DNA of 32,922 nucleotides from Kiritimatiellia bacterium (GTDB taxonomy: Bacteria > Verrucomicrobiota > Kiritimatiellia > CAIQIC01 > Lenti-01), in the NCBI GenBank assembly GCA_017458625.1, contig JAFTAH010000082.1, forward strand, positions 1-32,922, read 5' to 3'. Below are positions 1-32,922 of the stretch, in pieces (within the stretch, counting starts at the first letter, position 1; every line of letters begins with the position of its first letter). The position numbers and the translations under genes were made by a program. Below the pieces are notes generated by a model. That model did not search any database, was not told the DNA's origin, and was given only the letters and a program-made list of their open reading frames with translations.

Positions 1-32
1 GCGTCTCCCTCGACCGCGAAAGGCCAAATGAT

Positions 33-54
33 ATGTCTATATTTTCATAGACAT
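33..54. other. Perfect 8-bp inverted repeat (hairpin or operator)
   Basis: ATGTCTAT and ATAGACAT are separated by six bases in an AT-rich patch that stands out from the surrounding GC-rich DNA. No T-tract follows, so it is not a convincing intrinsic terminator. It could be an operator or the end of an upstream transcript. The 390 bases between it and the lichenase start leave its target uncertain. Confidence 0.4.
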
Positions 55-99
55 GCGATTTTCGACTGTTTTTCAACAAACAAGGCCATTTTCTGCCCG

Positions 100-444
100 T
101 CCTCCATTGAAACCCTTACACTTTTTGCTCACACCCCCCCGCGCCCGCGCGCCCCCGCCCCCGTCCTCCCCCCGGCGGTCCCCCGGCAAACCGGTCAACC
201 GGCACGCCGCCTCCCATCTTTCCTCCCTCCCCCTCTCCCCCCTCTTCTCCGCCCCTCCGCCCCCTCCGCGTTAAAACTTTTTCTCTCTTTTTCTTCTCTT
301 CCCTCCTGCCGCCCCCCCCCTCATCCTCATCCCCCCTCCGCGCCTCCGCGTGATTTTCTCCCTCTTTGTCCCCCCCTCTTTTCACTTTTCTTTTCCACTT
401 TTCCTTTCCCTCCCTCTCCCCCGATGCTACACTCCCTACCATCC
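100..444. other. Gene-free polypyrimidine-rich leader upstream of the lichenase
   Basis: About 340 bases are almost entirely C and T on the + strand, with few purines. Two imperfect copies of a CTCCGCG-containing phrase occur, near 255-275 and 338-356. An open frame runs through it in phase with the lichenase, but its translation is Pro/Ser/Phe-rich low complexity ahead of a proper signal peptide, so I regard it as noncoding. No clear promoter is visible. Confidence 0.6.
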
Positions 445-1446
445 ATGAAAACCACCACCCTCCTCGCCTCTACCGCCCTCGCCGCCCTCTCCCTGGCGGC
501 CCCCCTCGCCGCCAAAGACTACAGCGGCGCCGAACTCTACACCCAAGCCCCCCAAACCTACGGCAAATTCGAAGCCCGCATGAAAATGGCCGCCGGCTCC
601 GGCATCGTCGACTCCATGTTGCTCTACCACAACGACTCCTACCTCGGCGGAAGCGAGCCTTGGTGCGAAGTCGACATCGAAATTCTGGGCAAGGCCCCCA
701 ATCGCTTCGCCTCTCAAATCGTCACGGGCACCGCCGAAAACAAGGTGACGTCCGAATCCCACCACGCCGTCTCCCCGGCCGCCGACCAGGCCTTCCACAC
801 CTACGCGCTGGAATGGACCCCCGACTACGTCGCCTGGCTCCTCGACGGCACCGTCGTCCACAAAATCGTCAAGGGACAGGGCGACAACGGCCAAGTCGAA
901 GCCGTGGCCGTGAAACCGATGGGCCTCCGCTTCAAACTCTGGTCCCACGAAGACGCCGGCTGGGTCGGCGCATGGAACGACAACATCCTCCCGGTCTACC
1001 ACTTCGTCAACTGGGTCAAAGTCTACTCGTACACCCCCGGACAGGGCGAAAACGGCGGCGACTTCACCCTCGACTGGACCGACAACTTCGACTCCTTCGA
1101 TTCCGGCCGCTGGGACAAGGGCGACTGGACGGAGGACGGCAACCGCGTCGACATAACCCCCGCCGCCATCGTCGTCACGAACGGCATGGCCGTCCTGGGC
1201 CTCACGAAAAAGGGCCAGGAAGGCTTCTCCGGCACCGTCCCGTCCGACGACGTCTTCATCACCTCCCTCTCCCGCACCTCCGACGGTCTTTCCATCACCC
1301 TCGACGCCCCCGTCTCCACCCTCTACATCTCCACCAACTACAGAACCTGGACCCCCCTCGCCGACTCCCTCTCCATCACCGGCACCACCGCCACCTTCGA
1401 CGACTCCGCCTACCCCCATTACTACCTCTCCACCACCCCTCCCTGA
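445..1446 (+). CDS. Secreted GH16 beta-1,3-1,4-glucanase (lichenase), circularly permuted
   Basis: Predicted 333-residue secreted endo-beta-glucanase acting on mixed-linkage glucan (lichenan, cereal beta-glucan). The ATG at 445 gives a signal peptide, residues 1-23, with cleavage after LAA. The GH16 catalytic motif EVDIE is at residues 75-79, with E75 the expected nucleophile and E79 the acid/base. Domain order is rotated: the mature protein starts at the QTYGKFEARMK strand that lies in the middle of Bacillus lichenases. The segment normally N-terminal (DNFDSFDSGRW, then GDWTEDGNRVD) comes near residue 215 and after. This is the order known from the F. succinogenes lichenase, and the wording (KDxSGAELYT, HHAVSPAADQAFHTY, YTPGQGE, DFTLDWTDNFD) matches that protein closely as I remember it. 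The last 70 residues form a beta-rich tail instead of the Ser/Pro repeats of the Fibrobacter enzyme. It appears monocistronic. Confidence 0.93.
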   Translation: MKTTTLLASTALAALSLAAPLAAKDYSGAELYTQAPQTYGKFEARMKMAAGSGIVDSMLLYHNDSYLGGSEPWCEVDIEILGKAPNRFASQIVTGTAENKVTSESHHAVSPAADQAFHTYALEWTPDYVAWLLDGTVVHKIVKGQGDNGQVEAVAVKPMGLRFKLWSHEDAGWVGAWNDNILPVYHFVNWVKVYSYTPGQGENGGDFTLDWTDNFDSFDSGRWDKGDWTEDGNRVDITPAAIVVTNGMAVLGLTKKGQEGFSGTVPSDDVFITSLSRTSDGLSITLDAPVSTLYISTNYRTWTPLADSLSITGTTATFDDSAYPHYYLSTTPP

Positions 1447-1553
1447 CCCCCCAAAAAAACCTTTTCCGCCCCCCGCCTCCCCCCCGCCGGCCCCGCCGGT
1501 CCCCGCCCGTCCCGTGTTCCCCCGCCTCCCCCCTCGCCCCGCATCCCCGCCCC

Positions 1554-1612
1554 GGGCCGCCCGGCGGTCGGCCATGCCTGCCGGACGTTTGCATCAATTC
1601 CGGAATCGCTCT
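1554..1612 (-). repeat. Dispersed repeat, copy A
   Basis: This roughly 59-bp sequence recurs in opposite orientation at 31592-31652 with only a few differences. The shared core includes GCCTGCCGGACGTTTGCATC and ATTCCGGAAT, flanked by a GC-rich CGCCCGGCGGTCGG block. Read on the minus strand it begins AGAGC, like the IS5-type termini at the right end of the window. It lies in the spacer between the lichenase and the next gene. It is probably a MITE-like or IS-derived element; a REP-like transcribed hairpin is the alternative. Confidence 0.7.
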
Positions 1613-1718
1613 CGAGCGAGGTTGCAAACGACTCAGATGCGCCCCATCGCATCCCGCCTGGGATAAGGACCGCTCGCGGCTTGACGCAATGGGCGGGGTG
1701 TGAAAGAATGCGGGGGTC

Positions 1719-2864
1719 ATGAAAAACGTGCATCTGTCGAAGTGGATGGGGGTGGTGCTGGGGGTGGTGCTGCTGGGCTGGTCGAGCGGAGCCAGGGCGG
1801 CTTCCGAAAGTGCCGCCGGCCTCACCGACGCCGCATCGCGGCCTCTTGATGGCCCCGCCGGCAGCATGGCCGCGCAGCCACCCGAGCCTGCCGCCGCCGA
1901 AACCCTCGCCGTCTATCTGCGCGGACTCGCCGACACCGACTACAGCAAGGCGCTCTTCTGCGTCGACCTCGATGGCCTCCGAGCCTACCTGCTCGACCGC
2001 CGGCTCGCCGAACTCAAGCGCTCGACGCCCGGTCTCGGTCAAAACGACCTGGCCGAGCTTAGCGCCACCTTCCAGACCCGCGAGCTCGCTCCGGAGCGCA
2101 TCAAGACCATCATGGTGCAGGGCTGGCAGAAAGACGGACTCAAGGACATGACCTGGCGTGTCTGCGGCTGGATCCCCGGCCCCGCCCAGGACGACATCGT
2201 CACCACCGTCGTCGCCGCCGTCGATGCCGAGCTGCCCGACACTACCGTTCGCCGCATTTACGTGCCCCTCCGCAAGTCCGACGACGGTTGGCTGGTGGCC
2301 CCCGACATCCTCGAAAAGCTGGCCGAGGCCCGTCCCGCCGTGCCCGCCGAGGTGCCCATGCCGGAGCCTATCGCCGCCGTGGTCGAAACCTTCTGGAACG
2401 CCTGGAAGGCCAACACGCCGGAGGCCGCCTGGTCGCTCATGGACGAGTCCTACCGCAAGCGCGTCTCCGCCGAGGCCTTTTCCGCCCATCATGCCGACCT
2501 CGCCCGCAGATATGGCCCCGTCTACGGCTGGAAGGTCGAGCATGTCCGCCAGATCACCTCCGACATCCTTGCCATCGGCCTCGCCCTCCAGACGGTCGTC
2601 CCCACCCAGGGACTGATGATCTTCCGCCTCAATGCCCTCCAGCTCAGCTGGTCGCTGGTTGACGTGCAGTTCCGAACCACGGAAGGCACCACTCCGCAGC
2701 CCGCCGCCGCAACGGCCCCTTCCCCCGCCCCCTCCATGGCCACGCCGGATGCCCCCCCAGCTGTCCCGGAACCGGCCGACGTGGTTGCGCCCTCCGTCCC
2801 CCAGACGCCCCCCTCCTCCTTGGCTCCGCCCTCCCTCAAGACCGACTTCAAGCCGCAGCTCTGA
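1719..2864 (+). CDS. Secreted protein of unknown function, two possible NTF2-like regions
   Basis: A 381-residue protein whose family I do not recognise. Residues 1-27 form a signal peptide with a hydrophobic core and a likely ARA cleavage site. After a short Ala/Pro linker, residues 45-200 form one mixed alpha/beta region. A second, near residues 210-310, contains VVETFWNAWKANTPEAAW and looks like the NTF2/SnoaL type of small alpha+beta fold seen in many exported bacterial proteins. The last 55 residues are Pro/Ala/Thr-rich and probably disordered. It is probably periplasmic or outer-membrane associated. The ATG at 1719 is preceded only by a weak GGGGG. It lies 170 bases before khpB with no obvious terminator between, so co-transcription is possible. 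Confidence 0.7.
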   Translation: MKNVHLSKWMGVVLGVVLLGWSSGARAASESAAGLTDAASRPLDGPAGSMAAQPPEPAAAETLAVYLRGLADTDYSKALFCVDLDGLRAYLLDRRLAELKRSTPGLGQNDLAELSATFQTRELAPERIKTIMVQGWQKDGLKDMTWRVCGWIPGPAQDDIVTTVVAAVDAELPDTTVRRIYVPLRKSDDGWLVAPDILEKLAEARPAVPAEVPMPEPIAAVVETFWNAWKANTPEAAWSLMDESYRKRVSAEAFSAHHADLARRYGPVYGWKVEHVRQITSDILAIGLALQTVVPTQGLMIFRLNALQLSWSLVDVQFRTTEGTTPQPAAATAPSPAPSMATPDAPPAVPEPADVVAPSVPQTPPSSLAPPSLKTDFKPQL

Positions 2865-3034
2865 ATCTCCGCCTTCCCGCTCTTCCCCAGACGGTTTTTT
2901 CTCCGCCCCTCCACTTTCCGCTAGATTTACCCCCTCCCGTCCTCTATTCTTCTCCCCATTCGCGTCCCCCTCCCGCTCACCCCTCCCCTTCCTGGGGTTT
3001 CGCGCCCACGATTTCAAACATAGGATTCCCTGCC

Positions 3035-3652
3035 ATGACCGACCCGCAAGCCTATCTCAAGCCCGCCCAGGAGATTCTGGAAAAGCTCCTCCATTTTCTG
3101 CAATTCGACGACGCAAAGGTCACCGCCACGGTCGACCCCTCGCCGGACGACCCCCAGATTTTCTTTGATGTCGAGACTGCCGACTCCGGGCGGCTGATTG
3201 GCCGCACCTCCTCCACGCTGGACGCGCTCCAGTTCCTGCTCAACCGGCTGCTGTCGCGCACGGACGAGGTCACGCCCTACTGCATCGTCGATACCGCCGG
3301 CTACCGCGTCCGCCGCCGCGAGAAGCTCGTCTCCGACGCCATGGCCGCCCTCGAACAGGTCCGCGCCTCCGGCCGCGCCTGGCGCCTGCCCCCCCTCAAT
3401 GCCATGGATCGCCGCGTCATCCACCACGCCTTGCGCGACATCCCCGACGTCGAGACCTACTCCGAGGAGGAAGACCGCCTCGGCCGCAAGCGCCTCGTCA
3501 TCGCGCCCGTCGTCCAGCAGTCGAACACCATCGCCGACGAGGCTGCCGAACCGGAAGATGACTTCGCCCCCGCCGCCGAGGACGCCGAACCAACCGACGA
3601 CGTCCCTGCGCCAGACCTGGCGCCGGCCTCGGAGCCCCCCCCGGCCCCCTAA
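3035..3652 (+). CDS. khpB: KhpB/Jag family RNA-binding protein (KH and R3H domains)
   Basis: A 205-residue RNA-binding protein. Residues 12-85 are the KH-like domain with the family signature LIGRTSSTLDALQFL at the RNA-binding turn. Residues 95-160 are the R3H domain, with the R-x3-H motif at R126 to H130 and the typical HHALRDIPDVETYSEEE sequence. The N-terminal Jag domain of the Bacillus protein is missing, as in many non-Firmicutes members. A 40-residue acidic, Pro-rich tail ends the protein. KhpB with KhpA binds many small RNAs and mRNAs and influences cell elongation and division in Gram-positives. It usually sits in the rpmH-rnpA-yidC cluster, which is not here. An AGGA lies nine bases before the ATG, and a strong terminator follows. 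Confidence 0.92.
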   Translation: MTDPQAYLKPAQEILEKLLHFLQFDDAKVTATVDPSPDDPQIFFDVETADSGRLIGRTSSTLDALQFLLNRLLSRTDEVTPYCIVDTAGYRVRRREKLVSDAMAALEQVRASGRAWRLPPLNAMDRRVIHHALRDIPDVETYSEEEDRLGRKRLVIAPVVQQSNTIADEAAEPEDDFAPAAEDAEPTDDVPAPDLAPASEPPPAP

Positions 3653-3679
3653 CCCCGCGCAGATGCGTCACGCCTTTCC

Positions 3680-3710
3680 CCCGCTGCCACTCGCAGCGGG
3701 TGTTTTTTTT
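3680..3710 (+). terminator. Intrinsic terminator of khpB
   Basis: CCCGCTGC and GCAGCGGG pair over 8 bp around a CACTC loop, followed by TG and eight T residues. It lies 28 bases after the khpB stop and acts only on the + strand. RNase R is convergent and has no T-tract on its own strand here. Confidence 0.95.
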
Positions 3711-3760
3711 GCCGTTTCCACGACTGCCGGCCATCGCAGCTGCCCCCCTGCAACGAACCG

Positions 3761-6067
3761 TCAGCGATGCCGCCGCGCCCGCTTGCGTTGCGCGCCCTTG
3801 CCCGGAGCTGGCTTCCCCGCCTGCTTGCGCGATGCGGAAGGCCGGTCCCGGCGGCCACCGCCCAGGGCGGACGGCAAGCCGAAGTCGACCCGCCGCTTGT
3901 CCACGTCGACGGCGGCCAGCACGACCGAGAGGGGCTGTCCGAGGCGATAGGCGGTGCCCCGGGCCGAGGTGGCGACATAGTCGTCCGGTGCCAGCGTGTA
4001 GCGCTCCTTGCCCATGGCCGCGTAGGGCAGCAGCCCCTGTTGCAGGGAATCGGCCAGTTCGACCACCAGCCCCTTGGGATTGAGCGAGACGATGGTTCCG
4101 GCCATGGCGGTGCGGTCGCCCCGCCGCAACATGTTGGCATAGTAGCGGATGCGCTTGACCTGGAGCGACTGCATCTCCATCTCGGCCGCCTCGCGCTCGC
4201 GGTCGGCGCAGTGCAGGGCCATGGCGTCGATGTCGGCCTTCGAATAGGGGCATTTGCGCCCTTCCTCGAGCGCGCCGAGCAGCCGGTGCACGACCAGATC
4301 CGGATAGCGGCGGATGGGCGACGTGAAGTGCGCGTAGTGGGCAAATCCAAGCCCGAAATGCGGCGCGGCCACGCTGGTGTAGGTGGCCCGCTGGAGGTTG
4401 CGCAGCAGCGTCAACGTGATCATGTACTGTCCAGGCGTGCCGATGGCTTCGCGGGCGATGCGGTTGAGCTCGGCGGGCTCGCGCGACCGGAGGGTGACGC
4501 CCAACGCACGCAGCTCTCCCTCCATGCGGGCCCATTGCTCCGGTTCCGGCTCGTCGTGGATGCGGTAGACGCACGGCCAGTTCGCGGCGTAGAGCTTCTC
4601 GGCGACTGCCCGGTTGGCCGCCAGCATGCACTCCTCGATGAGCGCGTACGACTCCGCCGCGCCGCGCTTGACGAAACGCACGGGCTCGCCATCGGCATCC
4701 AGCACGCACCGCACCTCGGGCAACGCAAAATCAAGCGCCCCTTCGGCAAAGCGACGCGCCCGGAGCCGTCCGGCCAGCGCCCGCAACGCGGTCAGGCTCG
4801 CCCGGATTTCCGGCGAGTCAGCCGCGGCCGGCAGCGCCTGTCCCCCGAAAAAAGCCTCCACCTGTCCATAGGACAGGCACGCCCGCGAGCGGATGACGGA
4901 CCGGAACGTCCGGACGGCGACAGGCCGCGCCTCGGCATCGAAATCGATCTCGACGGTATGCGTCAAATGGTCCTCGCGGGGCTGGAGCGAACACGTCCGG
5001 ACCGTCAGCTCCTCGGGGAGCATGCGGATGACGCGATCCACCAGATAGGCGCTGTTGCCCCGCTCGCAGGCTTCCGCATCGATGGCACCGCCCGGCACGA
5101 CAAACGCCGCCACGTCCGCGATATGCACGCCCAGATGCCACCCGCCTTCCGCCCGAGCGGCAATGCTGACGGCATCGTCGTAGTCGCGGGCATCGGCCGG
5201 GTCGATGGTCAAGACGCAACGGTCGCGCAAGTCGCGCCGGGAGGGGGCATGTTCGCCCCTGCGGGCGGCCTGCCCTGCCCGAATGGCGGCGGCTTCGGCC
5301 TCCACGGCGGGCGGGAACTGACTGCTCCGGGCATGATCCTGCAAAATGGCGGCCACCTCGATGCGGGCATCGTCCGGGTCGCCCAGGTCGGCCACGAAAC
5401 GTCCCCCGACGGGATGCCCTTCCCGCACCTCCTCCGGCGTCTGGAGCGCAATGGCGACGAGCCGACCCGCATAGGGCCGCATGGCCGCCGGGGCATCCTC
5501 CAGCCGGATGTTCTGCCGGATGAGCGGATCCTTCGGCACCACATACGCGTAGTTCTCGCCAAAAAGCCGCAAGACGCCGACGAGCCGCTTGCGCCGCCGC
5601 TCCAGAATGCGCACCACATGGCCGGGCCGCATCTCCTCGCGGGCCGGCGCCCCCGCGTCCTCGAACATCCGGTGGCGACTGGCGGGAACGGCGTCTGCGA
5701 CGGCCTCCACGCGATCGCCATGCAACACCCACTCGGCCTCGCGCGGATTCAGGGCCAGCGCGCCCTCCGCGCCCCGGTCGGGCATGAACCAGCAGGTCCC
5801 GTTGATGCGTACGCGGAAAATGCCGCGCACGGGCACGCCTTCGATGGCGCTAGGCGCCGCCCGGCCCGCCAGCTGCCAGCGCCGGTCTGCGCCGCAGGTG
5901 ACGCTCCCCTCCTCCCGCAGCTCCTCCAGCGCGCGCCGGAGCAGATGATGCCCGGCCCCGCGAACCTTCAGCGCGGCGGCGATTTCCGAGGCACGAAGCG
6001 GCACCTGTCCCGACTCCGCCAAAAACGACTTCGCCTGAAGCTTCAGGCCTTCCGTTGACTCTTTCAT
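3761..6067 (-). CDS. rnr: Ribonuclease R (3'-5' exoribonuclease, RNB family)
   Basis: A 768-residue processive 3'-5' exoribonuclease that degrades structured RNA. Order: an N-terminal winged-helix segment (about 1-70), two cold-shock/OB domains (about 75-235), the RNB catalytic domain (about 285-620), a C-terminal S1 domain (about 655-740) and a basic Lys/Arg tail. The active-site string TIDPADARDYDDAVS covers residues 287-301 and supplies the four Mg2+-binding aspartates D289, D295, D297 and D298. HFTSPIRRYPDL further on is the other RNB hallmark. The basic tail is typical of RNase R rather than RNase II. The start is supported by an AAAGGAAG ribosome-binding site. The complementary frame is open almost end to end, but it is a mirror of the skewed codon use and not a gene. 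Confidence 0.96.
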   Translation of the reverse strand: MKESTEGLKLQAKSFLAESGQVPLRASEIAAALKVRGAGHHLLRRALEELREEGSVTCGADRRWQLAGRAAPSAIEGVPVRGIFRVRINGTCWFMPDRGAEGALALNPREAEWVLHGDRVEAVADAVPASRHRMFEDAGAPAREEMRPGHVVRILERRRKRLVGVLRLFGENYAYVVPKDPLIRQNIRLEDAPAAMRPYAGRLVAIALQTPEEVREGHPVGGRFVADLGDPDDARIEVAAILQDHARSSQFPPAVEAEAAAIRAGQAARRGEHAPSRRDLRDRCVLTIDPADARDYDDAVSIAARAEGGWHLGVHIADVAAFVVPGGAIDAEACERGNSAYLVDRVIRMLPEELTVRTCSLQPREDHLTHTVEIDFDAEARPVAVRTFRSVIRSRACLSYGQVEAFFGGQALPAAADSPEIRASLTALRALAGRLRARRFAEGALDFALPEVRCVLDADGEPVRFVKRGAAESYALIEECMLAANRAVAEKLYAANWPCVYRIHDEPEPEQWARMEGELRALGVTLRSREPAELNRIAREAIGTPGQYMITLTLLRNLQRATYTSVAAPHFGLGFAHYAHFTSPIRRYPDLVVHRLLGALEEGRKCPYSKADIDAMALHCADREREAAEMEMQSLQVKRIRYYANMLRRGDRTAMAGTIVSLNPKGLVVELADSLQQGLLPYAAMGKERYTLAPDDYVATSARGTAYRLGQPLSVVLAAVDVDKRRVDFGLPSALGGGRRDRPSASRKQAGKPAPGKGAQRKRARRHR

Positions 6068-6179
6068 GGATGCTTCCTTTCCCCTGGCGTCTTCACTCGA
6101 CGGGCGACGCCCAGCCCGGATTCCCCTGCGGGCCCCTCCAGCTCCCCCGGAGGCTCTGTTTCACCCGCAAAACAAGGTG

Positions 6180-6209
6180 ATTCTAGGCTCTCCAGCCCCC
6201 AAAAGGCAA
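6180..6209 (-). promoter_or_regulatory. Candidate rnr promoter
   Basis: On the minus strand TTGCCT (6209-6204) and TAGAAT (6185-6180) are separated by 18 bases, a plausible sigma70-type pair about 115 bases before the rnr start. Assigned by eye only. Confidence 0.4.
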
Positions 6210-6237
6210 GAAAGAAATCGTTTTTTGAATTTAAGGG

Positions 6238-6266
6238 TTGACAGGCCCGATGAGGAAGAGTAAAAG
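6238..6266 (+). promoter_or_regulatory. Promoter of tRNA-Ala
   Basis: TTGACA at 6238-6243 is a perfect -35 box. It is followed after exactly 17 bases by TAAAAG at 6261-6266. The expected start point lies about 15 bases before the mature tRNA. It faces away from the candidate rnr promoter. Confidence 0.75.
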
Positions 6267-6287
6267 GCTCTCAACGTTTGAGCATTT

Positions 6288-6363
6288 GGGGGGTTAGCTC
6301 AGTTGGTAGAGCGCCTGAATGGCATTCAGGAGGTCGGGAGTTCGAACCTCCTACCCTCCACCA
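6288..6363 (+). tRNA. tRNA-Ala (anticodon GGC)
   Basis: A 76-base cloverleaf. The acceptor stem GGGGGGT pairs with ACCCTCC (one G-U pair), the discriminator is A, and CCA is encoded. The D arm is AGCTCAGTTGGTAGAGC. The anticodon stem CCTGA/TCAGG has loop ATGGCAT, giving anticodon GGC, which reads GCC. The T arm contains GTTCGAAC. GCC is a dominant Ala codon in these genes. Confidence 0.98.
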
Positions 6364-6370
6364 AGTTCTC

Positions 6371-6405
6371 AAACGCCACGACGTCCGGGTTTCGGGCGTT
6401 TTTTT
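6371..6405 (+). terminator. Intrinsic terminator of tRNA-Ala
   Basis: AAACGCC at 6371-6377 pairs with GGCGTTT, and the 3' arm runs into a seven-T tract, only eight bases after the CCA end. The inner loop can form a second small CCG/CGG hairpin. Confidence 0.8.
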
Positions 6406-6501
6406 GTGCCCTGCGTCCATGGCTTGCCCCCATCTCCCGGCCACACTCAATCGGTGTCGTCGGTGAGATCTGCGGGAGAAACCTCCCCCCGTCGTGCCCT
6501 C

Positions 6502-8340
6502 TCAGCGGCGCCAACGGGGCTTGTCGGCCAGCACATACTGGTCGCCCGCCACGAGGAAATGCCCGAATTGCAGCGGAAAATCCACCGGCACGCGGTTTTC
6601 GGCCAGAATCGTGTACCAGTCGTGGTCGGACGCCTGCTTGCCGGCAAGGTCGCGGAGCCAGGGCTTGTTCATCGTCAGGAGCGTGAAATAGGCCAGCGAG
6701 ATCGGATGCTCCTTCTCATGAATCTCATAGAAATCGTCGACGGCCGCCGGGAGCAGCACCGACGTGCGCTGGGCATACCAGGCCGTCGCCCAGGGCATGT
6801 CGGTCGCCATCCATTCGGCGGGGGCCAGCAGCTGTCCCGTCCAGCCGGCGTAGCGATGATAATACGGCGGATAGGTGTTGCCCGTGTGGGGCGGCAAGAT
6901 CAGCAGCACGGCGGAAAAGGCGGTCACGCACAGGCTCAGCGCGATGGGCAGGGCGCCCAGCAGCCGCGACTCGAGCTGCAGGCGGTCGATGGCGATGAAC
7001 AGCGCCGCCGCGCCGTAGGCGATGGCAAGGGGCCAGAGCGGCAGAAGGGCCGTCAGCGAGTCCGGCGTGAACAGCGAGGCCGCCAACACGCAGACCGCCG
7101 CCGCCGGCAGCACGCACCAGCGCAGCGTGCGCGACGTCGGGCGATTGAACCGGTGTAGCAGCCCCGCCACCGCCAGCGCCAGGAACAAGCCCGTGGAGCC
7201 CAGCCCGGACAGCCCATTGGCCGTGGCACGGAGGTTGGCGATGAGCTTGAACTGCAAGGCGTAGAACAGGGAGGTGGCGGACGGCAAATCGGGGAAGGTG
7301 GTCCGCAACAACGCCCCATCGGCGTAGAGGTGCGTCCCCTCGAGCATCACGAACGACGTCAGACCGAATGCATGGCCGCAGAGCTCCACATTGCGCAGAC
7401 ACCACGGGACAACCGGCAACGCGGCGGCCACCAGATACAGGCACGCCAGCAGCCACCGCCGCCGCAACCGGGAAAAGCCGAGGAACAGGAAGATGAGCAC
7501 GGCGACATAGGCCATCGCGTAGCGGGTCAGGAAGGCCGCAGCGGTGAGGAGCCCCGCCAGTAGCACGCGGAGGAGACTCGTCCAAAACGCGGGCGGCCGC
7601 CACTCCGCCGTATCGGCCAGACTCGGGAGCGCGGCCGAAGCCGCCGCCACCGCCGTCCAGATGGCCAACAGCGCCAGCAAGGTCGCCAGGCCCCACTCCA
7701 CGGAAGCCACGCCCGCCCGCCATACGACGCTGGACAGCGCAAACGCCGCCGTCGTCAGCAGCCCCACGCGACGATCGAACAACCGCCCCGCGATGCGCCC
7801 CGCCACCCACGCCGACAGCCACAGGCAGAACAGGTTGAGCGCCATTGGAATGTAGTCGGGCACAAACGTGAGGCTGACATCGTTGGGAGAGGTCGGGGCA
7901 GGCGCGCCAAATACGCGGAACCACAGCGCCAGCATCGCCGGCCATAGCGGCGGCAGCGTGCATTCCGGACGCGAAGCGGCCAGCGCCTCCTCCTCCGGAG
8001 CACGCTCCGGGCCAGTCCCCTCCCCCGCTCCCGCCTCCTCGGCATCCGGCGCAAGCGGCGAGCCCGTCTCGATGGCGAGTCCGAGCGGCCGCAGACAGCG
8101 CGTCTCGAAGCGTCCCGTCTGCGCCCAGGTCAGCCCCACCTGCGCCGCATCCATCGCACGCTCCGATCGCAACCCCTGGAACGTCCCCATCGCGAACAAC
8201 GCCGCGAACGAAGCCACCGCCAACGCGAACAGAAATCCCTGGATGAGCCGCCTGCCAAACCCGACATCGACCTGATAGACGAAGTTCTGGAGTTCAGCCT
8301 GGGAGAGCAGGCCCTTGGTGGAATCAGTATCAGCTGGCAT
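6502..8340 (-). CDS. Polytopic membrane protein, GT39/ArnT-like glycosyltransferase
   Basis: About 612 residues from the ATG at 8340. An upstream in-frame ATG at 8499 adds a tail with no membrane segment, so I prefer the inner start; neither has a good ribosome-binding site. The first membrane helix follows about 30 cytoplasmic residues. A large loop carries PPLWPAMLALWFRVFG, which resembles the PPL-x-P-L-x-A-L signature of PMT_2/GT39 enzymes. Roughly ten more hydrophobic helices follow, then a C-terminal soluble domain. Such enzymes use a polyprenyl-phosphate sugar to glycosylate lipids or proteins on the outer face of the inner membrane. The canonical acidic pair in the first loop is not obvious (SERAMDAAQ occupies that place), so activity is uncertain. 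It follows rarA on the same strand across a CTAG-repeat spacer. Confidence 0.7.
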   Translation of the reverse strand: MPADTDSTKGLLSQAELQNFVYQVDVGFGRRLIQGFLFALAVASFAALFAMGTFQGLRSERAMDAAQVGLTWAQTGRFETRCLRPLGLAIETGSPLAPDAEEAGAGEGTGPERAPEEEALAASRPECTLPPLWPAMLALWFRVFGAPAPTSPNDVSLTFVPDYIPMALNLFCLWLSAWVAGRIAGRLFDRRVGLLTTAAFALSSVVWRAGVASVEWGLATLLALLAIWTAVAAASAALPSLADTAEWRPPAFWTSLLRVLLAGLLTAAAFLTRYAMAYVAVLIFLFLGFSRLRRRWLLACLYLVAAALPVVPWCLRNVELCGHAFGLTSFVMLEGTHLYADGALLRTTFPDLPSATSLFYALQFKLIANLRATANGLSGLGSTGLFLALAVAGLLHRFNRPTSRTLRWCVLPAAAVCVLAASLFTPDSLTALLPLWPLAIAYGAAALFIAIDRLQLESRLLGALPIALSLCVTAFSAVLLILPPHTGNTYPPYYHRYAGWTGQLLAPAEWMATDMPWATAWYAQRTSVLLPAAVDDFYEIHEKEHPISLAYFTLLTMNKPWLRDLAGKQASDHDWYTILAENRVPVDFPLQFGHFLVAGDQYVLADKPRWRR

Positions 8341-8483
8341 GGCGTAAGATCCGGGGCTTGAGGGTGACGACGCGAAGCGACAGACCCGCTGGCCCGTCCA
8401 TCGCGTGCCTTGCATGGTCGCACGTTCCGCCCTGCTGGGCAAGGTCGTTTTGCTTCGCATCCCTGCCTCGGGGGCGGGGGGCA

Positions 8484-8552
8484 CTAGATGACTAGACATC
8501 TAGACATCTAGGTGTCTAAGACACCTAGGATACTAGGATTCTAGGCTTCTAG
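8484..8552. repeat. Octamer tandem repeat, CTAGNNNN
   Basis: CTAG occurs at 8484, 8492, 8500, 8508, 8525, 8533, 8541 and 8549. The spacing is exactly eight bases except for one nine-base unit (CTAA at 8516). The last unit contains the rarA stop codon. Positions 8508-8528 also form a 21-bp palindrome, CTAGGTGTCT and AGACACCTAG around a central A. CTAG is normally rare in bacterial DNA, so eight copies in 69 bases is conspicuous. Confidence 0.85.
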
Positions 8553-10090
8553 GGCGGGGCCGAAGCCGGAGGCACAGGGGGAGTGGGGGCGGCGGAGGGA
8601 TGCGCGGAGGAGCGGGGAGAGCGGCGGAGGGAGTCCCAGTGGGCGAGGCGCTCGCGGATGATCTTTTCGTAGCCTTGGTCGGTGGGGGCGTAGTAGATCT
8701 TGGTGGTGGGGACGTATTCCTGGTCGACGAAGTGCTCGGGGGAGTCGTGGGCGTATTGGTAGCCGACGTGTCCGAAGGCCTTGGCGGCGCGCGAAGAGCC
8801 GGTGGAGCGGAGGTGTCGAGGGACGGGGAGGGTGCGTCCGGCCTGGATGTCGGCGGCGGCTTCGTCGAGTCCTTTGTAGGCGGCGTTGGACTTGGGAGCC
8901 GTGGCGAGGTAGGTGGTGGCCTGCGCAAGCGCGATGCGGGCTTCGGGCATGCCGACGAATTCGACGGCCTGGAGGCAGGAGACGGCCAGGGTGATGCCGC
9001 GGGGGTCGGCGTTGCCAATGTCCTCGGAAGCGAGGATCACCAGCCGGCGGGCGATGAAGCGGGGGTCTTCGCCGGCGTGGAGCATCTTGGCCAGCCAGTA
9101 GAGGGCGGCGTTGGGGTCGGAGCCGCGGACAGACTTGATGAAGGCGGAGATGGTGTCGTAGTGGCCGTCTTCGTCGTGGTCGTAGAGGACGGCTTTCTTC
9201 TGGACGGATTCCTCGATGACGGAGCGGGTGATGTGGATGACGGCGTCGAGCGGGGGGGAGGGCGGGGTGGTGAGGGCGGCGATCTCGAGGGCGTTGAGGG
9301 CGCGGCGGGCGTCGCCGTCGCAGACTTCGGCGAGGTGTCGGAGGGCGTCGTCGTCGGCACGGATGGGGAGGTGGGCGAGTCCCTGGGGGGAGGAGAGGGC
9401 GCGGCGGAGGAGAACCAGGATGGCGTCGGGACCGACGGGCTCGAGCTGGAAGACCTGGGAGCGGGAGATGAGCGGGTTGTTGATGAAGAAGAAGGGATTG
9501 TGGGTGGTGGCGCCGATGAGGGTGACGGCACCTTCTTCGACGTAGGGCAGGAGGACATCCTGCTGGGCCTTGTTGAAGCGGTGGATCTCGTCGATGAAGA
9601 GGATGGTCTGCTGGTGGAGCGCGTCGCGGCGGTAGCGGGCGGCCTGGAGGGATTTGCGGAGGCCCGCGACGTTGGAGAGAACGCCGCTGGAGCGGTCGAA
9701 GGCGCGACGGGTCACGCGGGCGATGACTTCGGCGAGGGAGGTCTTGCCGCAGCCGGGAGGACCGAACAGAATGATGGAGGAGAGGCGGTCGGCCTCGATG
9801 GCACGGCGGAGGAGCTTGCCGGGTCCGATGATGTGGTCCTGCCCGACGATGTCTTCGAGGGTGCGAGGGCGCATGCGGGCGGCCAGCGGCGCCAGGGGCG
9901 CCGATGGGGATTGAGAGGTTGAAGAGTTGAGAGGTCGAGAAGTTGGGGTAGAAGCGGTTGGCGTAGTTGAAAGGGAAGCGGAGGGAGGCGTTTCGGGCGG
10001 AAAGAGGGAGGGCGGAGAGGAGGAATCGATGACAGTCGACGGCGGCCAAGTACCGTCGGGAAGAGGAGTCGTGGAAGGGGCGGAGGGCAT
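8549..10090 (-). CDS. rarA: Replication-associated recombination protein A (RarA/MgsA AAA+ ATPase)
   Basis: A 513-residue clamp-loader-like ATPase that acts at stalled replication forks. The conserved family start PLAARMRPRTLEDIVGQ is at residues 68-84. Walker A (GPPGCGKTS) is at 110-118 and the Walker B segment (ILFIDEIHRF) at 163-172. The sensor region GATTHNPFFFIN and the C-terminal tetramerisation region follow (SVRGSDPNAALYWLAKM, then RRLVILASEDIGNADP). The first 65 residues are Ser/Thr/Pro-rich low complexity, encoded partly by an octamer repeat. No other ATG, GTG or TTG lies between residue 1 and M73, and starting at M73 would cut off PLAAR. Translation from 10090 is therefore likely despite the lack of a ribosome-binding site. 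It lies 23 bases after argC. Confidence 0.93.
   Translation of the reverse strand: MPSAPSTTPLPDGTWPPSTVIDSSSPPSLFPPETPPSASLSTTPTASTPTSRPLNSSTSQSPSAPLAPLAARMRPRTLEDIVGQDHIIGPGKLLRRAIEADRLSSIILFGPPGCGKTSLAEVIARVTRRAFDRSSGVLSNVAGLRKSLQAARYRRDALHQQTILFIDEIHRFNKAQQDVLLPYVEEGAVTLIGATTHNPFFFINNPLISRSQVFQLEPVGPDAILVLLRRALSSPQGLAHLPIRADDDALRHLAEVCDGDARRALNALEIAALTTPPSPPLDAVIHITRSVIEESVQKKAVLYDHDEDGHYDTISAFIKSVRGSDPNAALYWLAKMLHAGEDPRFIARRLVILASEDIGNADPRGITLAVSCLQAVEFVGMPEARIALAQATTYLATAPKSNAAYKGLDEAAADIQAGRTLPVPRHLRSTGSSRAAKAFGHVGYQYAHDSPEHFVDQEYVPTTKIYYAPTDQGYEKIIRERLAHWDSLRRSPRSSAHPSAAPTPPVPPASAPP
9911..9948. repeat. Degenerate octamer tandem repeat inside the 5' end of rarA
   Basis: TTGAGAGG, TTGAAGAG, TTGAGAGG, TCGAGAAG and TTGGGG follow one another at an eight-base period. 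Read on the minus strand they encode part of the low-complexity N-terminus of RarA. Gain or loss of one unit would shift the reading frame. Confidence 0.7.
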
Positions 10091-10113
10091 GGGGAGCGGG
10101 TGCTACTGGGCTC

Positions 10114-11172
10114 TCAGGGATAGGCGCCGGGGTGGTCGAGCCCGAGGGTTTCGGGGAGTCCGAAGAGGAGGTTCATGTTCTGGACGGCGTTGCCGGCCTG
10201 TCCTTTCATGAGGTTGTCGATGTGGGAGATGACGCGGAGGCGGCGGGTGCGTTCGTCGACGTCGACGATGAGGTTGCAGAAGTTGGAGCCGCGGACGTGG
10301 GCAGTGCCGATGGCGGCGGTGCGGTCGAAGAGGCGGATGAAGGGCTCGGCGTCGTAGGCGGCGTGGTAGGCGGCGCGGACGTCGTCTTCGGTGACGCCGG
10401 GGCGGAGGGTGCCGTAGAGGCTGGAGAGGATGCCGCGGGTGACGGGAACGACCTGCGCGGTGAAGGTGACGGGCATGGGCTCGCCGGCCAGAACGCCGAG
10501 GAGGTGTTCGACTTCCATGACGTGCTGGTGGCCGGAGAGGCGATAGGCGCCCATGTTTTCGTAGCGGGCGGGGTAGTGGTGGCCGGGGGAGGGCTTCTTG
10601 CCGGCCCCGGAGACGCCGGTCTTGCAGTCGCAGATGAGGCTGGCGGGGTCGACGAGGTTGGCGCGGGCGGCGGGGGCGAGTCCGAGGAGGCAGCTCATGG
10701 CGAAGCAGCCGGGGTTGCCGACCAGGCGCTGTCCGGGGCGGTAGGCGGCGCGGTTGAGCTCGGGGAGGCCGTAGACGGTCTCGGGGAGGAGCTCGGGGGC
10801 CTTGTGGACGGGGTCCTTGCCGATGCGACGGGCGTACTCGGCGTAGGTGTCGGCGGAGTTGAAGCGGAAGTCGCCGCTGAAGTCGATGACCTTCGAGCCC
10901 TTGGCAAGCTCGGCGGCAGCCCCGCGCTGGCCTACGCCGTCGGGGGTGGAGAAGAAGACGATGTCGGCGGGGGCCTGGGCGTCGGGGTGGTCGGGCGGCA
11001 GGATGGGCAGGTCGCAAAAGCCCTTGAGGTGCGGGTAGAGGTCGGACATCGGCATGCCGGTCTCGGTGGCCGCCACCAGGGTCTGGAGCTTCGCCTGGGG
11101 ATGCCGGAGGAGGAGCTCGACGAGGCCGAGGCCACCGTAGCCGCCGCAGCCGATGATTTTGACGTTGATCAT
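10114..11172 (-). CDS. argC: N-acetyl-gamma-glutamyl-phosphate reductase (arginine biosynthesis)
   Basis: A 352-residue NADPH-dependent enzyme that reduces N-acetylglutamyl-5-phosphate to the semialdehyde, the third step of arginine biosynthesis. The Rossmann nucleotide motif GCGGYGGLGLVELL is at residues 8-21. The catalytic cysteine is C156 in VGNPGCFAMS. The downstream CKTGVSGAGKKPS and the catalytic histidine region GHQHVMEVEH are both characteristic. Length is standard. It lies between the M42 peptidase and rarA on the same strand. No other arg gene is in the window, so this is a scattered arginine pathway. Confidence 0.96.
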   Translation of the reverse strand: MINVKIIGCGGYGGLGLVELLLRHPQAKLQTLVAATETGMPMSDLYPHLKGFCDLPILPPDHPDAQAPADIVFFSTPDGVGQRGAAAELAKGSKVIDFSGDFRFNSADTYAEYARRIGKDPVHKAPELLPETVYGLPELNRAAYRPGQRLVGNPGCFAMSCLLGLAPAARANLVDPASLICDCKTGVSGAGKKPSPGHHYPARYENMGAYRLSGHQHVMEVEHLLGVLAGEPMPVTFTAQVVPVTRGILSSLYGTLRPGVTEDDVRAAYHAAYDAEPFIRLFDRTAAIGTAHVRGSNFCNLIVDVDERTRRLRVISHIDNLMKGQAGNAVQNMNLLFGLPETLGLDHPGAYP

Positions 11173-11226
11173 TTTGTTGCCTCTTTTTCGGAATAATCGG
11201 ATTAATCAGAGTTTTCGGATTTTTCG

Positions 11227-11273
11227 GGATGCCGGGATGCCGGAATGCCGGGATGCCGGGGTGCGGATGCCGG
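11227..11273. repeat. Octamer tandem repeat, GGATGCCG
   Basis: GGATGCCG, GGATGCCG, GAATGCCG and GGATGCCG follow one another, then a six-base interruption and a final GGATGCCG. The array begins in the spacer upstream of argC and ends exactly at the stop codon of the M42 peptidase. Apart from it, the 101-base spacer holds AT-rich fragments such as AATCGGATTAATC. Confidence 0.85.
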
Positions 11274-12383
11274 TCAATTGGGAATCCAGGTTTGGCCGGG
11301 CTTGATGGCGGCGATGGTGCGGGCGAGGAGCTCGGCGGTGGCGTCGAGGTCGGCGAGAGCGATGACTTCGCCGGGGGTGTGCATGTAGCGGAGGGGGACG
11401 GAGACGAGGGCCGCCGCGACGCCTGGGCCGGAGATCTGGATGGGGTCGGCATCGGTGGGGGTGGCGCGGCCGTCGGCGACGTACTGGACGGGAATCTTGC
11501 GGGCGGCGGCCGTCTTCTTGAGGAGGTCGAAGAGGACGGGGTTGATGTTGGCACCGCGGGAGATGGCGGGGCCGCCACCGAGCTTGACGCGGCCTTCGTG
11601 CTTTTCGGCCTCGCCCATCTCGGGATGGTCGGTGCCAAAGGTGACATCGACGGCGATGCCGACATCGGGAGCGACGCCGAAGGTGGCGGTGATGGCGCCG
11701 CGGGAGCCGATCTCCTCCTGGACGGTGGCGACGGCGTAGACGTCGGCGGCGAAGTCGCGGCGCTGGGCCAGCCGGCGCGCCGCCTCGATGACGGAGAAGA
11801 CGCCGGCGCGGTCGTCGAAGGCGCGGCCGGCCAGGAGTCCGTTGCGGAGCTCGGTCAGGCCTTGGTCGATGACGATGGGATCGCCGATGGAGACGACGGA
11901 CTCGGCATCCGCGCGGTCCTTGGCGCCGATGTCAACCCAGAGGTTGTCGAGCGGAGTCACCTTGGTGCGGGCTTCGGACTTGAGGACGTGGATGGGGGGC
12001 TTGCCGAGCACGCCAGGCAGGTCGCCGGCCGTCGCCGTGCGGACAAGGACACGCTGGCCCTGCGGAATTTGCGGGTCCCAGCCGCCGATGGGGGAAATCC
12101 AGAGGTAGCCGTTGTCGTCGATGAAGGTGACGAGGAAGCCGATCTCGTCGCAGTGGCCGGCGAGCAGGACCTTGGGAAGGCGCGCGCCCTTGGCGGCCTT
12201 GCGGGCGGCGGCGGGCGGGGCAACGTGGACCAGGGTGTTGCCGTGGACGTCAGTGCGGACGTCGGTGGCCCAGGCGGCGGCTTCGTCGCGGACCAGGCGG
12301 GCGACTTCGGTCTCGTAGCCGGAGGGAGAGACGGCGCTCATGAGCTTCTTGAGGAAATTGTACTGGGCGGGCTTGATGGGCAT
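11274..12383 (-). CDS. M42 family metallo-aminopeptidase
   Basis: A 369-residue cytoplasmic dinuclear-metal aminopeptidase of the M42 family (glutamyl aminopeptidase/FrvX/tetrahedral aminopeptidase). Metal-binding H77 and D79 are in AGHCDEIGF. Further family landmarks are GRAFDDRAGVF, the glutamate pair in TVQEEIGSRGA and the late histidine in LRYMHTPGE. These proteins form large tetrahedral dodecamers that trim peptides released by other proteases. The start at 12383 (MPIKPAQ) has a clear GGAGG five bases upstream; an earlier TTG at 12395 does not. Substrate preference cannot be read from the sequence. Confidence 0.92.
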   Translation of the reverse strand: MPIKPAQYNFLKKLMSAVSPSGYETEVARLVRDEAAAWATDVRTDVHGNTLVHVAPPAAARKAAKGARLPKVLLAGHCDEIGFLVTFIDDNGYLWISPIGGWDPQIPQGQRVLVRTATAGDLPGVLGKPPIHVLKSEARTKVTPLDNLWVDIGAKDRADAESVVSIGDPIVIDQGLTELRNGLLAGRAFDDRAGVFSVIEAARRLAQRRDFAADVYAVATVQEEIGSRGAITATFGVAPDVGIAVDVTFGTDHPEMGEAEKHEGRVKLGGGPAISRGANINPVLFDLLKKTAAARKIPVQYVADGRATPTDADPIQISGPGVAAALVSVPLRYMHTPGEVIALADLDATAELLARTIAAIKPGQTWIPN

Positions 12384-12404
12384 GGGAACCTCCAATGGTT
12401 TTCC

Positions 12405-12436
12405 AGAACGTTCTAGAGAGTGCTAGAAATGTCTAG
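12405..12436. promoter_or_regulatory. Palindrome and three CTAG boxes phased by 10 bp
   Basis: AGAACGTTCT is a perfect 10-bp palindrome at 12405-12414. CTAGA follows at 12413, 12423 and 12433, exactly ten bases (about one helical turn) apart. The site fills the spacer between the amidase stop and the M42 peptidase start, so it could bind a regulator of the peptidase. It could equally be a relic like the CTAG array at 8.5 kb. Confidence 0.45.
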
Positions 12437-12458
12437 AAATGATTCAGGCCAATCATGT

Positions 12459-13889
12459 TCAGTGGGAAAGGGTGGGGTTGAGCAGCATGCCGGGCGGCGG
12501 AGCAACGGCGACCGGGGGCCTGGCTGGCGCCGTAGCGGACGGGATGGTGACCACGCTGGCGGCCCCGGGCGAGGCACCGATGACCGGCGTCATGGGACGT
12601 CCGTCGCGGCCGACAGGCGCCGGTGCCGGAGCGGACGGGGAAAGCGGCTGGGGCGCCGGCGCAGCCTGGGTGGGCGGGATGGCCACCGGGGCCGGGGCCG
12701 GAACGGGCATCGGCGTGACGGGCGCAGGTGCTGCCGGTGCAGGAGCGGCGGGAACCGGAGCGGCGACGGACTTGCCGCCCAGGTCGCGCGCGGCCATCGG
12801 CAAGGGCTTCGAGGGCGTGGCGGTAACGGGCGCGGGAACGGCCGGAACCACGGTGCGGGTCGGCGTCTGGAGCACGGGCGTCGGCCTGAGCTGCTTGGCG
12901 CGATTGACGAGGGCAATGTAGTTGAGAATGCCCTGCGCAATGCCCTGGGCAATGGTCTCGCGGTAGGAGGGAGTGCCCAGCTTCTGGGCCTCCGGGGCGT
13001 GGGAAAGGAAGCCGCATTCGACAAGCGTCGCCGGCATCGCGGATTCGCGCAACACCACGAAGCGGGCGTGCTTGACACCGCGGTCCTCGGTGCGCGTGAC
13101 GCCGATGAGCGCCTTCTGAATCTGGTAGGCGAGAATCTCGCTGGAATGATTGAAGGCGTTGTTGGGCACGGCGGGATATTTCGCCCCCGGGGTGCCGCCA
13201 GCCGTAGGCGCATGGCCGGCCGCCGCCACGGAAAAGGTCTCGATGCCACGCACGGACTTGGTGGCGGCAGAGTTCATGTGGATGCTCACGAAGAGGTCCC
13301 CCTTGGCCTTGGTGGCGGCCTTGGGACGGTCGGAGAGCTCGACAAAGGTGTCGCTCGTGCGCGTCAGGACGGCCTTGACGCCCGCAACGGCGAGGTGGTT
13401 GACGACGCGGCGGGCGACGTCGAGGTTCAGGGCCTTTTCCTGCAGCCCGGCGGACGAGAGGGTGCCGGGATCCTTGCCGCCATGCCCCGGGTCGATGACC
13501 ACGAGTTTCGTTTCGCGCGCACTGAGATAGGCCGACGGGCGGACGAGGGGGTCGACGACGTACTGGGCATCGGCGTCGCTGATGGACCAGTCGCCCTTGA
13601 CCTTGGCGATGGGAGCGTGGAGCCAGGCGACGGTTCCGTTGACAACGGCCTGGCGGGTGTCCTGAGAGAACTCCAGGCGGACGTACTCGCCCGCGATGAC
13701 CCAGGATTTGGGCGCAGAACCAGCCTTGAGGGTGAGGCCGTACATGGTGGCGAGGTCCTTGAGCGCCACATAGCGGATGCCCTTGAAGACCGTCGCCTTG
13801 AGGGTCTTGACCTGCGCCTGGGCGGACACGGGCAGGACGACAAGCAGACCAGCGGCCGCAATCGTCGCCACTGCCATCATCGTTTTCAT
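12459..13889 (-). CDS. Secreted N-acetylmuramoyl-L-alanine amidase (Amidase_3)
   Basis: A 476-residue exported zinc amidase that cuts the bond between N-acetylmuramic acid and the stem peptide. Residues 1-26 are the signal peptide (cleavage near SAQAQ). Residues 28-120 resemble the small beta-rich domain seen before amidases and copper amine oxidases. The catalytic domain has H136 in VIDPGHGGKDPG, E151 and H204 (SIHMNSAA) as zinc ligands, with the catalytic glutamate in TLVECGFLSH. The last 140 residues are Pro/Ala-rich and probably span the envelope. An alternative ATG at 13910 adds seven residues. It is divergent from the hydrogenase pair, 131 bases away. Confidence 0.93.
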   Translation of the reverse strand: MKTMMAVATIAAAGLLVVLPVSAQAQVKTLKATVFKGIRYVALKDLATMYGLTLKAGSAPKSWVIAGEYVRLEFSQDTRQAVVNGTVAWLHAPIAKVKGDWSISDADAQYVVDPLVRPSAYLSARETKLVVIDPGHGGKDPGTLSSAGLQEKALNLDVARRVVNHLAVAGVKAVLTRTSDTFVELSDRPKAATKAKGDLFVSIHMNSAATKSVRGIETFSVAAAGHAPTAGGTPGAKYPAVPNNAFNHSSEILAYQIQKALIGVTRTEDRGVKHARFVVLRESAMPATLVECGFLSHAPEAQKLGTPSYRETIAQGIAQGILNYIALVNRAKQLRPTPVLQTPTRTVVPAVPAPVTATPSKPLPMAARDLGGKSVAAPVPAAPAPAAPAPVTPMPVPAPAPVAIPPTQAAPAPQPLSPSAPAPAPVGRDGRPMTPVIGASPGAASVVTIPSATAPARPPVAVAPPPGMLLNPTLSH

Positions 13890-14020
13890 TCTCGCTGTCC
13901 AAATACCCATGGCGGGCCACAGCATACGCTTCCGCAGGGAAGGCCGCAAGGATGCAATTGCGCGCCCGACCGGTAAAAACCGGGCTTGCCGCCCCCGTTG
14001 GGCGAGGGTATGATGAGGAT

Positions 14021-14692
14021 ATGGACACACTCCAAAAGCAACAGTCTGCGCCTCCTTCCCCAGCCGCCCTCCGGGCCGTCCGGCGCGCGCTCTGGGCCTT
14101 CCTCTGCAATGCGGGGTCCTGCAACGGCTGCGACATCGAAAATGTCGCGATGGTCACGCCCCGCTACGACGTCGAACGCCTTGGCATCAAGGTGGTCGGC
14201 TCGCCGCGCCACGCCGATGCCCTCATCGTGACCGGCCCCGTCACCCGCAAGATGGCCCACCGCGTCCTGCGCGTCTACGACCAGATGCCCGAGCCCAAGG
14301 TGGTCATCGCGGTCGGCGCCTGCGCGGTTTCGGGCGGCGTCTTCTACGAGTCCTACACGCTGGAAGGGCCCCTCGACCGCGTGCTCCCCGTCGACGTCTA
14401 CGTCCCCGGCTGCCCGCCACGCCCCGAGGCCATCATCCATGGCGTCGCCCTGGCCCTCGCCAAGCTCGAGAAGCTGGCCGCCGGCGAGCCCCGGCCCGCG
14501 CCCTCGACCGTCGAGGAAGTTCCGGCCCCGGAGGCCCGTCCGGCGTCCGTTGCCGTCCCGCCGCCGCCCGCCGCCCCCCAGGCGGAAGCCCCGGCCGAAC
14601 CCGCGCCCGCCGCCCAACCTGCCGCGCCTGCCCCCGCGCCCTCTGCCATCCCCGCCACGCCTGTTGTCCCCTCCTCGGAAGGCCAGCCATGA
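14021..14692 (+). CDS. Group 4 [NiFe]-hydrogenase small subunit (EchC/MbhJ/HycG-like)
   Basis: A 223-residue iron-sulfur subunit that passes electrons between ferredoxin-side clusters and the NiFe large subunit of membrane-bound, energy-converting hydrogenases. The proximal [4Fe-4S] ligands are C34 and C37 (GSCNGCDIE), C101 (VGACAVSGG) and C131 (VPGCPPRPE). The C-x2-C spacing and the CDIE sequence are typical of hydrogenases, whereas complex I NuoB has a Cys-Cys pair there. Residues past 160 form an Ala/Pro-rich extension I do not recall in family members. The start at 14021 is preceded by GAGGA at close spacing. It overlaps the next gene by an ATGA. The other Ech-type subunits are not adjacent. 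Confidence 0.88.
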   Translation: MDTLQKQQSAPPSPAALRAVRRALWAFLCNAGSCNGCDIENVAMVTPRYDVERLGIKVVGSPRHADALIVTGPVTRKMAHRVLRVYDQMPEPKVVIAVGACAVSGGVFYESYTLEGPLDRVLPVDVYVPGCPPRPEAIIHGVALALAKLEKLAAGEPRPAPSTVEEVPAPEARPASVAVPPPPAAPQAEAPAEPAPAAQPAAPAPAPSAIPATPVVPSSEGQP

Positions 14693-15351
14693 ATCCCCCC
14701 AAACCCTGGGTTCCCGAACCCCGTACCGCCCTCCCCTCCCCCGTCCCCTCCCCCGACGACCTGCTGGCCGCCCTCAAGGAGGCCGCTGGCGCCGATTTCC
14801 TGGATGGCGCCACCCGTAGCTTCACCGAAGGCGGCACCCCCGAAAAGCCTGCCCCCGCCTACCAGCAGGTCTGGCTCCGCGTCAACCGCGACGCCCTCCA
14901 TGACGTCGTGGCCCGGCTGGTCGCCATCGCCTTCCCCCACTTCGTGGTCATCGCGGCCACCGATGTCGGCGACGCCATCGAGCTGCCCTACATCTTCCGT
15001 GTCCTGTCCGGCCCCGAATATGCCGAGGTGCTCGTCTCCGTCACGGCCGTCCTGCCCAAGTCGGATCCCTCTGTCGACACCATCACCGACCTCATTCCCG
15101 GCGCCCTGCTCTCCGAACGCGAAAAGCAGGAGATGATGGGGGTCAAGGTCAACCACATCCCCGATCCGCGCCGCATGTTCCTGCCCGAGGACTTTCCCGA
15201 AGGCGTCTATCCCTGGCGCCGCGACGAAACCGGCATCCCTGCCGAGGGCATCCATTCCCTCTGGTCCTTCAATCGGCCGCCCATCCCGCCGCCGCCCGCG
15301 CCCGTCGCCTCCGCCGCCCCGGCGACCCAACCGACCGTCCCCGTCCCATAA
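14689..15351 (+). CDS. Group 4 hydrogenase / complex I 30-kDa subunit (EchD/NuoC-like)
   Basis: A 220-residue soluble subunit of the NuoC family, which docks onto the hydrogenase core next to the small subunit. Landmarks are HFVVIAATDVGDAIELPY, SVDTITDLIPGALLSEREKQEMMG and the late HIPDPRRMFLPEDFPEGVYPW segment, the conserved end of the family. Both termini are Pro-rich. It begins inside the stop codon of the small-subunit gene, so the two are translationally coupled. The gene expected next, the NiFe large subunit, is absent. A short hairpin and an antisense group II intron follow instead. Confidence 0.88.
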   Translation: MNPPKPWVPEPRTALPSPVPSPDDLLAALKEAAGADFLDGATRSFTEGGTPEKPAPAYQQVWLRVNRDALHDVVARLVAIAFPHFVVIAATDVGDAIELPYIFRVLSGPEYAEVLVSVTAVLPKSDPSVDTITDLIPGALLSEREKQEMMGVKVNHIPDPRRMFLPEDFPEGVYPWRRDETGIPAEGIHSLWSFNRPPIPPPPAPVASAAPATQPTVPVP

Positions 15352-15353
15352 CC

Positions 15354-15372
15354 GTGGCGGACAGACCGCCAC
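15354..15372 (+). terminator. Hairpin directly after the hydrogenase pair
   Basis: GTGGCGG and CCGCCAC pair around ACAGA two bases after the stop codon. There is no T-tract, so it is at best a Rho-assisted or processed 3' end. Confidence 0.4.
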
Positions 15373-15385
15373 TTGCCGCGGCCCC

Positions 15386-15971
15386 AATCGAGTAGGGGGA
15401 GGTTGCCCTCCCCCTCTCACACCACGGGGCGTGCCTTTTATGGCACCGCGCGGTTTCAAACAGTCAGGCATCTCCTCAACGGAGTTCCCGTGCCTCCGAA
15501 CCTGCATTCCGACACGGGCTTTTGGGAACCTTGCGCCGCGCTCCTGCGGCCTTCCACTCCGCCGCCCTGCGCCACCGGCAAGCCTCCGACCGCCGCCCAG
15601 TCGAACTTCAACTGGCCGCGGACTTCGCTTTTCCTTCTCTTCCTGCCCATGCTGTTTGCTTTCTTCGGCTTTGTTTGATTCGGCCCTTCGCCGCCAAGGA
15701 CGGCTACTATGGCCTCTGCTGACTCCTGCCCGCCCATCGCGTCGCGTCACCGCCACGCTTGGCCCTTTCGGGCGGGACGGACAGGTCTCCGGGAATAAGG
15801 CGCATCTCTTTCCTCCGGCGGGACGCGGATTTACCACCCTGCTACGGTCAGGCTTGGGGCTTTGTCTTGTAGGGCAGACTTGCCCGCAGGTAGGCCTTCG
15901 TATCCGCTTCCTGTTCGTGTCCTCCGGATTTCGCGTCCGACTTCCTTCAGCCGCGCCCTCGCGGGCGCAAC
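15386..15971 (-). mobile_element. Group II intron remnant lacking its reverse transcriptase
   Basis: Read on the minus strand, this roughly 585-base segment has the two ends of a bacterial group II intron and almost nothing between. The 5' part starts near 15971 with GTTGCGCCC (canonical GUGCG appears to carry an extra T). It contains domain I phrases that I recognise from such introns, such as GCGGGCAAGTCTGCCCTAC, GCCGGAGGAAAG and GTCAGCAGAGGCCATAGTAG. The 3' part has a 34-base domain V and a domain VI with a bulged A, ending CTACTCGATT. Of the roughly 400-600-codon maturase only a short start remains, near 15737-15590, reading QESAEAIVAV. It is antisense to the upstream hydrogenase genes. 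Without the maturase it cannot move by itself but might be mobilised in trans. Confidence 0.8.
15390..15454 (-). ncRNA. Group II intron domains V and VI
   Basis: Domain V is 15421-15454 on the minus strand. It has the canonical 34 nucleotides: ACCGC pairs with GTGGT, GTGCC with GGCAC, and a bulge lies on the 3' side. A CGC takes the place of the usual AGC catalytic triad, as in some bacterial classes. Domain VI is 15390-15418: GAG and AGGGGGAGG pair with CCTCCCCCT and CTC, leaving one unpaired A as branch point, seven to eight bases from the 3' end. Confidence 0.8.
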
Positions 15972-16051
15972 CTTGTCTTTCGCTCTCGGATTCCTCCTGA
16001 CTGGCTCCTTGGAGACTTCCACTCCAGATGATGCGTCATGTCCTGCGTACC

Positions 16052-16083
16052 AAAAACGCCCCGGACGCCATGCGGCCGGGGCG
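16052..16083 (-). terminator. Intrinsic terminator of the Cys-rich lipoprotein gene
   Basis: On the minus strand CGCCCCGG and CCGGGGCG pair over 8 bp, followed immediately by five T residues. It lies 21 bases after the lipoprotein stop codon. The intron remnant begins about 80 bases further on. Confidence 0.9.
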
Positions 16084-16104
16084 ATTCCGTACCTATAGGG
16101 CAGG

Positions 16105-16623
16105 TTATTCCGCCGCAGGAACCTCAGAAGCGGCAGCGGCCTCCTTGGCGGCTTCCTTGGCGGCCTTGCGGGCCTCGCGCTTGGCCTTCAGCTCGGCCTT
16201 GCGGGCCTCCTTGGCGGCTTCGGCGGGGTCAATGGCCTCGGCAGGCGCAGCCGGCTCGTCGGCGGGCTGCATTTCAACCCGCGAAGCCTTCCGGGCACGC
16301 CGCTTGAAGTGCCTGTCTCCGGCCTTCTCCTCGCAGCAAGGGGCCTTCTTCTCGCAGCAGGGCTTCTGTTCCTTGCAGCAGGGTTTCTGATCCTTGCAGC
16401 AGGGCTTCTGATCCTTGCAGCAGGGTTTCCCCTCCTGGCAACAGGCCTTCTGTTCCTTGCAGCAGGGCTTCTCGGCCTTGCAGCAGTCCTTCGGGGCCTT
16501 CTTGCAGGGCTTTTCGCAGGCGGGCTTGTCGCACGCCTTGGCCTTGCCGTCAGGGCAGGTGGAGCAGCAGCCGGACAGCACGGCGGCGACCAGCAGCGCG
16601 ATAAGCAGATAGAATTTCTTCAT
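16105..16623 (-). CDS. Lipoprotein with Cys-Cys heptad repeats
   Basis: A 172-residue predicted lipoprotein of unknown function. Residues 1-18 are a lipoprotein signal peptide with lipobox VLSG-C19. Residues 45-100 hold eight Cys-Cys pairs at 47, 54, 61, 68, 75, 82, 89 and 96, an exact seven-residue period with consensus KPCCK(D/E)Q. Further cysteines lie at 20, 23, 31, 36 and 40. The C-terminal 50 residues are Lys/Ala/Glu-rich and should form a charged helix. The start has a GAAAGGA ribosome-binding site, and the gene has its own terminator, so it is a real single-gene unit. A periplasmic metal-binding protein or a disulfide-cross-linked wall component would both fit. I know no named family with this repeat. 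Confidence 0.85.
   Translation of the reverse strand: MKKFYLLIALLVAAVLSGCCSTCPDGKAKACDKPACEKPCKKAPKDCCKAEKPCCKEQKACCQEGKPCCKDQKPCCKDQKPCCKEQKPCCEKKAPCCEEKAGDRHFKRRARKASRVEMQPADEPAAPAEAIDPAEAAKEARKAELKAKREARKAAKEAAKEAAAASEVPAAE
16324..16491 (-). repeat. 21-bp coding tandem repeat in the lipoprotein gene
   Basis: Eight units of 21 bases encode the Cys-Cys heptads. The central units differ by only a few bases, so the array looks recently expanded. Copy-number change would keep the reading frame. Confidence 0.85.
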
Positions 16624-16850
16624 GGGTGTCCTTTCGTTTGGATGTCTCCATTCTACCCGAGAATGGGCTGAACGCAATTCCCAAAATCGCCCCTGCGGAC
16701 GTGCGGCCAATTGCCCCCGTCCCGGGAACTCACGCCACACAGAAAGATGCCGCGAATCCCTTTTATTTTTCGTAAACTCACGCCCTTTTCCCGCTCCATC
16801 CGACCGTCGACCGTCGACTGTCGACTGTCACCCCCTGCGCGTCATTCGTC
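16624..16850. other. Spacer between the lipoprotein gene and the rho control region
   Basis: No gene is supported here. The lipoprotein ribosome-binding site is at its left edge. CGTAAACTCAC at 16771-16781 recurs inverted at 21338-21348, beyond the rho-VWA unit. A heptamer array follows at 16802-16829. Confidence 0.6.
16802..16829. repeat. Heptamer tandem repeat upstream of rho
   Basis: GACCGTC occurs twice, then GACTGTC twice, with no gaps. A related phrase, CCGACCGTTGGCTGCCGACTG, lies in the spacer after the VWA gene near 21298-21318. Confidence 0.8.
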
Positions 16851-16851
16851 C

Positions 16852-16942
16852 TTTTTCCAGACAATGGAAGTGTGTTTCGCCACTTTTCCAGACAATGGAA
16901 ACATGTTTCAGCCATTTTTCCAGACAATGGAAGTATGTTTTC
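16852..16942. promoter_or_regulatory. Three phased palindromic repeats upstream of rho
   Basis: TTTTCCAGACAATGGAA occurs three times, with CCAGAC starting at 16857, 16888 and 16920, that is 31 and 32 bases apart. Each unit is itself an inverted repeat, TTCCA and TGGAA around GACAA (TTTCCA and TGGAAA in the middle copy). Three helical turns are about 31.5 bp, so all three would face the same side of the helix. The last ends 26 bases before the -35 box of the rho promoter, the position of an activator array. Confidence 0.75.
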
Positions 16943-16957
16943 GCGGCAAAATTGGAG

Positions 16958-16986
16958 TTGAAATGGGGGCTGGGGAAGGGTATAAG
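16958..16986 (+). promoter_or_regulatory. Candidate rho promoter
   Basis: TTGAAA at 16958-16963 and TATAAG at 16981-16986 are separated by exactly 17 bases. The transcript would have a leader of about 185 bases before the rho start. Long leaders are common for rho because the protein attenuates its own mRNA, but I see no defined attenuator hairpin. Confidence 0.65.
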
Positions 16987-17177
16987 GAGGGCCGTTGCGA
17001 GCGGGCAAGGACCGCAGCAAGGCTCCAGGGCCGTCCCCGGCCGCATGGAAAATCGGGATTAGAATTGGCCGCAGTGGGAAACGGCTGGAGCTTCCACAGG
17101 AAATCATTTGGACCGGCACTCGGCCCTCTCAGCGTAGAGCAGGAACAGGAACCGGTCGCCCAACCAGGAGATGCATC

Positions 17178-19439
17178 ATGGCTGAAACTGCCAAACCTCG
17201 TAGAACCCGCAAGTCTTCTTCCCCCACGGCCGACGCCGTGGCCACTGGTGCCAGCACGGACATGCCGGCTGTCGAGCCGGCCGCCGTCGTGGAACCCACC
17301 GCCCCGACCTCCCCAGCTACGGACGCGGCCGCTCCCACCGCCGAACCAGAGGCCACAGCCGCCCCGGCCGCCCCGGTCAAACGTCCCCGCAGCCGTTCCA
17401 AGAAGGCTCGTCCGGCAGCAGACGAGGCCGCGCCCAAGCCGGTGGCCGTGAAGCTTCCGCCGAGCCTTCTGGGCACGACGATCGGGAGCGGCATGGAGTT
17501 TCGTCCAGGCGCCGCTGACAATCCTCCCCTGCCGCCGCCAGTGGCCGCCGAGGAGCGCCAGGAGCCTGTGGAAAAGCCGATGACGGAGGCCATTGCACCC
17601 GCCCCGGAACCTTCGGAAGCGGCCCCGCAGCCGCGCCCGGTCCATCCGCCGCTGCCGACCCCGCCCTCCACGTTGCCGCAGATGTCCCAGGGTTCGTTCT
17701 CGTTCGGGGGCGACGCGGACGAATCGCCTGCACCGCGCGACAATGTCTCCGCGACGGCCGACGAGATTTTCGGGGCGCGTGCCCAGCCGTCGCAGGGCGG
17801 CGGCCAGCAGGGCCAGCGCCATTTTCCGCCCGGCGAACCGGTCGGCTTCAACGGCTTCGGCAACGGAGCGTCCTCCGGCAACAACGGCGGCAACAACGGC
17901 GAGCGTCGCCTGTCGCGCCGCGAACGCTGGCTGGAGCGGCGTCGCGAACGACAGCAGGCCCGCGAAGCCCAGAATGGCGGCTTTGGCAACCGGCAGTTCG
18001 GCAATAACGGGCGCGATGGCCGCCGGGACCGCTTCGGCAACAACAACGGCATGAACGGCGGGCGCGACAATCGCCCCCAGCGCCAGCTCACGCCCGAGGA
18101 ACAGGCCCAGCGCGATGCCCAGCGGGCCGCCGCCCAGGCCGCCGCCGCCGCCCAGGCGGAGGAACGCGCCAAGCTCGCCCTCCCCCTCAAGCTCAACGAC
18201 CTCCAGTCGCTCCAGATGTCCCAGCTACGGCAGCTGGCAGAGCATTTCCAGCTCGCGGACGTGAACGTCTACCGCAAGCATGAGTGGATTTTCGAAATCC
18301 TCAAGGCCAACGCCCGTTGCGGCGGCACGGCCAGCGCGATCGGCGTCGTGGATCTCGTGCAGACGACGCACGGTCTTCTGCGATCGCCGGAAAATAACTA
18401 TGCGGCCTCGCCGGACGACGTGTATCTCGGCACCCAGCAGGTCCGCCAGTGGGGCCTCCGCACCGGCGACATGGTCGAGGCCCAGCTCCGCCCGCCACGC
18501 GACAAGGAGCGTTTCTTCGCCGTCGACCGCATCGTCAAGCTCAACGGCGTCCTCCCCACGTCCGCGCGCGACGTCATTCCCTTCGAGAACCTGCGCCCGG
18601 TCTTCCCCGACCAGCGCCTCCGCCTCGAGGTCAACAGCCACAACAACGTCAACATGCGCGTCATGGATCTGCTCACGCCCATCGGCAAGGGCCAGCGCGG
18701 CCTTATCGTCGCCCCCCCGCGCACCGGCAAAACCGTCCTCATGCAGATGATTGCGAACTCCATCTCGGAAAACAATCCCGAGGTGCGGCTGATCATCCTG
18801 CTCATCGACGAACGGCCCGAGGAGGTCACCGACATGGAGCGCAACACCAAGGCGGAAGTCATCAGCTCCACCTTCGACGAAGCCCCCGAACGCCATGCCC
18901 AGATCGCCGAGCTCGTCATCGAGATGGCCAAGCGCGAGGTCGAGCACGGCAAGGACGTCGTCATCCTGCTCGACTCCATCACGCGCCTCGCCCGCGCCTA
19001 CAACACGACCGCCCCCCATAGCGGCCGGATCATGTCCGGCGGCATCGACGCCAACGCCATGCACATGCCCAAGAAGTTCTTCGGCGCGGCCCGCAACATC
19101 GAGGGCGGCGGCAGCCTGACCATCATCGCCACGGCGCTGGTCGACACCGGCTCGCGCATGGACGAGGTCATCTTCGAGGAGTTCAAGGGCACCGGCAACA
19201 TGGAGGTCTGCCTCGACCGTTCGCTCGTCGACAAGCGCATCTTCCCGGCCATCAACATCGAGCAGTCGGGCACGCGCAAGGAGGAGCTGCTCACCTATCC
19301 GGACGAGCTTTCGCGCATCTGGACGCTTCGCAAGGCGCTCAGCGGCGTGCCCTCCACCGAGGCGATGGAGCTGCTCATCGGCCGTCTCAAGAAGACGCGC
19401 AAGAACGCGGAATTTTTGATGACAATGCAGGGAATGTAG
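17178..19439 (+). CDS. rho: Transcription termination factor Rho with long disordered N-terminal extension
   Basis: A 753-residue ATP-dependent RNA helicase that ends transcription; E. coli Rho has 419. The first 335 residues are an extension. Part one (about 1-240) is Ala/Pro/Glu-rich with Lys/Arg clusters. Part two (about 240-320) is Gly/Asn/Arg-rich with repeated GNNG and RRER phrases. The core then starts at [12 protein letters not shown]. It has the cold-shock RNA-binding domain (about 350-470), the P-loop [10 protein letters not shown] near residue 515, the Walker B segment [16 protein letters not shown], the Q-loop region [10 protein letters not shown] and the R-loop region [11 protein letters not shown]. 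The catalytic core looks intact. Such inserts are known in Rho from Actinobacteria and Bacteroidetes, where they bind RNA or drive condensates. The start has AGGAG seven bases upstream. Confidence 0.97.
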
Positions 19440-19469
19440 CGTATTGTCGTGGGCCGGAAGAATCGCCCC

Positions 19470-21242
19470 ATGAGCCTCAAGATTCCGCCCCCAACGCCCG
19501 CCTACGCCACGCCGCGCCCGCCGTGGAGCCGCGTGGCGTGGTTCGTGGCCGCGCTGGCCATCTCCCTGGGCCTGCACGGCTGGCTCTGGACCGAGCTGCC
19601 CGCGCTGCCCGTCGGCCGCATCACCCTCCGCGAACGCCCCCTCCGCACCCAGACGGAGCCCATGCGCCTCGACAAGGTCCAGCCCCTCCCCGACCTCTCC
19701 CCCTACGTCCAGCCCGCCCGCTTCCGCCCCGAGAACCCCGACGCCTTCCAGAAGGTCGCCGAACGCCAGGACGACCTCCTGGGCGAGTTCATCAAGGCCG
19801 AAGCCGATCGCCCCTACGCCGTGCCCGATCCCGCCCCCGTCGCCCGCCCGCAGGACATTGTCCCGGAAGACGCCTTCGCCGCCACGCCCGAGGCCTACCG
19901 CCAGGAAGTCCTCGAGATTGAGCAGAAGCTCGCCTCCGACGAGCTGGCCGCCCTCCCCCGCCGCGTCGAACCCGCTGTCACGCGCGTCCAGGGCGCCCCC
20001 GACGTGACCCTGGCCGCCTCCGCCGCCGAGATTGCCACCGCCGCCCTCGCCGCCACTGGCCCGGGCCAGCCGTCCGCCCTCCCGCTGCCCGGCGACGTAC
20101 CGCAACCCACCCCGCTCCCGCCACAGGACACCGCCGTCCTCCAGTCGCTTCCCACCGTCGAGGCCACGACCCTCTTCGAGGCCGACCGCGAAGCCCTCGC
20201 CGCCGAGCCTGCGGACGAAATCTCCGACATCACCCCCATCGAGGACCGCCTCGCCCTCCATACCACGACCTTCCGCGACGCCTCCGAGGATGCCCTCTAC
20301 TTCCAGGTCCAGATCAGCCGCAGCGCCGAACGCGCCCTCCCCGTCCTCCCCAAGGACATCCTCCTCGTCCAGGACTGCTCCGAATCCATCACCCGCAGCA
20401 AGCTCGACTACTTCAAGGAGGCCCTCGAGACCTACCTGCGCACGCTGACCACCGTCGACCGCTTCAACATCATGCGCTACGACGAGTCGGCCACCCTCTG
20501 CTTCCCCGACTGGGCCCCCGCCACCGCCGAAAACCTCACCGAAGGCGCCCGCTTCGTCCGCTCCATGCGGCTCCACGGCAAGACCGACCTCTACGCCTCG
20601 CTCCAGCAGATCCTCCACCTTTCGCGCGACCCGGCCCGCCCGATGCTCGTCCTGCTGCTCACCGACGGCCGCCCCACCATGGGCCTGATGGACAACTCCG
20701 ACATCATCTCCCGCTTCTCCCGCCTCAACGGCGGCAATGTCTCCGTCTTCACCATCGGCGCCGGCGACAACGTCAACGGCTTCCTCCTCGACATGCTCGC
20801 CCAGGACAACCGCGGCGGCACCTGGACCGGCACCGACCGGGCCCAGATCCCCGACCTGGCCGCCACCGCCTCCCGCGAGCTCGCCCGCCCCTGCCTCATG
20901 AACCTCACCTACCGCATGGGCGGCAACCTCCGCGCCGAGATCTATCCCCCCGCCCTCACCCACCTCTACGTCGACCGCCCCCTCACCCTTGTCGGCCGCG
21001 CCCCGCTCGACGCCGCCGAGGGCGTCCTCCAGGTCGTCGGCACCAGCGGCGGCCAGACCTTCGACATGGTGTTCCCCGTCAGCCTCCAGGACGCCACCCC
21101 CGGCAACTCGGACATCCGCCGCCAGTGGGCCCAGCAGAAGATCTACGCCATCCTGAACGCGAACCTCGACGCCCGCACCCCCGCCGCCGAGGCCGAAGCC
21201 CGCGCCCTTGCCGAAAAATACCACGTTCCCCTCGGCTGGTAG
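19470..21242 (+). CDS. Membrane-anchored von Willebrand factor A domain protein
   Basis: A 590-residue protein with one N-terminal membrane helix (about residues 22-41) after a short cytoplasmic stretch, so the bulk is periplasmic. Residues 45-270 are Pro/Ala/Glu-rich and probably a flexible spacer. A VWA domain runs from about 298 to 480, with the metal-ion-dependent adhesion motif DCSES near residue 302 and the later LLTDGRPTMG strand. A C-terminal beta-rich region ends in a charged helix. The layout resembles BatA/inter-alpha-trypsin-inhibitor-like VWA proteins, but no partner genes (MoxR ATPase) are nearby. It starts 30 bases after the rho stop with no terminator between, so it is probably read from the rho promoter. 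Its ligand cannot be inferred. Confidence 0.85.
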   Translation: MSLKIPPPTPAYATPRPPWSRVAWFVAALAISLGLHGWLWTELPALPVGRITLRERPLRTQTEPMRLDKVQPLPDLSPYVQPARFRPENPDAFQKVAERQDDLLGEFIKAEADRPYAVPDPAPVARPQDIVPEDAFAATPEAYRQEVLEIEQKLASDELAALPRRVEPAVTRVQGAPDVTLAASAAEIATAALAATGPGQPSALPLPGDVPQPTPLPPQDTAVLQSLPTVEATTLFEADREALAAEPADEISDITPIEDRLALHTTTFRDASEDALYFQVQISRSAERALPVLPKDILLVQDCSESITRSKLDYFKEALETYLRTLTTVDRFNIMRYDESATLCFPDWAPATAENLTEGARFVRSMRLHGKTDLYASLQQILHLSRDPARPMLVLLLTDGRPTMGLMDNSDIISRFSRLNGGNVSVFTIGAGDNVNGFLLDMLAQDNRGGTWTGTDRAQIPDLAATASRELARPCLMNLTYRMGGNLRAEIYPPALTHLYVDRPLTLVGRAPLDAAEGVLQVVGTSGGQTFDMVFPVSLQDATPGNSDIRRQWAQQKIYAILNANLDARTPAAEAEARALAEKYHVPLGW

Positions 21243-21337
21243 CCCCCCCTCCCGCCCCCCATCTCCCTCCCCTCTTGGCAGCTCGCTCTCGCCTGCCGAC
21301 CGTTGGCTGCCGACTGTCTTCCCTCCCCAAAAATGCT

Positions 21338-21348
21338 GTGAGTTTACG
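21338..21348 (+). repeat. GTGAGTTTACG, inverted partner of 16771-16781
   Basis: These 11 bases are the exact reverse complement of CGTAAACTCAC at 16771-16781, so the pair brackets the rho-VWA unit. The match continues weakly into A-rich flanks on both sides. The rest of the 21243-21421 spacer holds no gene. Confidence 0.5.
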
Positions 21349-21421
21349 TAAAAGACACGGCTTTATGCGCACTTTTGCGCTTGATTCCCCTCTGCCTCCG
21401 TCCCCCGAAAAGCTCCCCCGC

Positions 21422-22477
21422 TTATGAGGCGGGGAAGGGTGGCGGCACCGGGTTGCCGGGAAAGGGGGCGGCACTGGAGAAGTCCGGAAGAAAAGGATCG
21501 GGCGTCGTGGCCGCAGGCCCCGGCGGGATGGAGCCGAGAGGCTGGATGAAGACATTCTCGAAACCGAGGGATTCGGCCGCGTCTATGACCTGGTTGTACT
21601 CGGTCGGATCAAGGGCGCGATTCCAGGGGGCTCCGCGCCGGATGGCGGCAGGCGTGGGCGTGTATTGCGACATGAGCGATAGCGGCAGCAGCGGCCCAAA
21701 CTCGCGGCGGAGCAAGGCGAGGAGTTCCAGCGAATCCTCCGCATGCCCGGGCAGGACGAGATGGCGGACGAGCAGTCCTTCGCGGGCGGGCGTGGTCCCC
21801 GACGGGTCGAACGGCGTCAGGAAGCCTTTCGCCCCCAGGATGCGGTCAAGCGCGCGCAGGGCAATCTCCGGATACCGGGCATCCCCCATCACCTCGGCAG
21901 CCAACGCAGGGGAGCAGAACTTGAAGTCCGGGAGAAAGATGTCGCAGGTGGCCAGGGCGCGGTCGAGCAGGGCCTCGGCATGGTAGCCCGACGAATTGAA
22001 GAGAAATGGCAGCGTGGCGCCATCGCGGTCGCGCAAGCGCCGGCACAGCGCCTCGACATGCGGCCAGACATGATCCGGCGTGACGAAGTTGAGGTTGACG
22101 GCATGTTCCGCGATGAGGCGCAGCGCCATGTCATGGAACTGGTCGTCGGTGACGGGGTGCCCTAGGCCATCCGGCAGGGAAATCTGCGCGTTCTGGCAAA
22201 AAAAGCAGTGGCACGGGCAACCGGAAAAGAAGAACGCCCCGGAGCCATAGGCCCCCGTGAAGCAGGGTTCCTCTCCGAAATGGCGGCCATAGGAGGCGAT
22301 GCGGAGGGTGGAGGATTCGCCGCAGAAGCCGGCGGCACGGTCGCGGGCCGCCCCGCAACGACGCGGACACAGCGCACAGCCATCGTCAAAGACGACAGGA
22401 AACGCGTCGTCCGCCGCGCCCGGCGCGGTAGCCCCTGGCACCAGGGGAGCAGGAGATGGGGTGGAGGCGACATCCAT
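21422..22477 (-). CDS. Radical SAM protein related to pyruvate formate-lyase activase (PflX-like)
   Basis: A 351-residue radical SAM enzyme. The SAM-cluster motif C-x3-C-x2-C is seen as GCPCHCFFCQN near residues 86-96. Ahead of it lies a cysteine-rich head, CALCPRRCGAARDRAAGFCG (residues 34-53), the hallmark of the uncharacterised PflX-type family (COG1313) as opposed to true activases. Later family phrases are FLFNSSGYH and PDFKFCSP. The last 25 residues are Pro-rich. Members are thought to install glycyl or other radicals or to modify proteins, but the substrate is unknown, and no glycyl-radical enzyme gene is in this window. It is divergent from adk with a 125-base spacer. Confidence 0.85.
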   Translation of the reverse strand: MDVASTPSPAPLVPGATAPGAADDAFPVVFDDGCALCPRRCGAARDRAAGFCGESSTLRIASYGRHFGEEPCFTGAYGSGAFFFSGCPCHCFFCQNAQISLPDGLGHPVTDDQFHDMALRLIAEHAVNLNFVTPDHVWPHVEALCRRLRDRDGATLPFLFNSSGYHAEALLDRALATCDIFLPDFKFCSPALAAEVMGDARYPEIALRALDRILGAKGFLTPFDPSGTTPAREGLLVRHLVLPGHAEDSLELLALLRREFGPLLPLSLMSQYTPTPAAIRRGAPWNRALDPTEYNQVIDAAESLGFENVFIQPLGSIPPGPAATTPDPFLPDFSSAAPFPGNPVPPPFPAS

Positions 22478-22602
22478 ACGCCGCAGAGGATAGGACCGCG
22501 AGCGACGATAGGCAAAAGGAAAAAATGTCGCAACGGCGGTTTTTCCTTGAGACAGACGGGCGTGCGCGGCAAAATACCTAGCACAAACAGAAAGGCACGC
22601 GC

Positions 22603-23247
22603 ATGAAGGCTATCGTATTGCTGGGGGCTCCGGGGGCAGGTAAAGGCACGCTCGCCGAGGCCGTCCGCGACCAGGCTGGGTTCCAACACATTTCCACCGG
22701 CGACATTCTCCGCGCCGCCGTCCGCGACCAGACCCCTACCGGGCTCGAGGCCAAGAAATTCATGGACGCCGGCGAGCTCGTCCCCGACTCCGTCATCATG
22801 CGACTCGTCGAGGAACGGATTGCCCAGGGCGGCCCCGAGGACAAGTTCATGTTCGACGGCTTCCCCCGCACGCTGGCCCAGGCCGAAATGTTCGATGCCA
22901 CGCTGGCCAAGCTGGATGCCTCGGTCTCGCAGGTCTTCCTGCTGGAGGTCAGTCCCGAGGCCATCGTCAAACGCCTCGGCGGCCGCCGCATCTGCCGGGG
23001 TTGCGGCGCGGTCTACAACATCGCCTTCATCCCCCCCAAGCAAGATGGCGTCTGCGACAGCTGCGGCGGCGAGCTCTACCAGCGCGACGACGACAAGGAG
23101 GCCACCGTCCTCAACCGTCTCGAGGTCTACAACCGCCAGACGGCCAGCCTCGTCGACTTCTACGACAAGAAGGGCGTCCTCGTCCGCGTCAATGCCGCCG
23201 GCACGCCCCAGGAAGCCGTCCGCGACATGCTCTCCAAGCTCCGCTAG
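22603..23247 (+). CDS. adk: Adenylate kinase with zinc-binding lid
   Basis: A 214-residue enzyme that interconverts ATP and AMP with two ADP. The P-loop GAPGAGKGT is at residues 8-16, the AMP-binding STGD at 31-34, and FDGFPRT at 84-90. The lid carries four cysteines, C131, C134, C151 and C154, which form the structural zinc site found in many bacterial adenylate kinases but not in E. coli. Length is standard. The ATG is preceded by AAAGG at about eight bases. It is the first gene of a rightward run that continues through a small membrane protein to hypA and hypB. Confidence 0.98.
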   Translation: MKAIVLLGAPGAGKGTLAEAVRDQAGFQHISTGDILRAAVRDQTPTGLEAKKFMDAGELVPDSVIMRLVEERIAQGGPEDKFMFDGFPRTLAQAEMFDATLAKLDASVSQVFLLEVSPEAIVKRLGGRRICRGCGAVYNIAFIPPKQDGVCDSCGGELYQRDDDKEATVLNRLEVYNRQTASLVDFYDKKGVLVRVNAAGTPQEAVRDMLSKLR

Positions 23248-23279
23248 CGACCCGCCGTAGTCCCTGTTCCCGTTCCACC

Positions 23280-23630
23280 ATGCGCCTGCGCAATATCTAT
23301 ATGGTGATACGCGTCGTGGCGTATCTGCTGTCCCTGTCGGGGGTCTTCCTCTTCCTCCGCCACCGCCAGGACGCGGACACCCGCCTCGCCAGTATCGGCA
23401 CCTCCCTGCTGATGGCGGGCTGTCTTTGCTTCTTCATCTCCTACGCCCTGCGCATCTGGATGTCGATCCACCGCAAGAATGCCCGCGCGGAACACTTCCG
23501 GACCACCCTCCGCGACCCGGATCCGCTCGAGCCGCCGGAGAGCCCCGCATCCTCTGCGGGGGCCGAAAAACCGAACTCCCCGTCCTCCCCTCCCCTCCCC
23601 CCCTCCGACTCTTCCGCTCCGCAACCATGA
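23280..23630 (+). CDS. Small two-helix membrane protein of unknown function
   Basis: A 116-residue protein with two predicted membrane helices, about residues 8-24 and 38-58, joined by a short charged loop (RHRQDADTR). A cytoplasmic tail follows that becomes Pro/Ser-rich. I do not recognise a family. It lies 32 bases after adk and 13 before hypA on the same strand, which supports it as a real operon member. The larger frame that contains it extends back into adk and is not the true start. Confidence 0.65.
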   Translation: MRLRNIYMVIRVVAYLLSLSGVFLFLRHRQDADTRLASIGTSLLMAGCLCFFISYALRIWMSIHRKNARAEHFRTTLRDPDPLEPPESPASSAGAEKPNSPSSPPLPPSDSSAPQP

Positions 23631-23643
23631 GCTGGGGCTGCTG

Positions 23644-24009
23644 ATGCACGAGCTCGGCATCGTCGAGGGCTGGCTCTCCACCGCCCGGCAGGCCGCCGAC
23701 GGCCACCGCGTCAAGCGATGCCGCGTATCCGTCGGCGAACTGGCCGGCGTCGACTTCGGCGCCCTCGACTTCGCTTTCCAGGCCGCCGCCCCCCGCTTCC
23801 TGGGCACCGACCAGGCCCAGCTGGCCGTCACCCGCGTGCCGGCCAGGCTCCGCTGCGCCGGCCCCGGCGGCTGCGGCGCCGAATACGCCTTTGCGGAACA
23901 GGGTGCCATCTGCCCCCGCTGCGGAGCCACCACCCCAGAATGGATCAGCGGCCTCGAACTCCGCCTCGATTCGATTGTCATTGACGAACAGGAGCCCCCA
24001 AATGTGTGA
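23644..24009 (+). CDS. hypA: [NiFe]-hydrogenase maturation nickel metallochaperone HypA
   Basis: A 121-residue protein that hands nickel to the hydrogenase large subunit together with HypB. The start ATG gives the invariant MHELGIVE, where H2 binds nickel. The zinc-finger cysteines are C71, C77, C90 and C93 (CAGPGGC, then CPRCG); the first pair has five residues between instead of the usual two. An earlier in-frame start is possible but would bury the N-terminal nickel site, so 23644 is secure. hypB begins eight bases before its end. The other accessory genes (hypC, D, E, F) are not here. Confidence 0.93.
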   Translation: MHELGIVEGWLSTARQAADGHRVKRCRVSVGELAGVDFGALDFAFQAAAPRFLGTDQAQLAVTRVPARLRCAGPGGCGAEYAFAEQGAICPRCGATTPEWISGLELRLDSIVIDEQEPPNV

Positions 24010-24763
24010 GCATTGCGGTTGCGGACAACCCGGCACGAACCATCATCACCTGCATGACCATGGCCATTCCCATGGCCATTCCCATGGCCACGACCACAGC
24101 CATGCCCATCCCCACCCCACCGAGACCGAGATTCCCGTCATGGAGGATGCGCTGGCCCTCAACCAGCGCCTCGCCGACCAGAATCGCGGCTTCCTGCGCG
24201 CCAAGGGCATCAAGATGGTCAACCTGCTGTCCTCGCCGGGCTCGGGCAAGACCGAACTCCTGACGCAAACGCTGGCCGCCCTCGACGGCTCCGCCGCCAT
24301 CGTCGGCGACCTCCAGACCGATAACGACGCGCAACGCCTCCGCAAGTCCGGCCGCCCGGCCCTCCAGATCCAGACCGGCACCATGTGCCACCTTGATGCC
24401 CACGCCGTCGCTCACGCCCTCGACGACCTGCTCGCCCTGCCCGGAGCCGACACCATCAGGACGCTATTCATCGAAAATGTCGGCAATCTCGTCTGTCCGG
24501 CCGCCTTCGACCTGGGCGAAACCCTGCGCGTCACCTGCCTGTCCGTGACGGAAGGCGAGGACAAGCCCCTCAAGTATCCCCGCGCCTTCCTGTCGGCTGA
24601 CGCCATCGTGCTGACCAAGCTGGATCTCGCCGAGCCCTGTGGCTTCGACCGCGAGCTCTGCCTGGCAAACCTCCGCTACGTCAACCCGGACGCCCCCGTA
24701 TTCGAGACCTCCGCCCGCAACCCCGCCAGCCTGGCCTCCTGGATCGACTGGCTCGCGCAGTAA
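24002..24763 (+). CDS. hypB: [NiFe]-hydrogenase maturation GTPase HypB, His-rich nickel-storage form
   Basis: A 253-residue GTPase for nickel insertion. The N-terminus MCEHCGCG supplies the high-affinity nickel site (C2, C5, C7). Residues 14-38 are a His-rich stretch with twelve histidines, the nickel-storage form of HypB. The P-loop SSPGSGKTE is at residues 77-85. GTMCHLDA holds the Cys-His metal site at the GTPase dimer interface, and LTKLDL is the guanine-specificity motif. It overlaps hypA, so the two are coupled. The next gene is convergent and only seven bases away, with no terminator visible. Confidence 0.97.
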   Translation: MCEHCGCGQPGTNHHHLHDHGHSHGHSHGHDHSHAHPHPTETEIPVMEDALALNQRLADQNRGFLRAKGIKMVNLLSSPGSGKTELLTQTLAALDGSAAIVGDLQTDNDAQRLRKSGRPALQIQTGTMCHLDAHAVAHALDDLLALPGADTIRTLFIENVGNLVCPAAFDLGETLRVTCLSVTEGEDKPLKYPRAFLSADAIVLTKLDLAEPCGFDRELCLANLRYVNPDAPVFETSARNPASLASWIDWLAQ

Positions 24764-24770
24764 GACAAGG

Positions 24771-25205
24771 CTACGGCTGCGGCGCAACGGGAACCGGCCG
24801 CAGGGGCGAGGCCGCCCGCCGAAGCAGGGCACGCTCGGGCGGCGGATCAAAATGCATGACGGGTTCCACCGTCGCCGCCACCGCTCCCGGCGAGGCAAGC
24901 CCGCTCTCGGCATAGCGGGAAGCAATATCGTCGGCCAACTGCTGGGGCGTCAGGCCCGTCGCGCGCAACATGCCGGCGAAGGGGAGCAAAACGTTCCCAT
25001 CGGAGTCGACAATCTCGCGGAAGGGGGGAATACCCGTCTGGCCCACTCCCTCGACCTCGACCACGATGGCATCGCCCGGTGTCAAGGGCGCATTGACATC
25101 CTCGACGGGAACTGCCGCCGCGCTCCCCCCACGAGCCCAGCCAATAAGGCCAAGCACAAAGACCAGGCCAATGGCCGGAACTAGGCGGGCCGGCAGGAGC
25201 GACAT
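24771..25205 (-). CDS. Minimal polysaccharide-export (Poly_export) domain protein
   Basis: A 144-residue exported protein with an N-terminal membrane or signal segment (residues 8-30). One Poly_export domain covers about residues 40-110 (LTPGDAIVVEVEG, then REIVDSDGNVLLPFAGMLRATGLT). Full-length Wza-type proteins are over 350 residues and add SLBB domains and a C-terminal helix. This one stops after the first domain and a short Pro-rich tail. There is no lipobox cysteine. No capsule genes are nearby. It follows the PTS IIA gene by 21 bases on the same strand and is probably co-transcribed. It may be a periplasmic adaptor or a domain fragment kept for another use. Confidence 0.75.
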   Translation of the reverse strand: MSLLPARLVPAIGLVFVLGLIGWARGGSAAAVPVEDVNAPLTPGDAIVVEVEGVGQTGIPPFREIVDSDGNVLLPFAGMLRATGLTPQQLADDIASRYAESGLASPGAVAATVEPVMHFDPPPERALLRRAASPLRPVPVAPQP

Positions 25206-25226
25206 GGCAGACGCGCTACGCGGCGA

Positions 25227-25673
25227 TTAGTTGAGGATGAGGTCCAAGACCGTCTGGGGCTCCGTCGCCGCCAGAATCTTGGCCCGGACCGAGGCATCGT
25301 TGAGCGGGCGCGAAATCTCGGCCAGGAACTGGATGTGAGGCCCCGTGCGGGAATCCGGCGAGACGGTCATGACGAAAATACTGGAAAGCTGGCCATCAAG
25401 GGCGCCAAAGTCGACGCCATCGCGCTTGATGCCGAGGGCCGCCACCAGGCAGTCGACCGCATCGGTCTTGCCATGCGGGATGGCCACGCCATTCTGCATT
25501 CCGGTAGACATCCGGTGCTCGCGTTCGCTGACGGCCTTGAGCACCGCATCACGATCCCGGACATGTCCCGAGGCGGCCAGCAGATCAACCATCTCGGCCA
25601 GGATCTCGTCCTTGGTATTCCCCTTGAGATGGAGGCAAATCGTTTCAATAGTCAGAGGCTTCTTCATGTTCAT
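25227..25673 (-). CDS. PTS IIA domain protein (fructose/nitrogen-regulatory type)
   Basis: A 148-residue single-domain IIA protein. The phosphorylated histidine is H67 in NGVAIPHGKT. The flanking sequence (SEREHRMSTGMQ, FVMTVSPDSRTGPHIQFLAEISRPL) is typical of the fructose/mannitol-PtsN family. No IIB or IIC transporter gene is adjacent, so a regulatory PtsN-like role, phosphorylated by EI/NPr, is more likely than sugar uptake. A GAGGA lies nine bases before the start. It is divergent from ribD. Confidence 0.9.
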   Translation of the reverse strand: MNMKKPLTIETICLHLKGNTKDEILAEMVDLLAASGHVRDRDAVLKAVSEREHRMSTGMQNGVAIPHGKTDAVDCLVAALGIKRDGVDFGALDGQLSSIFVMTVSPDSRTGPHIQFLAEISRPLNDASVRAKILAATEPQTVLDLILN

Positions 25674-25716
25674 AGGAGGGATTCCTCGTGTGTGCGCGGC
25701 AAATTATCCTCTTCCG

Positions 25717-25735
25717 CTTGCTGTTTTCAAGCAAG
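25717..25735. other. Hairpin in the ptsN-like/ribD divergent spacer
   Basis: CTTGCT and AGCAAG pair around GTTTTCA. The 168-base spacer also holds GTGTGCGCGGCAAATTATC near 25689, resembling a phrase before adk. No FMN riboswitch consensus is visible before ribD. Confidence 0.4.
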
Positions 25736-25841
25736 AAGTCTCTTTTTGGGAAACCCATTTCGGGAAACTTGCGCCCGTCTCTCGCCTGGCTGGCCTTTCG
25801 GCTTGCAATTTCGCGCTCCATTCGCCAACAATTCCGGCCTT

Positions 25842-27002
25842 GTGAGCCATAACCTGCTACAACTTCCCGTCTTCGCCCCGCCCCCGCCAGACACGTCGAC
25901 CGCCACCGTCGATGCCCACTGGATGCGACTGGCCATCCGGCTCGCCCGCCGCGCCGAGGGCATGACGCGTCCCAACCCTGCCGTCGGCGCCATCGTCGTC
26001 GCCCCGGACGGCCGTTGTGTCGGCTTTGGCGACCACCTCCGCGCCGGCACGCCCCACGCCGAAGTCCATGCCCTTCGCCGCGCGGGTTCCCTGGCCTGCG
26101 GCGCCACGCTCTACGTCACCCTCGAGCCCTGCTCCACCACCAGCCGCACTCCCCCTTGCACCGAAGCCATCCTCCGCGCCGGCATTGCCCGCGTCGTCAT
26201 TGGCACGCTCGATCCCAATCCGCGCCACGCCGGCCGGGCCGTCCCCATGTTGCGCGACGCCGGCCTCGTCGTGGACGTCGGCTGCGAGGAACCCGCCTGT
26301 CGCGATCTTTTGGCGCCCTTTGCCACCTCTATGACGTGTTCACGCCCCTTCTTCCGCCTCAAGCTCGGCATGTCGCTCGACGCCCGTCTCGCCGACGCCT
26401 CCGGCCACTCCCGCTGGATTACCTCCCCCTCTTCCCGCGAGGCCGTGCAGGCCCTTCGCCGCCGCTCCGATGCCATCCTCGTCGGCGCCGGCACGCTCCG
26501 CGCCGACAATCCCAGCCTCCTCCCGCGCCCTTCCCACGGCCGCCGTCCCTACCGCATTGTCTGCGCCCGCCACGCCGACCTCCCCCTCGACGCCCAGCTC
26601 TTCACGGATGCCGCCGCCGACCGCACCCTCGTCGCCGCTCCCGACGGCTGGCAGCCCGACACCGCCGAAGCCCTACGCGCGCGTGGCGTGACCGTCCTTC
26701 CCCTCCCCGCCGACGAACCCGCCTATTTCTCCGCCCTCGCCGCCCACCTCCACGCCCTTGGCCTCCTCTCCGTCCTCTGCGAAGGCGGCCCCCACCTCGC
26801 CGCCGCCCTGCTCCGGTGCCACCTCGTCGACGAACTCCATCTCTTCCTCGCGCCCCTCGTTCTCGGCGATGCCGCCCTGCCCACCTTTTCCGCCTTCTCT
26901 GCCCCTCTCGCCGACGCCCCGCGTTTCCGCCTCCTGTCCTCCGCCTCCTGCGGCCCCGACGTCCACCTTGTCTACGCCCCCGCCGCCTCGCCCCCCGCCT
27001 AG
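25842..27002 (+). CDS. ribD: Bifunctional riboflavin deaminase/reductase RibD
   Basis: About 386 residues, two enzymes in one chain that perform the second and third steps of riboflavin synthesis from GTP. The deaminase domain (about 26-150) has the zinc ligands H72 (PHAEVHAL), C97 and C106 (LEPCSTTSRTPPC) and catalytic E74. The usual Gly before RTPPC is Ser here. The reductase domain (about 160-375) begins PFFRLKLGMSLDARLA and has the NADPH-site region AILVGAGTLRADNPSLLPR and a late LCEGGPHLAAALL. The start is uncertain: GTG at 25842 keeps the conserved VDAHWMRLA lead-in, while the first ATG, at 25923, would begin at the M of that phrase. Riboflavin synthase follows 11 bases later. Confidence 0.93.
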   Translation: MSHNLLQLPVFAPPPPDTSTATVDAHWMRLAIRLARRAEGMTRPNPAVGAIVVAPDGRCVGFGDHLRAGTPHAEVHALRRAGSLACGATLYVTLEPCSTTSRTPPCTEAILRAGIARVVIGTLDPNPRHAGRAVPMLRDAGLVVDVGCEEPACRDLLAPFATSMTCSRPFFRLKLGMSLDARLADASGHSRWITSPSSREAVQALRRRSDAILVGAGTLRADNPSLLPRPSHGRRPYRIVCARHADLPLDAQLFTDAAADRTLVAAPDGWQPDTAEALRARGVTVLPLPADEPAYFSALAAHLHALGLLSVLCEGGPHLAAALLRCHLVDELHLFLAPLVLGDAALPTFSAFSAPLADAPRFRLLSSASCGPDVHLVYAPAASPPA

Positions 27003-27013
27003 AAGAGAACACT

Positions 27014-27700
27014 ATGTTCACTGGTCTCGTCCAAGCTCTCGCCCATCTCCATTCCCTCGCCCCGCGCACCGCCGAGGCGGCCACTCTGCGCCTACGCCTC
27101 GATGCCCCGCTCCCCGGCCGCTCCCTGGAAATCGGCGAATCCATCGCGGTCAACGGCATCTGCCTCACGCTGACCGCCGCTCCCTCCCCCCTCGACCTTT
27201 CGTTTGACATCCTCCGCGAAACGCTGGCCCGCACCGCCTTGGCCCACAAGACGCCGGGTGCCCTCCTCAATCTCGAACGCGCCCTCCGCGTCGGCGACCC
27301 GCTGGGCGGCCACCTCGTCACCGGGCACGTCGACGGCACCGCCCGCCTCCTGGCCGCCACCCCCGCCGGCCCCGACATCGCCCTCCGCCTCCGTCTTGCC
27401 CCCGACCGAGCCCCCGACATCCGCCCCTACCTCCTTCCCAAGGGCTCCATCGCCCTCGACGGCACCTCCCTCACCCTTGCCGAGGTCGACAACGACACCT
27501 TTGCCGTCCACCTCATCCCCCACACCCGCACCCAGACCGCCCTCCACGCCCTCCGTCCCGGCGACCTCCTGAACGTCGAGGCCGATCTCCTGGCCAAGGC
27601 CGCCGCCGGGGCTCTGCGCACCTCCTCGGCCGCCACTGGCGATGCGCCGCCCCCCCCCGCCATCACCTGGCAACGCCTCCACGACGCCGGCTTCTGCTGA
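27014..27700 (+). CDS. ribE: Riboflavin synthase, alpha chain
   Basis: A 228-residue lumazine-binding protein that dismutates two 6,7-dimethyl-8-ribityllumazine molecules to riboflavin. It starts with the invariant MFTGLV. The two homologous barrels are visible: SIAVNGICLTLT in the first and SIALDGTSLTLAEV in the second, with GHLVTGHVDG between. The final residues (PPAITWQRLHDAGFC) extend a little past the family norm. Translation follows ribD closely. The ribBA and ribH genes are not in the window. Confidence 0.96.
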   Translation: MFTGLVQALAHLHSLAPRTAEAATLRLRLDAPLPGRSLEIGESIAVNGICLTLTAAPSPLDLSFDILRETLARTALAHKTPGALLNLERALRVGDPLGGHLVTGHVDGTARLLAATPAGPDIALRLRLAPDRAPDIRPYLLPKGSIALDGTSLTLAEVDNDTFAVHLIPHTRTQTALHALRPGDLLNVEADLLAKAAAGALRTSSAATGDAPPPPAITWQRLHDAGFC

Positions 27701-27795
27701 CGCCTTTCCCGCCGTCCCCCACCACCGCAAAATCCGCATAAATCCCTTTCTTTCACCGAAATCTCACAACCACCCCTCCTGAAAGGACTCGCCTC

Positions 27796-28704
27796 ATGAC
27801 TGCTCCCACCCTCCTCATCCTCGCCGCCGGCATGGGCTCCCGCTACGGGGGCCTCAAGCAGCTCGATCCCATGGGCCCCGCTGGCGAAACCGTCCTCGAC
27901 TACTCCATCCATGACGCCCTCCGCGCCGGCTTCGGCCGCGTCGTGTTCGTCGTCCGCCGCGACATCCTCGAGCCCTTCAAGGCGGCCATCGGCGACCGCT
28001 GGAACGCCCGCGCCCCCGTTGCCTACGCCTTCCAGGAGCTCGACGACCTGCCCCCCGGCCACGCCGTCCCTGCCGACCGCGCCAAGCCCTGGGGCACCGC
28101 CCACGCCATCCGCGCCGCCCGCCACGAGATCGCCGGCCCCTTCGCAGCCATCAACGCCGACGACTTCTACGGCGCCGATGCCTTCCGGGTCCTCGCCGAC
28201 TACCTCTCTTCCCCGGCGCTCTCCCCAGCAGCCCACTGCATGGCGGCCTTCCGCCTCGACCAGACCCTCTCGCCCAACGGCACCGTCTCCCGCGGCGTCT
28301 GCCTCACCTCCTCCGACGGCCTTCTTGCCGGCATCCACGAACGCCTCCAAGTCCTCCGCGACCCCGCAACCGGCCTCCTGCGCGACCTCGCCGACTCCTC
28401 CACGCCCCTCACCGGCGCCGAACCTGTCTCCATGAACTGCTGGGGGTTCCTGCCCTCCCTCTTCGACGAGCTGGAAGCCGCCTTTTCCGCCTTCCTGGAC
28501 TCCCCTGCCGCCGCCTCGCCCAAGGCCGAATTCACCATCCCGGCCGTCATTGATGCCATGATCCGCTCCGGCCGGGGCACTGTTTCCGTCCTCCCCACCA
28601 CCTCCCGCTGGTTTGGCATCACCTACCGCGACGACGCCCCCCTCGTCCGCGCCTCCATCCGCGACCTCGTCTCCTCCGGTTTCTACCCCTCCCCCCTCAC
28701 CTAA
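27796..28704 (+). CDS. NTP-transferase family sugar nucleotidyltransferase
   Basis: A 302-residue protein of the nucleotidyltransferase fold. The signature LAAGMGSRYGGLKQL (residues 9-23) is the G-x-G-x-R nucleotide-binding loop with its lysine. NADDFYG near residue 116 provides the metal-binding aspartates, and WGTAHAI comes before it. It presumably activates a sugar-1-phosphate as a UDP-, dTDP- or GDP-sugar, but the substrate is not evident and no partner kinase or epimerase is adjacent. The start has GAAAGGA eight bases upstream. Confidence 0.82.
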   Translation: MTAPTLLILAAGMGSRYGGLKQLDPMGPAGETVLDYSIHDALRAGFGRVVFVVRRDILEPFKAAIGDRWNARAPVAYAFQELDDLPPGHAVPADRAKPWGTAHAIRAARHEIAGPFAAINADDFYGADAFRVLADYLSSPALSPAAHCMAAFRLDQTLSPNGTVSRGVCLTSSDGLLAGIHERLQVLRDPATGLLRDLADSSTPLTGAEPVSMNCWGFLPSLFDELEAAFSAFLDSPAAASPKAEFTIPAVIDAMIRSGRGTVSVLPTTSRWFGITYRDDAPLVRASIRDLVSSGFYPSPLT

Positions 28705-28717
28705 CCTTCCCTTCCAC

Positions 28718-28741
28718 AATTCTGTAATTCTGTAATTCTGT
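28718..28741. repeat. Octamer tandem repeat AATTCTGT before larE-bioB
   Basis: Three perfect copies of AATTCTGT, with a fourth alone at 28807-28814. The last copy runs into TGTGATAAT (28739-28747), an extended -10-like sequence, so this AT-rich patch may hold the promoter of the fusion gene. The -35 box is unclear. No ribosome-binding site precedes the start. Confidence 0.65.
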
Positions 28742-28823
28742 GATAATTCTCCTCTCCCTCTTCCCCGCCTGCCACATCCCCTTCCTCCCCCATATCAAAA
28801 CCCTGTAATTCTGTTAAAACATA

Positions 28824-30599
28824 ATGCCCCTCCCCCCTCTTGCCCCCCTCTCCTCCCTCCTCCGCTCCTTCGGCTCCGTGGCCATTGCCTATTCCGGCGG
28901 CACGGACTCGACCTTCCTCCTCAAGGTCGCGCATGACGTCCTCGGCGAAAAATGCGTCGCCTTCATGGTCGTTTCGCCCTTCCTGCCGCGCCGCGACCTT
29001 GCCTCCGCCCGCGCCTGGTGCCAAGCGGAAGGCATTCGGCTCGTCGAACTCGCCGCCAATCCCACCACGGATCCGCAGGTCGCCGTCAATCCCCCGGACC
29101 GCTGCTACTTCTGCAAAAAAAACGACTTTTCCCTTATCCTCGAGGCCGCCCGCAAGGAATCCCTCGCCGTGGTCTGCGACGGCACCAACCTCGACGACCT
29201 CGCCGACTACCGCCCTGGGGCGCAGGCGGTAGCCGAACTCGGCGTGCGCAGCCCGCTTCGGGAATGCGGCCTTGCCAAGGCCGCCATCCGCGACCTCTCG
29301 CGCCAGCTCGGACTCCCCACCTGGAACCAGCCGGCCGCCGCCTGCCTCGCCTCCCGCATCCCCTACGGCGAAACCATCACCCCTGAAAAGCTCCGCCTCG
29401 TCGACGCCGCGGAAGATATCCTCCAGGCTGCCGGTTTTCGCCAAGTCCGCGTCCGCCTCCACGGCGGCAAGCTGGCCCGCATCGAGGTCCCTCCCGCCGA
29501 CATGTCCCGCCTGCTTGCCCGGCGCGAAGACCTCCTCGCCCAACTCTCCGCCCTCGGCCTGCCCTACGTCTCGCTCGACCTCGAGGGCTACCGCATGGGC
29601 AGCCTGAACGAAGCCCTCCTCTCCCCCGCCGCCGCCGCCGAGCGAATCCTTGGCGGAGGTGCCCTCACCCCTGCCGAGGCCCTCCACCTTCTCCGCCACG
29701 CGCCGCGCCCGGACCTCTACGAGGCGGCCCACCGCGTCACCGTCGCCCTCGCCAGCCGCCACTTCGACTTCTGCGCCATCGTCAATGCCCGCTGCGGCCA
29801 ATGCGCCGAGGACTGCAAATGGTGCGCCCAGAGCGCCCGCTGGCACACGGGCGTCGAAACGTTCGGCTGGATAGGCACGGAGGCCTGCGTGCAAGCGGCC
29901 CGGAAAGCTGAGGCGACAGGCGCCGAGCGCATCGGCATCGTCACCTCGGGCCGCGCCCAGACCCCGCGCCAGCTCGACGAACTCTGCGATGCCCTCCGCG
30001 AAATGAAAAAGCGCACCCGCATCCACCTCTGCGGCTCGCTCGGCCTGCTCCAGGAGGACGAGCTCCGTCGCCTCCGCGAGGCCGGACTCGAATCGCTCCA
30101 CTGCAACCTTGAGACCGCCCCCTCGCACTTCCGCGACCTCTGCACCACCCACCTCCTGGCCGACAAGCTTGCCACCCTCCGCGCCGCCCGCCGCGTCGGC
30201 CTGGACATCTGCTGTGGCGGCATCATCGGCATGGGCGAGACGGACGCACAGCTCGTCGAATTCGCCTTCGCCCTCGCGGAACTCCAGCCCCGTTCGATTC
30301 CGGTGAACATCCTGCGCCCCATCCCCGGCACCCCGCTCGGCAACTCGCCCGTCCTTGCCGAAGCCCGCATTCTCGACGCCATCGCCCTCCTCCGCCTCGT
30401 CAACCCGCATGCCGCTCTCCGCTTCGCGGGAGGCCGCACCCAGCTCTCCGACGACGCCGCCCGCCGTGCCGTCTACATCGGCATCAACGCCGGCATCTCC
30501 GGCCCGATGCTCACGACGCCCGGCCCGGCCTACGACGACGACCGCGCCCTCGCCCAGGAAGCCGGCTACGAAGTCTGCCAGCACCTCCGCCCCGAATAG
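28824..30599 (+). CDS. LarE-type sulfur transferase fused to biotin synthase (BioB)
   Basis: A 591-residue two-enzyme protein. Residues 1-265 are a LarE family PP-loop ATPase: the loop YSGGTDST at 23-30, C94 and C97 in DRCYFCKK, CDGTNLDDLADYRPG at 118-132, and C174 in ACLASRIPYG. LarE donates sulfur to the nickel-pincer cofactor. Residues 270-591 are a radical SAM biotin synthase with the SAM cluster at C327, C331 and C334 (CAEDCKWC), CCGGIIGMGE at 463-472 and LRFAGGRTQ near the end. The cysteine equivalent to E. coli C97 is Gly371, whereas C403 and C463 are kept and C427 is additional (HCNLETAP). The linker is short and no in-frame start codon with a ribosome-binding site permits separate BioB. 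The CDF gene begins two bases after its stop. No other bio or lar gene is visible. Confidence 0.93.
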   Translation: MPLPPLAPLSSLLRSFGSVAIAYSGGTDSTFLLKVAHDVLGEKCVAFMVVSPFLPRRDLASARAWCQAEGIRLVELAANPTTDPQVAVNPPDRCYFCKKNDFSLILEAARKESLAVVCDGTNLDDLADYRPGAQAVAELGVRSPLRECGLAKAAIRDLSRQLGLPTWNQPAAACLASRIPYGETITPEKLRLVDAAEDILQAAGFRQVRVRLHGGKLARIEVPPADMSRLLARREDLLAQLSALGLPYVSLDLEGYRMGSLNEALLSPAAAAERILGGGALTPAEALHLLRHAPRPDLYEAAHRVTVALASRHFDFCAIVNARCGQCAEDCKWCAQSARWHTGVETFGWIGTEACVQAARKAEATGAERIGIVTSGRAQTPRQLDELCDALREMKKRTRIHLCGSLGLLQEDELRRLREAGLESLHCNLETAPSHFRDLCTTHLLADKLATLRAARRVGLDICCGGIIGMGETDAQLVEFAFALAELQPRSIPVNILRPIPGTPLGNSPVLAEARILDAIALLRLVNPHAALRFAGGRTQLSDDAARRAVYIGINAGISGPMLTTPGPAYDDDRALAQEAGYEVCQHLRPE

Positions 30600-30600
30600 C

Positions 30601-31593
30601 ATGACCCGTCTTGCCACAACCGACAATGGTTCCGATGTCCGCCGCGCCACCCTCGCCGGACTCGTCGCCAACCTCCTGCTGGCCGCCCTCAAGTTCGTTG
30701 TCGGCGCGCTCACTCGCTCCCAGGCCCTGGTCGCGGATGCCGCCCACAGTGCCTCCGACCTCGCCACCGATGTCGCCATCCTTGCCGGTTCCCATTTCTG
30801 GAATGCCCCGCCCGATGCCAACCATCCCCATGGCCATCGTCGCATCGAAACCCTGGTCTCCCTAGGCATTGGCCTGGCCGTGGTCGCCGTGGGTGTCGGC
30901 CTCGCCCTCGAGGCCTTGCGCGCCCTTTGGACTGCCCGCACCACGGCGCCCGCCGTGCCGCCGTCGCTCCCGGTCGCCCTCTGCGCCCTGGCCTCGCTCG
31001 CGGTCAAGGAGGCCCTCTTCCACTTCACCCGCCACGCCGCCCGCGTCGTCCGCAGCCCGGCCCTCGAGGCCAACGCCTGGCACCACCGCAGCGACGCCAT
31101 CAGCTCCATCTCCGTCCTGCTGGCCGCTCTCCTCTCGCAATTCTTCCCGTCGTTCCCGCATTTCGACACCCTTGGCGCCCTGATCGTCTCTGTGCTTATC
31201 ATCCGCTCCGGACTCGCCATCGTCCGCCCGGAACTCGGCGAAGCCGCCGACGAGGGGGCCCCGCCCGAAACCGTCCGACAGCTCCTCGGGCTCGCCAACG
31301 CCGTCCCCGGCGTCCTGAGCATCCACGACTTCCGCACCCGCCGCATCGGCTCCGACCTGCAGGTCACCCTCCACATTGTCGTCAACCCTGACCTCACCCT
31401 CCGCGAAGCCCACGACCTCTCCGAGCGCGTCGAACACGTTCTCCTCAGCGCCAACCTCCACGTCATCGACGCCCTCGTCCACGTCGACCCCTTCTCCCCC
31501 GAAAAAGCCGGCCCCCCTGCCCCCTCTCCGCATCTGCCGGAGCGCGATGGGCAAGCCACAGGGAAAAACAGGGCGCAGGACTGCCCTCGTTAG
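30601..31593 (+). CDS. CDF family divalent-cation efflux transporter
   Basis: A 330-residue inner-membrane metal/proton antiporter with six predicted helices and a C-terminal cytoplasmic domain. The transport site is formed by DAAHSASD in helix 2 and HHRSDA in helix 5, each with the H-x3-D spacing of the family. Helix 6 is followed by a ferredoxin-like regulatory domain (about 215-300). The last 30 residues are a charged tail. HPHGHRRIE in the loop after helix 2 adds histidines. Substrates in the family include Zn, Fe, Co, Ni and Mn; the sequence does not decide. Its start lies two bases after the larE-bioB stop, so the two are coupled, which makes nickel or iron plausible. Confidence 0.93.
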   Translation: MTRLATTDNGSDVRRATLAGLVANLLLAALKFVVGALTRSQALVADAAHSASDLATDVAILAGSHFWNAPPDANHPHGHRRIETLVSLGIGLAVVAVGVGLALEALRALWTARTTAPAVPPSLPVALCALASLAVKEALFHFTRHAARVVRSPALEANAWHHRSDAISSISVLLAALLSQFFPSFPHFDTLGALIVSVLIIRSGLAIVRPELGEAADEGAPPETVRQLLGLANAVPGVLSIHDFRTRRIGSDLQVTLHIVVNPDLTLREAHDLSERVEHVLLSANLHVIDALVHVDPFSPEKAGPPAPSPHLPERDGQATGKNRAQDCPR

Positions 31594-31652
31594 AGCAATT
31601 CCGGAATAGATGCAAACGTCCGGCAGGCATGGGGCCGACCGTCAGGCGGGCC
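31592..31652 (+). repeat. Dispersed repeat, copy B
   Basis: Starts AGAGCAATTCCGGAATAG next to a TTAG tetramer and matches the minus strand of 1554-1612 across about 60 bases. It overlaps the CDF stop codon by two bases. It is one of several right-end elements beginning AGAGC and containing a GACCG-C-GGCGGGCC block. Confidence 0.75.
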
Positions 31653-31696
31653 TTACCGGGAAGGCCGCGTGCTGCAGAGGCAGGAAAGGGGACAGT

Positions 31697-31816
31697 CTAG
31701 AGCGGTTTGCAGAATAGCGTAGCCACAAACAGGTAGGGCCCGACCGCCGGGCGGGCCGTTTGCCAAAACCGCCCATAAACGTCCCCATCCCGTCGTCGCC
31801 CCTTGACCGCTCTTTA
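31697..31816 (+). mobile_element. Small MITE-like element
   Basis: AGAGCGGT at 31699-31706 and ACCGCTCT at 31806-31813 form perfect 8-bp inverted ends of a 115-bp unit with no coding capacity. The left end abuts CTAG. Its left half parallels copy B base by base for long stretches (AGAATAG, then GCCCGACCGCCGGGCGGGCC). Its inside and neighbourhood repeat the CGCCCGGCGGTCGG block. Confidence 0.6.
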
Positions 31817-31829
31817 TCCACCCTTTCCC

Positions 31830-31855
31830 GACCGGGCCGCCCGGCGGTCGGCCCC
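31830..31855 (+). repeat. GC-rich block shared with copies A and B
   Basis: GGGCCGCCCGGCGGTCGGCC stands here without the AGAGC arm. The identical 20 bases are at 1554-1573, and the related block on the opposite strand is at 31737-31756. It can fold on itself (GGCCG with CGGCC). Confidence 0.7.
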
Positions 31856-31997
31856 GAATCCCTCCTCCCCCTCCGTCCCCGCCTCCCCCTCTCCCTCCCC
31901 CCTCTCGACTGCCTTTGATTGCTCTCGACACTCATTTCACCACCCCGAATCATTAGAACGGTTTTCAAATTACTGTAGCCATTTGGCGGGCGGCTTC

Positions 31998-32056
31998 CGG
32001 AGGTGCGGCTTCCAGCCGCGCAATAAATTTGGGCGCGACAGAATGTCGCACCTCCG
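31998..32056. repeat. Facing GGAGGTGCG hairpin repeats
   Basis: CGGAGGTGCG (31998-32007) and CGCACCTCCG (32047-32056) are a 10-bp inverted pair. Each runs into its own small hairpin: GCGGC-TTCCA-GCCGC at 32005-32019 and GCGACA-GAA-TGTCGC at 32035-32049. The two hairpins differ in sequence yet both remain paired. Confidence 0.6.
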
Positions 32057-32159
32057 AACCTTGTGGCCACACATTTTCGCAAAATGCTCTAGCCGTTCAT
32101 GCAAAACCCGTTTTGAGTCTCGAAGCGTGGTCAGGACGGGGGCGTAAGGATGTTCCCCA

Positions 32160-32526
32160 TCAGCGGGGGGCGCATGCGGCGGCGTCAGGCAACCTGTGGA
32201 AGAGCGGGCCAGACCATGGGAAGGGGGCATGGAAAAAGGCACAAAAGAGGCGCTTGAGCCCCTTCATCAGCTTGCGGAGGTTGAAGCCGACGGCGGTCAG
32301 CAGGGCGTGGAGGGCGTCGCCTGCGGCCCTGGCAAGCCTGCAACGGCCTTCGCGTAAGTGGTCCTCCCGGACGTGTCCGATGACCGGTTCGATGGCGCTC
32401 GAAGCGCGACCAGTCGATGGCCTTGGCCCGCAGGACAAGCTCATGCTTCGGGGCCACGAGATCGGTGAGCAGGACCTCCCACAACTGGGTCTGGACCGAC
32501 TTGAAGGCGGGGCTTTTCGTCATCAT
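32160..32526 (-). pseudogene. IS5-family transposase with internal deletion and frameshift
   Basis: The N-terminal fragment (32526 to about 32398) ends KHELVLRAKAIDWSRFE, the typical start region of IS5-group transposases. In another frame, from about 32397 to 32160, follows SAIEPVIGHVRED, then GDALHALLTAVGFNLRKLMK, the typical C-terminus. The roughly 300 residues between, including the DDE catalytic core, are missing, and the junction changes frame. The protein cannot be functional. Confidence 0.85.
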
Positions 32527-32783
32527 TTTTCGCGGGTCTCCGGCGAATATTCTTTGTCTTCGCGGGGAACCCTATCAAAACCGCTCTTCAAATTGCGAGC
32601 GAGAAACTGATATAACGCATTGTGAACGAATGTGCTATGACTTGCAAAAGAGTTGTTCATGATCAGCCAATGAATCGCATCCCTCCCGCGCTGGGGCACA
32701 GCGGGAAGGGCGCGGTTTACTACGACCGCCAGCCTGTGCCTGGACGCAACCGAAACGGCTACAGAAAAATTTAGAACAGCTCT

Positions 32784-32922
32784 AGCCCGACTTTCCACGT
32801 TCGAGGGTAAAATAGGGGTATTTCTTAGGATTTTGCCCATAGGTCTCCACTACATCGTCGTTTGAGAGACTTGCGCGGGCGAGATGCGGGGCGGGGGCTG
32901 CGGGGGCAGGGTCAGGCCGAGC
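32784..32922. other. Right edge, no gene recognised
   Basis: From the right IS end to the window edge I see no supported coding region or RNA. The AT-rich patch at 32800-32830 contains GGGGTATTTCTTAGGA but no promoter pair I would defend. Confidence 0.5.

Follow-up and report, generated by a model that had tools for sequence, protein, structure and literature searches.

How biotin synthase regains its sulfur has been asked for a long time, and the matter is a bottleneck when microbes are used to produce biotin. The window (the whole stretch of DNA that was analyzed, 32,922 nucleotides) comes from an uncultured anaerobic bacterium and encodes, in one protein, a complete three-cysteine LarE sulfur insertase and a complete Type II biotin synthase. 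What does such a protein do, and why are its two halves joined? Both families are known; their union appears to be a new domain architecture that recurs within one class of uncultured anaerobes.

The fused open reading frame

The open reading frame runs from ATG to TAG, encodes 591 amino acids plus the stop, and contains no internal stop codon. An earlier note on this DNA had read it as a fusion with both halves intact, and the NCBIfam profiles agree: TIGR00268 (LarE) scores 313 bits on residues 8–262 against a curated cut-off of 150, and TIGR00433 (bioB) scores 343 bits on residues 281–582 against a cut-off of 225. Among PDB sequences the protein is matched best by the Type II biotin synthases 8vcw and 8vdw and by LarE structures of L. 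plantarum. The features of the locus are as follows.

28824–30599, plus strand: fused larE-bioB coding sequence (open reading frame and NCBIfam profiles)
28845–29609, plus strand: LarE half, residues 8–262 (TIGR00268, 313 bits; phmmer matches to 5udq and 6b2o over residues 7–268)
28893–28910, plus strand: PP-loop SGGTDS, residues 24–29, ATP site (residue comparison)
29103–29114, plus strand: CxxC of the LarE cluster, C94 and C97 (kept in the LarE rows compared)
29343–29345, plus strand: third LarE cluster cysteine, C174 (LarE row comparison)
29595–29624, plus strand: junction or linker, residues 258–267 (pLDDT below 50 at 258–265)
29625–30596, plus strand: Type II biotin synthase half, residues 268–591 (TIGR00433, PF04055, PF06968; best PDB matches 8vcw and 8vdw)
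29772–29774, plus strand: C317, Type II-specific cysteine and probable auxiliary cluster ligand (69 of 69 Type II-like rows, 0 of 27 Type I rows)
29802–29825, plus strand: radical SAM motif C327xxxC331xxC334 (BioB alignment)
30030–30032, plus strand: C403, equivalent of E. coli BioB C128 (BioB alignment)
30210–30212, plus strand: C463, equivalent of E. coli BioB C188 (BioB alignment)
30420–30422, plus strand: R533, equivalent of E. coli BioB R260 (BioB alignment)
30601–31593, plus strand: cation diffusion facilitator, the next gene (PF01545, PF16916), starting 1 base past the fusion stop

Third-position GC keeps its phase through the junction between the halves, and in the alternative frames LarE would read 83–96 nonsense codons into bioB before reaching a stop, which together make a simple indel artifact unlikely. 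An assembly error joining two genes, the concern raised when the fusion was first noticed, is rejected on this frame analysis and on the occurrence of the same architecture in another genome of the class (G216, described below). M258 has an ATG preceded by GAGG, from which BioB alone might also be started. Neither a promoter-like site nor an Rfam element was found at the fusion.

AlphaFold predicts both domains of the fusion confidently (mean pLDDT 92), with low confidence at the linker between them, residues 258–265; with this linker and a pTM of 0.65, the relative placement of the two clusters is not fixed by the model. Foldseek returned 8vcw and 8vdw as the top matches to the model, then 1r30, then LarE structures.

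The cation diffusion facilitator gene is probably in the same operon as the fusion, and a similar-looking protein is encoded two genes upstream of larE-bioB in L088 (L088:3845-4957). The 120-bp gap upstream of the fusion holds three tandem copies of AATTCTGT and one partial copy (28718–28741, 28799–28814), where none are expected in shuffles. Elsewhere in the window, on the minus strand, fragments of Group II intron domains (Rfam RF02001, RF01998) lie at 15683–15968, just downstream of the gene for the NADH dehydrogenase 30-kDa subunit, with no reverse-transcriptase gene noticed alongside. A 21/42-bp repeat array at 16354–16492, also on the minus strand, falls within an apparent small cysteine- and lysine-rich protein. 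In the family of the window, intergenic repeats are built around TTTTCCA..TGGAAA, whose frame reads ..FPIIGK.. or ..NHWK..; they occur at 16845–16940 here, at L078:7137-7739, and upstream of bioB in L081 and L082; these stretches look like a dispersed palindromic repeat.

The LarE half

The LarE half carries the SGGxDS PP-loop and the three cysteines C94, C97, and C174, as had been noted for the cluster-bearing form of the enzyme. Its S177, R209, and R211 correspond to Ser180, Arg212, and Arg214, which in L. plantarum LarE are ligands of the P2CMN phosphate. Every ATP, cluster, and substrate-phosphate residue that was checked is kept in the fused LarE halves, and only a few conservative positions separate those of the window and G216 from 53 other LarEs. 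Repurposing of this half through loss of its substrate residues is ruled out, since all are conserved. Judged by its residues, it is most likely an enzyme of the [4Fe-4S]/[4Fe-5S] type, predicted to bind a cluster and to thiolate P2CMN.

The BioB half

Type II biotin synthase was reportedly the subject of work by Lachowicz et al. in 2024 (doi 10.1021/jacs.3c05481). Pfam recognizes radical SAM (PF04055) and BATS (PF06968) domains in the BioB half, and we assigned its type by aligning 96 biotin synthases. In this alignment no sequence has both a counterpart of the E. coli ligand C97 and one of C317 of the window, and these two cysteines divide it without overlap into 27 Type I and 69 Type II-like sequences, and the window falls with both solved Type II enzymes on the C317 side. 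A Type I assignment is ruled out because the position of C97, the [2Fe-2S]-cluster ligand, is occupied by G371. Equivalents of E. coli C128, C188, N153, N222, and R260 are all kept, and those of N153, D155 (Glu in Type II), N222, and R260 agree with the biotin synthases of solved structure.

The BioB half is, by these residues, a Type II biotin synthase of the [4Fe-5S] kind, and both the cluster and the conversion of dethiobiotin are predicted. Two reports (PMC11138216, PMC11099021) describe Type II BioB as an enzyme whose proposed sulfur source is the additional sulfide of a [4Fe-5S] cluster. The earlier note had supposed a BioB held back by cluster repair, as in the Type I enzyme of E. coli; that picture does not carry over as it stands to a Type II enzyme, while its more general expectation of a BioB drawing on an auxiliary cluster is supported, and a recurrent genetic link between larE and bioB was found as well.

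Recurrent fusions in the class

A search for the two-domain architecture across 346 genomes of the class, as proposed when the fusion was first noticed, recovered it more than once. G216, another metagenome-assembled genome of the class, encodes the same fusion with 63% identity over residues 7–590, and G242 encodes a further LarE-BioB fusion with 54% identity to that of the window. Inspection of gene neighborhoods added the fusion of G232 (L110:6537-8384), which joins the domains in reversed order, BioB-LarE, in one frame, with cysK 1.1 kb upstream. At E 1e-95, 388 evenly sampled genomes of the phylum gave no match beyond the class, and among the loci fetched from the named genome collection larE and bioB occurred together in the Kiritimatiellae record only.

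On the LarE tree, the halves from the window and G216 pair as sisters (support 100/99) in a lineage of their own, known here solely as fusions. Those of G242 and G232 belong elsewhere, in the ordinary LarE clade of the class; this clade is well supported and holds LarEs linked to bioB as well as LarEs linked to larC. Because the fused LarE halves occupy two places on the tree, a single origin for all fusions is not supported, and the domains must have been joined at least twice and probably three times. On the BioB tree, a grouping of the window with G216 is neither recovered nor rejected (p-AU 0.4). Of the fusions, that of G242 is the least protected against a sequencing indel, since its BioB shares 92% identity with the BioB of a two-gene relative and still has a Met at its start.

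Linkage to bioB and to sulfur genes

Fusion is one end of a wider association. Among the 100 Type II bioB loci inspected, several of which end at contig edges, larE lies within 400 bp of bioB on the same strand in 28, often overlapping it and in four cases fused to it; 3 further loci have larE within 2 kb. The two genes overlap in relatives L117, L127, and L026; in L026 (JAFWPM010000195.1, a Kiritimatiellae metagenome-assembled genome from sheep) bioB begins with an ATG at 5830, before the larE stop has ended at 5846. Two genomes, G159 and G184, hold two larE-bioB pairs apiece.

The neighborhood also includes genes of sulfur supply. G150 has the order nifU-nifS-larE-bioB, and in G151 bioB and larE-nifU-nifS lie on one contig, 5.6 kb apart. 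A cysK gene lies within 3.5 kb of bioB in 20 of the 100 loci; cysK also occurs near bioB in places that lack larE. NCBIfam models confirm cysK in G216 and G232, NifU in G150, LarB in G000 (the genome of the window), G216, and G242, and the bioD and bioA genes beside stand-alone bioB; NifS of G150, at 521 bits, falls just short of its cut-off of 531.

Nine genomes carry two Type II bioB copies (G159, G182, G183, G184, G203, G204, G206, G218, and G224). In several relatives hydE, which encodes a radical SAM hydrogenase maturase, directly adjoins bioB; it is confirmed at L134:4484-5587 (TIGR03956, 329 bits), and hydE-like N-termini occur at L101:1579-2649, L135:4708-5787, and L129:2006-3076.

LarE follows LarC

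Does the class keep LarE for biotin synthesis or for the nickel-pincer nucleotide (NPN)? LarC, which acts in NPN synthesis, turned up in 35 of 40 genomes, and LarA homologues scored above the cut-off in 19 of 24. When the 52 genomes with Type II BioB are sorted by their Lar proteins, 33 have both LarE and LarC, 15 have neither, 3 have LarE alone (one a fragment), and 1 has LarC alone, an association between LarE and LarC with a Fisher p of 2.7e-9, uncorrected for relatedness. The presence of LarE tracks LarC rather than BioB. One of the 15 genomes that have Type II BioB and neither Lar protein, G004, is 100% complete, and the idea that every Type II BioB requires LarE is ruled out by this group. 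That LarE is unrelated to NPN in the class is not supported either, given its co-occurrence with LarC and the LarA homologues. In some genomes larE sits beside larC and in others beside bioB, and both sorts are mixed on the tree.

Whether the fused genomes carry a separate larE had also been asked, and they differ. G216, G242, and G232 (64, 89, and 75% complete) showed no LarE besides the fused one; their larC is on another contig, with larB beside it in G216 and G242. G000, which is 80% complete, has a second, ordinary LarE on contig C18, 89% identical to a bioB-linked relative, as well as larB-larC on contig C39; no LarA was found in it. With this second LarE and with no LarA detected, NPN synthesis in G000 does not obviously depend on the fused LarE.

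Biotin context

No BioA, BioD, or BioF was detected in G000, G004, G008 (the last two of the same family as G000), or G151, although all four have a Type II BioB. A biotin product in G000 would consequently need external dethiobiotin, unless the genes were missed in this 80% complete genome, and we infer that uptake of dethiobiotin would explain their absence. G000 may instead make a different product, although nothing in the active-site residues hints at this. BirA is present in G000, which implies that biotin is used there. The other fused genomes, G216, G242, and G232, carry both bioA and bioD, which ties the architecture to biotin synthesis in these organisms.

Proposed function of the fusion

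We favor, with middling confidence, the proposal that the fusion is bifunctional, uniting two [4Fe-5S]-type sulfur insertases that draw on one common sulfur supply. The observations beneath it are the two complete domains, the recurrent linkage and fusion, and the genomic co-occurrence of LarE with LarC. Because the residues of the LarE half are kept and the fused copy is the sole LarE found in genomes that also bear larC, the simplest reading is that this half retains its own reaction: it would most likely still thiolate its usual kind of substrate, the NPN precursor P2CMN. The BioB half, judging from its family and ligand pattern, would make biotin by inserting into dethiobiotin the extra sulfide that its own [4Fe-5S] cluster carries. 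LarE of T. maritima takes sulfane sulfur directly from IscS onto its [4Fe-4S] cluster (PMC9283937), and a Type II BioB must presumably regain its extra sulfide in a like manner. We therefore suggest, from this chemistry and from the neighboring nifS, nifU, and cysK genes, that both halves may be reloaded with sulfide by one cysteine desulfurase or Fe-S supply, and that this common supply is probably the reason larE and bioB are kept adjacent, overlapping, or fused. The neighborhood would then tie NPN and biotin synthesis to a single sulfur source. Counting against the bifunctional proposal are the second LarE of G000, its undetected BioA, BioD, and BioF, and the double larE-bioB pairs of G159 and G184, which give these genomes LarE beyond what NPN would call for. 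The case for a shared sulfur donor is built on gene neighborhood, and the occurrence of cysK near bioB even where larE is absent counts against it.

A possible but doubtful alternative casts the LarE half as a dedicated sulfide donor, which would accept persulfide from NifS, build its [4Fe-5S] cluster, and hand the sulfide to the auxiliary cluster of BioB at each turnover. If this were true, the fusion would be a self-recharging biotin synthase capable of catalytic, multiple turnovers. Fusion in both domain orders, the nifU-nifS-larE-bioB operon, the double pairs just mentioned, and the membership of both halves in [4Fe-5S] families all speak for such a hand-over, and it is most plausible in the lineage of the window, where LarE forms a fusion-only group with G216, an extra, ordinary LarE could serve NPN, and larB-larC stands on another contig with no LarA detected. 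However, LarE follows LarC and not BioB; 15 genomes, one of them 100% complete, have a Type II BioB without any LarE; a mere relay would not need the ATP and substrate ligands, which are fully kept; and the model leaves the two domains undocked. The earlier note had inferred that LarE delivers sulfur to, or rebuilds, the BioB cluster; this is possible, but it is not favored by these data, nor by the three of four fused genomes in which the fused LarE is the sole copy found.

It is improbable that the radical SAM half no longer makes biotin and works with LarE on an unknown substrate in another sulfur-cofactor pathway, a reading put forward earlier. The undetected BioA, BioD, and BioF of four genomes would fit it, but the active-site equivalents match those of solved biotin synthases, stand-alone relatives adjoin bioD or bioA, and BirA indicates a use for biotin. 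Least probable is an assembly error, or a recent and functionless joining of overlapping frames with BioB also made from M258: such overlaps do occur in relatives and the internal ATG has GAGG upstream of it, but the other frames would burden LarE with a nonsense tail, and G216 has the same fusion at 63% identity with a sister LarE half.

Natural and recurrent as it is, the fusion offers a testable system in which to study the sulfide loading of [4Fe-5S] enzymes.

Comparison with known systems

No LarE-BioB fusion or gene pair was found by full-text literature searches whose coverage stopped short of the 2024 Type II BioB paper, in keeping with the first impression that no such fusion had been described. 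The LarE half shares with T. maritima LarE (PMC9283937) the PP-loop, the CxxC..C ligands, the substrate-phosphate residues, and the LarE fold. The T. maritima enzyme, a three-cysteine [4Fe-4S]/[4Fe-5S] sulfur insertase that works in NPN synthesis, stands alone, and the literature found reports neither its joining to biotin synthase nor its being encoded together with one. The BioB half is 39–40% identical to the Type II enzymes of B. obeum (8vcw) and V. parvula (8vdw), with TM scores of 0.93–0.94 by target length, and all three lack C97 and have C317, C403, C463, and the radical SAM motif; only the BioB of the window has an N-terminal LarE domain, which the two solved enzymes do not. A third parallel is offered by the larE-bioB pairs of Kiritimatiellae, such as the nifU-nifS-larE-bioB locus of JAFWPM010000195.1, in which the same proteins occur adjacent, in the same order and direction. 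There, larE and bioB are two separate, overlapping open reading frames, and their LarE belongs to another lineage of the family than that of the window.
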